In this document: one piece after another, positions 1-64,000 of the stretch
Position numbering within the stretch: the stretch's first letter is position 1
Layout: each line of letters starts with the position of its first letter
Assembly: GCA_025055115.1 (NCBI GenBank)
Contig: JANWYJ010000007.1
Coordinates: 1-64,000 of the forward strand
From: Gemmata sp.
GTDB lineage: Bacteria > Planctomycetota > Planctomycetia > Gemmatales > Gemmataceae
Direction: 5' to 3'
Length of the DNA: 64,000 nt
Made by a program: the position numbers and the translations under genes
Notes under the pieces: generated by a model
Told to the model about the DNA's origin: nothing
Database searches by the model: none
The model's input: only the letters and a program-made list of their open reading frames with translations

Positions 1-145
1 TGGGCGGAAAGTCTGTTCGGCCCGCAAACCGCGCTGCGAGCAATGCCCACTGGCCGATCTGTGCCCGAAAATCGGTGTCCTGGGCCGCGCGGCCTCAGGT
101 TCGCGCAAGTCGAAATCCCCTCCGCCTGCCGCGCATGAAGAGTAA
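1..145 (+). CDS. nth: Endonuclease III, C-terminal fragment (cut by window start)
   Basis: Frame 2 is open from the window edge to TAA at 143-145 and is missing from the ORF track because it has no start. It reads ...VCSARKPRCEQCPLADLC..., giving cysteines spaced C-x6-C-x2-C-x5-C. That spacing is the [4Fe-4S] cluster motif at the C-terminus of endonuclease III, the base-excision-repair glycosylase/AP lyase that removes oxidised pyrimidines. About 26 residues follow the last cysteine, a basic and proline-rich tail that is longer than usual. The helix-hairpin-helix and catalytic Lys/Asp lie outside the window. MutY shares the cluster motif, so that is the alternative, but the short tail leaves no room for a MutY C-terminal domain. 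Confidence 0.8.
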   Translation, partial: GRKVCSARKPRCEQCPLADLCPKIGVLGRAASGSRKSKSPPPAAHEE

Positions 146-182
146 GGGGGGTTTTGCGCGTGGGTCGACTGCTCATTCATTG

Positions 183-231
183 GCTCAGCCCATGGGGTCA
201 GCCCACGGGAGACAGCCCACGGGGCTTTTTT
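183..231 (+). terminator. Possible intrinsic terminator after nth, built from a triplicated motif
   Basis: Three near copies of cagcccacgggg (about 186, 199 and 213) end in AGCCC-acg-GGGCT followed by a T run at 226-231. The stem is only five base pairs but GC-only next to the Ts, and lies about 70 bp past the nth stop. Weak hairpin, so this is tentative. Confidence 0.35.
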
Positions 232-340
232 CATCCGCGCTTTCTACCCATGTCGGTATCGGTCACGGGGTGCTTCGCGTCGCCGCCACCGTTTGCTAAG
301 ATGGCCAACATCCTCTGTGGCCATTGTGGAGTGATGTCCG

Positions 341-994
341 ATGCGAACGTCCTTGTGCTTGCTGGTGTTACTGGGTATGGCCGGTGGGGTTGTGCTGCGC
401 GGCGACGCGAAGCCAGTGCCCCCCCCCGACGGATTCACCGCGCTATTCAACGGCCAGAATCTCAACGGTTGGAAAGCGACCGGCAAGGCCGATGTCTGGA
501 CGGTCGAAAACGGTGCGATTGTTTGCCAAGGCGGCGGCGGCGGGTGGCTGCTGACCGAAAAAGAATACGGCGATTTTGAATTGCGCTGCGAATACCGCTG
601 GGACAAAAAAGGAGGCAATAGCGGCGTGGCCCTCCGCACCCCCGACAAAGGTGATCCGGCGTATGTGGGCCTGGAGATTCAACTGATCGACGATGAGGGC
701 TGGCCCGGAAAACTGCTCGATTACCAACACACCGGCTCGATTTACGATGTCCAACCGGCCAAAGCGGCCAAGAACAAACCGATTGGCGAGTGGAACACCC
801 TGCGCATCATCTGCCGCGGCCGCCATGTGGTGGTGATTCACAACGACGTGGAATTGGTCAACGCTCATCTCGACGACTATCCGGCTAAATTCGACAAGCA
901 CCCCGGCCTGAAACGGGAGAAAGGCCGGGTTGGCTTCCAGAGCTACAACGTCCGTGTCGATTTCCGCAACATCTGGATCAAAGAACTGAAGTAA
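341..994 (+). CDS. Secreted DUF1080 (3-keto-disaccharide hydrolase-like) protein
   Basis: This 217-residue protein starts with a hydrophobic signal peptide ([16 protein letters not shown]) and is one DUF1080 domain. The family is a concanavalin-like beta-sandwich, greatly expanded in planctomycetes, with some members acting on 3-keto-glycosides. Typical motifs are visible: [13 protein letters not shown] near residue 30, [19 protein letters not shown], then NSGVALRTP and [11 protein letters not shown] in the middle. Length matches single-domain members. It lies 64 bp before hisI on the same strand; no functional link is obvious. The family is clear; the substrate is not. Confidence 0.9.
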
Positions 995-1058
995 CCAACG
1001 CCCGTGGCCAACGGATGTTCCCTTCGACCTCCCACAACCGCCGGTGCGAGAACGACCG

Positions 1059-1430
1059 ATGCTGAATTTCGACAAATGCGGCGGCCTGGTGCCCGCCATC
1101 GCCCAAGATGCCGATAGTGGCGAAGTGCTGATGCTCGCCTGGATGAACCGCGAAGCCTTCGAGGAGACGGTGCGCAGCGGCCGCGCTGTCTACTTCAGCC
1201 GCAGCCGCAACCGGCTGTGGCGGAAAGGGGAAGAAAGCGGCCATGTCCAGGAAGTCCGCGGCATTTATATCGACTGCGACGCGGATACGGTTCTGTTGAA
1301 AGTCAAGCAAATCGGCGAAGCCGCCTGTCACGAAGGTTATAAAAGTTGTTTCTTCCGCCAACTGGTCGAGGGCGAACTGCGGACTATCGCCGAACGCCTC
1401 GTCGATCCGGCAACGGTGTACAAGAAGTAG
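1059..1430 (+). CDS. hisI: Phosphoribosyl-AMP cyclohydrolase
   Basis: HisI opens the adenine ring of phosphoribosyl-AMP, the third step of histidine synthesis. The 123-residue protein shows the family signatures: [37 protein letters not shown], and the metal-binding [15 protein letters not shown] plus the later [12 protein letters not shown] cysteine motif. I start at ATG 1059 rather than GTG 1044 because MLNFDK aligns with usual HisI N-termini. No fused HisE domain and no other his genes lie nearby, so it is an isolated his gene. Its stop region is duplicated in tandem (see repeat at 1416-1466). Confidence 0.93.
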
Positions 1431-1466
1431 GTATACAAGAAGTAAATAAAAAAGTGTACAGAAAGT
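1416..1466 (+). repeat. Tandem duplication of the hisI stop region
   Basis: gtgtacaagaagtag (1416-1430, last four codons plus TAG) is followed directly by gtatacaagaagtaa (1431-1445), and a decayed third copy gtgtacagaaagt begins at 1454. The period is 15 bp, so a second in-frame stop lies immediately after the first. Confidence 0.85.
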
Positions 1467-1573
1467 CAAGAAAACGGTTGGCCGCCGGCGTCCAACCGTT
1501 ACGGCCGTTGCGGGCGTATCCGTCGGCCGGGGCGATCCCCCCGGCCGCAGCCGCTCGGCTCGCGGCATCCCCC

Positions 1574-1683
1574 CCGGGAACTCCCTCCGCGAGGAGGAAG
1601 GCTTCGCCGCCAATGGGACTGTAAGCGTCAACGGAGCCCTGGGTAACCGGGAACTCCCTCCGCGAGGAGGAAGGCCTCGCCGC
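1574..1683. repeat. 37-bp direct repeat pair, 73 bp apart (class A)
   Basis: Positions 1574-1610 and 1647-1683 are 36/37 identical, separated by 36 bp of unrelated sequence. Each copy contains CCTCC-GCGA-GGAGG, a five-base-pair stem closed by a GNRA-type loop. The pair sits between the convergent hisI and M28 peptidase genes. Confidence 0.9.
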
Positions 1684-1709
1684 GGAGCGATCCCGGGAAG
1701 GCCCGGTGG

Positions 1710-3284
1710 TTATTTGCGCGGGAGCAACTCGGGAAGATTGGCGATCCGCACCGCGGTGACCGCCATCACCTGCGCCCCCTGGATCAAGTTCGCTTCCTTG
1801 GCTTTATCGAAGGTATCGGTTTGGGTGTGGTGGGTGAGGCGGTATTCGTCCATCTCTTGCCGGCAGGCAAAGCCGGGTACGCCGGCGGCTTCAAAGGGCA
1901 GGTGGTCCGTTCCGCCGAGGCGGCCCAAATCCAGTCCGCGCCAGCCCTCCAGCGTTTTGAGCGATTCCAGGTGTGGTTCCAGATACGGCAGGAGCGTTTT
2001 CCGCCCCTGCAGGCCGAAGCCCATGACCTTCCCGGTGCCGGTGTCGTGAACCAGGGCCACCGAATGCTTCGGCAAATCCGCTTTGTACTTCTCGACATAT
2101 TTCCGCGAACCCCACAGCCCCTGCTCTTCGCCGCTGAATAAGCAGAAGCGAATGGTGCGCCGGGGGCGCTGCCCAGCCCTCGCGAGCTGCGCCACGACGC
2201 GGGCCGTTTCGAGGATGACGCAACTGCCGGTGCCATTATCGGTGGTGCCGCTGGCGAGTTCCCAGGAGTCGAGGTGGGCACCAACGACAACGATTTCGTC
2301 GGGTTTGTCGCGGCCACGGACTTCGCCAATCGTGTTGTACACGGTGATCGGACCGGGAATGAACGTATTGGTGATTTCCACCTCAACCCGCGTGGGTTCC
2401 TGGTCGCGTGAGGCCAACCGATACAACAGGGCGTAATGTTCGTGGGCCATGAAGACCCGGGCGATCCCCTGCTCGGCCGCGGCGCGATCGGTGCCCCAAC
2501 TCCCCGTCGTGACGAGCAACCCGTGCGGCTTGCCGGCGTCGGTCACTTCGCACGCCGCCCCTTCTTCTTTGAGAAACGCTAGGACATCGCGAATGAAGGC
2601 CCCACCGGGTTGCCGGGTTTCGTCGCTCCAGGAGCCGATGCTCACTTCTTCAGGGGTATCCTTCCGAGGTGTGTCCTGAGGTGGGTCGCGGGGAGCAGTG
2701 TCGGTCTTGGGTTCGTCTTTGGCCTTGGGCAAGGTGGTAGGATCGAGAATGGGAGCAACGCGGGCCGGCGGTTGCAGGAGCACGACCGCGTTTTTGAGTT
2801 TACCCCTGTAGGCTTGCAAGTCGGCTTTATTGCGGGCTTTGAGCAGCACGACATCGCCCGTGATCCGACCATGGGTGCCAGGAGACCAGCCGCGTGAAGC
2901 GATCAGCAAGGTCCGACCGGTATTTGGTTCCACCAGCTTCATCTCGGCTTTGCCGCGTTCCCAACCGTAGGGAATTTCCCACGGTTCGAGCCGGACATTC
3001 TCCAAGCCGTACTCTTTCATCCGCTGCGCGGTCCATTGGTTGGCTTTTTCGAGATTCGCCGATCCGGTCAGCCGCGCTCCAATGCGGTCGGAAAGGTATT
3101 CGAGATTCTTCATGATTTCGGAACGCGCGCGAATCTCGCCGATCAGCCAACGGTCGATCTCCGTGGCCGAATAACGCGGGGCGGGGGCCACCTCGTGCGC
3201 TGGTGCCAGACGCCCTACGAACCCACACAGTCCGGCCAAGAGCACCGGCCCGATCCAACGCACAACCCACACTCGTGGCAGCAT
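1710..3284 (-). CDS. Secreted M28-family zinc metallopeptidase with PA-like domain
   Basis: The ORF is longer, but ATG 3284 begins a clean signal peptide (MLPRVWVVRWIGPVLLAGLCGFV), giving 524 residues. The M28 aminopeptidase fold is shown by the zinc-ligand motifs GAHLDSWELASGTTDNGTG, the catalytic FSGEEQGLWGS, and the C-terminal GGTDHLPFEAAGVPGF. A protease-associated-like insert (about 110-330) carries an unusual Lys/Asp/Pro-rich stretch (KAKDEPKTDTAPRDPP). Overall order resembles carboxypeptidase Q-like planctomycete proteins. It probably degrades peptides outside the cytoplasm. Convergent with hisI. Confidence 0.9.
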   Translation of the reverse strand: MLPRVWVVRWIGPVLLAGLCGFVGRLAPAHEVAPAPRYSATEIDRWLIGEIRARSEIMKNLEYLSDRIGARLTGSANLEKANQWTAQRMKEYGLENVRLEPWEIPYGWERGKAEMKLVEPNTGRTLLIASRGWSPGTHGRITGDVVLLKARNKADLQAYRGKLKNAVVLLQPPARVAPILDPTTLPKAKDEPKTDTAPRDPPQDTPRKDTPEEVSIGSWSDETRQPGGAFIRDVLAFLKEEGAACEVTDAGKPHGLLVTTGSWGTDRAAAEQGIARVFMAHEHYALLYRLASRDQEPTRVEVEITNTFIPGPITVYNTIGEVRGRDKPDEIVVVGAHLDSWELASGTTDNGTGSCVILETARVVAQLARAGQRPRRTIRFCLFSGEEQGLWGSRKYVEKYKADLPKHSVALVHDTGTGKVMGFGLQGRKTLLPYLEPHLESLKTLEGWRGLDLGRLGGTDHLPFEAAGVPGFACRQEMDEYRLTHHTQTDTFDKAKEANLIQGAQVMAVTAVRIANLPELLPRK

Positions 3285-3778
3285 AGTGTAACAAACTCCG
3301 CAGATAAGCCTGATTCGGGACCATGGGGAGGTGAAACTATTGTGCTCACCGATGGCGCCAGAAACAATAGGGCACATGCGCGCAGCCACCGGACTGAGGC
3401 CCCGGGAAACGGCACGGACCGGTGCCTTCGGACACCCGCCCGCCAGAGGGGTACGACGCACCGCCCACCAGCGGATGGGAAACGGGTGGACTTCCGCGCA
3501 ATGCTTGACCACCTGTGGGGAAGCCCTGTGTGCTACAACGGTCGGGAGCTTGTAAACATTTCAGATCACAGTGATAAAGTGCTTGTCCCAGATCACAGTG
3601 ATAAAGTGCTTGTCAATATTTCAGATCACAGTGACCTGTTTCGTCGGTCGAGAAGCCCCCGGTACAACAGCGGTCGAGCGCCATGGTGATGTCAGAAGCG
3701 ACTTGGCGCCGCGCCGGACAGTGGTTATGAGAACCGCCGGTGTGTCGGCTGGATGCGGTGAAGGTTTGAGGATTGTGG
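3285..3778. other. 494-bp divergent intergenic region
   Basis: It separates the M28 peptidase (leftward) from a lipoprotein gene (rightward). It holds an inverted CTATTGT/ACAATAG pair around 3338-3374 and the triple repeat at 3562-3645. I see no convincing ORF, tRNA or sigma70 promoter. Confidence 0.6.
3562..3645 (+). repeat. Three-copy direct repeat upstream of a lipoprotein gene
   Basis: cagatcacagtgataaagtg plus cttgtc occurs at 3562-3587 and 3589-3614, with a third diverged copy at 3622-3645 (steps 27 and 33 bp). It is AT-richer than its surroundings and ends about 130 bp before the next start codon, so operator or iteron use is possible. Confidence 0.85.
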
Positions 3779-4801
3779 ATGCCCGGTCGTTGGTTCTTGG
3801 CGGTAAGTTACGCGGTTTTGACATTGCCCCTGTCGGCGTGCTGGCACGTCCAGGCCACGATGCAACCGCGTGAGGAAACTTCTCCGCGGGCGCGAACGCT
3901 TCCCGCCGCCCCGTCGGAAGGTCCGCCGCCCAGTAGCTTTGCGATTCTGCCCCGGGTGCCAGGAACGGTGGTTCGCGAGAAAACCCTGGCCACCGCGCCA
4001 ACACCCCGTGAGGCCCATACACCTGTTCCCGCAGATACCAAAAGGGTCCAGAAACCGGCCCCCCCCAACCCCGTCACGCCCCTGACCGGGGAATCACCGG
4101 GATTGTTCCCGGTGGGGACGCTTCCGTCGGCCCTTCCGCTGCCCGAAGCCCCCCTGGTCGCGGCCGTGCGGGCTTATAGTGAAGGTCGGCCCGAGAAGGC
4201 CCTGGAGATGCTACGCACGCTCGACAAACCCAATCAGGAATTCGTCCTGGCGCTACTGCCCGTGCTGGCCCGCGGGGCCACCGCCGATCTGCACAACGAT
4301 CCCACGACAACGACCGTTTTGCTGGATCAACTGGAAAGCGTGGTGGCGCGATTGGTCCCGCAGGCGCAATTGCGGATCGAGAAACTCTGCTTCTGCCGCG
4401 ACGTTTTCGGCTTCGGCCGCTTCATCCCCCGACCCGACAACGAACCGTTCAAACCCAACGAACGGGCCAACCTCTATCTGGAACTGAAGAACCTGGGGAG
4501 TCGGCCCTCGGATCGCGAGTTCATCACCCACGTTCACGCCGCCGTCGAAATCCGCGATGCCCACCAGCGGGTGGTCGAGCAATTGGCCCCGCCACCGGCT
4601 GAACCGAATACGCGCGTGCCGGTGGTGCGTTTCGATCGCCGCCTGGTCACGCATACGCCGCTTCACGATTTTCACGTGCTCTACAGCTACACCACGCCCC
4701 GCACGCCGGGAGTGTACACCATCACCATCGAACTGCGCGATGCCGCAACAGGACGCACGGTCAAGTCGCCACCGTTGCAGTTCTACGTCGCTGGCTCGTG
4801 A
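3779..4801 (+). CDS. Predicted lipoprotein of unknown function
   Basis: ATG 3779 is chosen over TTG 3773. The 340-residue product begins MPGRWFLAVSYAVLTLPLSAC, a signal peptide with an LSAC lipobox, so it should be lipidated. A proline/threonine-rich linker follows (to about residue 100). The C-terminal half looks like a beta-rich domain: NLYLELKNLGSRPSDREF, AAVEIRDAHQRVVEQL and PGVYTITIELRDAATGR resemble Ig-like or fibronectin-like strands. I do not recognise a named family. Its stop region is echoed 66 bp downstream. Confidence 0.75.
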   Translation: MPGRWFLAVSYAVLTLPLSACWHVQATMQPREETSPRARTLPAAPSEGPPPSSFAILPRVPGTVVREKTLATAPTPREAHTPVPADTKRVQKPAPPNPVTPLTGESPGLFPVGTLPSALPLPEAPLVAAVRAYSEGRPEKALEMLRTLDKPNQEFVLALLPVLARGATADLHNDPTTTTVLLDQLESVVARLVPQAQLRIEKLCFCRDVFGFGRFIPRPDNEPFKPNERANLYLELKNLGSRPSDREFITHVHAAVEIRDAHQRVVEQLAPPPAEPNTRVPVVRFDRRLVTHTPLHDFHVLYSYTTPRTPGVYTITIELRDAATGRTVKSPPLQFYVAGS

Positions 4802-4886
4802 AACGGTGACGACACAGCCCACAGCCGCTGCAGCCGTGCGGCGATGTGGCCGGTGGCCGGATCATGAAACGATGAGGCGCACAGCC
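4795..4886 (+). repeat. Stop-region echo of the lipoprotein gene, 66 bp apart (class A)
   Basis: 4795-4819 (ctcgtgaaacggtgacgaca..., containing the TGA stop) recurs imperfectly at 4861-4886 (atcatgaaacgatgaggcgc...). TGA is kept in both copies. The match includes one single-base gap. Confidence 0.7.
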
Positions 4887-4959
4887 GATCCGATGGCTTC
4901 TCTGTAAGCTGTATCCCGTACTATCTGGATTGCTGGTTTTTCCCGCGAGATTCCAAACG

Positions 4960-5637
4960 ATGGCGCAAATTTATTTTCATGCCGGAACTGTCACCCGTGA
5001 AGAACGAGCCAAATTGCTCAAACAAACCGGTGCCACCCTCTGGTTCACCGGCTTGTCTGGGTCGGGCAAATCAACCTTGGCGATGGCCTTGGAGCAGGTG
5101 CTGATTCAGCGCGGGCACGCCGCTTACACCCTTGATGGCGATAACATTCGCTTCGGGCTGAATGCCGCCCCAAAGATTTTGATGGAAACCCGCGGCTACA
5201 GTCCGGACATGGCCCAGCGCTTCGGTTTGGGGTTTTCCGCCGCCGACCGCGAAGAGAATATCCGCCGTATCAGTGAAGTGGCCAAGCTGTTTGCCGATGC
5301 CGGCCTGTTCGCGTTAACGAGTTTCATCAGTCCCTACCGCAAAGACCGCGACGCCGCCCGGCGTATTCACGAACACAACAAAACCGGTCCTTTGCCATTC
5401 ATCGAAATTTATGTGAATACGCCGCTTGAAGTGTGTGAGCAACGCGACCCCAAAGGGCTTTACAAGCAAGCCCGGGCCGCCTTGGCCGCGGGCCAAGGGA
5501 TGGGCTTCACGGGGGTCGACGATCCCTACGAACCGCCGCTCCACCCCGAAATCACCTTCGATGCTTCCCAACACACAACCGCAGAAGGGGTTGAGCGGAT
5601 ACTGAAATATTTGGAGGAGCGGAAATTGTTGGGCTAA
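4960..5637 (+). CDS. cysC: Adenylylsulfate (APS) kinase
   Basis: CysC phosphorylates APS to PAPS in sulfate assimilation. The 225-residue protein has the Walker A motif GLSGSGKS near residue 34, followed by [11 protein letters not shown] and the [20 protein letters not shown] signature, then [13 protein letters not shown] and [19 protein letters not shown]. All are standard CysC motifs. I start at ATG 4960 (MAQIYFHAG) rather than the upstream TTG. No cysD/N or fused sulfurylase neighbours it. About 30 residues around [20 protein letters not shown] fit the usual C-terminal substrate region. Confidence 0.95.
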
Positions 5638-6173
5638 CACCCGCGGTCAACCGTGCTTCGAGACCGTGCTGCGAGAGGGCGGACCGACCGTGCGACCGGC
5701 CCGCGCAGCGATAGCCCCGTCAACCCCACGCCGGTGGTGTCGGCGCGTTTCGCTCACCGGCGTTGCAGCGCCCCGATCAACCCGGCCGGTGGGGCCGCAG
5801 CGCACCGACGGAGCTGGGATGCGGCCGGGCTATCCGGTTGTAACAAAGCGCCGGGTTGTGCGGGAACTGGCGGCTGGCACGAATGCAGGGAAGAGCGCGG
5901 CCGCCGCCTCCGAAGAATCGCTTTCTTCGCCGCTACACTCTGTTGACTTTCTCTATTTTTACTATTCCACTGCATACGCCCTAGTCGGAGTATCCCGACG
6001 AGAACACGAAAAAACCGGTGCTTTTCGCGCAACTCGGCTCAAGGGCGTTCTTGAATGTCTTTCGGAGTCAACGTAGAGTTGTCGCGAATGAATCGGCGGC
6101 GGCGTTGTTGCGCCTGGAGGTTGTCCGCGACAAGGCCGTTGGCTGTCGTACCCACCGGATTCTTGGATTGACC
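5638..6173. other. 536-bp intergenic region without a recognisable gene
   Basis: A 13-bp tandem repeat (accgtgcttcgag / accgtgctgcgag, 5650-5675) follows cysC closely. A looser pair around 5705-5738 and 5765-5791 shares gcagcg...ccggtgg. The stretch 5930-5990 is AT-rich and may hold the promoter of the next gene, but -35 and -10 spacing is not convincing. The ORFs here look like chance. Confidence 0.5.
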
Positions 6174-6866
6174 ATGCCGGCTTCCAAACTTTCTGCCACC
6201 GCGGAACACCCGATCGAAGGCTTTCGCACGCTGGTGCTGCCGTCGGCGCCGCATCGGCCCATACATCTGTACTTGCCCACCGATTACCAGCCGAAGTATG
6301 CCTATCCGGTGGTCGTTCTGTGGCATGCCGATGGTTCGCGGGAAGAAGAGGCGATGCGGTGGGTGCCACGGCTGAGCCGGCGGAATTACTTGGCGGTGTG
6401 TATCCGCGGTCCGGTCCTCGGGGGCGTGCGTGGCGATGGCTGCCCAGTCTTTGGCTGGGGCCGTCGGGCCGATGCCCTGACGGCGGCCGCCGTGCGGTAT
6501 GTGGCGGCCCACTACCATGTCCGGTCCGACGGCGTCTACTTACTAGGAGTGGGTGAAGGTGGTACCGCCGCCTATCGTTTTGCTCGGGCGTATCCGGACC
6601 TGGTCGCCGGGGTGGCCGCTCTCAACAGCCAACTGCCGATGGTCCGCGGCCCCATTGCGCGTCTGCGTGTGTTGATCGCCCATGGAGCAACCAACATGCG
6701 CTGGCCGCTGATAGAAGCCCGCCGCAGCGCCCGGCGATTGGCCGCCGCGGGCGCCGACGTCCATTTCCAACGCTATCCGACGTCGCATCGCCTCCATCCC
6801 GACATGCTCCGCGATGCCAACCGCTGGATTATGACGGCTGTGACGGGAAAAAGCCAATCCGAGTGA
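6174..6866 (+). CDS. Alpha/beta-hydrolase-fold protein lacking the nucleophile serine
   Basis: From ATG 6174 (MPASKLSATAEHP) the product has 230 residues and the layout of a PHB-depolymerase/phospholipase-like esterase: strand RPIHLYLPTDY, YPVVVLWHADG, the helix ADALTAAAVRYVAAHYHV, the nucleophile elbow, then LRVLIAHGATNMRWPL and a C-terminal SHRLHPDMLRDANRWI with the expected histidine. At the elbow, where GxSxGG is expected, the sequence is G-V-G-E128-G-G, with glutamate instead of serine. It is therefore probably not a serine hydrolase; it could bind a ligand or be catalytically altered. The longer ORF start at 6018 has no supporting features. Confidence 0.75.
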   Translation: MPASKLSATAEHPIEGFRTLVLPSAPHRPIHLYLPTDYQPKYAYPVVVLWHADGSREEEAMRWVPRLSRRNYLAVCIRGPVLGGVRGDGCPVFGWGRRADALTAAAVRYVAAHYHVRSDGVYLLGVGEGGTAAYRFARAYPDLVAGVAALNSQLPMVRGPIARLRVLIAHGATNMRWPLIEARRSARRLAAAGADVHFQRYPTSHRLHPDMLRDANRWIMTAVTGKSQSE

Positions 6867-6915
6867 ACTCCGGACCTATCAGGACGCGAGGCGGAACAAG
6901 GGCCAAGTCCACCCA

Positions 6916-7764
6916 TCACCCCACTCCGGGTAGCGGCGGGCCGAAAGCCGCAGGTACACACGCGGTCACGGCCGGGGTTTCGTTCTCGGGGCGCATGTGC
7001 TTGAACAGCACCGGCATGAGAGTCAACATCGCAACAACCGCACAGGAACCGGTGAAAATCAGGGCATGGGCCAGGGAAAAACGCAGAATCGGCCAAAAGG
7101 CCACCAACCACACCATGACAAAAGCGAAGTTGATCAGTAGCGCTAGCGCCACCGCTGCGCGACTGGGGACAAAGACCGTATCGAGCTTGTGCATCTCCAC
7201 GTAGCGGCTGCCTTTTTCTTCCACAAACCGGCGTTCGGGCGCGTATTCGGGTCGCGTTTTGGGTGTGCCGTCTTTGAAGCGAGCGTTGTAGCGAACCGGT
7301 TCGGGGTCGTGGGGTCCTCGGATGCGTAACGCCGCGGTGAGGTATTGGGTGCCACTACTGGTCGCGCCCTGGAGGGTGAAGGGATTGCCAGTCCCTTCTT
7401 CGAGGAATTGAGAACCTTTTCCACCCAGACTGCGTTGGAAGCGGACCGTAGTTTCCATGGGGTTGCCAGCACTATCGAGCTTCAGTTCGCCACGCACCGC
7501 CACCCAGCGGATCGCTTCGAAGTCGTGAACCTCCATTGTGGTGTAGGGTGTGAAGTTGAAGAAGGTATCGTAGCGCCCCGGCGCGCGGCGATCGATGGCC
7601 ACCCACAACGTGATGAACGTGGCGACCAACACTGCCGCCAGCAACGAACGCAGCACGAAGCGATCCGCCGGCGCTTGGTAAAAATAGCCCTGCGCCACCC
7701 AGCCACCGCCCAGGAAGATCGCGAACAGCCCCAACAGGACCATCACAAAGACCAACAGTAGCAT
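6916..7764 (-). CDS. Membrane protein of unknown function
   Basis: The ATG at 7764 is preferred over the longer ORF start because GAGG lies five bases upstream. The 282-residue product has two N-terminal membrane segments (MLLLVFVMVLLGLFAIFLGG and FVLRSLLAAVLVATFITLWVAI), an extra-membrane domain of about 130 residues, then two C-terminal segments (AAVALALLINFAFVMVWLVAF and LAHALIFTGSCAVVAMLTLMP). I recognise no family. Convergent with the hydrolase-like gene to its left, 49 bp apart. Confidence 0.75.
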   Translation of the reverse strand: MLLLVFVMVLLGLFAIFLGGGWVAQGYFYQAPADRFVLRSLLAAVLVATFITLWVAIDRRAPGRYDTFFNFTPYTTMEVHDFEAIRWVAVRGELKLDSAGNPMETTVRFQRSLGGKGSQFLEEGTGNPFTLQGATSSGTQYLTAALRIRGPHDPEPVRYNARFKDGTPKTRPEYAPERRFVEEKGSRYVEMHKLDTVFVPSRAAVALALLINFAFVMVWLVAFWPILRFSLAHALIFTGSCAVVAMLTLMPVLFKHMRPENETPAVTACVPAAFGPPLPGVG

Positions 7765-7918
7765 CAGAGCCTCAATCGACCGAAGGAAATGGGGTCGCTT
7801 CGCCAGCGCAGCGGTGTGTGCCGCTTCGACCGGCTCGCCCGGAGGCGAATCGCTGTACCAACTCACACCGACGACGAACACGGTATCTGCGAAGGATGCG
7901 GGGGGCAAGGGGTTGGCG

Positions 7919-7946
7919 TTGCATCAGCCGGAGTTATCGCTATAGT
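7919..7946 (+). promoter_or_regulatory. Possible sigma70-type promoter
   Basis: TTGCAT (7919) and TATAGT (7941) are spaced 16 bp, about 35 bp before the first ATG of the thioredoxin-fold gene. The -10 matches five of six consensus bases; the -35 is poor. Confidence 0.35.
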
Positions 7947-7957
7947 CCGCAGCCACC

Positions 7958-7981
7958 AAGGTTTCGCAGAAGGTTTCGTAT
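7958..7981 (+). repeat. 12-bp tandem repeat overlapping an ATG
   Basis: aaggtttcgcag is followed by aaggtttcgtat. The second copy runs into ATG 7980, which opens a nine-codon frame ending in TGA at 8004-8006. Confidence 0.75.
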
Positions 7982-7996
7982 GCGCGTACCGACGAG

Positions 7997-9559
7997 GTGC
8001 CTGTGAGCAGCGGTTGGCTGGCCGTGGCGTTGCTGGGTTGTGGGGCCGCGCCGGAAGTGGCGGGGTTGCACAAAGGCGACGAATTGACCTACACCGGAAC
8101 CGTCGAAGAAGCCGTCGAGCGGCCAGGCATGCGCTTCCGGCGCTTGCAGAAACTCGAAGTGCGCCTGTTCGTTCTGCAGAGCCGGGAAACGTGGATGGAT
8201 GTTGCGGTGTTGACACGTTTGCGCCGCCACGACGACCCCGTGGCCGGCGCGGTCGGCACCATCACCGGCACGCTGCCAGAAGCTACCACACCGCCGGCCA
8301 CCCGGCTGGACCTGGTCCGCGTTCATGCCGATGGTTCGGCCCACCATCTTGTTCCCGAAGGCCCACCGCCGCTCGTTTTGGACGCGCGCACACCCGCACG
8401 CGCCCTGCCGCCCCTGCCGCTCGATTCCTTCGCCCCCTTCGAGTTCGGTATCTTCCCACCGCGGCCACCACGCACCGCCGCCGATCAGCCCTGGACCATC
8501 GCCTCGGTCGATCCCCAGCGGCCCGCGGAAACCTGGCAGGTGCAAAAAACCGATTCGCTCCAGGGTGAACGTTGCCTGGTTCTGGTGATGAACCAGCAGC
8601 ACGCCAACTGGACGCAACCGGTCGGCGGCAAATCGGCCTGGCACCGGGCGGACGCCGTGTGGGTTTCCACCCGCGACGGAACCACGCGGAAAGTCCATCG
8701 CGTCATTCGCCATCGCGATGGACACGCCCCCGAACTGGCCGCATGGGTCGAAGTGAAGTACGAACTGACCGCCCGCACCCGGGTCATCGGCCGTGATTTC
8801 GACATCTACCGACGCGATATCGACATCGCGGTCGGCACTGCCGCCGAAATGGCACCGTTTTTCCCCGCAGCGCGCAAACATGGCCCTCGTCTTTTCCAAA
8901 CGCGGCTCGAAAAGATTGATGCTTATTTGAACGAAGTCGACGTCACCAGTCCTTACCGCGAGGCCGTGCACGCCATCCGCCGCCAACTGGAAGCCGCCGC
9001 CAAGGGCGAAAGTATCGCCCCGGTGGCCGGATCGACGCTGCTGGCACCCGCAGCATCGGCGGGGCGGAAACAGTCCCAATGGCCGGAGGTGGGGCAATTG
9101 GCCCCCGATTTCACCGCCGGCCCCTTCCGGCTTGTGGAGCATCGCGGCCAGCCGGTGGTGATCGTGTTTTTTCAGCCCGGCCGTGAAACCACGGACCTCG
9201 CCTTGGCCATTGCCGATGCGTTACAGTCGCAGTATGGCCGGGCGGCAGCGGTTGTCGCGCTGGCCATTTGGGGAACAGTTGCCGATGCCGAGAAGGATCG
9301 CGACCGCCGCCAGCTCCGCGTGCCGATTTTCGATGGCACGCAAGCGGAGGCCACCTTGGGGGTGGAATCGGTGCCTCGGTTTATGCTCATCGACTCCCAG
9401 GGTCGGGTGAAATGGACCTTCTGCGGTGTGGGCGCTGAGACCGGTTATTCTCTCCGCGAGCAGTTAGAACGCCTACTTCCTCCAACTTCTCCCCCATCGG
9501 CAACCGGTACAACCCGCACAACCGTACCCCCCGCAACGGCTCCGCTGCCCCCTCCTTGA
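7997..9559 (+). CDS. Predicted exported protein with cysteine-less thioredoxin-like C-domain
   Basis: The frame starts at GTG 7997 or GTG 8003 (520 or 518 residues). The N-terminus reads SSGWLAVALLGCG, a hydrophobic stretch ending in an LLGC lipobox but with no positive charge before it. Residues 30-340 are an unrecognised beta-rich region (HKGDELTYTGTVEEAV). Residues about 375-490 look like a peroxiredoxin/TlpA-type domain: GQLAPDFTAGPFRL, PVVIVFFQPGRETTD, VESVPRFMLIDSQGRV. Where CxxC is expected the sequence is PGRETTD, so no redox cysteine is present. ATG 7980 in another frame would supply a charged signal-peptide start (MRVPTR), suggesting a frameshift or error here. Confidence 0.7.
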   Translation: MPVSSGWLAVALLGCGAAPEVAGLHKGDELTYTGTVEEAVERPGMRFRRLQKLEVRLFVLQSRETWMDVAVLTRLRRHDDPVAGAVGTITGTLPEATTPPATRLDLVRVHADGSAHHLVPEGPPPLVLDARTPARALPPLPLDSFAPFEFGIFPPRPPRTAADQPWTIASVDPQRPAETWQVQKTDSLQGERCLVLVMNQQHANWTQPVGGKSAWHRADAVWVSTRDGTTRKVHRVIRHRDGHAPELAAWVEVKYELTARTRVIGRDFDIYRRDIDIAVGTAAEMAPFFPAARKHGPRLFQTRLEKIDAYLNEVDVTSPYREAVHAIRRQLEAAAKGESIAPVAGSTLLAPAASAGRKQSQWPEVGQLAPDFTAGPFRLVEHRGQPVVIVFFQPGRETTDLALAIADALQSQYGRAAAVVALAIWGTVADAEKDRDRRQLRVPIFDGTQAEATLGVESVPRFMLIDSQGRVKWTFCGVGAETGYSLREQLERLLPPTSPPSATGTTRTTVPPATAPLPPP

Positions 9560-9647
9560 TGGATGGCCAGGCCGCGGGCCGGATACGATGGGAGAGCGGA
9601 TGCGGTTGCGCCTGGTGGGGCCGCTTGGGCCAAGGAGGTCGCCACAG

Positions 9648-10139
9648 ATGATCGATTATGAGATTCAGGCTCCGTCGCGGGTCTGTGCTGCGACCCAACG
9701 GGAATTGAAGCCCGGTGAAAGCTATTGGGCGGTTCTGACGGAACAGTCGGGCAAGCTGGTGCGGAGGGATTTTGCCGCGGAGGCGTGGTCCGGTCCCCCC
9801 CCTGGGGCGATCGCCTATTGGCGCGGCAAGGTGCCGGTGGCGGGTCAGAAACCCCGCAACCCTGTCATCAACGAGGAGTTGCTCGTGGATTGCTTGGAAC
9901 GCTTGAAGGACCGTACCGAGCCGGAAGGGCAGAATTTCCGCTATGTCGTGGCCTTGTTGTTGATGCGGCGGAAACGGTTCAAGTTCGAGGATGCCGGACG
10001 GGATGACCAGGGCCGCGATGTGCTGATCGTGCGGGATGTCCGCAGTGGGGCGGTCCATACGATCGTTGATCCCCACGTCGACGACGAGCAGCTGGCTGCC
10101 GTGCAAGCGGACGTTTTCCGTGTTTTGGGCTGGGAGTAA
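9648..10139 (+). CDS. Conserved planctomycete-type protein of unknown function
   Basis: The start at ATG 9648 is fixed by AAGGAGG nine bases upstream. The 163-residue product begins MIDYEIQAPSRVCAATQREL and contains PGESYWAVL, RRDFAAEAW, and PPPGAIAYWRGKVP, then RYVVALLLMRRKRFKF and DVRSGAVHTIVDP. It reads as a soluble cytoplasmic protein. I believe similar proteins occur in other planctomycetes, but I cannot name a function. It lies 45 bp before a lipoprotein gene on the same strand and may be cotranscribed with it. Confidence 0.8.
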   Translation: MIDYEIQAPSRVCAATQRELKPGESYWAVLTEQSGKLVRRDFAAEAWSGPPPGAIAYWRGKVPVAGQKPRNPVINEELLVDCLERLKDRTEPEGQNFRYVVALLLMRRKRFKFEDAGRDDQGRDVLIVRDVRSGAVHTIVDPHVDDEQLAAVQADVFRVLGWE

Positions 10140-10184
10140 GGGGCGGCGGTGGCGAACTTCTGCAGGAAACCCGTGGGCCTGACC

Positions 10185-11114
10185 ATGAACCGAATGCGTC
10201 TTGTTGGCATCGCTCTGATCCTCACTACGCTGTGCGGTTGTGAGTCGATCAAAGAATGGATGCACCGCGACCGGGACCTCAAAAGCACCAAGCCGTTGCC
10301 GCCCGTTCAGCCCGATCAACTGCTGGCCTATATCAATGAGCGCGCCGAACGCTTGCAATCCATCGAATATGAACCAATCAACATGACGATCAGTGCCCCC
10401 CATCTGCTGCTGTCACCGACGCTGCGGGGCTGGCTTGTCGCCGGGCAACCACGCAATTTCAACCTGGTTGCGGAAGGCACGGTGGCTGGGAAAGTGATTC
10501 TGGGTTCCAACGCTGAGCAATTTTGGGTGTATGTGAGTGTCCCTCGGGAAGAACCCACCTATGTGTATGCGTCCCACGCGGATTTCGCCGCGGGAAACGC
10601 CAAACTCCCCGGGGGCATTCCGTTTGAACCGGATTGGGTTCTCCAGGCCTTGGGGATGCTCCCCCTGCCGCCCAACAACCGCTACACCGCCCGGGTCGAC
10701 CAGAAGAGCCGCACCTACACCCTCAGTTGGCCCGCAACGCTGCCCAACGGAAATGCCGTGGTCAAAGAGATCATTTTTGACGGCGACCCGGCCACCGGGA
10801 CAAAATCCCAGATCAAAAAACATCAGATTCTGGATGCGAAAAATAAAGTGCTATGCTGGGCCGAAATCAAACAGGCGCGGACGGTGCAGTTGCCGCAAAC
10901 CGATCCGCGCACGGGCTTACCGCTGGCCATACAGTATCCCACACGCGTGGTTTTACGCTGGGACGAGCAGAAGTTCGAGATGGATCTGGCCTTAGGGTCG
11001 GCCAAGATCAATAAGCCGTTCAGTGACGAGGAGGCGCGGCGGTATTTCACCCGTCCGAATATTCCCAATGCCACACCCATCAACCTGGCCCAATATCAGG
11101 CCCCACTGCGTTGA
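10185..11114 (+). CDS. Predicted lipoprotein, possibly LolA/LolB-like fold
   Basis: From ATG 10185 (or the in-frame ATG 10194) the 309-residue protein has signal peptide MRLVGIALILTTLCGC with an LCGC lipobox. The rest alternates short beta strands: INMTISAPHLLLSPTLRGWL, RNFNLVAEGTVAGKVILGSN, EQFWVYV, then TRVVLRWDEQKFEMDLALG. This order (a lipoprotein that tests a small-molecule or lipid-binding beta half-barrel) recalls LolA/LolB-type or DUF4292-like proteins, but similarity by eye is weak. It likely sits in the outer or inner membrane facing the periplasm. Confidence 0.7.
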   Translation: MNRMRLVGIALILTTLCGCESIKEWMHRDRDLKSTKPLPPVQPDQLLAYINERAERLQSIEYEPINMTISAPHLLLSPTLRGWLVAGQPRNFNLVAEGTVAGKVILGSNAEQFWVYVSVPREEPTYVYASHADFAAGNAKLPGGIPFEPDWVLQALGMLPLPPNNRYTARVDQKSRTYTLSWPATLPNGNAVVKEIIFDGDPATGTKSQIKKHQILDAKNKVLCWAEIKQARTVQLPQTDPRTGLPLAIQYPTRVVLRWDEQKFEMDLALGSAKINKPFSDEEARRYFTRPNIPNATPINLAQYQAPLR

Positions 11115-11321
11115 GCGTGGCCAGGATCATCGGCAGCTCTCAGGGTGGGCACCTGCGCCACGATGCCGCCCACACGACAAGCAGGCGGTTTTTCCAGGAT
11201 TTGTGAGGCACTCTGGGTCAACACCGTCGGCCATGTGAGGGCTGAGGGTGGTCCATGCCGCCGACGGGCGCTGGAAGGGCCAAGCGGTGTGTGCCCCCGC
11301 CGGGTGATAAAGTCCACCATC

Positions 11322-11897
11322 TTACGGGTTACTGGGGATCATGCCCACTTTCTTGGCGTAGGGGAACAGGCCGCCGGCTTCGAGGATCGGGGCCACTTCA
11401 CCCAAGGGTTGTAGCGCAAAGGTCTCGCCGCTGGTGGTATTGGTGAGGGTGGACGTGGGGATGTCGATGATCAGTCGATCGCCGGTGCAAACGCGGTCGA
11501 TGAGGCGTTCGTGGCATTCGAGGGGGATGAGATAACCGCCGTTGACGCTATTGCGGTAGAAAATGCGGGCGTAAAATTCGGCCACCACAGCCACGACGCC
11601 GGCCGCGGCCAAGGCGATGGGAGCGTGTTCGCGGCTCGATCCGCAGCCGAAGTTCTTGCCGGCCACGATAATCGAATACGGGGAGCGAAATTCGTCGCCA
11701 CTTGGAGGGTGGAAGGGGATGTGGCCTTTGGGCAGGCCCGCGGCGTCGTCGGGCACGCCGGCCAGCGCGTATTTGCCAAACATTTTGTATTCAGCCGGAA
11801 TCGCCGGATTGAAGGTGAGGTATTGGGCCGGGATGATTTGGTCGGTGTCAATATTATCGCCCAGAACGTACGCCAGCCCTTCGATGCGTGTTTGCAT
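11322..11897 (-). CDS. leuD: 3-isopropylmalate dehydratase small subunit
   Basis: LeuD is the swivel-domain subunit that, with LeuC, isomerises 2- to 3-isopropylmalate in leucine synthesis. The 191-residue protein carries GDNIDTDQIIPAQYL near the N-terminus, the loop GKNFGCGSSREHAPIAL around residue 80, and YARIFYRNSVNGGYLIP. GAGGAG lies eight bases before ATG 11897. The short type with GDNIDTDQIIP also includes homoaconitase small subunits, an alternative I cannot exclude. LeuC is not nearby, so the gene is isolated. Confidence 0.9.
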   Translation of the reverse strand: MQTRIEGLAYVLGDNIDTDQIIPAQYLTFNPAIPAEYKMFGKYALAGVPDDAAGLPKGHIPFHPPSGDEFRSPYSIIVAGKNFGCGSSREHAPIALAAAGVVAVVAEFYARIFYRNSVNGGYLIPLECHERLIDRVCTGDRLIIDIPTSTLTNTTSGETFALQPLGEVAPILEAGGLFPYAKKVGMIPSNP

Positions 11898-11976
11898 ACC
11901 GGTTTCTCCTCGTGGGTGGATCGTGCCGCGGCTATGGCGCCTTCGCCGTCACATTAGTGGCCCGCAGGCCGGCTGA

Positions 11977-12003
11977 AAACCCCATCGCCGGGAATCGGGG
12001 TTT
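11977..12003. promoter_or_regulatory. Inverted repeat in the leuD/sigma54-regulator divergent region
   Basis: AAACCCC and GGGGTTT form a perfect seven-base-pair stem around a 13-base loop, about 80 bp upstream of leuD. It could be a hairpin in the leuD leader or a dyad binding site. Confidence 0.35.
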
Positions 12004-12186
12004 GTAACGGGGTGTACAACCCTGCCGCGGTGTGGCCGCCATAAGTTCGTCCGCCTCTGGGTTGGCGGTATCCGGATGGCACTTCGGGCCACGGAGTTTC
12101 CGTTCGGAAAAATGCATGCTAAAGTTGGAGAGAGTGCCCGGTTGTCCTGGTGGGCCGTGTGAACTGTGTTGGAGATCAATTCGCCG

Positions 12187-14181
12187 ATGCGCGCACGCTT
12201 AATACTCGAAGCCGGCGAATGCCTCCCGCCGTCGATGGAGTTGTCGCCCACCGGACCACCGGTCACCTTGGGCCGCAGTCGCGACAACACCCTGGTTCTG
12301 CGCGATGAATTGGCCAGCCGCTTGCATGCCAAAGTCTACTTTGAAGATCAGCGCTGGCACATTCGCGACTTCGGCCTCAATGGCACGCGGGTGGATGGTG
12401 TGCGTGTCAATGGGTCGTGTGAACTGAGCGATGGGCAGCGGATCAAAATTGGCGAAGTCATCCTACGCTTTGTTGTCGAGCCGAAAGCCGCACCACGGCC
12501 TATGCCCGAAGCCCCGCCGACCATGCCCAACCGGCCTCTGGTCACGGAAAACCCGCATAGCGCGACGAAAATCCATGAAATCCCCGGCGAACGCCTGACG
12601 GATTGGGGCACTTCTGAACAAGCCGCCAAGCAACTGCGCGTCGATGAACTGACGGCGCTGTGCAAGTTCATGAGTGGTGCGGTTGAACACAAAACACCGC
12701 ATGACCTGATCACCTTCGCCCTCCGCTCGATTCTCCACCAAACGGCGGCCAAGCTGGCTGGCTATTTGAGCCTCGACCCGGAAGACCCCGGTCCGAAAAT
12801 CGTCATGCCCGAATCGGCCGCCATCGACGTGCCCCTGTCGCGCCGCCTCACCACACAAGCCCAATCGCAAGGGAAAACGATCTGGCTATTCCCCGATTTG
12901 AGCGCTGCCCACCCACCCACCGATTCGTTGTCCGCCTTTGCTGATGCCATTTGCATTCCCCTCAAAGCCTCGGGTGAACCGTTTGCGACGTTGCATGTGT
13001 ACCGCACCGGCCGAGCCTTCGCGGAACGTGATGTGCGCTTCATCGAAGCCCTGGCCGGTTTTCTAGCGCACGGGCTGGAGATTCTCCGCACCCGGCGCAC
13101 ACTCGAAGCAGAAAACTCCCGCTTGCGCATTCATGCCGCCGCCGCCGACGACATCATCGGCAGCAGCAACGCCATCATGCACTTGCGGCAGCAGATTCTC
13201 CGCGCCGCGCCCCAGCCGCAAACAGTCCTCGTTCAGGGCGAAAGCGGTTCGGGCAAAGAGCTGGTCGCTCTCGGGTTGCATCGCAACAGTCGCCGCGCCG
13301 ATGCCCCCTTGGTGGTCGTCAACTGCGCGGCTATCTCCCCCACCTTGCTCGAAGCCGAACTGTTCGGTTACAAAAAAGGGGCCTTCAGCGGCGCCGACCG
13401 CGACTACCCCGGCCTATTCCAACAAGCCGATGAAGGCACACTCTTTCTCGATGAAGTCGGCGAACTGTCGCTCGAATGCCAAGCCAAGCTCCTGCGGGTG
13501 ATCGAAGGCAAGGCCTTCCGCCCCGTCGGCGCCACCAGCGACATGAAAGCCGATGCCCGCATCATCGCCGCCACCAATCGCGATCTCGAAAAAGATGTCA
13601 AAGCGGGCCGCTTCCGCCAAGATTTGCTCTACCGCCTCAAAGTCATTCAAATCCGCGTACCACCGTTACGCGAACACCCCGAAGACATTCCCGAGCTGGC
13701 GGCGTATTTTTTGGCGAAAATTTCCAACGAATGCCGGCGGAACTTCAAACTGACACCCGCGGCGATGCGGAAATTGCAGGCCTACTCCTGGCCTGGCAAT
13801 GTCCGGCAACTCCGCGCCGCCATCGAAAGCGCGGCAGTCATGAGTGAAAGCGACCTCATCGATGCCGACGCCTTCCCACTGGCCAGCCTCACCGAACTGA
13901 CGGCCGCACCCTCCAGCTCCGCCACGCTGGGGGGCGACGCCCCCCCCAGCTTGGACATGGCCGAAATCGAAAAGTGGGCCATCTGCCGCGCCCTGCGGCA
14001 AACCCACGGCAACATCAGCCACGCGGCCAAACTCCTCAACATCAGCCGCGATACCCTGCACAACAAACTCAAACGGCTGGAAGAACAAGGCCTCGACCGA
14101 CACACCATCCTCGCCGGTGCCCCGCTGACCACACCCCCGCCGACCCACCTCGCCGAACCCCTGGCGACCAACGACAGCTGA
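12187..14181 (+). CDS. FHA-GAF sigma54-dependent transcriptional activator
   Basis: From ATG 12187 the product has 664 residues. An N-terminal FHA domain (about 20-90; LGRSRDNTLVL, ASRLHAKV, NGTRVDGV) should read phosphothreonine. A GAF-like domain follows (about 150-300). The AAA+ domain has Walker A GESGSGKE (351-358), the sigma54 loop GAFSGA (about 398; serine in place of the usual threonine of GAFTGA), Walker B GTLFLDEVGEL and the arginine-rich NRDLEKDVKAGRFRQDLLYRL. The C-terminus has a Fis-type helix-turn-helix (NISHAAKLLNISRDTLHNKL). It is likely to couple Ser/Thr kinase signalling to sigma54 promoters; its targets are unknown. Confidence 0.92.
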   Translation: MRARLILEAGECLPPSMELSPTGPPVTLGRSRDNTLVLRDELASRLHAKVYFEDQRWHIRDFGLNGTRVDGVRVNGSCELSDGQRIKIGEVILRFVVEPKAAPRPMPEAPPTMPNRPLVTENPHSATKIHEIPGERLTDWGTSEQAAKQLRVDELTALCKFMSGAVEHKTPHDLITFALRSILHQTAAKLAGYLSLDPEDPGPKIVMPESAAIDVPLSRRLTTQAQSQGKTIWLFPDLSAAHPPTDSLSAFADAICIPLKASGEPFATLHVYRTGRAFAERDVRFIEALAGFLAHGLEILRTRRTLEAENSRLRIHAAAADDIIGSSNAIMHLRQQILRAAPQPQTVLVQGESGSGKELVALGLHRNSRRADAPLVVVNCAAISPTLLEAELFGYKKGAFSGADRDYPGLFQQADEGTLFLDEVGELSLECQAKLLRVIEGKAFRPVGATSDMKADARIIAATNRDLEKDVKAGRFRQDLLYRLKVIQIRVPPLREHPEDIPELAAYFLAKISNECRRNFKLTPAAMRKLQAYSWPGNVRQLRAAIESAAVMSESDLIDADAFPLASLTELTAAPSSSATLGGDAPPSLDMAEIEKWAICRALRQTHGNISHAAKLLNISRDTLHNKLKRLEEQGLDRHTILAGAPLTTPPPTHLAEPLATNDS

Positions 14182-14191
14182 AACCCCGCGC

Positions 14192-14221
14192 CATTCTCTC
14201 CGAACGCATTCTCTCCCAACG
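14192..14221 (+). repeat. 15-bp tandem repeat just after the sigma54-regulator stop
   Basis: cattctctccgaacg (14192-14206) is followed by cattctctcccaacg (14207-14221), one mismatch, 11 bp after the stop codon. Confidence 0.85.
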
Positions 14222-14356
14222 CACAGCACGCGGTGCTGTCCCAAAGCGAGAAACCGGCCTTGTCCCGGGCGAAGTCACGGCCTTCGGACGGTGGGCCGTC
14301 GTCGTGGGCTGCCGGCAGCGCCACCCTCAGCCACCCTCGTCGGATGACGCCCACTC

Positions 14357-14459
14357 TCCGCGTGGATTACCGTAGCCGTTCGTACAGTCCAAGGGCCGGT
14401 ATATTTGGCGGAAAGACCGACGACACTTTCCGCGTGGATTACCGCACCCGTTCGTACAG
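14357..14459. repeat. 3'-end echo of the membrane-protein gene, 72 bp apart (class A)
   Basis: 14429-14459 holds the last codons and stop of the leftward gene (LYERVR, TAA). A 31-bp copy with three mismatches lies at 14357-14387 and would encode LYERLR plus TAA. The 41 bp between them is unrelated. Confidence 0.9.
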
Positions 14460-16043
14460 GGCCGCCCGCTGGCCGCGCGCAACTTCCACCCACCGCGGCG
14501 ACGTGGAGAGATAGCGCTCGATCGGCGGCGGATCGCGACCGGGGGGATTGGTCAGGATGAGGGCACGCTCGAAACCATACCGCGCGGCCCATTGTTCCAA
14601 TACCCGTCCGAGTTCCTCAGGGGTGCGGCCCATCGTTTCGGCATAGAAACGAATGTTTTCGTCGCCGTAAAGTTCGCAGCGGTCGTCCATGAAGATTTTC
14701 AAATTCGGGGCGTGATAGATGAGATAGCCGCCGAGGTTAGCGTCGTTGAAGATGGGCGTGCCTGGCGGCACCCGCTGGGCATAGGCGACGACTTCCGGGG
14801 TGAGGTCGGAGGGGATGAACGCGGGGTCGAGCCGCGCCCAACCACAGCCGATCACCGGGACGTCCACCCGGTGGGCATTCAACTGCCCCGCCAACGCCAC
14901 CACCAGCGCTGGAACCAGTAGCGCCGGCCCCAACGGGCGGATGTGTCGTGGCGCTTCCGCCGCGTTACTGGTGTCCCACGCCGTGGAACCGTCGCCATAG
15001 TGAAGCAGAAGTCGATGCCACCGTGTGTGGGGCCAGAGGTCGGCGCTCGCCACCGCGGCACAGATCGCAAACAGCGGCGCTTGCCGAATGCCCTGGAAAC
15101 TGAACGCCAACCACACCAATGGCAGCAACCACGATATCCGCGGCCACTGCGGCAGGGTTCCGGCGAGCAACAGCAGATAGAACCCGCCCCAGGCCAGCAC
15201 CATCAGCCCCAACGGCGACTCGGGGTCCAGCGGCATGTGTTCGTGGACCACCTGTGGCAGTACCTTCGACCCCACGATCCGCTGCCAGGTCTGAATCATC
15301 GCTAGGCCGTGGGGATTGACAAATGGCGTCAGCCCGCAGGCCGCCACAATCGCCACCAGTATCAGAGCGGTACGCCACGAATCCACGGGCGTGTCAAGGC
15401 AACGCCGGAGGAAACCGGACGACGTGGTTGCAGTCGATAGCCCACGCAGCGCAAAGAGAAAAATCCAGCCAGCTACGGCCAGGCCAAGCGTGAGCGTGCC
15501 GCCCAGAACACCGCCGTGCAGATTCACCCACACTACATAGAGAGGGATCAACCCCACCAGCCGCCACAGGGTAGCGCGGCCGCGTTCGTAGTCGATGAGG
15601 CTCATCATCGTCCACGCGAGAAAGGCGATGGTGAACATATGGGGGCGGATAAAGTAATGGAACGCCCCGACACACAAGCCCCCCCCCACGATCAGGCCCG
15701 CCAACAGTGGCCCCATTCCGTTCTGCACACAGCGGCGGAAAATGAGGGTGTACAGAAACGCCACGGCGGTCGCGAAGCTCAGCAATAGCGCATCCAACCC
15801 CCCGGCCCGGTGCGCCCAGGCCATCAGCACCTCCGCGCCCCATTGTTGCGGCACCCACGGATGATCTGCGAGCGTGTAGCTGAACGGATCGGTCTGCGGC
15901 ATGCCACGCTCGAGGATGATTTCGCCCACTTTGATATGCCACAATGAGCCAGGGTCGTAAAATCCCCGTTCGCGGAAGGCGATGAGCAGAGCCAGCCAGG
16001 TGACGAGAAAAAAGAGCGTCTCGGCCCCGAATAACCGCTTCAT
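14439..16043 (-). CDS. Polytopic membrane protein, GT-C glycosyltransferase-like
   Basis: The 534-residue protein has about ten hydrophobic segments, beginning LFFLVTWLALLIAF. The first extra-membrane loop (FYDPGSLWHIKVGEIILERG, then PFSYTLADHPWVPQQWGAEVL) resembles the D/E-containing first loop of GT-C family transferases using polyprenyl-phosphate sugars. A roughly 110-residue soluble C-terminus (GTPIFNDANLGGYLIYHAPN, FMDDRCELYGDENIRFY) ends it. Similar proteins are common in planctomycetes. The activity is inferred from topology only. Its ribosome-binding site lies inside a hairpin. Confidence 0.75.
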   Translation of the reverse strand: MKRLFGAETLFFLVTWLALLIAFRERGFYDPGSLWHIKVGEIILERGMPQTDPFSYTLADHPWVPQQWGAEVLMAWAHRAGGLDALLLSFATAVAFLYTLIFRRCVQNGMGPLLAGLIVGGGLCVGAFHYFIRPHMFTIAFLAWTMMSLIDYERGRATLWRLVGLIPLYVVWVNLHGGVLGGTLTLGLAVAGWIFLFALRGLSTATTSSGFLRRCLDTPVDSWRTALILVAIVAACGLTPFVNPHGLAMIQTWQRIVGSKVLPQVVHEHMPLDPESPLGLMVLAWGGFYLLLLAGTLPQWPRISWLLPLVWLAFSFQGIRQAPLFAICAAVASADLWPHTRWHRLLLHYGDGSTAWDTSNAAEAPRHIRPLGPALLVPALVVALAGQLNAHRVDVPVIGCGWARLDPAFIPSDLTPEVVAYAQRVPPGTPIFNDANLGGYLIYHAPNLKIFMDDRCELYGDENIRFYAETMGRTPEELGRVLEQWAARYGFERALILTNPPGRDPPPIERYLSTSPRWVEVARGQRAALYERVR

Positions 16044-16046
16044 ACC

Positions 16047-16076
16047 ACGCTTCCCCTGGGTCGTCAGGAGAAGCGT
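16047..16076 (-). promoter_or_regulatory. Hairpin covering the ribosome-binding site of the GT-C-like gene
   Basis: On the minus strand ACGCTTCTCC and GGGGAAGCGT can pair over ten bases (one G-T pair), with the 3' arm holding AGGGGA, the likely Shine-Dalgarno sequence, nine bases before ATG 16043. The fold would hide the ribosome-binding site. Confidence 0.4.
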
Positions 16077-16189
16077 AGTACATATTTCAGGCCGACGATG
16101 AGTGGCGTGGGCTGGGCCAACCCGGGCGTTTCAGGGCCGCCGGGGCACGGCCCGTTTGCTGGAGGTGCCATCGGCCAATGCCCACGTGG

Positions 16190-17221
16190 TCATTCGGGGG
16201 GCGGTTTGAAATCCGCGATGTACAGTTGGGTGGGGCTGCGGCCGTCGCGGCTGCTGGTCCAGAGGATTTTGTCGTACTGCGGGCTGAACACGGGCAGGAC
16301 ATCTTGCCCCGGGGCGAAGGTCAGGCGTGTCTTTTTTCCCGTTTCGATGTTCATCCAATAAAGATCGTAGTTGGGGCGCACAAGTTCATTGGAGTGGTCG
16401 GCCGCCGTGAAGATGATGTGCTTGCCATCTTTGTACCAATACGGAGCCCAATATACCCAGTTGTCGTCCTTGGTGAGAGCTTTTTCGCCAGTACCATCGC
16501 TATTGATAACATACAGTTGCAAGCGGTCTTTCTCTTTACGATCGGCGCGGAAGATCACTTTCTGGCCATCGGGGCTGAAAAACGGGCCGCCGTTGTAGCA
16601 ATGGGGGGCATTCGTGAGGCGGCGGGGATGGCTGCCATCCGCATTCATAATGTACAATTGAACGTTGCCGGCCGTCCCGGCACTGTAGACGATCCAGCGG
16701 CCATCGGGCGAATAGCTGCCTTCCGCGGTGTAGACTTTCGCTTGTGGCGTTAGGCACTTCAACTCGCTGCCGTCGAGATTGGCCTCGTAAATTTTCATGT
16801 GCGGGTCGAAGTCCCACGAGTAGCGGCGGCGAATACCTTTCTTGCGGTCCTCGTCGCGTTGGCGGATTTCGGCCTCTTGGTGCTTTTTGGCGTCTGGGTC
16901 CTCATGACTGCTGGCAAAAATCACCTTCTGACCATTGGGGTGGAAATAACCACAGGTTGTTCGGCCCACGCCCGGGCTGACGCGAACCGTTTTGCCTGTT
17001 TTGAGGTCCATCACAAAGATCTGATAAAAGGGATTCCCCGTATTCTTCTCTTCCGCTTGGAAGATAATCTTCGTACCATCGGGCGAGAAGTAACCTTCTC
17101 CGGCCCGAACAAAGTCGAAGGTGACTTGCTGGATGTTCGTCAGATACGCGGATTCGGCTTTGGCCCAATCGTCGGGTTCGGCCGCCGCAGTTAAGGCTAG
17201 CGTCACAAGCAGTGCATTCAT
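16190..17221 (-). CDS. Exported TolB-like beta-propeller (PD40 repeats)
   Basis: From ATG 17221, with AAAGGATG upstream, the product has 343 residues and a short signal sequence (MNALLVTLALTAAAEP); ATG 17245 would add eight residues. At least six PD40-type blades are visible: YFSPDGTKIIFQ, FHPNGQKVIFASS, YSPDGRWIVYSAG, FSPDGQKVIFRAD, WYKDGKHIIFTAA and FSPQYDKILWTSS. The DSxG-like blade ends resemble TolB and the propeller of S9 peptidases, but there is no peptidase domain. It probably acts in the periplasm as a binding scaffold. Confidence 0.88.
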   Translation of the reverse strand: MNALLVTLALTAAAEPDDWAKAESAYLTNIQQVTFDFVRAGEGYFSPDGTKIIFQAEEKNTGNPFYQIFVMDLKTGKTVRVSPGVGRTTCGYFHPNGQKVIFASSHEDPDAKKHQEAEIRQRDEDRKKGIRRRYSWDFDPHMKIYEANLDGSELKCLTPQAKVYTAEGSYSPDGRWIVYSAGTAGNVQLYIMNADGSHPRRLTNAPHCYNGGPFFSPDGQKVIFRADRKEKDRLQLYVINSDGTGEKALTKDDNWVYWAPYWYKDGKHIIFTAADHSNELVRPNYDLYWMNIETGKKTRLTFAPGQDVLPVFSPQYDKILWTSSRDGRSPTQLYIADFKPPPE

Positions 17222-17346
17222 CGGGGAGCATCCTTTCAAGGCCATGCGAGTATCCGGGGGCCACGGCCCCGGCATCGGTGGTTAGCCACAAACCTTCACC
17301 CACGGTTGTATTGTACGCGAACGGATCGCCCACGCGAGCCAACCTC

Positions 17347-17646
17347 ATGAAACGATCGGAACCCACACCCTGCGGCTTATGTGATCGCCTCTTCGAGCCG
17401 GGCCGATTGACCCAACACCACTGTCTGCCCAAGTCTAAAGGCGGAACTTCTGCCGATGTGGCCCTCATCTGCTCGCAATGCCACGGCATGATCCACGCCA
17501 CCTATACCAATAGCACCCTGGCCCGTCAGTATCCGACCCTCGCCCAACTGCGCGCAGCGCCAGAGCTAGCCCCCTTTCTCCGCTGGGTCCGCAAACAGCC
17601 GGCCAGCCGCAAAAAACGCAATCGCCCCCGGCGGCGGAAACTGTAA
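17347..17646 (+). CDS. Small HNH-family endonuclease-like protein
   Basis: From ATG 17347 the product has 99 residues. CGLCDRLFEPGRLTQHHCLPKSKGG gives a zinc-type CxxC followed by the HH of an HNH site, then ICSQCHGMIHATYT supplies the second CxxC-H and the final histidine. The tail LARQYPTLAQLRAAPELAPFLRWVRKQP matches the short HNH proteins of about 100 residues found in many bacteria. The end is strongly basic (RKKRNRPRRRKL). It may nick or cut DNA; no partner gene indicates restriction, phage or toxin use. Confidence 0.85.
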   Translation: MKRSEPTPCGLCDRLFEPGRLTQHHCLPKSKGGTSADVALICSQCHGMIHATYTNSTLARQYPTLAQLRAAPELAPFLRWVRKQPASRKKRNRPRRRKL

Positions 17647-17668
17647 CTGCTCCCCAGCCCACACACCC

Positions 17669-17704
17669 GTTGGCTGCTGTCGATGTTGTTAGCTGCTGTC
17701 AATG
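17669..17704 (+). repeat. 17-bp near-tandem repeat after the HNH gene
   Basis: gttggctgctgtcgatg (17669-17685) and gttagctgctgtcaatg (17688-17704) differ at two positions, period 19. Confidence 0.8.
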
Positions 17705-17762
17705 CCTGGGCGCGGCGATCGCCTCCCGGAGGCTCGGACCCGCCGCGGCGCTTTCCAGCGCC

Positions 17763-17817
17763 CCGTCAGCGGCACGGCGAGCTGAGAATGCCGTCAGCGG
17801 CACAGCGAGGTGAGAAT
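17763..17817. repeat. Tandem duplication of the last codons and stop of the CpaF-like gene
   Basis: 17791-17817 encodes the C-terminal ILTSLCR and TGA of the leftward gene. A 27-bp copy with two mismatches lies immediately downstream at 17763-17789 (period 28), also ending in TGA. Confidence 0.9.
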
Positions 17818-18783
17818 TTCCAGGATCAACCGGCCCTGGTCAGTATCGCTCAAGTAAATTTTTTCGACGACTGTATACTCCGAAACGTAAGCGGTGATGA
17901 TCTTCTGCAATTCGCTGACGTCCAATTTCTGGATGTCGTAGAGGCCCAAGCTGGCGAATTTGTGGAGCAGCCGTTCGAGGATACGGTTGCGGTGGCGCAA
18001 GAGTGGATCGTGAATGCCGGAGGGGGGTTGATCGCTGGCTTTGGTTGGGGGGGCGGGTGTGGTGACCAGGTCGCCGCTGGGCGGCCGCCCTGGGGCGAGG
18101 GGCGAAGCAGAGACCGCCTTCGCGCTTGCCGCTGACGTGGACGCTGTGGCGCTAGCCCCCGGGGCCGCCGTCGTGGCGCCGCGGCCGGCCGCGGCGGTGG
18201 GCGGCGGGTTTTCGCGAATCAGCGACAGCATAGGCGCTTGCTCGAGAGCCTCAGGGGGAATGACCGCCAAAGCCCGGAAGCCATTGGGAAGGCGCAGGTC
18301 GAAGGTCGCCACACTGGCCATGACCGGGCCGACCGCCTCGGCATGGCTGGCCATGCGGTCGAGAACGCTTCGCAAGTGCTTGTCGTCGCGGAATTTCACG
18401 CTGGTCGGCAGCCAGTGGCCCTGATCGCGACGGGCAATCACCGTCCCCGGACCAGTCACCAGGATTTCGCGCACCTGCGGATCAGCGCACAGCTCTTCCA
18501 ACGGGCCGTAGCCGAGCAACTCGCGCAGAACTTCGTCGATGAGTCGGTCACGATCCGCTTTCGTCAGCGCGGCGAATTCGTGTTCGACAAGGGCTTCGGC
18601 GTGCTGCCGCAGGCTTTGTCGCAAAAGCGACGTGGGCATCCGCTTCGAGGAACCCATGTCGAGCCGGTCTTCCAGTTTGGCCAGCACACGTTTTTTGGCC
18701 ATCTCATAAGACGCGGTCGACGCCATACCCCCGCGCGGCGTCCCCACCGACGCGAACGGACCCTGCGGTCGTGACGGCACCAT
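17794..18783 (-). CDS. CpaF/TadA N-terminal-domain protein without the ATPase domain
   Basis: I start at ATG 18783 (329 residues); TTG 18804 and ATG 18726 are alternatives, and none has a clear Shine-Dalgarno. Residues about 30-190 match the N-terminal region of CpaF/TadA secretion ATPases: RDRLIDEVLRELLGYGPLEE, DPQVREILVTGPG, VKFRDDKHLRSVLDRM, DLRLPNGFRALAVIPPEAL. In CpaF this precedes the ATPase with Walker A. Here it gives way to an Ala/Thr/Pro-rich linker (about 195-260), and the protein ends with a second helical segment (RHRNRILERLLHKFASLGLYDIQKLD...) that resembles the first helices of CpaF again. No P-loop exists. It may cap or regulate a Tad motor. Confidence 0.75.
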   Translation of the reverse strand: MVPSRPQGPFASVGTPRGGMASTASYEMAKKRVLAKLEDRLDMGSSKRMPTSLLRQSLRQHAEALVEHEFAALTKADRDRLIDEVLRELLGYGPLEELCADPQVREILVTGPGTVIARRDQGHWLPTSVKFRDDKHLRSVLDRMASHAEAVGPVMASVATFDLRLPNGFRALAVIPPEALEQAPMLSLIRENPPPTAAAGRGATTAAPGASATASTSAASAKAVSASPLAPGRPPSGDLVTTPAPPTKASDQPPSGIHDPLLRHRNRILERLLHKFASLGLYDIQKLDVSELQKIITAYVSEYTVVEKIYLSDTDQGRLILEILTSLCR

Positions 18784-19164
18784 AACTGTAGCTTTCGACG
18801 ACAAGCGCGACTATCTGGCGGAAAAACCTAGAACACTTTTGCGGCAAGGGCCAATAACGCACGACGCGAAAAAGCTTCCCGCCCACCCAAAATTCCCGCA
18901 TCCGCCCTCGCACGGTACGACGACAACAGACGGTGGAGGAGAAAACGGGAGAGGAGAAAACGGGAGAGTTGGGTATTTTGTCGGCGGGTCCCTCTTGACG
19001 CACATCCAATCTTCGTTTAACTTTCGCAGGCAGTTCATCCGGTCCACGAGAAGCCTCAGTACACCCGATGTGCCGGCGACTCGCGAACTCTCTCCCGGCT
19101 GTACGGACTCGATCAGCACCCACGGACGGGCACTCTCCTTGCCGGTGAGCTGCCCCCCATACCC
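18784..19164. other. 381-bp divergent region between the CpaF-like gene and ispE
   Basis: It contains a perfect 15-bp tandem repeat ggagaaaacgggaga at 18938-18952 and 18953-18967. I see no gene or clear promoter; the ispE start at ATG 19165 has no strong Shine-Dalgarno. Confidence 0.5.
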
Positions 19165-20109
19165 ATGACGCTCAGCCGCACGATCAGCCGCTTCGCGGAG
19201 CTGTTCCCTGCCCCTCTGGCCTTTCCTGCCGGCCCCTCCGGGTTGGTTCTGGCAGCCCCGGCCAAACTCAATCTGTTTCTGGAAATCCGCCGCCGACGTC
19301 CCGATGGCTATCACGACCTCGAATCGCTCATGGTGGCCATCGATCTCTTCGACACCCTGGAATTTCACGCTACGACCACCGCTGAGCTGACCGTGCAGTG
19401 CGATTGTCCGGCCCTGTCGGTCGGGGTGGAGAATCTGGTGTGGCGTGCCGCCCACGCCTTGCGGCAAGGGGTGAATCGGCCCGATTTGGGGGCTTCGATC
19501 CGCTTGAGTAAACGCATCCCGATGCAAGCCGGTTTGGGCGGTGGTTCCAGCGATGCGGCCACGACATTGGTCGGCTTGAACGCCCTGTGGAAATTGGGGC
19601 TGACACGACGCGAACTTCTCGCTATGGCGGCGTCTATCGGGTCGGACGTGGCCTTCTTCCTGACCCTGCCGGCGGCGTGGTGCACCGGTCGCGGCGAGGT
19701 GGTGACGGAGGAAGCATCCACTGGCCAGTTCCACTTCGTGCTGGTGTGCCCACCTGTGGGTTTGGGGACCGCCGAAGTGTATCAGCGGCTGGTGGTGCCA
19801 GCGGAACCGATCTCCGGGGCCGCGGTACGTGCCGCGTTCCGCGCGGGCGATAGTGAGAGTTTAGGCCGGGTGATCTTCAACCGATTGGAAGAGCCGGCCT
19901 TCGCCCTCCAACCACTGGTGGAACGTATCCGCCGACGGTTGGATCGCCTCGGTTCGTTGGGAGTCCAGATGTCCGGAAGCGGTTCGGCAGTGTTTGCGCT
20001 CTGCCGCGACGCGACCCACGCCGCCCAAGTTGCGGCCCGCTTTCGCGCCACCTGTCCTGCCGATGAACCGCCATCTCGGGTCCTTGTGGTTCGTTCTCTT
20101 ACCCCTTGA
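19165..20109 (+). CDS. ispE: 4-diphosphocytidyl-2-C-methyl-D-erythritol kinase
   Basis: IspE phosphorylates CDP-methylerythritol in the MEP isoprenoid pathway. The 314-residue GHMP kinase shows APAKLNLFLEIRRRRPDGYHDLESLM at the N-terminus, the phosphate loop PMQAGLGGGSSDAATT around residue 115, the SIGSDVAFFL motif, and the third GHMP motif QMSGSGSAVFAL near the end. A 30-residue N-terminal extension precedes the first motif, so the true start may be later. It lies 21 bp before spoVG; the same pairing (ispE with spoVG close by) is known in Firmicutes. Confidence 0.95.
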   Translation: MTLSRTISRFAELFPAPLAFPAGPSGLVLAAPAKLNLFLEIRRRRPDGYHDLESLMVAIDLFDTLEFHATTTAELTVQCDCPALSVGVENLVWRAAHALRQGVNRPDLGASIRLSKRIPMQAGLGGGSSDAATTLVGLNALWKLGLTRRELLAMAASIGSDVAFFLTLPAAWCTGRGEVVTEEASTGQFHFVLVCPPVGLGTAEVYQRLVVPAEPISGAAVRAAFRAGDSESLGRVIFNRLEEPAFALQPLVERIRRRLDRLGSLGVQMSGSGSAVFALCRDATHAAQVAARFRATCPADEPPSRVLVVRSLTP

Positions 20110-20130
20110 TCCCGCTGAAGGAGACGTGCG

Positions 20131-20709
20131 GTGGTCATCACGGAAGTTCGCATCAAGCTGTGTGAGGAGAACAATGAGCGCTTGCTCGCGTTCTGCTCGG
20201 TCACCTTCGACAACGCCTTCGTGGTCCGGGACCTGAAGATCATCGAAGGCACAAAAGGAATGTTCGTGGCTATGCCCAGCCGCAAGCTGACCGACCGGTG
20301 CCCCCGGTGCGGCGGCAAAAACCATCTCCGCGCCCGCTTCTGCAACCAATGCGGTGCCCGCCAAGATGAACAACGCGCCCTGCGCGTCGGTGATGGCCGG
20401 GCCAAGTTGCATGCCGATATCGCCCACCCCATCCACAGTGCCGCCCGCGAACTGATCCAAAATGCCGTCATCAAGGCCTACGAAGAAGAAAAAGAAAAGG
20501 CCAAACTGCCCGGCTATGTCTGCACCTACGACGAATTCGATTACGATGACGATCTGCCCATCAGCTATGGCTCGGTCGTCAGTGAAATGGGCAAGACCGT
20601 CAAAACCCACAGCGGGCACACGACACCCAAGGGAACGCACTTCCACACCAGCGACGCCCCCGCGGCGAAAATGACCAAAACCGATGGCTTCGCCGACGGC
20701 ATCGCCTGA
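20131..20709 (+). CDS. spoVG: SpoVG-family protein with zinc-ribbon insert
   Basis: GAAGGAG eight bases before GTG 20131 sets the start (192 residues). Residues 1-55 are a SpoVG domain ([40 protein letters not shown]), a nucleic-acid-binding regulator in Firmicutes. Directly after comes a zinc ribbon, [19 protein letters not shown], where canonical SpoVG continues to its end. Then a helix with [27 protein letters not shown] matches the SpoVG C-terminal helix, so the ribbon interrupts the domain. The tail (about 130-192) is acidic then His/Lys-rich. Likely cotranscribed with ispE. Confidence 0.88.
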
Positions 20710-21167
20710 CCAACGGCCCACCACCCCGCCCAACCCGTGACGGTTCCACCCGCAACACCGCCAGAACCGCCCAAGGCGCGGGAAGCGAACCGTCACCGGG
20801 ACTGCAGAGAGGAAGCGAACCATCACCGGGACTGCAGAGAGCGTGACAGCCCCAGGATCAAGTGCGCCGAAAGTGCGCGGGGACCTACTCCCCTTATGTC
20901 GGGGCCGGGAGTTCACTCTCTACGGCGACGAACCGTTGACCTGCGGCGACGAACCGTTGACGAGCCGTTGTGGACGGCGACAGCATCCTGAGATACGGGT
21001 TGGAGCGTCCGTTGTCTTCCCTCTCTGCAGCTTACTCTCTGCGGCGATGAGCCGTTGACGCGCCGTGAGCCGTTGACGCGCCGTTGGGGATGCGGACGCT
21101 GGCCAAGTCCCGGCCACGTCCACACGGTCGCAGCGCCAGCGCCGGCGTCCGCGCGTGGCGGGTGGCG
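20710..21167. repeat. 458-bp region of nested repeats between convergent genes
   Basis: GTGACGGTTC (20737-20746) pairs with GAACCGTCAC (20787-20796), a possible spoVG terminator stem without a T run. ggaagcgaaccgtcaccggg... is repeated as a 30-bp tandem at 20781-20810 and 20811-20840 (one mismatch). cggcgacgaaccgttgac occurs at 20923 and 20944, with diverged relatives at 21042 and 21064; the longer match starting ctctct recurs 119 bp later. No ORF here looks real. Confidence 0.8.
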
Positions 21168-22496
21168 TTAGGGGACCACGGGTTGTGTCCAAGCCACTTC
21201 CACATCGCCATCCGCGTAGGGGTTGGGATGGGGTTTGGTGCTGATGATTTTGGCCCGCACGTACAATTCTTTGCCGGTGAAGGTATAGCGGGGGTTGGCT
21301 GCGGTGGAGGTGGCAACCACCTGACCGATGGCCGGTGAGTAATCGCTGGTGACCGGGACTTCAGCCCCACTTTTGTCTTTGAAGGTTTTGGGTGTAGCGG
21401 TCAGGTCGGCATCTTTCATCGTGGCGATGAATTGGGTGGTGTAGCGAACCCCCGGTTCGGTGCGAATGGTCAGATGCAGTTGTTTCTCGTCGCGGTCGAT
21501 GGTGTCGAGGAGCACGCCGGTGGTGGCGTAGAAGTCGCCAGCTTCTAATGCCTTCACGATGTTTTCGGGCGTTAGGACGGGGGCTTTCACCATCACCCAG
21601 CCGCGGCCGGGGTTCACCTGGCCTATTCCGAATTGGTGGTAACCGTGGGAATCGTCGGTAGCCAGGCCGTAGACGATCGACAGCTTGTACTGGCCCAGTC
21701 GCCGGGCCAGTGTGATGTCCCAGACCCGTTCGGTGGAGGCGTGGTGTGCGTCGCCATAGTTGCGCACGGCCGGGTGGCCGTTGTAGACCTCGAAGAAGCG
21801 CAGTTCTTCGGCCTTGAGCATTTCTTCCGCCCGCACACCCCAACCGAAATTCGGGTGATTGAGAAACGCGATCATCACCTGATGGGTTTTCGCGCGCTGT
21901 TGAGCGACTTGCCGGAGGTTGACGCGAATGGTTTCGATGGCATCTTGACCATCGATGGGTTGGATAGGATCGCGGAGGTTGATAGCGTTGATGTGAATGG
22001 GCCGTTTTGCGAAGCTGTGGGTGATTTCCTCGCCCGGAATGAGCAAGAACCGACCCGGTTCGTCGACTAGGGGGCGGAACTCGGCCAGCGGTTTGAGCCG
22101 CACTTGCGACTGGCCGTTCTGCTGGCGGAATTCCACCCAGCGTTCGCCGAAGCGGCGCAAGTATTTGCGCACGGCCAGTTGCCGCGTGGGGCTGCTGTCG
22201 GCGGCCACCCATCGCGAGCCTTCCGCCAGCACATTATGCTCGGTGAGCGACAGAAAGTTGTAGCCGTGTTGTTTGTACCACTCGACGACCATTTCGGGGA
22301 AGTCGTCGCCGTCGCTCCAGAGGGTGTGGGTGTGCAGATTGCCCTTCCAATAGCGGGGCGGCGCGGTGGTCAGGGGCGCGGGTGCGGGATGATGCGGCGG
22401 GGCCGGTTCGGGGCTCCGCGGCTGCTGGAAGGCTACGGCTAGGGCCAACACCACGCCCGTCAGGATCAGGGCCGCCACGGTACGCAGCGCGTTCAT
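21168..22496 (-). CDS. Exported PHP/CehA-McbA-like metallohydrolase
   Basis: From ATG 22496 (GGGAG eight bases upstream) the product has 442 residues with signal peptide LRTVAALILTGVVLALAVAF and a proline-rich linker. KGNLHTHTLWSDGDD near residue 50 is the first metal motif of PHP-type phosphoesterases, followed by YNFLSLTEHN. Later histidines (NHPNFGWG, and the ATDDSHGYHQFG segment) fit the rest of the metal site. About 120 residues after the PHP part form a beta-rich tail (KELYVRAKIIS). Related CehA proteins cleave carbaryl-type esters, but the substrate here is unknown. Confidence 0.85.
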   Translation of the reverse strand: MNALRTVAALILTGVVLALAVAFQQPRSPEPAPPHHPAPAPLTTAPPRYWKGNLHTHTLWSDGDDFPEMVVEWYKQHGYNFLSLTEHNVLAEGSRWVAADSSPTRQLAVRKYLRRFGERWVEFRQQNGQSQVRLKPLAEFRPLVDEPGRFLLIPGEEITHSFAKRPIHINAINLRDPIQPIDGQDAIETIRVNLRQVAQQRAKTHQVMIAFLNHPNFGWGVRAEEMLKAEELRFFEVYNGHPAVRNYGDAHHASTERVWDITLARRLGQYKLSIVYGLATDDSHGYHQFGIGQVNPGRGWVMVKAPVLTPENIVKALEAGDFYATTGVLLDTIDRDEKQLHLTIRTEPGVRYTTQFIATMKDADLTATPKTFKDKSGAEVPVTSDYSPAIGQVVATSTAANPRYTFTGKELYVRAKIISTKPHPNPYADGDVEVAWTQPVVP

Positions 22497-22568
22497 CGGC
22501 ACAGCTCCCAGGCGATGTTCGACCACAGCCACGGCCCCATGGCCACTGCCGCGGTCGCCACCGAGCCA

Positions 22569-24299
22569 TTACGTTTCCATCAACAGTCGCAACGGATCGC
22601 TGAAAAGTTGCGCTAAGCGGACCGTGAAGCGGCAACCATCGGCCCCGTCGATGACGCGATGATCGTAGGTCAATGATAGGGGCATCATCAAGCGGGCGAC
22701 GATCTGTCCATCTTTGACCACCGGCTGCAAGGTCGATTTCGACAGCCCCAAAATGGCCACTTCCGGATAGTTCACGATCGGGGTGAAGGCGGTGCCGCCG
22801 ATGCCGCCGAGGTTGGTGATGGTGAACGTGCCGCCGCGCATCTCGTCGATGGTCAGTTTGTTCTCGCGGGCTTTGCTGGCCAGGCTCGCGACTTCATAGG
22901 CCAGATCGCGAATGCTTTTTTTGTCGGCGTCGCGGATCACCGGCACGACCAGGCCGCGTTCGGTATCAACAGCAATGCCAATGTGGTAATACTTTTTCAA
23001 AATCAACTGGCCGGCGTTCATGTCGTAGCTACTGTTGAAGCGGGGAAATTCCTTTAGCGCGGCCACACACGCCTTGATGGCCAGCACCGTCATGGTGATT
23101 TTGGGGCTGCCTTTGGGCAGGGCCTCGACGATGCGTTTGCGTCCCGCTTCCAGTTCGGTGATATCGGCCAGTTCGTGTTGAGTCACCATCGGCATGGTGC
23201 GCCAGCCGATGGTGAGGTTTTTGGCGATCGTTTGCCGGATGATCGGCATTTCGGTGACTTCGATCGGGCCGAATTTGCTGAAATCGGGGAGGGGTGGAAG
23301 GGTGAAAACGTTGACGATGCTACCGCTGGCCGCCGCGGCGGGCACGGGGGCCAGGCTGCCGCTATCCTTAAGGCGTTGCCGTTCATTGCGGACGAAGGCT
23401 TTGACATCCTCCAACGTGACACGGCCACCACGGCCACTGCCGCGGATTTCACTGAGAGAAACGCCCAACTCGCGAGCCAGTTTGCGCGTGGCCGGACTGG
23501 CGGGAATATCGAATCGTGGCACGGGGACGGGCGGGGCCGCCGGGGCCGCCGGGAGAGTGGCCACGCGGCCATTGCTGGTGGTGGCAGCAACACGGGCCGG
23601 GCTAGCGGCCGATTCACGCTCCGCAACAGAAGCGGCAGCAACCGCCGCCGTCGGTGCCGTGGTCGGCGTTAGCGCCTTCAAGGTCAGCAGTTTGCCCCCG
23701 ATGGCGACTTTATCCCCGAGTTGGACATCGACGCTGACTACAGTCCCATCGCTTTCCACCGGCACATCAACCGCGGCTTTGTCGGTTTCGACCGCGACGA
23801 CATTCTGCCCCGCTTTGACGGTATCGCCCGGTTTGACGAAAATCGCGGTGATGGTGCCGGTGTCGATGCCTTCGCCCAAATGCGGCAGGTTGAAGGCCGT
23901 GGTCGCCCCCGCGGCCGACGCCGAAGAAGTGGCCGGGGATTGACCTGGGTGAAACGAGGGCGTATCTCCCGTTGCAGCCCGGTTCGCTGCGGCCGAGGTG
24001 GCCACCGGCGGTGGCGGGGCGGCCGCCGCCGCAGCCGGGCGGGGGGCCGCGGCGGCGGGTGCAGGGCTGCCGGTTTTCAAGGTCAATAGCGGTGTGCCGA
24101 TGGCGACTTTATCGCCCAATTTCACCTGAACGGCTTCGACAAGGCCATCGCTTTCGATCGGCACATCGACGGCGGCTTTATCGGTTTCGATCGTGACGAC
24201 GTTCTGCCCGGCTTTCACCATGTCGCCGGGCCGGACGAGCACCGCGGTGATGGTCCCGCCGTCGATGCCTTCACCCAAATTTGGCAGCCGAAACTCCAT
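22569..24299 (-). CDS. aceF: Pyruvate dehydrogenase E2, dihydrolipoamide acetyltransferase
   Basis: E2 moves the acetyl group from lipoyl-lysine to CoA in the pyruvate dehydrogenase complex. The 576-residue protein has two lipoyl domains (about 1-78 and 140-215), each with the target ETDKAAVDVP lysine, separated by Ala/Pro linkers. A peripheral subunit-binding domain follows (about 275-315; ASPATRKLARELGVSLSEIRG, GRVTLEDVKAF). The catalytic domain ends with SLTYDHRVIDGADG, holding the catalytic histidine. It begins 80 bp after aceE on the same strand and is surely in its operon. No E3 (lpd) gene is in the window. Confidence 0.96.
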   Translation of the reverse strand: MEFRLPNLGEGIDGGTITAVLVRPGDMVKAGQNVVTIETDKAAVDVPIESDGLVEAVQVKLGDKVAIGTPLLTLKTGSPAPAAAAPRPAAAAAAPPPPVATSAAANRAATGDTPSFHPGQSPATSSASAAGATTAFNLPHLGEGIDTGTITAIFVKPGDTVKAGQNVVAVETDKAAVDVPVESDGTVVSVDVQLGDKVAIGGKLLTLKALTPTTAPTAAVAAASVAERESAASPARVAATTSNGRVATLPAAPAAPPVPVPRFDIPASPATRKLARELGVSLSEIRGSGRGGRVTLEDVKAFVRNERQRLKDSGSLAPVPAAAASGSIVNVFTLPPLPDFSKFGPIEVTEMPIIRQTIAKNLTIGWRTMPMVTQHELADITELEAGRKRIVEALPKGSPKITMTVLAIKACVAALKEFPRFNSSYDMNAGQLILKKYYHIGIAVDTERGLVVPVIRDADKKSIRDLAYEVASLASKARENKLTIDEMRGGTFTITNLGGIGGTAFTPIVNYPEVAILGLSKSTLQPVVKDGQIVARLMMPLSLTYDHRVIDGADGCRFTVRLAQLFSDPLRLLMET

Positions 24300-24379
24300 T
24301 CTTCATGTCTCCGAGCAGTACCGGAAAGCCCTGCGCGGGGATTCGGCCGCAGGGGCTGGCTGGTCGCGTCGTGTGCGCT

Positions 24380-27202
24380 TCAGACGGTCCAGGGGTGCGG
24401 GGTATCGGGGTTGATGCCCAGCTCCGCGATGGCCTTTTTCACCGTCCCGACGTCGAGTTGTTGTTGTTGGCAGAGAGCATACAGGGCCGCAACGACCACA
24501 TGTTCGGCGTCGACCTCGAAGAAGCGGCGCAGGGTCTTGCGGGTTTCGCTGCGGCCGAACCCATCGGTGCCCAGGGCCAGCAAACGGCCTTGCAGGTACG
24601 GGGCAACTTGTTCGGGCAGGGCGCGGAGGTAGTCGCTGGTGGCGATGATCGGCCCCCGTGTCGGACCGAGAACCTGTTGCACATAGGGGACTTTCGGGGG
24701 GGCATCGGGGTGGAGGCGGTTGTAGCGTTCGCATTCGAGGGCGTCTTTGCGGAGCATCTGGTAGCTGGTGGCGCTGTAGACGGTGCTGGCGATGCCGTAT
24801 TTCTCGGCGAGAATCTGTTGGGCCCGGAGGGCTTCGTTGAGGATGACGCCACTGCCGAGCAATTGGACTTCCCGGGTGGCGTTCTCGGGTCGGACCGATT
24901 TCACCGGGTACAGCCCGCGAATGATCCCGTCGCGGACTTCTTCACCTGGCATCGCCGGCATCGGGTAGCTTTCGTTATAAACCGTCAGGTAGTAGAAGCA
25001 CTCCTCGCCGCGCACATACATCGCGTTGATGCCTTCTTCGATGATGACGGCCAATTCGTAGGCATAGGCGGGGTCGTAGGCGCGGCAGGTGGGGATGGTC
25101 AGGGCCAGCAAGTGGCTGTGGCCATCTTCGTGTTGCAGGCCTTCGCCGTTGAGGGTGGTCCGGCCCGCAGTGGCCCCCATGAGAAAGCCGCGGCAGCGGG
25201 CATCCGCGGCGGCCCAGGCCAGATCACCGATGCGCTGGAAGCCGAACATCGAATAATAGATGTAAAAGGGAATCGTATTGACGCCGTGGGTGCTGTAGGC
25301 GGTACCGGCGGCGATCCAGCTCGACATGGCCCCGGCTTCATTGATGCCTTCTTGGAGAATCTGCCCGGTGGTACTTTCCTTGTACTCTGTCAACGACCCT
25401 TTATCGACCGGGGTATACAACTGCCCCACCGACGAATAAATACCGAAGGCCTTGTACATCGGCGGCATGCCGAAGGTTTGCCCCTCATCGGGAACGATCG
25501 GCACGATGAGTTTGCCGACGTGAGGATCGCGCATCAGTTGGGTCATCAGGCTGACCCAGGCGAGCGTGGTCGATTGCCCTTCGGCTTTGACGGCGGCTTC
25601 GTAGAGCTTTTCGAAGCTTTTGCGTTCAGGCGGCGTGCAGGGGGTGAAGGTGTTGTTGCGGAACGGCTGTGGTCCGCCCAGGGCTTTGCGCCGCTCGAAG
25701 AAGTAGCGCATCTCGGGGCTGTCGTCGGGGGGGCGGTAGAAGGGCACGTCGGCCAGTTGCTGATCGGAGATGGGCAGTTCGAAGCGGTCGCGAATCTGGC
25801 GTAGGGCGGCGAGCATTTGCCGTTTGCTGAGTTCTTCCGGGGGCATGCCGGGTTCACGTTCAATCTCAACGGCGAGTTTTTTCAACTGGTGGGTGGTGTT
25901 TTTGCCGGCGCCGCCGGCCCCCGGGATACCGTAGCCTTTGACCGTTTTCACCAGAATCACCGTCGGTTGGCCCTTATGCTCGGTGGCCGCTTTGTAGGCG
26001 GCGTAGACTTTGAGCGGATCGTGCCCGCCGCGTTTGAGTGTGGCCAATTTGACATTCGGCAAATGCTCGACCAGGGCTTTGAGTTCTGGGGTGTTGAAGA
26101 AATGCTCGCGGATGAACGCCCCGCGTCGCTCGAGTTCTTCTTGTTCGCTGATGATGACCTTGTTGGCGATTTCTTCCTTGGTCCGCATGTCGCGGCCGAC
26201 GTATTCCTGGTATTCGCCATCCACCACTTCCATCATGCGCCGGGCCAAAGCGCCGGTGTGGTCATTTTTCAAAAGCTCGTCCCAATCGCTGCCCCAGATG
26301 ACTTTGATGACGTTCCAACCGGCCCCGCGGAAAATACCTTCCAGTTCCTGGATGATTTTGCCATTGCCACGCACCGGGCCATCGAGCCGTTGCAGGTTAC
26401 AGTTGATGATCCACGTCAGATTGTCGAGCTTTTCCCGGCCGGCCAGGCCGATGGCTCCCAGCGATTCGGGTTCGTCGCATTCGCCATCGCCCAGAAAAGC
26501 CCACACGCGGACATCATCGGTGCGGGCCAGGCCGCGGTCTTGCAGATAACGGTTGAAGCGGGCGTGGTAAATCGACATAATCGGGCCAAGGCCCATGCTG
26601 ACGGTCGGATACTGCCAGAAGGTGGGCATCAGCCACGGGTGCGGATAGCTGGACACGCCACCGCCGGGTTGTAACTCCTGACGGAAGTTTTTCAGTTGCG
26701 TTTCGGTGAGCCGGCCTTCCAAAAAGGCGCGGGCGTACATTCCGGGGCTGGCATGGCCTTGGAAGAAGATGACATCGCCCGGGTGGGTACTGGTCCGGCC
26801 GCGGAAAAAGTGGTTGAAACCCACTTCGTAAAGTGTGGCCGCACTGGCGAAGGTGGAGATATGCCCGCCGACGTTGGTCGTTTTGTTGGCTTTCAGGACC
26901 ATCGCCAGGGCATTCCACCGGATGGCGCTTTTGATTTTGCGTTCCAGAGCTTGATTGCCGGGGAATGGCGGCTGCTGTTCCACCGGGATCGTATTCAGAT
27001 AGGGGGTTGTCACGCCGCCGGGGACTTTGGCGCCGGCGCGATCGGCCACCGCGATCAAGGTTTCCAGTAAGAATTTCGCGCGATCGGCTCCGCCGTGTTT
27101 GAGAACGGCTTCTAACGATTCCACCCACTCGGCGGTTTCTTGCGGGTCGATATCTTCGGAGCGGGTATTACTGAGAGCCAAAACGTCCGGGGCAACGAGC
27201 AT
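24380..27202 (-). CDS. aceE: Pyruvate dehydrogenase E1, homodimeric type
   Basis: The 940-residue protein is the large single-chain E1 that decarboxylates pyruvate with thiamine diphosphate and reductively acetylates E2. Motifs include GGHISTFASAATLYEVGFNH, the TPP site FLGDGECDEPESLGAIGLA followed by NCNLQRLDGPVRGNGKI, and the C-terminal ATSDYLRALPEQVAPYL. Enterobacterial AceE has about 887 residues, so this one is slightly longer. GAGGA lies about 11 bases before ATG 27202. First gene of the aceE-aceF unit; divergent from the next gene. Confidence 0.96.
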   Translation of the reverse strand: MLVAPDVLALSNTRSEDIDPQETAEWVESLEAVLKHGGADRAKFLLETLIAVADRAGAKVPGGVTTPYLNTIPVEQQPPFPGNQALERKIKSAIRWNALAMVLKANKTTNVGGHISTFASAATLYEVGFNHFFRGRTSTHPGDVIFFQGHASPGMYARAFLEGRLTETQLKNFRQELQPGGGVSSYPHPWLMPTFWQYPTVSMGLGPIMSIYHARFNRYLQDRGLARTDDVRVWAFLGDGECDEPESLGAIGLAGREKLDNLTWIINCNLQRLDGPVRGNGKIIQELEGIFRGAGWNVIKVIWGSDWDELLKNDHTGALARRMMEVVDGEYQEYVGRDMRTKEEIANKVIISEQEELERRGAFIREHFFNTPELKALVEHLPNVKLATLKRGGHDPLKVYAAYKAATEHKGQPTVILVKTVKGYGIPGAGGAGKNTTHQLKKLAVEIEREPGMPPEELSKRQMLAALRQIRDRFELPISDQQLADVPFYRPPDDSPEMRYFFERRKALGGPQPFRNNTFTPCTPPERKSFEKLYEAAVKAEGQSTTLAWVSLMTQLMRDPHVGKLIVPIVPDEGQTFGMPPMYKAFGIYSSVGQLYTPVDKGSLTEYKESTTGQILQEGINEAGAMSSWIAAGTAYSTHGVNTIPFYIYYSMFGFQRIGDLAWAAADARCRGFLMGATAGRTTLNGEGLQHEDGHSHLLALTIPTCRAYDPAYAYELAVIIEEGINAMYVRGEECFYYLTVYNESYPMPAMPGEEVRDGIIRGLYPVKSVRPENATREVQLLGSGVILNEALRAQQILAEKYGIASTVYSATSYQMLRKDALECERYNRLHPDAPPKVPYVQQVLGPTRGPIIATSDYLRALPEQVAPYLQGRLLALGTDGFGRSETRKTLRRFFEVDAEHVVVAALYALCQQQQLDVGTVKKAIAELGINPDTPHPWTV

Positions 27203-27407
27203 GGACAGCGTCCTCGAGGGTGGAGCGAATCGACGAGACCGGCCCGATTAGCCAGGCCAAGGCCAGTTTTTCCATGCCGCGGCGGTCATCGGCTGCCGGC
27301 GGCGCAAGCTCACTGCATCGGCCTACTACTCTCCTGGGGTAGGTAGGGTTAGGATAGGTTGGAGCTTTTCGGTCGTCTACACAAGCCATCGCGGCGGAGC
27401 AAGGCCC

Positions 27408-28490
27408 ATGAGGTTGCGCATCGGGGGGGGCGTTCTGATTCTTGGCAGCGTGGCGGTTGTTCCTGCGGCCGAACCGCCGCAACAACCGCCAGCGCCCTTG
27501 GCCCCCACCACTGTGACGTGGTCCAAGCCCCAGGCTGTCCTCGGCGAAATCCTCAAAGAATTCCCCTCCACTCCCGGGGTCGAACTTGCCGTGGCCCCGG
27601 GGGTGCTGAAAACCCCCTTCCAGCCCGCCTTCCACCAAACTCCCTTCTGGCAGGCCCTCCAGACGGCCGCCGACCAGACCAAAACCCGCCTTCTTCTTTC
27701 CAACCGCGGGCAGAAGATCGAACTGATCCCCCGCGGCGACTCCCAGGTCGTGGCCGCCACCCAGGGAGCGTTTCGCATCGTCGCTCACCAGGTCGTCGGC
27801 CGGGCGATCCTGGACGAAGGGGTGACGAGCCACGAACTGACCCTTCTGGTGCATTGGGAACCGCGCTTGCGGGTTTATCGCATTGATACCACGCCGCGGG
27901 TGCGCCACATCGACGATGCCACCGGCTCGAAGTTATCGGTGGCTGGTGGCGGCACGCAGATCGTTCCCACCGGCGCCACCTCCGAGATGAAGCTGCGCAT
28001 CAGCGGTCTGAGCCGCGCCAGTCCGGGGATTCGTACACTGGCCGCCGATTTCCGCGTCACCGCTGCCCAACAACTGCTGGTGTTCACCTTCGCGGCTCCC
28101 GCCGGTCAGCGACCACCGCCGCAAACCCAAGCCAACGTCACTGCTACGCTCCAACGTGTCGAGAAACGCGACCATTGGTGGGAAATCGAAGTCGCTGTAC
28201 TGTATCCCGACAAACAACCGGTCTTTGAAAGTTTTCAGGGTGAATGGTGGCTCCGCGACAACCGCCTGGTTGTCACCTCGCCCGCCGGCAAAGCCTTCGT
28301 CATCCGCGACTTTGAAGTGGCTGCCCCCGACAACCCTTATCCCCTGCGGGTCATTCATCGCTTCCGGGAAGATGGCGCTCAGGGGTTAGGCAACCCCACC
28401 GCCCAAGGTTGGACGATCACCTACGAAACCCCCTCCCCCCTCGTGGAATGGACCGTGCCCTTTGAGCTGCACAATATCCCGTTGCCGTGA
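27408..28490 (+). CDS. Secreted protein of unknown function
   Basis: The 360-residue product has a short signal peptide (MRLRIGGGVLILGSVAVVPAAEPP). The early part (SKPQAVLGEILKEFPSTPGVEL...TPFWQALQTAADQTKTRLLL) looks like the small alpha/beta unit found in secretin/STN-like or TonB N-terminal domains, followed by beta-strand-rich sequence (VTSHELTLLVHWEPRLRVYR). Similar proteins are common in planctomycetes but I know of no assigned role. Its stop region is triplicated (28475-28529). Confidence 0.75.
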   Translation: MRLRIGGGVLILGSVAVVPAAEPPQQPPAPLAPTTVTWSKPQAVLGEILKEFPSTPGVELAVAPGVLKTPFQPAFHQTPFWQALQTAADQTKTRLLLSNRGQKIELIPRGDSQVVAATQGAFRIVAHQVVGRAILDEGVTSHELTLLVHWEPRLRVYRIDTTPRVRHIDDATGSKLSVAGGGTQIVPTGATSEMKLRISGLSRASPGIRTLAADFRVTAAQQLLVFTFAAPAGQRPPPQTQANVTATLQRVEKRDHWWEIEVAVLYPDKQPVFESFQGEWWLRDNRLVVTSPAGKAFVIRDFEVAAPDNPYPLRVIHRFREDGAQGLGNPTAQGWTITYETPSPLVEWTVPFELHNIPLP

Positions 28491-28529
28491 ATCTATCCTG
28501 TGGCCGTGAATATCCCGTGGCGGCGAATC
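28475..28529 (+). repeat. Triple tandem repeat spanning a stop codon
   Basis: tatcccgttgccgtgaatc (28475-28493, contains the gene's TGA), tatcctgtggccgtgaa (28494-28510) and tatcccgtggcggcgaatc (28511-28529) follow each other without gaps. The second copy keeps TGA; the third has CGA. Confidence 0.85.
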
Positions 28530-28555
28530 GGGGCTGGGGGGGGAAAGGCCGCGAA

Positions 28556-28587
28556 GCATGCGTGCTTTCTCGCATGCGTGCTTTCTC
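28556..28587 (+). repeat. Perfect 16-bp tandem repeat
   Basis: gcatgcgtgctttctc at 28556-28571 and 28572-28587, about 70 bp upstream of the Gfo/Idh/MocA start codon. Confidence 0.9.
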
Positions 28588-28658
28588 GATGATTGCGACG
28601 CCCCTGGGGTAGGTGGCGCAACGTCTGATCCCTTGAGGTTTTTTCCGGAGGACTTTCG

Positions 28659-30035
28659 ATGAATCGGCGGGATTTTCTCACAACGACCGGGACTGTGGCG
28701 GCGGCATGGACCGCAGCGCCCTGTTGGTTTGCGGCTCCCGCGGCCGAAAAGCCACTGCGCGTTGGCCTCATCGGTACCGGTTGGTACGGCAAGGTCGATT
28801 TGTTACGGCTGATGCAAGTGACCCCGACCGAAGTCGTTTCGCTCTGCGATGTCGATAAGAAAATGCTGGCGGAAGCCGTGGACATTATCACAGCCCGCGC
28901 CAAAACTGACAAGAAACCCCGCACCTACACCGATTACCGCGCCATGCTCAAGGAGAAGGACCTCGACGTGGTGATTGTCGGCACACCCGATCACTGGCAC
29001 GCTTTACCGACGATTGCGGCGATCGAAGCGGGGGCCGATGTCTATGTGCAAAAACCGATCAGCGTGGATGTCCTGGAAGGCCAAGCCATGCTCGATGCGG
29101 CGCGGAAGCATCGGCGGGTGGTACAAGTCGGTACGCAGCGCCGCAGCACACCCCATTTGCGCGAAGCCCGCGAAAAGGTGGTGCAAGCCGGCTTGCTCGG
29201 TCGCATCGCGTACGCCGAAGTGTATTGCTACTACCACATGCGCAACACCGCCACCCCGCCCGTATCGCAGCCGCCGGAATACTTCGATTACGACCTGTGG
29301 ACCGGACCAGCTCCCCTGCGCCCCTACGACCCGCCCCCCTATCCCAATGCCCAAGGCGACCCGCTGCCGCACCGCCGCTGGTGGCGGGCCTTCATGGAAT
29401 ACGGCAATGGCATCGTCGGCGATATGTGCATTCATATGCTCGATATGGTCCGGTGGATGTGCAACCTCGGCTGGCCGACGCACATCAGCTCCTCCGGCGG
29501 TATTTTCGTGCAGAAACAAGCCCGCGCCAACATCACCGACACGCAAACGGCCACGTTCCGCTTCCCCGAATTCCCTGTGCAATGGACACACCGCACCTGG
29601 GGCGATCCGGCCGACCGCGACTACCCCTGGGGAGCGACCATCTACGGCGAAAAAGGTACACTCAAACTCAGCGTCCACAAGTACGAGTTCTTCCCCATCG
29701 GGCAGAATAAACCCCAGCTCAGCGGTACCGCCCGTTTCGAGGAAGACCAATACCCCGAAGACAAAACCGAGAAAGATTTGGAACGCCATGTGGCCTCGGC
29801 CATCCGCGAACACATGCGCGATTTCCTCCAGGCCCGGCAGAATCGTGGCCGTCCCGTCGCCGACATCGAGCAAGGGCACATCTCCACCGCCAGTTGCATT
29901 CTGGCGAACATCGCCCTGGAACTCGGCCGTACCCTCCACTGGGATGCGGCCAAGCACGAAGTGATCGGCGACGCCGAAGCCAACAAACGGCTCAAGCGGC
30001 CCTACCGCAGCGGTTACACCCATCCTGCGGGCTGA
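28659..30035 (+). CDS. Tat-exported Gfo/Idh/MocA-family oxidoreductase
   Basis: The 458-residue protein begins NRRDFLTTTGTVAAA, a twin-arginine signal. A Rossmann domain follows (VGLIGTGWYGKVDLLRLM, VVSLCDVDKK), with GTPDHWHALPTIAAIEAGADVYVQKPISVDV carrying the family K-P motif (QKP here, EKP in most). The C-domain includes GIVGDMCIHMLDMVRWM and WTHRTWGDPADRDYPWG. Planctomycetes export many such proteins, which probably act on sugar or glycoside substrates with a tightly held NAD(P). GGAGG precedes ATG 28659. The next gene is also exported and on the same strand. Confidence 0.9.
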   Translation: MNRRDFLTTTGTVAAAWTAAPCWFAAPAAEKPLRVGLIGTGWYGKVDLLRLMQVTPTEVVSLCDVDKKMLAEAVDIITARAKTDKKPRTYTDYRAMLKEKDLDVVIVGTPDHWHALPTIAAIEAGADVYVQKPISVDVLEGQAMLDAARKHRRVVQVGTQRRSTPHLREAREKVVQAGLLGRIAYAEVYCYYHMRNTATPPVSQPPEYFDYDLWTGPAPLRPYDPPPYPNAQGDPLPHRRWWRAFMEYGNGIVGDMCIHMLDMVRWMCNLGWPTHISSSGGIFVQKQARANITDTQTATFRFPEFPVQWTHRTWGDPADRDYPWGATIYGEKGTLKLSVHKYEFFPIGQNKPQLSGTARFEEDQYPEDKTEKDLERHVASAIREHMRDFLQARQNRGRPVADIEQGHISTASCILANIALELGRTLHWDAAKHEVIGDAEANKRLKRPYRSGYTHPAG

Positions 30036-30195
30036 TAACGGCAATGCCCCATCGCCCCCCCGCCCGCTTCCCCACGCCGGGCAATCGGCGTTCGCCGCTT
30101 GTCGGATCGTGCCACGGCGGGTAGTTTCGTCGGTGGCCGCAATGATAGACGAATGCCCCCGCGGTGAGCACGGTTGGTGAACCCCGCCCACCCCG

Positions 30196-30292
30196 GAGTC
30201 ACAGATTCAACGACAAACGCCTGAGTCACGGATGCTTCGGCAAACCCCAGAGTCACGGATGCTTCGAGAAACGCCAGAGTCGGCAAACGCCA
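30196..30292 (+). repeat. 27-bp tandem repeat, 3.6 copies, in the 5' leader of a hydrolase gene
   Basis: Units at 30196-30222, 30223-30249 and 30250-30276 share gagtcacggatgcttcg, with a shortened fourth unit gagtcggcaaacgcca at 30277-30292. The array ends about 15 bp before the Shine-Dalgarno sequence gaggag of the gene at 30322. Confidence 0.9.
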
Positions 30293-30321
30293 CAGTCATG
30301 GCTTTTTGAGGAGAACCGACG

Positions 30322-32400
30322 ATGCACCCCTTCTCTTCGTGCTTTTCGCGGCGGCAGTGGTTTCACTGGGCTGGGGCTGCGGCTGTCGGTCTCAGCGCGG
30401 CTCCGGCTGGGCTGGTGGCTCAGCCGAAGAAAGATGCGGCTCCTCTTGTGCCGCTCAACCGGCTGCCACGCACGGTGCATGAGTGGTATGTCGAGCAAGT
30501 CCGAGCCGCAGAGAGGAAAGCCAACGAGCGGCGCGCGCGACTGGCCAGCCGGGCGGATGCGGCGGCGTATGTCGCGGATGTCCGCAAGCGGATCGCCGCC
30601 GCGTTTGGTCCGTTTCCCGAAAAGACACCACTGAATGCGAAAACCACCCGCACGCTCGAACGGGATACCTACACCATCGAAAATGTGATCTTTGAGAGCC
30701 GGCCGAACTTCTTCGTGACCGCTAACCTCTACATACCCCATGCGGCCCGGCAGAAAAAAGTGCCTGGGGTGGTGGGTTCGTGCGGCCACTCGAACAACGG
30801 CAAGGCCGCGGAAGCGTATCAGTCGTTCGCACAAGGTTTGGCCCGGATGGGGTATGCAGTTCTCATTTTTGATCCGATCGGGCAAGGTGAACGGTTGCAG
30901 TATGCCCATGTGGAAAAGGACCACCGGCCCGGGGTAGGCGTGGGCGAACACTTATTAGCCGGCAATCAACAGTTCCTGGTGGGTGAATTCTTTGGCACCT
31001 GGCGGGCATGGGATGGCATCCGCGCCCTCGACTATCTGTTATCGCGCCCTGAAGTCGATCCGCAGCATGTGGGCATCACGGGCAACTCGGGCGGTGGCAC
31101 GATGACAACATGGCTGTGCGGCCTCGAATCGCGCTGGACCATGGCTGCCCCCAGTTGCTTTGTCACCACGATGCGGCGGAATTTGGAGAACGAGCTGCCG
31201 CAAGACACCGAGCAATGCCCGCCGCGCGCGATCGCTTTGGGGTTGGACCATTGCGACTTTCTGGCGGCGATGGCTCCCAAACCGGTCATCATTCTGGCCC
31301 AAGAGCGCGACTACTTCGATGTCCGCGGTACCGAGGACGCCTACCGGTGGCTCAAACAACTCTACAAACTGCTGGGAGCCGAAGAGAACATCCGCCTTTT
31401 CATCGGTCCGACAGGGCACGGCTACAGTCTCGAGAACCGCGAAGCGATGTATCGCTGGTTCAACCGCGTCACGGGGATTTCCAAAGCTCAAACCGAACCG
31501 AAGCTGGTTCTGGAGAAAGATGACGACCTCTGCGCAGCCCCTCGGGGGCAGGTGAGCGAACTGCAATCACGCACGGTTTTCTCGTTCACCCAGCAACGGG
31601 CCGAACAACTCGCACGCTTGCGGCAGCGTGTCGCTCTCATGCCCTTGCCGCGCCGGCTCGAAATCCTGCTGCAACTGCCGCCGCGCCAACAAGCCCCGGA
31701 TTACCGGATTCTCCGCCCCGCAACCAACCGCCGCTATCCCCGGCCGCACGCCACCACCTACGTCATCGAAACCGAACCGCCCGCGTGTGCCGTGGTCTAT
31801 CGCCTCAGCGATCAACAACACCTGTCGCGACCACCGAAGGACAATGGCCCGGCGATTCTTTATGTGTCGCACCATTCCGCGGATGCCGAATTACGAGAAG
31901 AACCCCTGCTGGCCGAATTGGCCCACGCTGAACCGAAGACAGCGTTCTACACCTGCGATGTCCGCGGCATTGGGGAATCGCGGCCCGATACCTGCGGCGT
32001 TGATCAGTTCCTACGCCCGTACGGAAGCGACTACTTCTACGCGATTCACGGCCTGATGCTCGATCGCCCATACGTGGGGCAGAAGACCTTTGATCTGTTG
32101 CGGGTTCTCGATTGGCTGGGCGACATCGGCCACACCCAGGTGCATTTGGTGGCCAAAGGCTGGGGCACGCTCCCAGCGACGTTCGCCGCGCTTCTGTCCG
32201 ACCGGGTCCACCAAGTGACCCTGAAAAACGCTCTGACCAGCTACTTCGATGTCGCCACCACAGAAACGTACACCTGGCCGCTGTCGGCGTTCGTGCCCGG
32301 AGTGTTGGGATCGTTCGACTTACCCGAATGTTACGAAGCCTTAAAGGCCAAGAATCTCCGGCAGATCGACCCGTGGACAGCGTCTGGGCCCAAGCGCTGA
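30322..32400 (+). CDS. Exported tandem alpha/beta-hydrolase, second domain degenerate
   Basis: This 692-residue protein has a Tat-like start (SRRQWFHWAGAAAVGLSAAP). Residues about 60-385 form an acetyl-xylan-esterase-like hydrolase: VPGVVGSCGHSNNGK, nucleophile elbow GITGNS256GGGTMTTW, VIILAQERDYFD, and TGHGYSLENREAMYRWF with the catalytic histidine. Residues about 480-680 repeat the fold (GPAILYVSHHSADAE, YTCDVRGIGES), but its elbow is VAKG613WGTLP, with glycine where serine should be. The second unit is probably structural. The substrate could be acylated polysaccharide. AGGAG precedes ATG 30322. Confidence 0.85.
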   Translation: MHPFSSCFSRRQWFHWAGAAAVGLSAAPAGLVAQPKKDAAPLVPLNRLPRTVHEWYVEQVRAAERKANERRARLASRADAAAYVADVRKRIAAAFGPFPEKTPLNAKTTRTLERDTYTIENVIFESRPNFFVTANLYIPHAARQKKVPGVVGSCGHSNNGKAAEAYQSFAQGLARMGYAVLIFDPIGQGERLQYAHVEKDHRPGVGVGEHLLAGNQQFLVGEFFGTWRAWDGIRALDYLLSRPEVDPQHVGITGNSGGGTMTTWLCGLESRWTMAAPSCFVTTMRRNLENELPQDTEQCPPRAIALGLDHCDFLAAMAPKPVIILAQERDYFDVRGTEDAYRWLKQLYKLLGAEENIRLFIGPTGHGYSLENREAMYRWFNRVTGISKAQTEPKLVLEKDDDLCAAPRGQVSELQSRTVFSFTQQRAEQLARLRQRVALMPLPRRLEILLQLPPRQQAPDYRILRPATNRRYPRPHATTYVIETEPPACAVVYRLSDQQHLSRPPKDNGPAILYVSHHSADAELREEPLLAELAHAEPKTAFYTCDVRGIGESRPDTCGVDQFLRPYGSDYFYAIHGLMLDRPYVGQKTFDLLRVLDWLGDIGHTQVHLVAKGWGTLPATFAALLSDRVHQVTLKNALTSYFDVATTETYTWPLSAFVPGVLGSFDLPECYEALKAKNLRQIDPWTASGPKR

Positions 32401-32738
32401 CCCCTACCGCCCATACCCAGCACGCGGAAGCGACGCTCGTTACGGGAAAAGAAGGACACGGCAAAGGAAGGACCCACGAAAGCCGAAGGGCTGCGGTCTG
32501 AGGCCCCCCGCCGAACTCGCACAATCTACGCGCACCATCTCTCGGATTGGCACAACATGGCGGGCCAGCGCGCAACACCTGGCGCGCCGGCCAAAAGCAG
32601 ATTCTGGCCGCGAATCGCCAACTTGCCGTTCCCTTGGCCTTTGGAGGCGGTATACTAAACATCTCTTGATGTCGAGATAATTGCCGTTTCTCGTATTGTT
32701 TGCGAGGAACGCTGCCTTCAACTTCCGGCACAACAACT
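32401..32738 (+). promoter_or_regulatory. ilvB leader with a -10-like TATACT
   Basis: TATACT lies at 32651-32656, about 83 bp before the ilvB ATG; no good -35 is seen at 17 bp. It is followed by ATCTC-ttgatgtc-GAGAT (about 32661-32678), a short hairpin in the leader. I did not find a Leu/Val/Ile-rich leader peptide. The rest of this 338-bp gap shows no gene. Confidence 0.35.
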
Positions 32739-34517
32739 ATGGCCGAACTACCAACTGCGGCGCCGTCGTCTGCGCCACCGCAACCCATGAGCGGGGCTGA
32801 TATTCTCGTGCATGCGCTGATCCGGCATGGCGTCCGGGTGGTGTTTGCCTATCCCGGCGGGGCGAGCATGCCGATTCACCAAGCCCTCACCCGGGTGCAA
32901 GACCGGCTGCGGACCATTTTGCCCCGGCATGAACAGGGCGGCGGCTTCATGGCCCACGGATACAGCCGCACGACCGGTCAGGCGAGCGTGTGCGTCTCGA
33001 CCTCCGGCCCGGGTGCGACCAACTTCGTCACCTGCATCGCCGATGCGAAGATGGATTCGATCCCGGTCATCTTCATCACCGGGCAAGTCAGCACCACGGT
33101 GTTGGGCAACGATGCCTTCCAAGAAACCCCAATGGTGGAAATCTGCCGCGGAATCACCAAGCACCACTATTTGCTGACACGAACCGAAGACATTACCCGG
33201 GTGGTGAAAGAGGCGTTCCACATCGCCACCACCGGTCGCCCTGGCCCAGTGCTGATCGATATCTGCAAAGACGTGCAAATTCGCCAGATTGTTCCCGATT
33301 GGGACCCCCCCATGGACCTACCCGGCTATCGCCCTATGCGGCGTGCCCGGCGGGAGGAACTCGAACCGGTCATTGCGGCCATCCGCGCCTGCAAAAAACC
33401 CTTTATCTATGCCGGCGGTGGGGTCACTCACAGCAATGCCGCGGCGGAACTGAAAACCTTCGCCGAACTCATCGGCGCTCCGGTCGGGCTGACGGTTCAC
33501 GGCTTGGGCAACTTCCCGGCCGATCATTACCTGTGCCTGCATATGCTGGGCATGCATGGCACGGTGTACTCGAACTACGCCATCAACGAAGCCGACTTGC
33601 TGTTGGCTTTGGGGGTGCGTTTCGACGACCGCGTCACCGGCAAGCTCTCGGAGTTTGCAAAACACGGCAAAATCGTTCATATCGACATTGATAAAAGCGA
33701 GATTCACAAGAACAAATTCGCCCACGTCCCAGTCCATGGCGATTTGAAACTGGCTCTCACCGACCTCATCGCCATGCTGCAGGAAGAACGCAACGCCGAC
33801 TTGATCGCCGGTGGCCGCTATCCCGATTGGTGGCGACAGATCGACTATTGGCGCGAAACCGAACCGCTGAAGTTCGTCGAACCGAGCAACGGGGCCATCA
33901 TTCCGCAGTATGCCATCCGCCGGTTGTGGGAGCTTCTCCGCGATCGCCACCAGCTCGACCATACCATCATCACCACCGGCGTGGGCCAACATCAGATGTG
34001 GGCCGCCCAATTCTTCCACTTCAACAAACCCCGCAAATGGATCACCAGCGGTGGTTTGGGCACGATGGGCTTTGGCCTGCCGAGTGCTTTGGGAGCCAAA
34101 GTGGCCTTCCCGGATCATCTGGTCATCGATATCGATGGCGATGGCAGCTTCCTGATGAACATCCAGGAGCTGGCCACCGCCTACGCCGAGAAAATCCCAA
34201 TCAAGGTCCTGTTGCTCAATAACCAACACCTCGGCATGGTGGTGCAGTGGGAGGACCGCTTCTTCGCTTCCAACCGTGCGCATACCTACCTGGGGGCTGG
34301 CGAAGATCACCCGCCTTATCCGGATTTCGTCACCATCGCCGAAGGCTTTGGTATCCCCGCACGCAGCATCAGTGCCAAAGCCGATCTGGATGCGGCCCTG
34401 CTCGAGATGATCGACAGCCCCGGTTCGTTCGTCCTGAACGTGCAAGTGCCGCACCAAGAGCATGTCTTGCCCATGATCCCCAGCGGCATGACGGTCAAGG
34501 ACATGATCAAGGCCTGA
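32739..34517 (+). CDS. ilvB: Acetolactate synthase large subunit
   Basis: IlvB condenses pyruvate to acetolactate (or with 2-ketobutyrate) at the start of branched-chain amino acid synthesis. The 592-residue protein has the full TPP-enzyme set: [20 protein letters not shown], the catalytic glutamate in [28 protein letters not shown], and the TPP motif [18 protein letters not shown] followed by [10 protein letters not shown]. The [15 protein letters not shown] ending is typical. I start at ATG 32739. No regulatory subunit (ilvN) or ilvC follows, so it stands alone. Confidence 0.95.
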
Positions 34518-35078
34518 AAAAGATCCCAGCCGAACAAAGGCGCCACCAGTGGCCAGCCGAACCGTGACTGACCCACAAATGACCGGAACATCGCCACCAC
34601 CCGGCACCACCGGCCCCCCGCGCCGCGAAGGCGATCCGCGCAACCCGGCCTGCTGTGGGGTTGCCGGTTGGGCGCGGGATGCTCCTTGGCGGAAAATGAT
34701 CATCCTGGGCAGGCGATCCGCGCGGCCCGGCCTGCTGTGGGGTTGCCGGACGTCTTGTCTTAACAAGGGGCCTTCTTGACACGCCGCGAACGTGATCGGT
34801 GTGGCGAAGGTGATCGGTGCGGCTTGGCCCCACTTCCCGGCCCCCTCAGCGGGTGAGAAGCCTCCCGGTGAGAAGCCTCCCTTCGGGTGCTGTTGGCCGT
34901 TGCGGGACACCCCTGGCCGCGGATGGCCACGGCCACTATACTTTTCACTTTCCAACCCCCGCATTCTGGAACCGACTGATGCCCAGCTATTGGATGCTGG
35001 CGTGCAGGTCGGGCGGGGCCAACCTTCGGTTCCACCCATGGAACCTCATGTGCGCCGCCAAGCGGCCAAGGTATTGCC
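34518..35078. repeat. 561-bp repeat-bearing gap between ilvB and rplC
   Basis: A 39-bp sequence (aggcgatccgcg..., three mismatches) occurs at 34629-34667 and 34711-34749, 82 bp apart. An 18-bp tandem (gtgatcggtgtggcgaag type) lies at 34792-34827, and a 15-bp perfect tandem ggtgagaagcctccc at 34852-34881. The rplC promoter must be within or after this stretch; I could not place it. Confidence 0.85.
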
Positions 35079-35978
35079 ATGTCGTTGGGATTAATCGGCT
35101 ACAAAGTCGGAATGACGCAGGTGTTTACGCCCGATGGTATTGCTGAGCCAGTCACGGTGCTGCAACTCGGCCCCTGCCCCGTCTTGCAGATCAAGTATGC
35201 GCAGGCCGAAAACGGCACCGTGAAGGACGGTTACCCGGCGTTGCAATTGGGCTTCCAAGACAAAAAGCGGAAGAACGCGACCCGTCCAGAACGAGGCCAT
35301 GTCGCCGCGAGCTTGGAGTCGAAACGCAAGGCGGCCCGGCTCAAAGCCGGGGTGGCCATTCCCCCGAAGGCCGACTGTGAACCGCAGAAGGTGATTCGCG
35401 AATTCCGCCTCGACCGCGGCGGCTTTGTCGATCCGGCCAGCATTCAGGCCGGTCCGGCCGAAGCAACCTTCAAGGTGGAACGGATCAAAGTCAGCGGTGA
35501 AGGGGCAACCCAGAAGTACGATCTTTACACCGAAGATATGACCGTCAAGGTCGGCGATCGACTCACGGTCGATCAGGTATTCAAGGATGTGCTGGCTGTG
35601 GATGTCATCGGTACTTCGAAAGGCCGCGGCACGCAGGGGGTGATGAAGCGTCACGGCTTTGCGGGTCTGCCGGCCTCGCACGGGGCCAAGAAAGTTCACC
35701 GGCAAGCTGGTTCGACCGCGTCGCTGGCCAGCAACCGGGGTACCGGTCGCCCCAAAAAGGGCTTGCGTCGCGCCGGCCGCTACGGCCATGAACGGGTCAC
35801 GATCCGCAATCTGACCGTGGTCAAAATCGACCCGGACAATCACCTCATGTTGGTCCGCGGTGGCGTGCCCGGCCATCCTGGCGCCGTGGTTCTCGTTCGC
35901 CCCACCAACAAGGTTGGCCCTGGCTCACCCAAGGCGAAAACGATCAAACGCGAAGTCGCCGTAGCCAAGAAGAAGTAA
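35079..35978 (+). CDS. rplC: Large ribosomal subunit protein L3 (uL3), extended
   Basis: L3 is an early-assembly 50S protein at the peptidyl-transferase centre. The 299-residue product shows LGLIGYKVGMTQVF at the N-terminus, DVIGTSKGRGTQGVMKRHGF in the middle, and GHERVTIRNLTVVKIDPDNHLMLVRGGVPG near the end. It is about 90 residues longer than E. coli L3 (209), mainly through insertions around residues 75-110 (SLESKRKAARLKAG) and 120-165. In most bacteria it lies between rpsJ and rplD; here ilvB precedes and a PSCyt gene converges on it, so it is cut off from the S10 operon. Confidence 0.95.
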   Translation: MSLGLIGYKVGMTQVFTPDGIAEPVTVLQLGPCPVLQIKYAQAENGTVKDGYPALQLGFQDKKRKNATRPERGHVAASLESKRKAARLKAGVAIPPKADCEPQKVIREFRLDRGGFVDPASIQAGPAEATFKVERIKVSGEGATQKYDLYTEDMTVKVGDRLTVDQVFKDVLAVDVIGTSKGRGTQGVMKRHGFAGLPASHGAKKVHRQAGSTASLASNRGTGRPKKGLRRAGRYGHERVTIRNLTVVKIDPDNHLMLVRGGVPGHPGAVVLVRPTNKVGPGSPKAKTIKREVAVAKKK

Positions 35979-36494
35979 CCGGTTGACCCTGGGCCAGCGC
36001 GTTTTCGTCGGCGAGGGCCACAGATTGTCCCGGTGGCCCCACGGAACCGATAGGCCGTACGCCTCCCCCCCGTAAGGAGCGATGCTCCAGGCCACCCTCA
36101 ATGGGCTGCTGGCTATCTTCTAGATCTTTGAGCGCAGAGTCGTCGCCGCAAGCAGCGATGCTCCAGGCCACCCTCCATGGGCTGGCCGAATGATTCTTCA
36201 TCGCACTTCCGAGCACCAAGCTGGCGGCGACGCTGCAGGCCCCCCGGGTTCGCCGAGCTTTTCGACAACGCCGCGGGCTTGGGCGGGGCCTGGTCGCGCG
36301 TGTCGCGGTCAGCTCAACGCGGTCAGCTCAATGCGATACCCTCTTTTGCCCAATCGTCTCCCCCTGGAGCGCGTGTCGCACGAATAACGGTCGTATTACC
36401 AAACTCGACGCGCAACTTTTGCCCCATCGTCTCCCCCCTGGAGCGCGTGTCGCTGTCAGGTCGATGATCTCATTGTCGCCAAATCGTCGACGCC
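35979..36494. repeat. 516-bp repeat cluster between convergent rplC and a PSCyt gene
   Basis: Class A pairs: a 31-bp repeat at 36078-36108 and 36154-36184 (agcgatgctccaggcc..., step 76) and a 37-bp repeat at 36343-36379 and 36416-36453 (cttttgccc..., step 73). A perfect 14-bp tandem cgcggtcagctcaa lies at 36304-36331. A third, weaker relative of the 37-bp repeat may lie near 36455-36490, just past the stop of the PSCyt gene. No ORF looks real. Confidence 0.85.
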
Positions 36495-39050
36495 TCAATC
36501 CAGGTAGATGAATTCATTGGCGTTGAGGCACAGCAGACAATACTGCGTCAGGGCTTGTTTGGCGGTGAGGCGGTGTTTGTCTTCCAGCCGTTGAATGAAG
36601 GCGACATCGGCTTTCACTTCCTCTGCGGTGGGTTGGCGGCCGGTGGTCAGGCGGATGGCACGGGTCACCTGGGCCGCCCGATCGTTGGGATGCTCTTTCT
36701 GCAAGCGTTGGGCGAAAAGTTCCGCTTGTTCGTTGGCAAACTCACCGTTGAGCAGGCCCAACGATTGGGTGGGCACTGTGGTGACATAGCGCACCGGGCA
36801 GCTACTGTCGGGATCGGGTTGATCGAAGCCGAGCAGAATCGGCACGCGCAACGATCGTTTCACATGGGCGTAGATGCTGCGGCGGTTGGCTTCCTCAGGT
36901 GGTGAGGTCGGCCAGCCTTGCCCCGGGACCGACTGTCCGGCCAGCACCTCTTTGGGAATTTTCGGGTAGGTACTGGGGCCGAATTGTTTGAGATTGAGCG
37001 TGCCGCTAACCGCCAGGATCGAATCGCGGATTTCTTCGGCCGTCAGGCGGCGCATGTTGAAGCGCCACAAGTAGGTGTTGGCCGGATCGATTCGCAGATT
37101 GTCGGCATGAGCGACGGACGCCAGCTGATAGGTGTTCGACATCATGATGAGCTTGTGGAGGCGCTTGAGTTTCCAGCCGCCGGCGATGAATTCGCTGGCG
37201 AGCCAATCGAGCAGTTCGGGGTGCGACGGGGGTTCGCCGAGTTTGCCGAAGTCGTTGGCGGTCGGAACAATCCCTTTGCCGAAGTGGTATTGCCAGACGC
37301 GATTGACGAACACCCGGGCGGTCAGGGGGTTGTCGGCCGACGCGATCCACTGGGCCAGCACGCTGCGGCGGCCGCTACTTTTTTGGCCCGGCCGCGGCGG
37401 CGGGATCACGGGGTCGGGCAGCCCCAGCACTGTGGGGAAGCCCGGTTGCACTTCCTTGCCGGGCGCGTGGGGCGAACCGCGGATGAGAATGTGAGTGGCC
37501 GGCGGCGTGCGGTCGCAGTTGTTGACGGACAAGGCTAGCACCTGTCCGGGGGGAGTGGTTTTCTTTTCCAGTTCGGTCCGCTCTTTCCGCAAGGCCGTAT
37601 AGTGTTCTTGCTGTGCTCCCGTGAGCTTCGGTACCACCTTGGTCCGCACCACCTGCGGCCGATCGGGGCCTTCGGCGGCCCGTTGATCTTCGGCGGGAAG
37701 CGTTCGAATGATGTCGTCTTCGATGGCTTGCATGGCCTTTTTCACTTCGGCCAGCCGCGTGTTGCGTTTTTGGAGTTCCGCTTCGTACTGCGCTCGTTGG
37801 GCGGGGGGCGTAATATCGGTGAGGTTGAAGGGCGAGCGGACGTCGCGTGTCAGCGAGTAGGGTTTGATGTCGCGGAAGAAGGCCAGCAGGCGGTAGTAGT
37901 CGGCTTGGGGAATGGGGTCGGCCTTGTGTTCGTGGCAGCGGGCGCAGTTGAAGGTGGTGGCGAGGAAGGCTTGCCCGGTGGTGGCGATGATATCGTCGTA
38001 GCCGTCGTAGAGGGCTTGCAACGGATCGGCCGGTTCGTCGTCCCAGAGGCCGAGTCGATAGTAGCCGGTGGCGATGATGGCGTCGGGGTGGAAGCCGTCG
38101 AGTTCATCGCCGGCCAGTTGTTCGATGATGAACTGGTTGTAGGGCTTATCGGCGTTGAAGCTTTGGATCACATAGTCACGATAGCGCCAGGCGAAGGGTT
38201 TGGGGCCATCGCGTTCGTAGCCATTGGTTTCCGCGTAGCGGACAACATCGAGCCAATGGCGGCCCCACTTTTCCCCATAGTGGGGGCTGGCCAAGAGCTG
38301 ATCGATGAGCTTTTCCCAGGCGTTGGCCTCGGTGCTGGCGACGAAGGCGTCGATCTGTTCGGGTGTGGGCGGCAGCCCGATAAGATCGTAGTAGGCCCGG
38401 CGGATGAGGGTGGCGCGATCGGCGGCGGCCACCGGTTGCAGCCCTTTCGCTTGCCACGGGGCGGCGATGAAGGCATCAATCGGATTGCGAATGACCCATT
38501 TGGGGTTGGCCACCTCTGGCACCGCGGGCCGCTTCAGCGGTTGATACGCCCAGTACTTCTTCGCTTCGTCGGGAATCCGGCTTTTGTGGGGTGGAGCAGT
38601 CGCGCTGCCCATCCGTGCCGCTGGGACTGGCAGCCCCGCGTGCACCCACTTTTCCAGCGTGGCGATGTCGGCCTGGGGCAGTTGGCCCTTGGGCGGCATC
38701 TTGTAGGCCTCGTCCTGGTAGTGGATGGCTTTCAACAGCAAGCTTGCGGCGGGTTGGGCCAGATGGACGGCGGGTCCACTGTCGCCGCCCTGGAGAATCG
38801 CCGCCCGGGTTGTCAGGTTCAGCCCGCCTTTGACTTTCTCCGGATCGTCGCCGTGGCATTTGAAGCAGTGCTTCTGCAACACGGGCAGCACGTCCTTCTC
38901 AAAGAAGGCGACCTGCTCGGCCGTGAAGGATGGCGTGGCGGCGTTCTTGTCGTCCCCCCAGACGCGTGGCAGCGGTTCTCGACCGGCGAAGGCCACAACG
39001 ACGACTGCGCCTACAACGCCAGTAAGCCAGTGCACCAGACGGGCCATCAT
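36495..39050 (-). CDS. PSCyt1-DUF1549-DUF1553 cytochrome protein
   Basis: The 851-residue protein has a signal peptide (WLTGVVGAVVVVAFA), then a planctomycete cytochrome C domain with CFKCHGDDPEKVKGG (heme motif CxxCH, about residue 60). DUF1549 (about 165-370) shows YWAYQPLKRPAVPEV and GEKWGRHWLDVVRYAETNGYERD. A second CARCHEHKADPIPQADYY lies near 375, then a linker with coiled-coil tendency. DUF1553 (about 570-830) includes ARVFVNRVWQYHFGKGIV and ANEFIYLD at the end. The family is planctomycete-expanded, exported and of unproven activity. Usually paired with DUF1501, which is absent here. Confidence 0.92.
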   Translation of the reverse strand: MMARLVHWLTGVVGAVVVVAFAGREPLPRVWGDDKNAATPSFTAEQVAFFEKDVLPVLQKHCFKCHGDDPEKVKGGLNLTTRAAILQGGDSGPAVHLAQPAASLLLKAIHYQDEAYKMPPKGQLPQADIATLEKWVHAGLPVPAARMGSATAPPHKSRIPDEAKKYWAYQPLKRPAVPEVANPKWVIRNPIDAFIAAPWQAKGLQPVAAADRATLIRRAYYDLIGLPPTPEQIDAFVASTEANAWEKLIDQLLASPHYGEKWGRHWLDVVRYAETNGYERDGPKPFAWRYRDYVIQSFNADKPYNQFIIEQLAGDELDGFHPDAIIATGYYRLGLWDDEPADPLQALYDGYDDIIATTGQAFLATTFNCARCHEHKADPIPQADYYRLLAFFRDIKPYSLTRDVRSPFNLTDITPPAQRAQYEAELQKRNTRLAEVKKAMQAIEDDIIRTLPAEDQRAAEGPDRPQVVRTKVVPKLTGAQQEHYTALRKERTELEKKTTPPGQVLALSVNNCDRTPPATHILIRGSPHAPGKEVQPGFPTVLGLPDPVIPPPRPGQKSSGRRSVLAQWIASADNPLTARVFVNRVWQYHFGKGIVPTANDFGKLGEPPSHPELLDWLASEFIAGGWKLKRLHKLIMMSNTYQLASVAHADNLRIDPANTYLWRFNMRRLTAEEIRDSILAVSGTLNLKQFGPSTYPKIPKEVLAGQSVPGQGWPTSPPEEANRRSIYAHVKRSLRVPILLGFDQPDPDSSCPVRYVTTVPTQSLGLLNGEFANEQAELFAQRLQKEHPNDRAAQVTRAIRLTTGRQPTAEEVKADVAFIQRLEDKHRLTAKQALTQYCLLCLNANEFIYLD

Positions 39051-39230
39051 GATACTTGTCCTGTCAGCTCGATGATTGTCCCAACGGCAGAGCCAACCGT
39101 GATGTCGGGAGGCCCACCGCGATTGTCAGTGTACCACCAACGGGCGTCGCCTTCCATGCTCGCCGGCGTTGGCTTCCGCAGTCACGCCGAGGCGAGCGCG
39201 CGTTGCCGGGGGGTGGCCCAATGGCCCCCA

Positions 39231-39336
39231 CGCCGACGGGGTAGCCGGTTACGGCGTTGCCACTCGATTTGGCCAAGCTCATTGGCCGGCCGTGTCGGCT
39301 CCGCGCCGACAGCGTGGCCGGTTACGGCGTTTCCAC
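39231..39336. repeat. Stop-region echo of the ThuA/heme gene, 73 bp apart (class A)
   Basis: 39304-39336 contains the last codons and TAA of the leftward 1468-residue gene. A 33-bp copy with a few mismatches lies at 39231-39263 (cgccgacggggtagccggtt...), also keeping the stop. The gap is 40 bp. Confidence 0.88.
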
Positions 39337-42300
39337 CGTCACAGCCATGACAATCGGCGCGGTCCGGTCCGGCCCTTTGACGAATTCGATCGTCTTGATC
39401 ACGGCGTCGGGACGTTTGGGCGTGATCGCCAGATAGCGTACCTGTTGATTCCGCAGGGCGAAGGCAAACTTCGACTCCGGGACATCGAAGCGGCGGATGT
39501 AGTCTGCGAAGTGAACGCCGTTTCTCAATTCGTGGTCTTCCGTTTGCCCGTCGGCATAGGTGAGGCGAACGATCATCGAGACCGTTTTGGGGGCGTTGTT
39601 ATCCAGCGCTCCCCAACCACTGATGCCGCTGAGCAGGTGAATCGCTTTCGCTGGGCCATTGAAAGGTAGACGGACGTTCTTGGGCATGGTCGGTGGGATT
39701 TTCCCCTGCGGCCCATACAGCATGATCACATTCTTGACCTGGTCTTTCTGTGGATCGACGAGCACGAAGGGGACATCGTTGAAGGTTTTCGGCTTCCAAT
39801 CGGGGAAGATGAGCCGTTCGGTGATGCCGCCGGCATCGAAGAACATGTCTTTGGTGCTGATGACGGTCGCGACTTTATCCAACGGCAAAGGCACGAACTT
39901 GCCTTTCTGCGACAAAAACTCCAGCAGATCGGCCAATTCCGTGGGCTGCATCACTTTCTCGAAACCTTCTGGCATGAGCGATTTGTCGGTTTCCTTCCAA
40001 CTCACAATGTCGGCTTTGGCGAGGGTGTGCCGTTTGGCGTCGGCATCGATCACTTCGAGGGTGGTGGCGGTTTGTGCGCCGAGGATACCCAGGATGGTGC
40101 GCTCGTCGCTGGTTGTCACGCGATAGAGTTTGAAGTTGCCTTCGACACTCCGGGATGGATCGAGAATGGCAATGATCATCTCCTCGCGGGGATGAACGCC
40201 GAAACCGGTGAGGTCGGGGCCGATGGCGTTGCCGTCGTTGCCGTGTTTGTGGCATTTGGCGCAGTGGGCCAGGAACATTTTTTTGCCGTTGTCGGCGTTG
40301 CCCGGTTTCATCAGTGCGGCTTTCAGTTCGTCGATGACTTTTTGCCGGTCGGGGTTGGGCAATCCGCCGCCGAGTTCGAGCAGTTGGCGGGCGCGGCGGC
40401 TGATGGTTGGATCGGGGTGGTTGGCCAGTGCGGTGCGTTGGTCGAGAGCGAGCATGTCGAAGCGGAGGGTACCTTGGTCGACGGCCTCCAGGAAGGCGCG
40501 GGTGGAATCGGTTTTCGCCAATACGATCCGCAAGGCCGCAGGCCGTGCCGCAACGGGAAGATGTGGCAGTTTCGCCACCACGGCTGGGCCGATCGCTTTG
40601 GCTTTCGATTGCGCCAACAGTTCCAGCAAGGCGGTGGCGAACGTCGGGGAACTGGTGGGACCGATGGCCTCGAGCAGTTGCGTTGCGGCCTCGTCGCTTT
40701 CTGGCAGCAATTCGAGGATCTGTTGCGCTGCGGTCAGCCGGGTGGCGTCAGTGGCTTTGGCATCCGCCAAGGTGGCCAGTGCCGCTTTCGTGAGGTCCTT
40801 GAGTTGCTCCTCGATCCCCTGGACACCCCACGTCGCCGCCAGTTTCAGCAGTTTGCCACGCGTGCTGGGCGTGACCTTGGTCAGGAGGGTGACGAGGGCT
40901 TGGTGAGCTTCTGCACTCAGTTGACCCTTTCCGCGCAACGATCCGGCCGCCGCCCATCCCGCGATGACCGCTTCGGTGGCCGCTAGGGGTGTGGTCGGTC
41001 GGGCGAGGTTGACCAGAATTGGTTCCAGGTCGTTGGCGGCCCCGCGGAGGGCGAAGTTCCGCGCGGCCAACTCGACGATCGAACGGACCGCCGCTTGCTG
41101 GGCGGCGCTATTGGTCAGGGTAGCCAAATCTTGCAAAAACGGAGTCGGGTGGGCCGCAGCAGCCAAGCCGAGAGCTTCGGCCAGTGTGCGGTCGGCCAGG
41201 TTGGCAGGATCGTTGAGCATGCGGACCAGCACCGTGCCGCGGTTGGGCCAATCCTTGCCGGTGACATCAAAGAGGCTCAGAAGCAACGCCTTGCGAACCG
41301 GCAGAGCCGGGTCTGTGGCCGCAGACGCCAGCACGGCGGCGGTGGTGTCCGTTTTGGGGGCGGTCCAACACGCCGCCGCCCGCACAGCGCTGGAGGGGTG
41401 CTTCATCGCGTGCTTCTCGATCGCAGCCAGGAGGGCCAACTGTTGCGCCTCGGTGCGGGCCAGCCCGCGGAGCGTCCAGAGGGCATGCAGTGCCCCGGCA
41501 TTCAGGCCGGTTTCATCCACACTCCGATCTTCCAGCAGTTTGTACAGGGCGGGGATTACATCCTCCTGACCGCGATCGATCAACAGCCGCTGCGCGTGCA
41601 GCCGCCACGTCAGGTTCGGATGCCGCAGCGTAGCAACGAGTTGGGCCGGGGTAGCATCTTGGAGGGTGAAGGGCTTCTCCTCAGGGGCTTTCGTGTAGAC
41701 GACGCGATAGATACGGCCGTGGGTTTTATCACGCAGCGGGGTTTCGTAAGCATTGCCGCGGCCATTGGTGAAGCCCGCGGGTGTGGGGTTGTGCTGGACG
41801 ATGAAGGCATACCAGTCGATCACCCAGACATGCCCATCGGGGCCGACTTGGGCATCAATCGGAGCGGTCCATTCGTCGTCACTGGCCACGAGGTTCCAAC
41901 CGTAGTTGGCTCGGAAGTTGGTACCGGTTGGCTCCAGTGTCATCGTCGCGGTCAGGTGACCGGTCGGTTCGGAGATGAAGGCGGTGCGGTTCCAATATTC
42001 GCGCGGATACGTGCGGGCCGTGTAAACGGCGATGTGCGACGCAGCGGTGAAGCCACCGTGCCAGTCGACCTGGCGAATCTTATCGGTGATCGGTTCGATG
42101 TGGTTATCGGGCGCGATGTTAGCCAAGACGCTGGGGGCCAGTCCGTTCACTTTCTCGTAATAGCGGTTGGCCAGCGGCAGATGAACGATGGGGCAACCGT
42201 TGGCGGTGCTACCAAACAGTTCTCCGGTTTCATTGAAGTTCAAGCCCCAGGTGTTGTTACTGGTGCTGCGAAGGAATTCGAGTTGGGTGACTTTCAGTGG

Positions 42301-43728
42301 AGCGCGCCGGGCATCCGCCCCGACGTTACGTTCAACCCGGAAGCGGTAGAAACCTTGGCGGAAGTTATGCCGCTCGCCGGCCACAGTGCCGTTGAACCCG
42401 GCGTAGCCCACGGCACCGTAAATCCAGCCGTCGAAACCGTAACGGAGGTTGCTTGGCCCGGCATGGGTATCGTAGGTGCTCCAGCCGCGGAACAGTTCCT
42501 GGCGGACGTCGGCTTGGCCGTCGCCATCGGTATCTTGCAGAAAGAGGGTGACGGGGGCTTGGTGAACGATCAACCCGCCGGCATAGGGTAGAAGGCTGGT
42601 GGCGATGCTGAGTTTATCGGCAAAAGTCGTGACTTTGTCACAAACACCGTCGCCGGTGGTGTCTTCGCAGATGACGATTTTGTCGTTGCCGCGGCCGGGA
42701 GGCTGCAGATCGTTGGGGTAATCGACCGTGACCGAAACGAACAAGCGGCCGTATTCGTCCCACGTCATCGCGATCGGTTTGCCGCCGAGGTCTTTTTCGG
42801 TCACGAAGGGTTTCACCACAAAATCGACCGGGGTGACGAAGTGTTTGAGGCTTTCCTCGACCGGTAGCGGTTTTTGCATTTTGGTGAGGGGGCCGCGCTG
42901 GCCGCCGCGCGGCGGGTAGAACGGCACCTTGGCTTCGACATATTCAAACGGCTTGACGTCCTTGCGCGGTTCAGTCATTTTGGGCTTTTCGTACTTAACC
43001 GGCTCGCTGTACGGCCCGGCCTGGGTGGGGTCTTGCCCGCAGGCCCAGCGCACGCCCCGTTCCAGCAGATTGTGGAAGCCAGGGTGGCCCCAGGTGCGCT
43101 GATCATGGCCCCAGGCGGTGTAAAACACCCGGCCTTGGCCGTGTTCGCGAATCCACGTCCACGGTTCCTTCACGTCGCCTTCCGCACGCACTTCCAGTAC
43201 CGTGCGGCCCTTCTCATTATGCTTGGTGTGAACGTAGGTTTCGTCCCAACTGGTGAAGCCCCCAAAGCCGGTCATAATCGGGTGCTGGGGTTGCACAATT
43301 TGTGTCCGGAAGGTGCCGCTGTTGTGGCTTTTGAATTGCGCCCCGACCAACTCGATGTACTTGGGCGAATTGTGGAAGCAGTAGCTGGCACAATGGACGG
43401 CCACCAAACCTTTGCCACCGGCGACAAAATCGAGCAGGGCTTTCTCTTGTTCGGGGCGGATTTGCGTGTGGTTGGCGTAGATCAATAGTGCATCGTAGGA
43501 GGCGAGAGTTTTGGCATTGAGGTCGTCGAGCTTGTCGGTGTAAGTCAGCGTGATGCCGCGGGTAGCGAAGACCCCCTGGAGCTGTTTGAAGCGCTCAGCC
43601 GGGCGATGCCCGCCGTTGTCGCCCAGGAACAACACCTGCAGCGGCTTCGGCTCCCGATCCGCACCCAGCAGCGGAAGTGTCACGGCCACAAGTACCAACA
43701 GCGAGCGGAGAGCAACGAGCGAGCGCAT
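39322..43728 (-). CDS. Giant ThuA / dehydrogenase-propeller / HEAT / heme-binding protein
   Basis: GAGGAG five bases before ATG 43728 sets the start (1468 residues). In order: signal peptide; ThuA-like domain (about 25-245; VLFLGDNGGHRPAERF, LIYANHTQI, GLVAVHCASYCFHNS); a PVC-type membrane-bound-dehydrogenase beta-propeller (about 300-680; EYGRLFVSVTVDYPND, VWVIDWYAFI); HEAT-like helical repeats (about 690-1080); a c-type heme site CAKCHKHGND near 1153 with the heme-binding GPDLTGFGVHPREEMIIAIL region; and a C-terminal sugar-binding-like beta domain (about 1290-1468). It probably oxidises a sugar derivative outside the cytoplasm and passes electrons to heme. Confidence 0.9.
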   Translation of the reverse strand: MRSLVALRSLLVLVAVTLPLLGADREPKPLQVLFLGDNGGHRPAERFKQLQGVFATRGITLTYTDKLDDLNAKTLASYDALLIYANHTQIRPEQEKALLDFVAGGKGLVAVHCASYCFHNSPKYIELVGAQFKSHNSGTFRTQIVQPQHPIMTGFGGFTSWDETYVHTKHNEKGRTVLEVRAEGDVKEPWTWIREHGQGRVFYTAWGHDQRTWGHPGFHNLLERGVRWACGQDPTQAGPYSEPVKYEKPKMTEPRKDVKPFEYVEAKVPFYPPRGGQRGPLTKMQKPLPVEESLKHFVTPVDFVVKPFVTEKDLGGKPIAMTWDEYGRLFVSVTVDYPNDLQPPGRGNDKIVICEDTTGDGVCDKVTTFADKLSIATSLLPYAGGLIVHQAPVTLFLQDTDGDGQADVRQELFRGWSTYDTHAGPSNLRYGFDGWIYGAVGYAGFNGTVAGERHNFRQGFYRFRVERNVGADARRAPLKVTQLEFLRSTSNNTWGLNFNETGELFGSTANGCPIVHLPLANRYYEKVNGLAPSVLANIAPDNHIEPITDKIRQVDWHGGFTAASHIAVYTARTYPREYWNRTAFISEPTGHLTATMTLEPTGTNFRANYGWNLVASDDEWTAPIDAQVGPDGHVWVIDWYAFIVQHNPTPAGFTNGRGNAYETPLRDKTHGRIYRVVYTKAPEEKPFTLQDATPAQLVATLRHPNLTWRLHAQRLLIDRGQEDVIPALYKLLEDRSVDETGLNAGALHALWTLRGLARTEAQQLALLAAIEKHAMKHPSSAVRAAACWTAPKTDTTAAVLASAATDPALPVRKALLLSLFDVTGKDWPNRGTVLVRMLNDPANLADRTLAEALGLAAAAHPTPFLQDLATLTNSAAQQAAVRSIVELAARNFALRGAANDLEPILVNLARPTTPLAATEAVIAGWAAAGSLRGKGQLSAEAHQALVTLLTKVTPSTRGKLLKLAATWGVQGIEEQLKDLTKAALATLADAKATDATRLTAAQQILELLPESDEAATQLLEAIGPTSSPTFATALLELLAQSKAKAIGPAVVAKLPHLPVAARPAALRIVLAKTDSTRAFLEAVDQGTLRFDMLALDQRTALANHPDPTISRRARQLLELGGGLPNPDRQKVIDELKAALMKPGNADNGKKMFLAHCAKCHKHGNDGNAIGPDLTGFGVHPREEMIIAILDPSRSVEGNFKLYRVTTSDERTILGILGAQTATTLEVIDADAKRHTLAKADIVSWKETDKSLMPEGFEKVMQPTELADLLEFLSQKGKFVPLPLDKVATVISTKDMFFDAGGITERLIFPDWKPKTFNDVPFVLVDPQKDQVKNVIMLYGPQGKIPPTMPKNVRLPFNGPAKAIHLLSGISGWGALDNNAPKTVSMIVRLTYADGQTEDHELRNGVHFADYIRRFDVPESKFAFALRNQQVRYLAITPKRPDAVIKTIEFVKGPDRTAPIVMAVTVETP

Positions 43729-43923
43729 AGTAACTCCTCAAATTCTCATCAACAAACCCATGATATTTTACGCAAAACCGCGGAATTGCCCCATCGACAA
43801 CTTGGCCCCCGTTGTTGGCCTATGGCCGGCCCAAGCGCCGTTTTCGCTCAAGTGTCAACCCGGACCGCTCATTCTGCCGAAATCCCTTATGACGAATGCG
43901 CAGGTTCATCATAGGAGTCAGGG

Positions 43924-45828
43924 ATGACGACGTGGCGATTGACCGTACGAACGGTGGCGGCGCTGGTACTGGTCGCGGGGGTGGGGACCACCAGCCACGC
44001 CCAGCCCGGGGCAGTGACGCCCGAATGGGCCTTCCAACAGCTGCCCAAGCAACCCGGCGTCAATGTCCATACGCCCACACCCGATCAAGTCGCCCGCTGC
44101 AAAGTCGAGCCGATTCCCAATCCCAAAGACGCCAACAAGCCGATGGGCTACATGGTGCGCGATCCCGACGGCAAGTTGGTGCGCATGTTCGTGACCTACG
44201 ACGGTCGCAACTTCAATATCAGCTCTTTCTTCCTCGATGGTATCGAAGCGTATCGCGAAGTCTACCCGCCCGAGCCAAACGCTCCCTACCAATTCCGCTG
44301 GCTCGGCCCGAACGGCACCAAATGGGGCCTCGACCGCAACCGCGATGGCCATATCGACGAATGGTACGTCATTTCCCCCGAAGAAGTAAGCCAAGAATTG
44401 CTCAAAGCCGTTGTCAGTCGCGATGTCAAACGACTCGAAGCGCTTTTGGCAACCCACGAACAACTGACTGCCTTGGGCTTACCAGCCGCTGAAGTGGAAA
44501 AGCTCAAGTCCCGAACCGCACAGGCCAGCAAACGCCTGGCCGAGACCGCCGAGGCCCTGAAACTGTCGCCCCATGCCAAGTGGATTCACGCGGAATTCGG
44601 CATTCCCCAAACCCGCCCCGCCGATGCCTTTGAAGGTCGCGACGACTTCATCTCCTACAAAAACGGGACGATCCTCGTCGACGATGGCGGCAAATCGCTC
44701 ACTTTCAACACCGGCGAATTGGTACTGATTGGCCGATCGTGGAAGCTGCTCGATGGTCCGTCGGTGGGTCCGGCGCCGATCGAGGGTAACGCGGCCGCAG
44801 GTACCGTGGTGCTGCCAGAAATCGCTGAGCTGGTGGCGAAGCTCAACGAATTGGATAAAAACGCCCCCGCACAGCAAACCGTGCCGGCCCTGGCCAAGTT
44901 CTATGCCGATCGGGCCGCCCTGCTGGAGCAGATCACCGCGAAGATTCCCGATAGCAAATTCGACATCAAAGAAACATGGTTGAAAATGCTCATCGACAGC
45001 CACGCGACCGCCTGTGAGGGTGGCCGGCCGGACAGTTTCAATTTGCGCCGCTTGAAAGATTGGCAGCAAGCCTTCATCAATGCCCGTTTGGATGCCTTGG
45101 CCGCCTACACCGCCTTCCGCATCATCACCGCAGAAAACAGCATTGCCTTGGCGAATATCAGCAAAAACGAGGAACTCGGGGCGGTGCAAGAGAAGTGGCG
45201 GAATCATCTCGAAGCCTTTGTGAAAGCCTATCCGAAGGCGACGGATGCTCCGGAAGCCGTCTGGCGGCTGGCGATGGCCTGGGAATTGTCTGGCGCCAAA
45301 GATGCCGAAGCCAAGGCCAAAGAGTGGTATCGCGTGCTCCTGCGGGACTACCCCGGTCACCTCCACGCGACCAAAGCGGCCGGAGCGCTCAAACGGCTGG
45401 AGAGTGAAGGCCAACCCCTGGAACTGGTTGGCCCGCTGCTGAATAACCCGACCCAGCAATTCAACGCCGCTGCCAAGGATCATGTGGTGGTCGTGTATTA
45501 TTGGGCCAGTTGGAGCCACTCGCTCGCCGACGATGCCAAAAAGCTCAACGCCCTGGCGAAAACCTACGGACCCAAAGGTTTGCAGATTGTTACCGTGGGG
45601 CTGGATCACGACGCCAAACTGGCGGCCGACACCGTGGCCCGCGTCGGCCTGCCGGGTACCCATCTGTTCGCCCCTGGCGGTTTGGATGCCAGCCCCCTGG
45701 CCGCCGCTTATGGCATTCTCGCCCCACCCCATCTGTTGATCACCGACAAGACCGGCAAAATCGTCGATAACAACGCCGCCGTACCCATGCTCGAAGAGCA
45801 ACTGAAAAAACTGCTCGGCACAGAGTGA
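43924..45828 (+). CDS. Secreted protein with cysteine-less thioredoxin-like C-domain
   Basis: The 634-residue protein has a signal peptide (VRTVAALVLVAGVGTTSHA) and AGGAG before ATG 43924. Residues 30-160 are an unknown domain that includes GLDRNRDGHIDEWYV, an EF-hand-like DxNxDGxxDE calcium loop. A helical central region (about 270-490) resembles TPR-like repeats. Residues about 500-634 read as a TlpA/ResA thioredoxin fold: KDHVVVVYYWASWSHSLADDAKKL, GLQIVTVGLDHDAK, ILAPPHLLITDKTGKIVDN. Where WCxxC is expected the sequence is WSHSL, so there is no redox centre. Function unknown. Confidence 0.8.
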   Translation: MTTWRLTVRTVAALVLVAGVGTTSHAQPGAVTPEWAFQQLPKQPGVNVHTPTPDQVARCKVEPIPNPKDANKPMGYMVRDPDGKLVRMFVTYDGRNFNISSFFLDGIEAYREVYPPEPNAPYQFRWLGPNGTKWGLDRNRDGHIDEWYVISPEEVSQELLKAVVSRDVKRLEALLATHEQLTALGLPAAEVEKLKSRTAQASKRLAETAEALKLSPHAKWIHAEFGIPQTRPADAFEGRDDFISYKNGTILVDDGGKSLTFNTGELVLIGRSWKLLDGPSVGPAPIEGNAAAGTVVLPEIAELVAKLNELDKNAPAQQTVPALAKFYADRAALLEQITAKIPDSKFDIKETWLKMLIDSHATACEGGRPDSFNLRRLKDWQQAFINARLDALAAYTAFRIITAENSIALANISKNEELGAVQEKWRNHLEAFVKAYPKATDAPEAVWRLAMAWELSGAKDAEAKAKEWYRVLLRDYPGHLHATKAAGALKRLESEGQPLELVGPLLNNPTQQFNAAAKDHVVVVYYWASWSHSLADDAKKLNALAKTYGPKGLQIVTVGLDHDAKLAADTVARVGLPGTHLFAPGGLDASPLAAAYGILAPPHLLITDKTGKIVDNNAAVPMLEEQLKKLLGTE

Positions 45829-45964
45829 GCTTTCCGCTGCGGTGACGTGACGGCTCCCCTGCTCGTCACGCACCCCAAGAACCGACACCAACCCGCCACG
45901 GTCGGCAGCTTCGGCTTCCGGCCGTTGGCTGTTTCTCCGTCGGTGTTGTCGGTATGCTGTCGGC

Positions 45965-47419
45965 ATGGAACCGTTTGTGCAGGAATTGGCCGAAGCCCGC
46001 CACGCCCAACAAGCCTGGGTGGCGGTACCTCTGTCGGAACGCCTCCGCTGTGTGCGGCAACTGCGTGGACTGATCGCGGAGCAAAGCGACGCCATCAGTG
46101 CGGCCATTGCCGCCGACATCGCCCGGCCAGCCACGGAAGTGGTGGCGACGGAGCTGTTGCCGACTGCCGCGGCCCTGAAGTTTCTGGAGAAGCGGGCCGC
46201 ACGGCTTTTGGCTGTGCGGCGTGTTTCGTGGTGGGACCAGCCAACGTGGCTCTTCGGTTGCCGCGATCGCGTTCATCGCCGGCCTTGGGGCGTCGTTGGG
46301 ATTATTGGCACGTGGAACTATCCGTTCTATTTGAATGTCGGGCCAATGGCGCAGGCCTTGGTTGCCGGCAACGCCGTGTTGTGGAAGCCGAGCGAGAACG
46401 CCGTGCGGATCGCCGAACTGACGGGGCAACTTTTTCGGGCCGCCGGTTTCCCCACAGAGCTGGTGCAAACCCTTCCTCCCACACGTGCAGCCGGTCCACG
46501 TCTGGCGGAAACCGATGTCGATTATCTCGTCTTCACAGGTTCCGATACCGTGGGCCGCCGCCTGGCGGCGCGGCTGGGCGAGCGGCTGATCCCGTCCACA
46601 CTCGAACTTTCCGGCTGCGATGCGATGGTGGTGTGTACCGATGCCAACCTGCCACTGGCGGCCCAAGCGGCCTGGTTTGCACTGGCGCTCAATCGCGGGC
46701 AGACATGTATCGCCGTGCGCCGCATTCTCGTGCCGCGTCAGCAGCTGGACGCCTTCTTGGCCGCATTCCAGCCGTTGATTCGCCCCGAACCGCTGGCGTT
46801 GGTCTTGGAAAGCCAAAAAACGCAGGCCGAACGGTTGATTGCCGATGCCGTCGCTCGCGGCGCCAGCGTCTGGCGCCCCCCGGCCGCGAAGCCCGCAGAG
46901 CCTGCGAACGCCCTGACGCCGACCATTCTGATGAATGTGCCCGCCGACGCAGCCATCTGCCGCGAAGCCTGCTTTGCCCCCGTGGCGGCAATCATTCCCT
47001 TCGATCAGATCGACGAGGCGATCGAAATCATCCGGCAATCACCGTTTGGGCTATCGGCGTCGATCTTCAGCGCGGACACCCAACACGCGCAGCAGCTGGC
47101 AGCACGCCTTCCTGCGGGCAGTGTGTGCATCAACGACATCCTTGCTCCCACCGCGCACCCGGCCACGCCTTTTGGCGGCCGAGGAGCCAGTGGCTGGGGC
47201 GTGACGCAAGGGCCAGAAGGGCTTCTGGCGATGACCGTGCCGCAAGTGGTCACGGTTCGCAGCGGTACCTGGCGTGTGCATTTCGACGAAGCCGCTCGGC
47301 CTGATCCGGCCACCGGGGAGATTCTCCGCGGCCTGCTCCGCTGGACGCATGCCCGCAGCTGGCGCGCGAAACTGCACGGCTTACGCCAACTCCTGCATGG
47401 CCTCCGCCGCAAGAAGTGA
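45965..47419 (+). CDS. Aldehyde dehydrogenase family protein
   Basis: The 484-residue protein oxidises an aldehyde to an acid with NAD(P)+. Signatures include GVVGIIGTWNYPFYLNVGPMAQALVAGNAVLWKPSE, YLVFTGSDTVGRRLAARL, the catalytic glutamate in PSTLELSGCDAMVVC, and the catalytic cysteine in NRGQTCIAVRRILV. TPFGGRGASGWGVTQGPEGLLAMT is near the C-terminus, which then carries about 50 basic residues (WRAKLHGLRQLLHGLRRKK). The short N-terminus and ELSG type resemble class 3-like ALDHs. No substrate can be read from its neighbours. Confidence 0.9.
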   Translation: MEPFVQELAEARHAQQAWVAVPLSERLRCVRQLRGLIAEQSDAISAAIAADIARPATEVVATELLPTAAALKFLEKRAARLLAVRRVSWWDQPTWLFGCRDRVHRRPWGVVGIIGTWNYPFYLNVGPMAQALVAGNAVLWKPSENAVRIAELTGQLFRAAGFPTELVQTLPPTRAAGPRLAETDVDYLVFTGSDTVGRRLAARLGERLIPSTLELSGCDAMVVCTDANLPLAAQAAWFALALNRGQTCIAVRRILVPRQQLDAFLAAFQPLIRPEPLALVLESQKTQAERLIADAVARGASVWRPPAAKPAEPANALTPTILMNVPADAAICREACFAPVAAIIPFDQIDEAIEIIRQSPFGLSASIFSADTQHAQQLAARLPAGSVCINDILAPTAHPATPFGGRGASGWGVTQGPEGLLAMTVPQVVTVRSGTWRVHFDEAARPDPATGEILRGLLRWTHARSWRAKLHGLRQLLHGLRRKK

Positions 47420-47433
47420 ACTTCCTCGGAGCG

Positions 47434-47540
47434 TCCCAGGAACTATTCGCCACCATGACGCCCCAGGAACTATTCCCACCATAACGCCCCAGGAACTATT
47501 CGCCACCATGACGCCCCAGGAGCTATTCGCCACCATGAAA
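47434..47540 (+). repeat. 27-bp tandem repeat duplicating a translation start region
   Basis: Four copies of the unit ccccaggaactattcgccac + catgacg run from about 47434 to 47540. ATGs of copies 1, 3 and 4 lie at 47455, 47508 and 47535; copy 2 has ATA and lacks one base. The 27-bp period keeps copies 2-4 in frame, while the ATG of copy 1 is shifted and stops after nine codons. Confidence 0.92.
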
Positions 47541-47969
47541 AGTCCAGCGCGCTTCGGCCGCGACGGCCGCCGCCGCCGTGCCTTGGATGAAGTCGCCGCG
47601 GCCATTCAATGGGCGCGGCGGAGCCGTCCGGTGCCGATTGTTTCAAGTGTGATGATCGACGAGCAATTCCCCGTGCCCATCGCACCACGACTCTGGCAGG
47701 CAGTCCAACAAGGATTGGGCCTTACGCTGCCGGCGTTGGAATTCTCGGGTGGGCATTGGTTTTTGCCCGAGGGTTTCACCACCATTTGGGATGTGGTGGA
47801 CGCGGCGTTGCGCGCTGGTCGGGATTGGCTGCCGCCCCAATTTGGTACCGTGGCCGAGTGGCGCAATGCCCAGATTTTCGCCGCGGTACGGCAGTGTTTC
47901 GCTAGCGAAGCTGGAGTCCCGCCGCAGGCTGTAGACCGCGATACCCGGTTGAGTGATCTGTTCCGGTGA
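47535..47969 (+). CDS. Hypothetical protein with repeated start region
   Basis: The body of the gene begins at ATG 47535 (144 residues); initiation at ATG 47508 would add MTPQELFAT. The sequence starts basic (MKSPARFGRDGRRRRALDE), continues with FPVPIAPRLWQAVQQGLGLTLPALEFSGGHWFLPEGFTTIWD, and ends AAVRQCFASEAGVPPQAVDRDTRLSDLF. That end recalls the first half of an acyl-carrier-protein helix pattern, but the stop comes before any phosphopantetheine serine. Its stop is within a 17-bp duplication shared with dgkA. I do not recognise the family. Confidence 0.65.
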   Translation: MKSPARFGRDGRRRRALDEVAAAIQWARRSRPVPIVSSVMIDEQFPVPIAPRLWQAVQQGLGLTLPALEFSGGHWFLPEGFTTIWDVVDAALRAGRDWLPPQFGTVAEWRNAQIFAAVRQCFASEAGVPPQAVDRDTRLSDLFR

Positions 47970-47996
47970 GCGTGTTATGCCGGTGAGCGTGTTATG
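47963..47996. repeat. 17-bp perfect tandem repeat carrying both stop codons of convergent genes
   Basis: ccggtgagcgtgttatg at 47963-47979 and 47980-47996. Each copy holds a plus-strand TGA (47967, 47984) and a minus-strand TAA (47975, 47992). The left gene uses the first TGA and dgkA uses the second TAA, so each gene has a spare copy of its stop motif. Confidence 0.92.
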
Positions 47997-48417
47997 CGGG
48001 TAGCAGATGGAGCAGCAAGAGGATTTTGCGGCCGAAGATGAGGCCACCGATGGCGGCCGCCGTCAGGGCAGCGACGAGAACAGCACCGGCGGCAATGTCG
48101 AGGCAACCGTAGACGCGATCACGCGCTTCAGCTTCCAAACCGCGGAAAAGGGTTTCTACCGCGCTATTGAACAATTCCGCCGTCAGAACCAGGCCGATGC
48201 AACCAATGACCACGCACCATTCCCACAATTCGCATTCCAATACAATCGCCAGCATCAGGGCCAAAATGGCGAAGAAGAAATGCACGGCGAAGCTGGAGTG
48301 ACCGCGCACACCCCGTTTGACCCCGCGAAACGCTTCGCGGAACTTATCCCGCCAGTAGCGGGGCTGGCGGTGGTGCCGATGCGTGCGCTGGCTGGACTGC
48401 GGCTGTTCACTGGTCAC
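47992..48417 (-). CDS. dgkA: Diacylglycerol/undecaprenol kinase
   Basis: I start at GTG 48417 because AGGAGG lies six bases upstream; the ORF track uses TTG 48441. The 141-residue product has a basic N-terminus and RDKFREAFRGVKRG, then three membrane segments (FAVHFFFAILALMLAIVLE, WCVVIGCIGLVLTAELFNSAVETL and GCLDIAAGAVLVAALTAAAIGG). AELFNSAVETLFRGLEAEARDRVYGCLDIAAG is the DgkA active-site region with its conserved N and E residues. Family members phosphorylate undecaprenol or diacylglycerol for envelope synthesis. Convergent with the hypothetical gene to its left. Confidence 0.9.
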   Translation of the reverse strand: MTSEQPQSSQRTHRHHRQPRYWRDKFREAFRGVKRGVRGHSSFAVHFFFAILALMLAIVLECELWEWCVVIGCIGLVLTAELFNSAVETLFRGLEAEARDRVYGCLDIAAGAVLVAALTAAAIGGLIFGRKILLLLHLLPA

Positions 48418-48751
48418 GAGTGCCTCCTGCCCGCCCTCCAAAAGGGAGTGATCCCATGGTCCGGCCTCGGGTCCGCGGGCCGCGGCGGCCAGAACCGTAC
48501 TTCTGGTGTACTTCCGCCGGCGTCGGTGTCATCCACGCCGGTGGAAAAAATCGTGGTCCCTCCTGTACTCGGTCGGCGCGACTCTGGCAAGATCGCACCG
48601 CCCCAGTAATCAGCAATAATCCCACGATGGCGGTGAGGTCGATCCGCGCCATAGCGCCGGCACGATCGCACCGCCCCAGCAATCAGCAGAAACGCCCCAT
48701 GGAAAACGCCCGCGGTTGGGCTGATGATCTTCACTGGGCCTGAGGTGCGCT
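48418..48751. repeat. 334-bp divergent gap with a 25-bp repeat pair, 73 bp apart (class A)
   Basis: gatcgcaccgccccagtaat (+ cagca) at 48591-48615 recurs at 48664-48688 with one mismatch; similarity continues weakly toward an atgg in each copy. It lies upstream of both dgkA and the GH5-like gene. No gene or clear promoter otherwise. Confidence 0.85.
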
Positions 48752-49882
48752 ATGATGACGGCCACGATGAAAACGATCGCGTCACTTGTTCTTGTGATAG
48801 TCCTCGGAGCTGTGGTCCTTGGGGCTGCAGTGGTTGCCGCCGAGCCACCGACGAACGCTCCTGGCCGCCAAACCGAGGTGAGCATTCGCGGCGAAGCCTT
48901 CTTCATCAATGGTCAACCGACCTACCGTGGCCGCCGCTGGAACGATCACAAGATCGAAGGCTTACTCTTCAACAGCCGGATGGTGCAAGCCATCTTCGAC
49001 GACCTGAACACCACGACGCGGACGATGTGGGCCTACCCGGATACGCAGAAATGGGACCCCGACCGCAACACCCGCGAATTCATCACCGCGATGCCCGCCT
49101 GGCGGAAGCATGGTTTGCTGGCCGTCACGCTCAACCTGCAAGGCGGCAGCCCACAAGGCTACTCGAAAGAACAACCCTGGCACAATTCCGCGTTCCGCGA
49201 CGATGGCTCGCTACGCCCCGACTTCATGGCTCGGTTGGAAAAGGTTCTCAACAAAGCCGATGAACTGGGAATGGTGGTCATTCTCGGGCTCTTCTACTTC
49301 GGCCAGGATGAACGGCTCAAAGACGAAGCCGCCGTGAAACGCGCTGTCGATAACGCACTCGATTGGCTCGCCGAGAAAGGTTACCGGAATGTGCTCATCG
49401 AAGTGAACAACGAATGCAACGTCCGCTATGATCATGCGCTTCTCCAACCCCAGCGCGTGCATGAACTGATCGAACGCGTCAAAAAGCATCCCGGCCGTTT
49501 CCTGGCGGCCACCAGCTACGGCGGGGGCAAAATCCCCGAAGCGAATGTCGTGAAGGTGTCCGATTTTCTGCTGTTGCACGGCAACGGCGTCAACGACCCC
49601 GCACGTATTGCCGAAATGGTGCGGCAATCCCGCCGGGTAGAGGGCTACCGTCCCATGCCCATTGTGTTCAATGAAGATGACCACTACGACTTCGACCAAC
49701 CCCGCAACAACTTCCAGGCCGCGATCCAGGAATATGCCTCATGGGGCTACTTCGATTATCGCCGCCAGGGCGAAGGCTACGACGACGGCTACCAAAGTGT
49801 GCCAGTGAATTGGGGCATCAGCAGTCCGCGCAAGAAAGCCTTCTTCCAGTTGCTCAGCACCATCACCGGGGAGAAACCCTAA
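48752..49882 (+). CDS. Secreted glycoside hydrolase, GH5/clan-A-like
   Basis: GAGG six bases before ATG 48752 supports this start, though MKTIASLVLVIVLGA at 48767 is the signal-peptide core. The mature domain of the 376-residue protein reads as a (beta/alpha)8 barrel: ISIRGEAFFINGQPTYRGR, NTTTRTMWAYPDT, GLLAVTLNLQGG, GMVVILGLFYFGQ, NVLIEVNNECNV with the probable acid/base glutamate, and PIVFNEDDHYDF with the probable nucleophile. SIRGEAFFINGQP matches the start of many GH5-like planctomycete proteins. The polysaccharide substrate is unknown. Confidence 0.8.
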   Translation: MMTATMKTIASLVLVIVLGAVVLGAAVVAAEPPTNAPGRQTEVSIRGEAFFINGQPTYRGRRWNDHKIEGLLFNSRMVQAIFDDLNTTTRTMWAYPDTQKWDPDRNTREFITAMPAWRKHGLLAVTLNLQGGSPQGYSKEQPWHNSAFRDDGSLRPDFMARLEKVLNKADELGMVVILGLFYFGQDERLKDEAAVKRAVDNALDWLAEKGYRNVLIEVNNECNVRYDHALLQPQRVHELIERVKKHPGRFLAATSYGGGKIPEANVVKVSDFLLLHGNGVNDPARIAEMVRQSRRVEGYRPMPIVFNEDDHYDFDQPRNNFQAAIQEYASWGYFDYRRQGEGYDDGYQSVPVNWGISSPRKKAFFQLLSTITGEKP

Positions 49883-50418
49883 CCCGTCGAGCGCTCAGCG
49901 GTGACGGCGGTCATCATCCTTGCGGCCCAAGTGCTGCTGGCCCGCTGGGTTCCCGGGCCATCCGCAGAAGTCAGGGGCCGTACCACCCTCTTTTCGGCCC
50001 AAGTGCCGTCGTGTTGGGGAAATGGCGATTTTGTCGAGAGAATGTCAAGGGGGGCGCAATATTCCGTGTGAATAGGTGGATAGAACGTCGGCCCTCGTTG
50101 GGCTGTCGCGCCAAAGTGCAGGTCGCTATTGAACATATGAATACTCATGGCGTTCTCGTGGCGTTGGCACAATGTTTCCCCCAGAAAGTTTCCCCCCCCG
50201 AACTGGCACGCCAGTCGAACGCGATGAAAATCGACAGCCCAACGGCTTCCCAAAATCCCCACGGGCCATAATCACGCTCCGCAATGACCCCTGGTCGGAC
50301 CTATCACGACCATTCTGTCGGACCTATCACGACCATTCTGCTATAATGAACAGGTCCGCGATGATTATGAGCAGAGCCGCGTTTCACCCCAGTTTGGACT
50401 TCAACCTTCGCACGCTGC
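49883..50418 (+). promoter_or_regulatory. 536-bp hemW upstream region with extended -10 and repeats
   Basis: TGcTATAAT at 50339-50347 is a perfect extended -10, about 70 bp before the hemW start. Directly upstream, tcggacctatcacgaccatt (+ ctg) is repeated as a perfect 23-bp tandem (50295-50317, 50318-50340), filling the -35 zone. Earlier, cggcccaagtgc occurs at 49923 and 49995 (72 bp apart). No gene is evident. Confidence 0.6.
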
Positions 50419-51720
50419 ATGGCGTCTTTCGAACCGATCACCACTTCTTTCGAACCGATCACCACTTCGGCGCGCGGCTGGGGGGAACCCGCCACGGCGT
50501 ACATTCATGTCCCCTTTTGTGCCCATCACTGCGGATATTGTGATTTTGCCGTTTCCACCGGAACCGATCATCTCATCGACCTGTACATTGAAGCCCTCGG
50601 AGCCGAACTGGCCACACTCGGTCAGCCGCGGGGGGTGGAGAGTCTCTTTGTGGGCGGCGGCACGCCGACTCATCTTTCCGCAGCACAACTGGAACGCTTA
50701 CTTGCACTTGTCACGCACTGGCTACCGTGGCGGCCCACTTCCGCCGCCACGCTCCACCGGCCAGCCGTCGCCGCCGGAACAGGCGCTCAGACCGCCGCGC
50801 CGCCGCCCACAGCGGCCGAACACAAACCGGAATTCTCCATCCACAAACGGGAATTCTCGATCGAAGCCAACCCGGATTCTCTGACGGAGGAGAAAGCGGC
50901 CATCATGGCCGCCTTCGGAGTGAATCGCGTCAGCATCGGCGTGCAGTCGTTCCAACCACGGTTGTTGCAGGCTCTGGATCGGCAGCATCGGCCCGACCAG
51001 GTCGCCCCGGCGGTGGCGGCAGCCCGCCGGCACATTCCGGTGGTGTCGCTCGACTTGATCTTCGCCGTCCCCGGCTCCACACTGGCCGACTGGCAAGCGG
51101 ATATCGCAGCGGCACTCGATTGCGCACCCGAACATATTTCCACTTATGGTCTGACCTACGAAAAAGGCACACCGCTGTGGAAACGACGTCATCGCGGCGC
51201 CATCACGCCTGTGCCGGAAGACGACGAACTGGCGATGTACGAATACGCGATCGACCGCCTGACCGCGGCCGGCTACGAACATTACGAAATTTCCAACTTC
51301 GCCCGACCGGGTTTTCGCTGTCGTCACAATGAGCGTTATTGGGCCAACGAACCGTACTACGGTTTTGGTGTGGGCGCGGCCCGGTACGTTCAGGGTGTCC
51401 GCGAACTCAATATCCGCAATACACAGCTGTACATTCGCCGGGCCTTGGCCGGCGAACCGACGACCTTTCAGCGGGAAGAACTGCCGCCGCGGCAACGGGC
51501 TTTTGAAACGATCGCCACCCAGCTCCGCCGCGCAGATGGCATCGACCGCATCGGCTTTCGTGACCAAACCGGCTTTGACTTGGATGAACTGGCGTCTACA
51601 GTGATTGCACGTTTAGAAGACTATGGCATTGTGGACGATGATGGCCGCCGGGTGCGGTTGACACGCCGTGGCCGTTGCGTGGCGGATGCGGCCATTGCCG
51701 AGTTTCTCAAGGAAGTGTAG
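50419..51720 (+). CDS. hemW: Radical SAM protein, HemW (heme chaperone) family
   Basis: The 433-residue protein carries YIHVPFCAHHCGYCDFAVSTG, a CxxxCxxCxF radical-SAM site typical of HemW rather than the oxygen-independent coproporphyrinogen oxidase HemN. VESLFVGGGTPTHLSAAQLERLL, SIEANPDSLTEEK, FGVNRVSIGVQSFQPRLLQALDRQH and NERYWANEPYYGFGVGAARY are all standard. HemW is a heme carrier in studied bacteria. Two in-frame 21-bp duplications are present: the N-terminal FEPITTS repeat (50425-50466) and HKPEFSI/HKREFSI (50821-50862), the second inside an inserted Ala/Pro linker of about 45 residues. Confidence 0.93.
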   Translation: MASFEPITTSFEPITTSARGWGEPATAYIHVPFCAHHCGYCDFAVSTGTDHLIDLYIEALGAELATLGQPRGVESLFVGGGTPTHLSAAQLERLLALVTHWLPWRPTSAATLHRPAVAAGTGAQTAAPPPTAAEHKPEFSIHKREFSIEANPDSLTEEKAAIMAAFGVNRVSIGVQSFQPRLLQALDRQHRPDQVAPAVAAARRHIPVVSLDLIFAVPGSTLADWQADIAAALDCAPEHISTYGLTYEKGTPLWKRRHRGAITPVPEDDELAMYEYAIDRLTAAGYEHYEISNFARPGFRCRHNERYWANEPYYGFGVGAARYVQGVRELNIRNTQLYIRRALAGEPTTFQREELPPRQRAFETIATQLRRADGIDRIGFRDQTGFDLDELASTVIARLEDYGIVDDDGRRVRLTRRGRCVADAAIAEFLKEV

Positions 51721-51726
51721 ACGCCT

Positions 51727-51853
51727 AGGAACTGTCGACAGACGACAAGGAACTGTCGACAGACGACAAGGAGCTGTCAACGACAAGGAGCTGTCAACGA
51801 TAAGGAGCTATCAACGATAAGGAGCTGTCAACGATAAGGAGCTGTCAACGACA
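51727..51853 (+). repeat. Minisatellite of AAGGAG-bearing units after hemW
   Basis: Two identical 21-bp units (aggaactgtcgacagacgaca, 51727-51768) run into five 17-bp units of the type aggagctgtcaacgata (51769-51853). Each later unit contains AAGGAG, a Shine-Dalgarno-like string. It lies between convergent hemW and the HDOD gene. Confidence 0.93.
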
Positions 51854-51871
51854 AGGAGCCAGGCCCGTTTC

Positions 51872-51963
51872 CGCACGTGGTCTTCGGGAATGAGGGGTGT
51901 CGATCACGCGTATCGTGGGTGTTGTGCTTTTCACCGGGCCGATTGTCGCACGTGGTCTTCGGG
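51872..51963. repeat. 3'-end echo of the HDOD gene, 75 bp apart (class A)
   Basis: 51947-51963 (cgcacgtggtcttcggg) encodes part of the HDOD protein's C-terminal PEDHVR. The same 17 bp lies at 51872-51888; similarity extends toward the stop, where TGA in the gene corresponds to TGG in the copy. Confidence 0.8.
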
Positions 51964-52968
51964 TGTTGCGGTGGGGGCTAGGCGGTGCAATTCGTGCGTG
52001 GCTGCGGTCAACAGGGCCGCGAAGTTCGGGCAACGGCCGATCTCGCGGTTGAGCATTTCGGCGAACTGTGCGATTTTGGGTCGTACTTCGTCGAGGAAAG
52101 CGGCCAGTTGGGCCAGCGGTAAATCGAAGCGTTCGTTGGCAATCGCCAGCACACGATCGAGCGCTTCGGGGTGTTCGACCACGGCTTCCAGGCGTGTCAG
52201 AAGCCCGGCGAACCATAACAGTTCGGCCCGCTCGAAGTACGGCGTTGCGGCAAGGTTTTCGGGATGATGATGATGGCGAATGGGTTCGACAATCTCGGCC
52301 GGTACGCCCCAGCGTTGGAGCAGTTCGGCGCTGACGTCGGCATGATCGATACCGAAGATTTCGCGCTCCAGGCGGCAGGCGTCGTCGTCGAGGGGATCAC
52401 CGCCACGAGCCATCCGTTCAGCCCAGGCTTGCGGGAAGGTTTGCTGCAGGAGCAAAACGCCGAGATCGCGGAGCAAGGCCGCGCTGAGGTCGTCTTCGGG
52501 GGAAGGATGCCGCAGCCGGGCGGCCAACTCACGGGCGATCATCGCCCCCCCGACCGACGCCAGCGAATGCTCCAGGGCCGCCGGAACATAGCGGCTCTGG
52601 GGGCGCAAGGGCGGCAAGCACAGCCCCAAAGCCAATATCCGCACGCGGTTCAGACCCGCCACCAGCACAGCGCGTTCGACGGAACCAATGGCCCGGCTCG
52701 GCCCTTCCCGGGCGGCATTGACCGTTTGCAGAAGGGCCGCACTGAACTGCGGATCGGTGGCGATCATCGCTCCCAGCTCGCCGGGGAGGCAGTCGTCGCG
52801 GTGGGCTACTTCCGCCACCTTCACGGCCAACGCGGGTACGGCTGGAAGCCGCGCCGGATGCAAGACCGCTTCCAACACGGCGGCGCGGCTGGCCGGTAAT
52901 TTCGGTACCGGCAAAGCCCGCGTCGTGGCGCTGCGCGGAATCCAACTGGTGTGAGGGACCGACGGCAT
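51931..52968 (-). CDS. HDOD-domain signalling protein
   Basis: The 345-residue protein contains an HDOD domain (about 30-240), a relative of HD phosphohydrolases used in regulation: LPAVPALAVKVAEVAHRDDCLPGELGAMIATDPQFSAALLQTVNAA, then SVERAVLVAGLNRVRILALGLCL and LRDLGVLLLQQTFP. Later EREIFGIDHADVSAELLQRWGVPAEIVEPIRHHHHPEN matches the HDOD C-terminal part with its HHH string. No receiver, GGDEF or kinase domain is fused. Its last codons are echoed 75 bp downstream. Confidence 0.88.
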   Translation of the reverse strand: MPSVPHTSWIPRSATTRALPVPKLPASRAAVLEAVLHPARLPAVPALAVKVAEVAHRDDCLPGELGAMIATDPQFSAALLQTVNAAREGPSRAIGSVERAVLVAGLNRVRILALGLCLPPLRPQSRYVPAALEHSLASVGGAMIARELAARLRHPSPEDDLSAALLRDLGVLLLQQTFPQAWAERMARGGDPLDDDACRLEREIFGIDHADVSAELLQRWGVPAEIVEPIRHHHHPENLAATPYFERAELLWFAGLLTRLEAVVEHPEALDRVLAIANERFDLPLAQLAAFLDEVRPKIAQFAEMLNREIGRCPNFAALLTAATHELHRLAPTATPEDHVRQSAR

Positions 52969-53119
52969 ACCCCGCCTCAGGTCACAACTCAGGTCGGCCT
53001 ATGGTCGTGTCAGAGGACATCTGCTCCTCTCGGCGCAAGGGTAGCATTATTATCGTGCCGTGGTCGGGGAATTTGCGGCGAATTCTTGGGGGCGACGGCG
53101 GGTGTTCGCCCAGGGGGCC

Positions 53120-54046
53120 TCAGTGCGCCGCCTTCAAAATGCGGTTGATATACGCTCGTACATCAGCGACAGCCACGCCGGTGGCGACGCGAGCGTTGGG
53201 CGTGGCTCGGGTTCCAGGGCGGGCGTCGATTACGGTCATGCCGCGCGTCAATTCGCCCCGGGTTTCAACATCAACATGAAAAGCATCACTCGTGACACAA
53301 CCGGCGACGGCGACAGCGACGGTCCCCAGAACGTCTTTCAGGTGGAAACCTTCAATGCCGTAAAGGTGGGAGCTGGCACGAATGCCATAGGGGACGATTT
53401 GCCGAAGAAACTGGCAGGTCCGCGAATCGGGGTTGGGCAATTCGAGTAAATCGGTGGGGGAGAAGATGAGTTTGCGGGTGGTATCGAGGGGAATGAGGAG
53501 CGGATTGAGTTCTGCGGCCATGACACGTTTGGCCGCCTCGGGGTCCAGATGCATATGGAACTCCGCGACCGGGCCGGCGTTGCCCGGTTCACGCCAGCAG
53601 CCGCCGATGATCACCGTTTGTTGGAGGAGGGCCGGCAGAGCCGGTTCGCGGTCGAGGGCGGTGGCCAGCGTGGTCAGCGGCCCGAGATTGATGAGGGTGA
53701 CTTCCTTCGGATAGTCGTGGGCTAATTCACACAAAATCTTGTCGGCCGGTTGCAGCGCATGCCGCATGGCGCAGGGGAAGGTCATGCCGCCCAGGCCACC
53801 GGGGCCGTGGAGGGCCTGACCGTCGCTGTCGTAACGAGCGGGCAAGGCCGCCGCAAGCTTCGGCCATTTCGGTGGGTCGATCACATCGATCAGCGTGTGC
53901 ACATTGATCGTCGCTTGTTCGGCCGGTACATTCCCGGCGGTGGGCAAAAGCCCGATCACATCCAGTTGCGGATCGTTCAGCGCCAAGGCGACGGCAAAAG
54001 CGGTATCGATACCCGGATCGGCGACAAAGATAACCTTGCGTGGCAT
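53120..54046 (-). CDS. Nucleoside hydrolase-like protein with altered active site
   Basis: From ATG 54046 (AGGA five bases upstream) the product has 308 residues. Family landmarks are present: VIGLLPTAGNVPAEQATINVHTLID, NLGPLTTLATAL, EFHMHLDPEAAKRVM, and VDVETRGELTRGMTVIDARPG. The usual N-terminal metal motif DxDPGxDD reads VADPGIDTAF: the first Asp is Val and the last Asp, a calcium ligand, is Thr. The usual EFN before the DPEAA motif is EFH. It may be inactive or changed in specificity. The PNHAR-like tail ends AYINRILKAAH. 151 bp before the HDOD gene on the same strand. Confidence 0.85.
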   Translation of the reverse strand: MPRKVIFVADPGIDTAFAVALALNDPQLDVIGLLPTAGNVPAEQATINVHTLIDVIDPPKWPKLAAALPARYDSDGQALHGPGGLGGMTFPCAMRHALQPADKILCELAHDYPKEVTLINLGPLTTLATALDREPALPALLQQTVIIGGCWREPGNAGPVAEFHMHLDPEAAKRVMAAELNPLLIPLDTTRKLIFSPTDLLELPNPDSRTCQFLRQIVPYGIRASSHLYGIEGFHLKDVLGTVAVAVAGCVTSDAFHVDVETRGELTRGMTVIDARPGTRATPNARVATGVAVADVRAYINRILKAAH

Positions 54047-54320
54047 AACATCCTGTGTTTGTTTTTTCAGACCGGGCGAATCCACGGCGACGGGCCGAGT
54101 GCGGAGGGGAGTCAACGCACGGCAACACCCAGTGGTTTCATGTTACCGCGGAAAGGCTCTCGAAGGAACCCGTGATTTCCACGAGCATTTCGTACACGCC
54201 TCGGGGAAAGACCAATATTCGGCCAACCGTTTCTTGCCAACCATAGAAGCGATATGATAAATCAGAAGTTGCGGTCCGCGCGGATGCGGCCAGCGCATCC
54301 CGGATACTCTCTCCTACCTC

Positions 54321-54358
54321 CTCATCATGCCAGACGTACCTCATCATGCCAGACGTAC
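54321..54358 (+). repeat. 19-bp perfect tandem repeat duplicating a start codon
   Basis: ctcatcatgccagacgtac at 54321-54339 and 54340-54358. Each copy has an ATG (54327 and 54346); 19 bp is not a multiple of three, so only the second ATG opens the PSCyt frame. Confidence 0.95.
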
Positions 54359-56553
54359 GCTTTCTCCTGGTGGGCCTGTTGATGACCGGTTGCCTGGCCC
54401 CGCTGAGTGCCCAAGAGAAGATCGACTTCGGCCGCGACATTCGCCCCATTCTCTCCAATGCCTGCTTCAAATGCCACGGCCCGGCCACACAGAAAGCCCA
54501 ATTGCGCCTCGACGACCGCCAGCGGGCGATCCAACGCGGGGCGATCGTCCCGGGCCGCGCGGCAGACAGTGAACTGATCCAACGCTTGCTTTGCGCCGAT
54601 GAGGATGGCCGCATGCCACCTCCGGAAGCCGGTGCCCGACTGAGTGCCGCCGACATTGCCAAACTGCAGGCGTGGATCGACCAAGGGGCCGCCTACACAC
54701 CGCATTGGGCGTTCGTACCGCCCCAACGACCGGCTGTTCCCTCACTGCCGCAAGCGCCGCAAAATCCCATCGACGCCTTCATTGTCGCGCAGCTGCAACG
54801 CCACGGGCTATCCCTGTCGCCCCCGGCCGACAAACCCACGCTGATTCGCCGCGTCACCCTCGATCTGATCGGCCTGTTACCATCCCCGCAGGAAGTTGAC
54901 GATTTCCTCAACGACCCTGCGCCCAATGCTTATGAGAAAGTCGTCGATCGGTTACTGGCCAGCCCCCACTATGGCGAACGGCAGGCCCGCCATTGGCTCG
55001 ATCTGGCCCGTTACGCCGACAGCAACGGCTACACGATTGACGGACCGCGCTCGATTTGGCCCTACCGCGATTGGGTCATCCAGGCTTTCAACGACGACAT
55101 GCCGTTTGACCAGTTCACACTCGAACAACTGGCTGGCGACTTGTTGCCCCAGGCCACGCTGTCGCAGAAAATCGCCACCGGCTTCCACCGCAATACGCCC
55201 TTCAACGAAGAAGGTGGCACCGACCCCGAGCAATTCCGCGTGGAACGCACCGTCGATCGTACCAATACCACCGCCGCGGTGTGGCTGGGGCTGACCGGTG
55301 CCTGTGCCCAGTGCCACGACCACAAATATGATCCATTCTCCCAAAAAGACTATTACCGGCTGTACGCGTTCTTCAATTCGTGCGACGAACCCACCCTGCC
55401 GATCGGCGGCACCCCGGATTTGGAGAAGAAAATCGAAGAATTGCAGGCGAAAATCGCCGCGGCTCGCCTCGTCGGCAATGACGAAGAGACGAAGAAACTG
55501 CAAGCCGAAATCCGCAAAATCCAAGGGAAAATCCCAAGCACCCTGGTCCTGCGGGAACGGGCCACGCCGCGGCGCACCTTCGTGCAACTCCGGGGTGATT
55601 TCCTCCGCCAAGGCGAGGAAGTGCAACCAGGGTTCCCCACCGCCTTAGCCCCAGCCCAAGGAACCGACACTCCAGCGGCGGGCCGACTGACCCGACTCGA
55701 TTTGGCCCGCTGGCTGACCAGTGCCAGCAACCCCCTGACGGCGCGCGTGACCGTCAACCGGGAATGGCAGAAATTCTTTGGCCGCGGTATCGTCGAGACG
55801 GAAAACGACTTCGGTTATCAGGGCAGTTATCCCACCCATCCGGAGTTGCTCGATTGGCTGGCCGTGGAATTCCGCGAATCAGGCTGGAGTTTCAAGAAAC
55901 TGCACAAATTGATAGTTTGCAGTGAAACCTACAAACAATCCTCCGTGTGGCGTCGTGACGTGGCCCAGAAAGACCCGCGGAATACACTGCTGGCTCGGCA
56001 GAATCGCTTGCGGCTGGAGGCGGAAATCATCCGCGACGTAGCCCTGTCGGCCAGTGGGTTACTCAATCCGAAGGTGGGCGGGCCGGGCGTGTATCCCCCG
56101 CAGCCCCGCGAGGTCTTTGCCTTCACCCAAAGCCAGCACCCCTGGCCGGAAAGCACCGGCCCGGACCGCTACCGCCGTGGCATGTATACTTTCATCTGGC
56201 GGCAAAGCCAACACCCGCTGTTGACCACCTTCGACGGCGCCGATGCCCAAGTGAGCTGCACTCGGCGCAACCGCAGCAATACCCCGCTCCAAGCCCTGCA
56301 TTTGGCCAACGACCCGGTGTTTGTGGAATTCGCAAATGCCTTCGGTACACGGATTACCAGCGAAGGCCCCGCCGACGATGCTGGCAAAATCGCCTTCGCG
56401 TTCCGCGTGTGTTTTTGCCGCCAACCAACAGCGGCCGAAGCGCAACGACTCCACGCCTACCTCGAGGCACGCCGTAAGGCCAACCCGGCAACCGCCTGGG
56501 CCGCCGTCGCCCGCGTGCTCATGAACCTCGACGAATTCATCACCCGGGAATAG
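54346..56553 (+). CDS. PSCyt1-DUF1549-DUF1553 cytochrome protein
   Basis: The 735-residue protein begins PDVRFLLVGLLMTGCLAPLSA, with an MTGC sequence that could be a lipobox. The heme motif CFKCHGPATQKAQLRLDDR lies near residue 45. DUF1549 (about 135-340) shows GERQARHWLDLARYADSNGYTIDG, NEEGGTDPEQFRVERTVDR and CAQCHDHKYDPFSQKDYYRL, a second CxxCH. A short coiled-coil-like segment (about 360-400) precedes DUF1553 (about 455-725), including ARVTVNREWQKFFGRGIVE and MNLDEFITRE. It heads a same-strand cluster with DUF1501 and another DUF1549/1553 protein. Confidence 0.93.
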   Translation: MPDVRFLLVGLLMTGCLAPLSAQEKIDFGRDIRPILSNACFKCHGPATQKAQLRLDDRQRAIQRGAIVPGRAADSELIQRLLCADEDGRMPPPEAGARLSAADIAKLQAWIDQGAAYTPHWAFVPPQRPAVPSLPQAPQNPIDAFIVAQLQRHGLSLSPPADKPTLIRRVTLDLIGLLPSPQEVDDFLNDPAPNAYEKVVDRLLASPHYGERQARHWLDLARYADSNGYTIDGPRSIWPYRDWVIQAFNDDMPFDQFTLEQLAGDLLPQATLSQKIATGFHRNTPFNEEGGTDPEQFRVERTVDRTNTTAAVWLGLTGACAQCHDHKYDPFSQKDYYRLYAFFNSCDEPTLPIGGTPDLEKKIEELQAKIAAARLVGNDEETKKLQAEIRKIQGKIPSTLVLRERATPRRTFVQLRGDFLRQGEEVQPGFPTALAPAQGTDTPAAGRLTRLDLARWLTSASNPLTARVTVNREWQKFFGRGIVETENDFGYQGSYPTHPELLDWLAVEFRESGWSFKKLHKLIVCSETYKQSSVWRRDVAQKDPRNTLLARQNRLRLEAEIIRDVALSASGLLNPKVGGPGVYPPQPREVFAFTQSQHPWPESTGPDRYRRGMYTFIWRQSQHPLLTTFDGADAQVSCTRRNRSNTPLQALHLANDPVFVEFANAFGTRITSEGPADDAGKIAFAFRVCFCRQPTAAEAQRLHAYLEARRKANPATAWAAVARVLMNLDEFITRE

Positions 56554-56587
56554 CCCCGCCAGTGCAGAACGGCTGATCCACCCATGC

Positions 56588-56628
56588 CTCTGACCGAGCA
56601 TCGCCAAACTCTGACCGAGCATCGCCAA
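56588..56628 (+). repeat. 20-bp tandem repeat between PSCyt and DUF1501 genes
   Basis: ctctgaccgagcatcgccaa at 56588-56607 and 56609-56628 (period 21, perfect). Confidence 0.92.
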
Positions 56629-56672
56629 CCAACGGCCCATGGTCGCGATGAACTGACTGGGAGCCAAGACTC

Positions 56673-58151
56673 ATGACGCCGCACGAATGGGACGACCTCA
56701 TCACCCTGCATCACACCCGGCGGCACTTTTTCCGCGATTGTGCCGTGGGGGTGGGCACGATGGCCCTCAGCACCCTGTTGGCCCGCGACAGCGCCGCCCA
56801 ACAACGCACCGAGCCACTGGCCCGCGACACGGCCGCCCAACAACGCACCGATCCGCTGGCCCCCAAAAAACCGCACTTCCCGGCGAAGGCCAAAGCCGTC
56901 ATCTTCCTCTTCATGGCCGGAGGGCCGACCCACCTCGATCTGTTCGATCCCAAGCCCAAGCTCAACGAACTGCACGGGCAAAAAGTTCCTGAATCGTTCA
57001 CACGTGGCAAACGCTTCGCCTTCATCAAGGGTGATGCCAAACTCCTAGGTTCGCCGCGGAAGTTCGAAAAAGTCGGGCAATGCGGGATGGACATCAGCGA
57101 CCTGTTGCCGTTCCACAAGCAGATCGCCGATGAGGTCTGCTGGCTGCGGGGCATGCGGACGGATGTCTTCAACCATGGCCCGGCGAAATGTTTCGTCAAC
57201 ACGGGCAGTCCGCAGTTTGGCCGGCCCAGCATGGGGGCGTGGCTGACCTATGGTCTGGGCAGCGAAAGCGATAGCCTGCCGGGATTCGTGGTGCTGCAAT
57301 CCGGTCCGCGGGGGCCACGGGGCGGAGCCGCTCTCTACTCCGCGGGGTTTTTGCCCAGTGTCTATCAAGGCGTGCCGTTCCTAAAAGGCCCTCAGCCCAT
57401 TCTGGATTTGGCCCCACCGAAGGGAGTCAGCCTCGAAGACCAGGGCGAATTTGTCGAAGCCGTGCGCGACCTGAACAAATTACGGCACGATGTCACCGGC
57501 GACCCCGAGATTCAAACGCGCATCGCCGCCTATGAAATGGCCTACCGGATGCAAACCAGTGCTCCTGAGTTGATGGATTTTTCCCAGGAAACCCGTGAAA
57601 CCCTCGAACTGTACGGAGTCGAGCCGGGCAAACCCAGTTTCGCTGCCAACTGCCTGCTGGCCCGCCGCTTGGTGCAACGCGGTGTTCGCTTCGTGCAGTT
57701 GTATCACACCAACTGGGACCACCACGGTGGACCGACCGAGAATCTCGAACAGCATCTGCCACAGGTTTGCAAGGAAGTGGATCAGCCCTCCGCTGCCCTG
57801 GTGAAAGACCTCAAGCGCCTCGGTTTACTCGCCAGCACCATCGTCATTTGGGGCGGCGAGTTCGGCCGCACCCCGATGGGTGAAGTGCGCGAATCGACCG
57901 GTCGTGATCACCATATCGACGCCTACACGATGTGGCTGGCCGGTGGCGGTTTCAAACCCGGTTACATCCATGGCCGAACCGACGAAATCGGCTACAACGT
58001 GGTGGAAGGAGAAGTCCATGTGCACGATCTGCAAGCCACGATTCTGCACCAAATGGGACTCGACCACACGAAACTGACCTTCCGCTTCCAGGGTCGTGAT
58101 TATCGACTAACGGATGTTCACGGCCGGGTCGTCCATGACATCCTCACCTAA
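56673..58151 (+). CDS. Tat-exported DUF1501 protein
   Basis: The 492-residue protein has a twin-arginine region (HTRRHFFRDCAVGVGTMALS). DUF1501 is a sulfatase/alkaline-phosphatase-like fold: KAVIFLFMAGGPTHLDLFDPKP near residue 75, RFVQLYHTNWDHHGG around 345, IVIWGGEFGRTPMGE and GRDHHIDAYTMWLAGGGFKPG supply putative metal-binding D/H residues. In planctomycetes it regularly lies beside DUF1553 proteins, as here. Residues 36-61 are an in-frame 39-bp duplication (LARDSAAQQRTEP, LARDTAAQQRTDP) just after the Tat signal. Confidence 0.93.
   Translation: MTPHEWDDLITLHHTRRHFFRDCAVGVGTMALSTLLARDSAAQQRTEPLARDTAAQQRTDPLAPKKPHFPAKAKAVIFLFMAGGPTHLDLFDPKPKLNELHGQKVPESFTRGKRFAFIKGDAKLLGSPRKFEKVGQCGMDISDLLPFHKQIADEVCWLRGMRTDVFNHGPAKCFVNTGSPQFGRPSMGAWLTYGLGSESDSLPGFVVLQSGPRGPRGGAALYSAGFLPSVYQGVPFLKGPQPILDLAPPKGVSLEDQGEFVEAVRDLNKLRHDVTGDPEIQTRIAAYEMAYRMQTSAPELMDFSQETRETLELYGVEPGKPSFAANCLLARRLVQRGVRFVQLYHTNWDHHGGPTENLEQHLPQVCKEVDQPSAALVKDLKRLGLLASTIVIWGGEFGRTPMGEVRESTGRDHHIDAYTMWLAGGGFKPGYIHGRTDEIGYNVVEGEVHVHDLQATILHQMGLDHTKLTFRFQGRDYRLTDVHGRVVHDILT
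56778..56855 (+). repeat. 39-bp in-frame coding duplication in the DUF1501 gene
   Basis: Two 13-codon units (56778-56816 and 56817-56855) encode nearly the same peptide, differing by S/T and E/D exchanges. Confidence 0.9.
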
Positions 58152-58339
58152 GACCCCACGGCCGTGGCCCTGCGATCCCTCGCCGCCAACTCCGCGCTGC
58201 GCCGTTATCGACCCTCCAAGGAGCCATGATACACCCGATTTGACACGCCCGATTCCGCACACGGGCTTTCGCCTGGGGGAATCGTCGCACACAATACGAT
58301 ACACTAACAGGAATAAGAAAGCTGCCGGAGTGTACCCTG

Positions 58340-60550
58340 ATGCGTGGAATACTCGTCGCGCTCATCGGGTTGGGGGGGGCTGGTCAACCACTCTTAGCCG
58401 CGGAAGTGGTTTCCTGGGAACGCGATGTGCTGCCGGTGCTAACCCGTGCCGGTTGCAACCTGGGGGCCTGTCATGGCAATCTCCATGGTAAAGGTGGGCT
58501 GAAATTATCGCTCAAGGGTGAGGACCCCGTCGCCGACTTGGCCGCTCTGACCCGCGACATGTTCGCCCGCCGCACCGATCCCATCCGCCCCGACGAAAGC
58601 CTGATTCTCAAGAAAGCCACCGGGCAGATTCCCCACGAAGGCGGCATTCGCTTCAGCCGTTCCAGTCACGAATATGCGCTGCTGCGCCAGTGGATCGCAC
58701 GCGGGGCCCGTCCTGACCCGCCCGGGTTGCCCTCCCTGACGCGCTTGACCGTCACGCCCACCCAGCAGACTCTCCTAGACCCTGCCGACCACTTCCGCCT
58801 AACGGCCATCGCCGAGTTCGCCGACGGTAGCCGTCGCGATGTGACATCTTTGGTGGCCACCGAATTCACCACCCTCAATATTGCCACCCTCACCCCCGAC
58901 GGCACCGTGAGGCGTGAACAGTTTGGCGAAACGGTACTGCTGGTTCGCTACATGAATGCCGTGGTACCCGTGCAGATCGCGTTTTTACCGCATCGCGCCG
59001 TACCCGACCTCCGCGGCATCACCCCCCACAACACCATCGACGAACTGGTTTTCGCTCAACTGCAGCGTGTGCGGCTCCAACCGGCCGAACTTTCCTCCGA
59101 TGGTGTCTTCCTCCGCCGGGTTTATCTCGACACCATCGGGCTGCTGCCCACCGCGGAGGAAGCGAAAGCCTTCCTAGCCGATCCCGATCCCCACAAACGG
59201 GAAAAAGTGATCGATGCCCTCTTGGCCCGACCAGAGTTTGCCGAGTTGTGGGCGCAAAAATGGTCGGACCTGCTCCGCAACGAAGAAAAATCGCTGGATC
59301 GCAAGGGGGTGGCGGTGTTCTACCGATGGATCGCGGCTCAGATCGCCGCGGATCGGCCACTGAACGAATTCGCCCGTGATATTCTCGCCGCCCGTGGCAG
59401 CACCTATGCGCATCCGCCGGCGAACTTCTGGCGAGCCATCCGCGATCCCCTGCAACGCGCTGAATCGGTCGCCCAAGTCTTCCTCGGGGTGCGCATCAGC
59501 TGTGCTCGTTGCCACAACCATCCGTTCGATCGTTGGACGATGGACGATTACTATAGCTTCGCGGCCTTATTCGCTCGGATTGATTACCGCGTGCTGGCGA
59601 ACAACAAACGCGACGAACTCGATAAGCATGAATTCGTTGGTGAACAGATTGTCTGGCAGAACCGCACCGGGGAACTGCAGCATCCGCGAACAAAGAAACC
59701 GGCCGTACCGCGTTTCCTGGGCAGCGATACCCCCGTAGGCGACGACCGGCTGACCGCCGTGGCCGACTGGATCGCTGCGGCCGACAATCCCTACTTCGCC
59801 AAAACGCAAGTGAACCGTGTGTGGCTGCATCTGATGGGCCGCGGCCTGGTGGACCCCAACGACGATTTCCGCGCCACCAACCCCCCGACCAATCCCGAAC
59901 TGCTCGAGTGGCTGGCCAACGACTTCACCGCCAGTGGCTTTCGGCTCAAACGCCTGGTCAAGACCATCCTCATGAGCCGGACCTATCAACTGGCCGCCAC
60001 CACCCCCGACAAGGCGACTATGAGCGACGAACGACACCACTCCCACGCTCACATTCGCCCCCTCAACGCCGAACAACTCCTCGATGCCCTCTCCCAAGTG
60101 ACCGGCGTTCCGGTCCGGTTCAAGGGCTATCCACTAGGATTGCGCGCCCATCAGATTCCCGCGCCACCACCCAGCGGCCGCCGCGGCGCTTTCGACGGCA
60201 TGGGCGAACACTTCCTGAAAATGTTCGGCAAACCAGAGCGCCTGCTGACGTGTGAATGTGAACGCAACGACGATCCCGGCCTGCTCCAAGCCTTCCAACT
60301 GATCACCGGCGAAGTGATGAATTCGCTCATCAAAGCCCCCCACAACCGCCTGGGCCAACGGCTCGCCGCCGGAGCCAGCGATCCGCAGATTCTCGACGAA
60401 CTCTACCTCGCCGCCCTCAGCCGCCAGCCCAACGAGACCGAAGCCCAGCGGCTACTCGCCTACATTCGCAACGCTCACGACCGCCGCGCCGCCTGGGAAG
60501 ATGTCCTTTGGGCCTTGCTCAACAGCAAGGAGTTCCTCCTGCGCCGCTAG
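58340..60550 (+). CDS. DUF1549/DUF1553 protein with Ig-like domain
   Basis: The 736-residue protein has a signal peptide (MRGILVALIGLGGAGQPLLA). The N-terminal motif GCNLGACHGNLHGKGGLKLSL is the planctomycete variant with C-x4-CH, not CxxCH. Residues about 135-225 form a bacterial Ig-like (BIG2) domain (LTVTPTQQTLLDPADHFRL...ATLTPDGTVRREQFGE). DUF1549 (about 230-420) has EFAELWAQKWSDLLRNEEK and CARCHNHPFDRWTMDDYYSF, a proper CxxCH. DUF1553 (about 480-735) has KTQVNRVWLHLMGRGLVDPNDDF and ends NSKEFLLRR. It closes the cluster; its 3' end is echoed 74 bp downstream. Confidence 0.93.
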   Translation: MRGILVALIGLGGAGQPLLAAEVVSWERDVLPVLTRAGCNLGACHGNLHGKGGLKLSLKGEDPVADLAALTRDMFARRTDPIRPDESLILKKATGQIPHEGGIRFSRSSHEYALLRQWIARGARPDPPGLPSLTRLTVTPTQQTLLDPADHFRLTAIAEFADGSRRDVTSLVATEFTTLNIATLTPDGTVRREQFGETVLLVRYMNAVVPVQIAFLPHRAVPDLRGITPHNTIDELVFAQLQRVRLQPAELSSDGVFLRRVYLDTIGLLPTAEEAKAFLADPDPHKREKVIDALLARPEFAELWAQKWSDLLRNEEKSLDRKGVAVFYRWIAAQIAADRPLNEFARDILAARGSTYAHPPANFWRAIRDPLQRAESVAQVFLGVRISCARCHNHPFDRWTMDDYYSFAALFARIDYRVLANNKRDELDKHEFVGEQIVWQNRTGELQHPRTKKPAVPRFLGSDTPVGDDRLTAVADWIAAADNPYFAKTQVNRVWLHLMGRGLVDPNDDFRATNPPTNPELLEWLANDFTASGFRLKRLVKTILMSRTYQLAATTPDKATMSDERHHSHAHIRPLNAEQLLDALSQVTGVPVRFKGYPLGLRAHQIPAPPPSGRRGAFDGMGEHFLKMFGKPERLLTCECERNDDPGLLQAFQLITGEVMNSLIKAPHNRLGQRLAAGASDPQILDELYLAALSRQPNETEAQRLLAYIRNAHDRRAAWEDVLWALLNSKEFLLRR

Positions 60551-60619
60551 TTCCGATCAACATGGATATCCTGTCGTAGCGCTATCCGTTGCGCAACAGC
60601 AAGGAGTTCCTCCTGCGCC
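60520..60619 (+). repeat. 3'-end echo of the DUF1553 gene, 74 bp apart (class A)
   Basis: caacagcaaggagttcctcc (+ tgcgcc) at 60520-60545 encodes NSKEFLLR at the gene's end. An identical 26-bp copy lies at 60594-60619. Confidence 0.95.
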
Positions 60620-60621
60620 CT

Positions 60622-60734
60622 GTGGCGTCAGGGAGGAGCGGATGTAGACGGCGACGGGTTCCACGACCAGGTCGCCTGGATGCATGCCGTCGAGGTGGCG
60701 TCAGGGAGGAGCGGATGTGGACGACGACGGGTTC
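60622..60734 (-). repeat. 3'-end echo of the HTH-like gene, 73 bp apart (class A)
   Basis: 60695-60734 holds the last ten codons and TGA of the leftward gene at 60701. A 40-bp copy with two mismatches lies at 60622-60661, two bases from the neighbouring gene's echo. Confidence 0.95.
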
Positions 60735-61543
60735 TGCGTGCCCGCCTGCCAGTGGGCCGCGATCTCGCAGTGGGCTGCGATCTCGGGGGGGCAGGGCTGG
60801 GCCGACGGCATCGGGCGTGCCGGTTGGGCGGGGAACGGCCCGGTGCGAAGATCGGTCGGCGGTGGATAACGCATCGCCCAATAGATATGCCGACCCGGAA
60901 GGGTCATATCGCTGACTATCACCAACCGGGTATCGGCCGCGGTGGGTGGGGTATCGCCAATCGGATGATCGCCGCCCCACAGATACACTTCGGCACCCGG
61001 TTTGGCCGCGTCTTGAGCCACCAACTGCTGCCTGCGCCAGAAGACTTGTTCGGCCTGTCGTTCCTCGTCGGCGGCCTGTCGTTCCTCGTCGGCGGTCAGG
61101 GGATGGTCACTCTGGTCGGACGGGTGGCTTGCGGATCGTGTTGGCCGCGCCGGGGTCGCGGAGCGGGCCTGACAGCGCCGCCGTTCCACTTCCAGACGGG
61201 TTTCATCGCGACGGCGATCGCTGAAGTACTTGGCCAAGAGCGTAGCGGCTGCCAGGGCCGTATCGGGATTGTGCAAATGCTGGCGGAGGGTGTGAATCAA
61301 GTCCGCTTCGGCGTCATACTCCCATTCTCGGCGTGCGGCCAAGAAAGCGGCTTCGTAATCGGGATCGTGCCGCACGGCGTGCCGCAAGTCGGCCACGTCC
61401 CACTGCAGCGCCGCGGCAATCGCCGCCCACGATTGGCCCTCCGCCCGGCGTTGGGCCACTTCGGCCCGAATCGCGTCGGTCAGGGCTGGCACCGCGTCGG
61501 AAGCCACAGACGTAGAAGACGTAGGGGTAATGCGTGCCACCAT
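60701..61543 (-). CDS. Hypothetical protein with N-terminal helix-turn-helix-like region
   Basis: The 280-residue protein starts at ATG 61543. Residues about 20-110 are helical: IRAEVAQRRAEGQSWAAIAAALQWDVADLRHAVRHDPDYEAAFLAARREW looks like a resolvase/terminase-small-subunit type helix-turn-helix, and LIHTLRQHLHNPDTALAAATLLAKYFSDRRRDE continues in a style seen in phage small terminases. The rest is low complexity, with in-frame repeats DEERQAA/DEERQAE (61052-61093, 21 bp) and EIAAHC/EIAAHW (60750-60785, 18 bp). DNA binding is a reasonable guess. It is divergent from an AT-rich repeat region. Confidence 0.65.
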   Translation of the reverse strand: MVARITPTSSTSVASDAVPALTDAIRAEVAQRRAEGQSWAAIAAALQWDVADLRHAVRHDPDYEAAFLAARREWEYDAEADLIHTLRQHLHNPDTALAAATLLAKYFSDRRRDETRLEVERRRCQARSATPARPTRSASHPSDQSDHPLTADEERQAADEERQAEQVFWRRQQLVAQDAAKPGAEVYLWGGDHPIGDTPPTAADTRLVIVSDMTLPGRHIYWAMRYPPPTDLRTGPFPAQPARPMPSAQPCPPEIAAHCEIAAHWQAGTQNPSSSTSAPP

Positions 61544-61628
61544 AGATCACCGGGGAAGCAACGGAGGGGCGTTCCAGTCGGCCCCTTTACTATACAATTG
61601 TGAGCTATAATGGTTCGGTTGTCAAATG

Positions 61629-61715
61629 GGATGTGAAATTTTTTCAAATAGGATTAGGATGTGAATTTTTTTTCAAATGGAATGTGAAATCTTTGGGGTG
61701 TGAAATTTTTACAAA
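61629..61715. repeat. AT-rich repeats with an imperfect dyad, four copies
   Basis: Copies at 61629-61649, 61657-61678, 61680-61697 and 61697-61715 follow ggatgtgaaattttttcaaa. Each holds TGAAA...TTTCA-like half-sites. The island is far more AT-rich than the rest of the window and lies between the divergent HTH-like gene and a small membrane-protein gene. TATAAT at 61606 may be a -10 without a good -35. Confidence 0.8.
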
Positions 61716-61824
61716 GTTCGACGGCAGGCTGCGGCTAACGGCTCGATTGTGTGCCAAAGGATAAAGAAGACGCCGAGTGTGCGTTTTTGTCGCCCCTTCT
61801 CATTTTTTGGGCCGGGGAGGAATC

Positions 61825-62016
61825 ATGAAACGGTTGATGGGGTGGGTCCTGACGTTGGCGGGGGGTGCGGCGACCCTGTGGGGGGGGTTCGCTCTGCTGA
61901 TGGGGGAATCGGAGCGGCGGTTGATGTTGACGCCGGAGGTTTCGGTGAATGCTCTGACGGGAGGGCTTTTGGGGGTGGCCGTGCTGACGGTCGGGCTGTT
62001 GTGGGTGCGTGATTAG
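61825..62016 (+). CDS. Small two-segment membrane protein
   Basis: GGAGG five bases before ATG 61825 sets the start. The 63-residue product has two hydrophobic segments (LMGWVLTLAGGAATLWGGFALLMG and VNALTGGLLGVAVLTVGLLWV) joined by a short ESERRLMLTPEVS loop, so it should cross the membrane twice. It ends 49 bp before the phosphoglycerate mutase gene on the same strand. No family is recognised; the good ribosome-binding site and membrane pattern suggest it is real. Confidence 0.7.
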   Translation: MKRLMGWVLTLAGGAATLWGGFALLMGESERRLMLTPEVSVNALTGGLLGVAVLTVGLLWVRD

Positions 62017-62065
62017 GTGGTGGGCGTCGCAGACAGTGGCGGCGCGTCTGCCTACAATCGCCCGT

Positions 62066-63280
62066 ATGAAGTACGCTATTGTAATTCCGGATGGCTGCGC
62101 GGATGAACCGGTCGCGCAATTGGGGAACCTGACGCCGCTGCAAGCCGCGCGACTGCCGAATATGGATCGGATCGCGCAGGCGGGGGTGGTGGGGCTGGCG
62201 AACAATGTGCCGTCGCCGCTGACGCCGGCGTCGGACGTGGCGACGTTGTCGCTTTTTGGCTACGATCCCTTGGAGTGCTATACGGGGCGTGCGCCGCTGG
62301 AGGCGGCGGCAATGGGGGTGCATTTAGGCCCCCACGATTGGGCCATTCGCTGCAATCTGGTGTACGCCCCGGATGGCCAGATGCGCGATTTCACGGCGGG
62401 TCACATCTCCAGCGACGAAGCTGCGCAACTGATTGGTGCTCTGCAGAAGGAGCTGGGCGGCCACGAGGTGGCTTGGGGCACCCTCGAATTCCACGCCGGG
62501 GTGCAATATCGGCATGTGTTGGTGTGGCGTGGACGGACGGCCGCTTCGCCCTTCCCCGGTACCACCACGCAGCCGCCGCACGATATTCCCGATCGCCCCC
62601 TGGCCGACTATCAGCCGCGTGGCCCGGCAGCGGAGTTGCTCGTGGCGTTGATGGAAGCCAGCAAGCCGATTCTCGCTGCTCACCCGGTCAATGCGCAGCG
62701 GATCGCTGCGGGGAAAAAGCCGGCCACGCAAATTTGGCTGTGGGGTCAGGGGCAAGCCCCGCGGCTGCAACCGTTCTGCGAACGCTTCGGTCTGCGCGGG
62801 GCGATCATCTCGGCGGTCGATCTGGTGCGGGGCGTTGGGGCGTTACTGGGCTGGCACCGCATCGACGTGCCCGGAGCCACGGGCTACCTTGACACCAACT
62901 ACGCCAACAAAGGCCGATACGCGGTTGACGCCTTGGGGGCCTTCGATCTGGTGTGCGTGCATATTGAAGCCCCGGACGAAGCTTCCCACGAAGGCCGGGC
63001 CGACGAGAAGGTCAAAGCCCTGGAGCGCATCGACGAACACATCGTCGGCCCGCTGCTCGACGCCCTGCCGCGCTATGGCGAGTACCGCATTCTCGTTGAA
63101 CCGGATCACCGGACCACTTTGGCCACCCGTGCCCATGCCTACGGCCCGGTGCCCTTCGCCACGTGCGGCACTGGCATCACCCCCCACGGCGCCAGTCGTT
63201 ACGATGAACCCACCGCCGGCCAATTCGGCTTGCAGTTCGACCCCGGCTGGCGCTTGATGCCGTGGTGGCTGGGCCGCTAA
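62066..63280 (+). CDS. apgM: 2,3-bisphosphoglycerate-independent phosphoglycerate mutase, archaeal type
   Basis: From ATG 62066 the product has 404 residues and begins MKYAIVIPDGCADEP, the first metal motif of the alkaline-phosphatase superfamily. TPASDVATLSLFGYDPLECYTGRAPLEAAAMG carries the catalytic serine as in ApgM. Later LVCVHIEAPDEASHEGRADEKVKALERID and RILVEPDHRTTLATRAHA supply the remaining metal ligands. It interconverts 3- and 2-phosphoglycerate in glycolysis. Members of this family sometimes act in homoserine-related reactions, an alternative not supported by neighbours. Confidence 0.92.
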   Translation: MKYAIVIPDGCADEPVAQLGNLTPLQAARLPNMDRIAQAGVVGLANNVPSPLTPASDVATLSLFGYDPLECYTGRAPLEAAAMGVHLGPHDWAIRCNLVYAPDGQMRDFTAGHISSDEAAQLIGALQKELGGHEVAWGTLEFHAGVQYRHVLVWRGRTAASPFPGTTTQPPHDIPDRPLADYQPRGPAAELLVALMEASKPILAAHPVNAQRIAAGKKPATQIWLWGQGQAPRLQPFCERFGLRGAIISAVDLVRGVGALLGWHRIDVPGATGYLDTNYANKGRYAVDALGAFDLVCVHIEAPDEASHEGRADEKVKALERIDEHIVGPLLDALPRYGEYRILVEPDHRTTLATRAHAYGPVPFATCGTGITPHGASRYDEPTAGQFGLQFDPGWRLMPWWLGR

Positions 63281-63368
63281 CCGTGGCCGCCGCAGCCATC
63301 GTGGCCTGGGTGTTATCGGCGGATGGCCCCGGCGACGCTTGGCCCACACGTTCAACCCGGAGTTGCTT

Positions 63369-64000
63369 ATGAAGCGCTTGATCCTCATCGCCGTCGGCTT
63401 CACGCTGCTATTGGCGGCGTCGCGGAGCGTCGCCCAACAGCCAGGCCCCCCCGAGCCTCCCCAAGCCAAAGCCCTCATTGTGCGCTGGTATGGGCAGTCG
63501 TTTTTCCAAGTGGAAACCGCCAAAGGCCACCGCTTCGCCTTCGATCCCCACGGCATCGAAGCCTTCGGCCGTGCCCGCGTCAAAGCCGACTTCGTCCTCG
63601 TCAGCCACACGCACGACGACCATGCCCTCATCGAAATGATCGACGTCGGCGAAGACCCCAAAACCAAAGAGTTGAAAGTGATTCCCGCCTCCGACGTCTA
63701 CCGCGGCGTCGTTGAAGTGCGACCCGGCAAACAAGAATGGAAGACGATCAACGAACGCCGCGGCGAAATCCGGATTCGCAATGTCGCCACCTACCACGAC
63801 ACGATGAACGGCTTGCAACGTGGCAAAAATAGCGTCTTTCTTGTCGAAGTCGATGGTCTGGTCATCTGCCACCTGGGCGATCTGGGCCACGAACTGACCG
63901 ACGACCAAATCCGCGCTATCGGCAAAGTGGACATCCTCATGGTCCCCGTGGGCGGTATTTATACGATCAATGGCGAACAAGCTGTCAAAGTGGTGCAACA
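63369..64000 (+). CDS. Exported metallo-beta-lactamase-fold hydrolase (cut by window end)
   Basis: The frame opens at ATG 63369 and runs off the window, so it is not in the ORF track; 210 residues are visible. A signal peptide (MKRLILIAVGFTLLLAASRSVAQ) is followed by LIVRWYGQSFFQVETAKGHRFAFDPHG and VLVSHTHDDHALIEM, the HxHxDH zinc motif. NVATYHDTMNG and VDGLVICHLGDLGHELTDDQ give the next metal ligands, and DILMVPVGGIYTINGEQAVKVV matches UlaG/RomA-like L-ascorbate lactonase-type proteins. The substrate is unknown. Confidence 0.9.
   Translation, partial: MKRLILIAVGFTLLLAASRSVAQQPGPPEPPQAKALIVRWYGQSFFQVETAKGHRFAFDPHGIEAFGRARVKADFVLVSHTHDDHALIEMIDVGEDPKTKELKVIPASDVYRGVVEVRPGKQEWKTINERRGEIRIRNVATYHDTMNGLQRGKNSVFLVEVDGLVICHLGDLGHELTDDQIRAIGKVDILMVPVGGIYTINGEQAVKVVQ

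What the first reader, a model, noticed from the sequence alone, without database searches (positions are those of the whole stretch)
47434..47540. Translation start region copied four times at 27-bp steps
Each copy carries an AGGAA/AGGAG string and an ATG (ATA in copy 2). Three ATGs remain; the first opens only nine codons. The gene could start at two or more in-frame sites, giving N-termini that differ by MTPQELFAT. The copies have diverged, so the array is not brand new.
Basis: partly seen in the sequence, partly recalled or inferred. Interest (0 to 1): 0.62.

Follow-up and report, generated by a model that had tools for sequence, protein, structure and literature searches.

The report
Genome-wide short DNA stutters, TopA-like borders
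The four-fold copied start region is real, but it is one of an estimated 1,400 or so short back-to-back DNA duplications scattered through this one Gemmata-type bacterium, and their edges carry the sequence mark of cutting by DNA topoisomerase I, which suggests an enzyme slip that keeps copying small pieces of the genome.

Summary
The array is confirmed: four copies with steps of 27, 26 and 27 bp (47432-47538). Three ATGs remain, two of them in frame with a small conserved gene. Four orthologues in the same genus have no array. They start at one ATG, 14 codons inside the window's reading frame, with Shine-Dalgarno spacing of 7-8 nt (12 nt here). So this is no conserved dual-start device. It is a local product of a genome-wide process. 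In 1.05 Mb sampled from this genome I found 312 short tandem arrays (29.6 per 100 kb), against 4.8 per 100 kb in the closest relative; exact duplications of 12 bp or more are about 20 times denser. They lie mainly between genes. Inside genes 57 of 65 keep the frame, against 61 of 190 between genes, so they are not assembly errors. Most are two copies of 15-25 bp, unique sequence, with almost no microhomology. No Ku gene was found in the genus. Borders carry C four bases 5' of the duplicated unit (94 of 178; p = 4e-11; repeated in later-fetched data): 5'-CNNN^, the cleavage rule of bacterial topoisomerase I. Best explanation: topoisomerase I cuts, the 3' end is extended 12-30 nt, and the enzyme reseals it. 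Why only this lineage is unknown.

The parts
47432..47458 (+). copy 1 of the unit (CGTCCCAGGAACTATTCGCCACCATGA), 27 bp
47459..47484 (+). copy 2, 26 bp (one G lost, ATG changed to ATA)
47485..47511 (+). copy 3, 27 bp, identical to copy 1 apart from T to C near its left end
47512..47538 (+). copy 4, 27 bp, carries AGGAG (47518-47522) and ATG 47535
47539..47542 (-). right border of the array; on the bottom strand 5'-CTTT^TCAT, i.e. C at -4 and T at +1 of the inferred cut, as in the genome-wide border motif
   Evidence: motif
47455..47484 (+). ATG of copy 1, nine codons and TAA
47508..47510 (+). in-frame ATG of copy 3
47535..47969 (+). small gene, no Pfam or NCBIfam match, with orthologues in at least four genomes of the genus; ATG of copy 4 is the likely start
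45965..47419 (+). upstream aldehyde dehydrogenase gene, ends 12 bp before the array
47963..48001 (+). another tandem duplication of the same class (17 bp, 2.3 copies) at the stop of the same gene
50425..50468 (+). in-frame 21-bp exact duplication at the N-terminus of hemW
50294..50340 (+). exact 23-bp duplication, same class
51763..51859 (+). 17-bp unit in 5.7 copies after hemW, same class
34852..34881 (+). exact 15-bp duplication with no microhomology

Best explanation
The array is one product of a lineage-specific process that makes short tandem duplications (about 12-30 bp, mostly two copies) throughout this Gemmata-type genome. Most likely the initiating lesion is cleavage by the genome's single type IA topoisomerase (TopA), which cuts 5'-CNNN^ and stays bound to the 5' end. 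The free 3' end is extended by a polymerase for about 12-30 nt by copying the opposite strand. TopA, or a ligase, then joins the extended 3' end to the original 5' end, so the stretch is present twice. A loop of that size would escape mismatch repair and be fixed at the next replication. Later unequal exchange or slippage raised this array to four copies. Shown: the array, its absence from relatives, the genome-wide excess, the filtering by selection, the lack of microhomology and the C(-4) border motif. Inferred: TopA as the cutter, the extension and resealing steps, and the use of the copied ATGs as starts.
For: Density: 312 arrays in 1,054 kb (29.6 per 100 kb; 14.0 at 95% identity or more), against 19 in 400 kb (4.8) in the closest relative G017. 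Exact duplications of 12 bp or more: 112 in 1,054 kb, 2 in 400 kb of G017, none in shuffles. Frame: inside genes 57 of 65 periods are multiples of three, between genes 61 of 190 (p = 2e-15). No microhomology: 0/1/2/3/4 bp in 55/20/11/9/3 against chance 56.6/29.3/11.8/4.5/1.4. Unique sequence: 101 of 106. Border motif: C at -4 on the strand entering the unit at 94 of 178 borders, expected 29%, p = 4e-11, the only position that stands out in the scan. It held in the near-exact set not used for the first sighting (p = 5e-6) and in 354 kb fetched afterwards (30 of 56, p = 1.6e-4); 1,000 random sets never exceeded 0.44 at any position. The C(-4) rule of bacterial topoisomerase I is stated in PMC7587558 and PMC2702276. 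Duplicated units are richer in A+T than their flanks (46% against 40%, p = 9e-6), as expected where DNA opens. One type IA topoisomerase per genome. No Ku found in the genus and no ATP-dependent ligase found in G000. The array's own right border reads CTTT^T.
Against: Only 53% of borders have C at -4, whereas all cleavage sites mapped in vitro in PMC2702276 had it; a one-cut model (77% at one border) fits slightly better than two independent cuts, by about 1 log unit only. TopA of this genome has no change at positions invariant in the rest of the genus, so nothing yet explains why this lineage and not G017. The array's left border lacks C at -4. No experiment shows TopA making such duplications. 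The extension and resealing steps are inference.
Confidence: 0.66

Rival explanations
1. Staggered double-strand breaks with both ends filled in and blunt-joined, as proposed for small tandem duplications in animals and plants.
For: Same outcome: small duplications with little microhomology. PMC8355091 describes this for eukaryotes and notes that it needs Ku80.
Against: No Ku found in any of 19 genomes of the genus; no ATP-dependent ligase found in this genome or G017. It does not by itself predict C at -4 unless the breaks come from a type IA topoisomerase.
Confidence: 0.12
2. Replication slippage or microhomology-driven misalignment, perhaps raised by loss of a repair or exonuclease gene.
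For: The usual cause of short tandem repeats; a small excess of 3-4 bp microhomology is seen.
Against: Microhomology is close to chance, there is a dip at 10-11 bp rather than a rise towards small sizes, and RecA, PolA 5' nuclease, MutS, RecJ and ExoVII are all present as in G017. It does not predict the -4 C.
Confidence: 0.1
3. A conserved translation device: copied ribosome-binding sites that give two N-termini or tune expression of the small gene.
For: Two in-frame ATGs each preceded by AGGAA/AGGAG.
Against: Four orthologues have one start, elsewhere, with better spacing and no array; hundreds of like arrays lie at places without start codons.
Confidence: 0.05
4. Assembly or sequencing artefact of a metagenome bin.
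For: The genome is in 100 contigs and looks like a bin.
Against: Artefacts ignore genes, yet at 95% identity or more 100 arrays lie wholly in 188 kb noncoding against 22 in 866 kb coding, and 20 of those 22 keep the frame; copies show a ladder of divergence; the -4 motif is not expected from an assembler.
Confidence: 0.03
5. Scars of an unknown mobile element that leaves 12-30 bp target-site duplications after clean excision.
For: Strand-symmetric border motif and no microhomology.
Against: The length varies widely, which known transposases do not do; 101 of 106 units are unique and no common element is seen at them.
Confidence: 0.04

Closest known systems
Topoisomerase-initiated small duplications (yeast Top2 de novo duplications, Stantial 2020, known here only by its title in the reference list of PMC13192990; phage T4 topoisomerase frameshifts, from memory)
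   Same: Topoisomerase cut, fill-in at the 3' end, tandem duplication without microhomology.
   Different: Those are type II enzymes with a fixed 4-base stagger and duplications of a few bases (size from memory), and in yeast they need end joining; here the motif is that of type IA, the size is 12-30 bp, and Ku was not found.
Small tandem duplications of animals and plants (PMC8355091)
   Same: Short (under 100 bp), mostly two copies, little microhomology.
   Different: They depend on Ku and Pol alpha-primase and carry no C(-4) border rule that I know of.
Bacterial VNTR and dispersed repeat arrays (for example those of genome G044)
   Same: Head-to-tail copies between genes.
   Different: In G044 several arrays share repeated units across contigs; here 101 of 106 units are unique sequence.
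Bacterial topoisomerase I cleavage sites (CNNN^)
   Same: C four bases 5' of the cut; place of the border; A+T-rich surroundings.
   Different: Only 53% of borders carry the C; cleavage itself was not measured.

Membership tests
Type IA topoisomerase-initiated duplication | C at -4 of the break on the cut strand | tested here: met
   94 of 178 borders, p = 4e-11, repeated in later-fetched data
Type IA topoisomerase-initiated duplication | A TopA with intact catalytic region is encoded | tested here: met
   single TopA, strong match, no odd substitutions
Type IA topoisomerase-initiated duplication | Altered or trapped TopA in this lineage only | tested here: inconclusive
   no unique change at genus-invariant columns; trapping not testable
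Type IA topoisomerase-initiated duplication | TopA cleavage complexes at the borders in vivo | not testable with these tools
   needs cleavage mapping
NHEJ fill-in duplication | Ku present | tested here: not met
   no match in 19 of 19 genomes; B. subtilis control positive
Slippage or microhomology duplication | Microhomology at the borders above chance | tested here: not met
   0-2 bp at chance level; slight excess at 3 bp or more
Dispersed-repeat or VNTR family | Same unit at several places | tested here: not met
   5 of 106 have a second place; the finding's unit occurs nowhere else in the genome at up to 2 mismatches
Conserved multiple-start array | Array or second start kept in orthologues | tested here: not met

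The most novel reading that the evidence does not exclude
A bacterial lineage in which topoisomerase I itself acts as a tandem-duplication machine: one cut, 12-30 nt of copying, and resealing by the same enzyme, with no double-strand break and no end-joining, feeding new sequence into intergenic regions and gene starts.
Probability: 0.4. Interest if true: 0.88.

Novelty: new variant of a known kind. Interest (0 to 1): 0.72.

Why it matters
Small tandem duplications are a main source of insertions in eukaryotes and are tied there to Ku-dependent joining. Here a bacterium without detectable Ku carries a dense, selection-filtered load of them with a topoisomerase I border mark. If right, TopA is a mutagen that writes new intergenic DNA, N-termini and start sites, and the border rule gives a sequence-only test that can be run on any genome.

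Tried and rejected
RNA structure in the array: none beyond shuffles. Promoter or terminator-like sites nearby: none. Clustering of intergenic arrays: as expected at random (17 against 17.4). Hairpins within units: none beyond shuffles. Loss of Ku, ATP ligase, PolA 5' nuclease, RecA, MutS, RecJ or ExoVII as a lineage-specific cause: same state in G017. Cas1: two loci here and one in G017, but Cas1 integration does not predict tandem duplications without an insert. Genome G044 as a second example: its arrays include shared repeat units. T at +1 tied to C at -4: not significant. One-cut against two-cut: not resolved. Papers on bacterial precedents: nothing found in the held library, which is not proof that none exists.

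Full report
Observation. The sequence at 47432-47538 holds four head-to-tail copies of CGYCCCAGGARCTATTCGCCACCATGA with steps of 27, 26 and 27 bp. Copy 2 lost one G and has ATA for ATG. ATGs remain at 47455 (nine codons, then TAA), 47508 and 47535; the last two are in frame with an ORF ending at 47969. The unit occurs nowhere else in the 4.93 Mb genome at up to two mismatches.

The gene. The ORF has no Pfam or NCBIfam match but has orthologues in four other genomes of the genus (74%, 45%, 45% and 40% identity; the closest, G017, is the same contig as CALDUT010000001.1, labelled uncultured Gemmata sp.). All four start at M-R-(A/V)-L-D-E-V with a purine-rich Shine-Dalgarno 7-8 nt before the ATG, and none has an array. 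In the window that ATG is CGC, and the reading frame runs 14 codons further upstream to ATG 47535, with AGGAG 12 nt before it. So the start moved into the array in this lineage. Use of two starts is possible but unshown.

The array is one of many. The window alone shows dozens of tandem arrays. In 1,054 kb sampled from the same genome there are 312 arrays with period 12-100 (29.6 per 100 kb), 252 of them with two copies. G017 has 19 in 400 kb (4.8 per 100 kb). Thirty-three other genomes of the genus, family, order or class, sampled lightly, average 9.8, mostly lower-identity, and two thirds of their periods are multiples of three. For exact duplications with a unit of 12 bp or more the contrast is 112 in 1,054 kb against 2 in 400 kb, with none in shuffled sequence. 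Scaled to 4.93 Mb, about 1,400 arrays are expected in this genome (extrapolation).

Real, and filtered by selection. At 95% identity or more, 100 arrays lie wholly in 188 kb of noncoding DNA and 22 in 866 kb of coding DNA; 20 of the 22 keep the frame, against 32 of 100 between genes. For all arrays the figures are 57 of 65 and 61 of 190 (p = 2e-15). Gene calls come from my own simple caller, which missed the small gene of this finding, so class counts are approximate. An assembler cannot know the frame. Over the syntenic 48 kb this genome is 1.6 kb longer than G017; recognised arrays explain about 0.45 kb of that.

Signature. Sizes start at about 12 bp, peak at 15-23 bp and tail off by 30-50 bp, with a dip at 10-11 bp. 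Microhomology at the borders is close to chance, with a slight excess at 3 bp or more. Units are unique sequence (101 of 106) and richer in A+T than their flanks (46% against 40%, p = 9e-6). Borders without microhomology, whose position is exact, show one strong strand-symmetric feature: C four bases 5' of the unit, read on the strand that enters the unit (53% against 29%, p = 4e-11). It was first seen in the exact set and then held in the near-exact set not used before (p = 5e-6) and in 354 kb fetched after the first sighting (54%, p = 1.6e-4). In 1,000 random sets no position passed 44%. The right border of the finding's own array reads 5'-CTTT^TCAT on the bottom strand.

Mechanism. 5'-CNNN^ is the cleavage rule of bacterial topoisomerase I and reverse gyrase (PMC7587558; PMC2702276, where every mapped site had C at -4). 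The enzyme stays bound to the 5' end at the cut. The polarity fits: the 3' end left at CNNN can be extended by copying the unit, and the bound 5' end, which begins with the unit, can then be joined to it, giving unit-unit. This needs no end joining, which fits the lack of detectable Ku in the genus and of ATP ligase in this genome. The joint counts of C at both, one or no border (21/51/16) fit one cut (19.6/53.9/14.6) a little better than two cuts (24.6/43.9/19.6), not decisively. The genome has a single type IA enzyme with no odd substitution. Why the process is strong here and not in G017 is open: trapping of TopA, its level, or loss of an adduct-removal step are candidates I could not test.

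Known systems. Small duplications after topoisomerase II trapping are reported in yeast (Stantial 2020, seen only as a reference title). Animal and plant small duplications are ascribed to filled-in staggered breaks and Ku-dependent joining (PMC8355091). I found no paper on type IA topoisomerase duplications or on such a load in a bacterium, in a library that lacks most subscription journals.

Verdict. Observation confirmed. Dual-start reading possible but not conserved. Best reading: a local product of a genome-wide tandem-duplication process with a topoisomerase I border signature.

Noticed in passing
window 47963-48001: A 17-bp tandem duplication sits exactly at the stop codon of the same small gene, so both ends of the gene carry arrays.
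   Followed up: yes
window 50425-50468 and 50821-50862: hemW carries two in-frame 21-bp duplications, one near its start and one inside.
   Followed up: partly
L020:49-100, L101:58-91, L102:16591-16624: The same 17-bp duplication CTCACTGGCTGATACAC lies at three contig ends, probably a dispersed element that breaks the assembly.
   Followed up: no
L119, L120, L122, L127 (genome G044, same class): A different genome has dense arrays of shared repeat units (for example ACCGGCGGCGTTGAGTCGGGTCG) near contig ends.
   Followed up: partly
G000:C86 and G000:C95: Two Cas1 genes in this genome, one in its closest relative G017.
   Followed up: no
window intergenic regions: Array density is higher between convergent genes (147 per 100 kb) than between tandem or divergent genes (84 and 82 per 100 kb), as expected if promoters are protected by selection.
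   Followed up: partly
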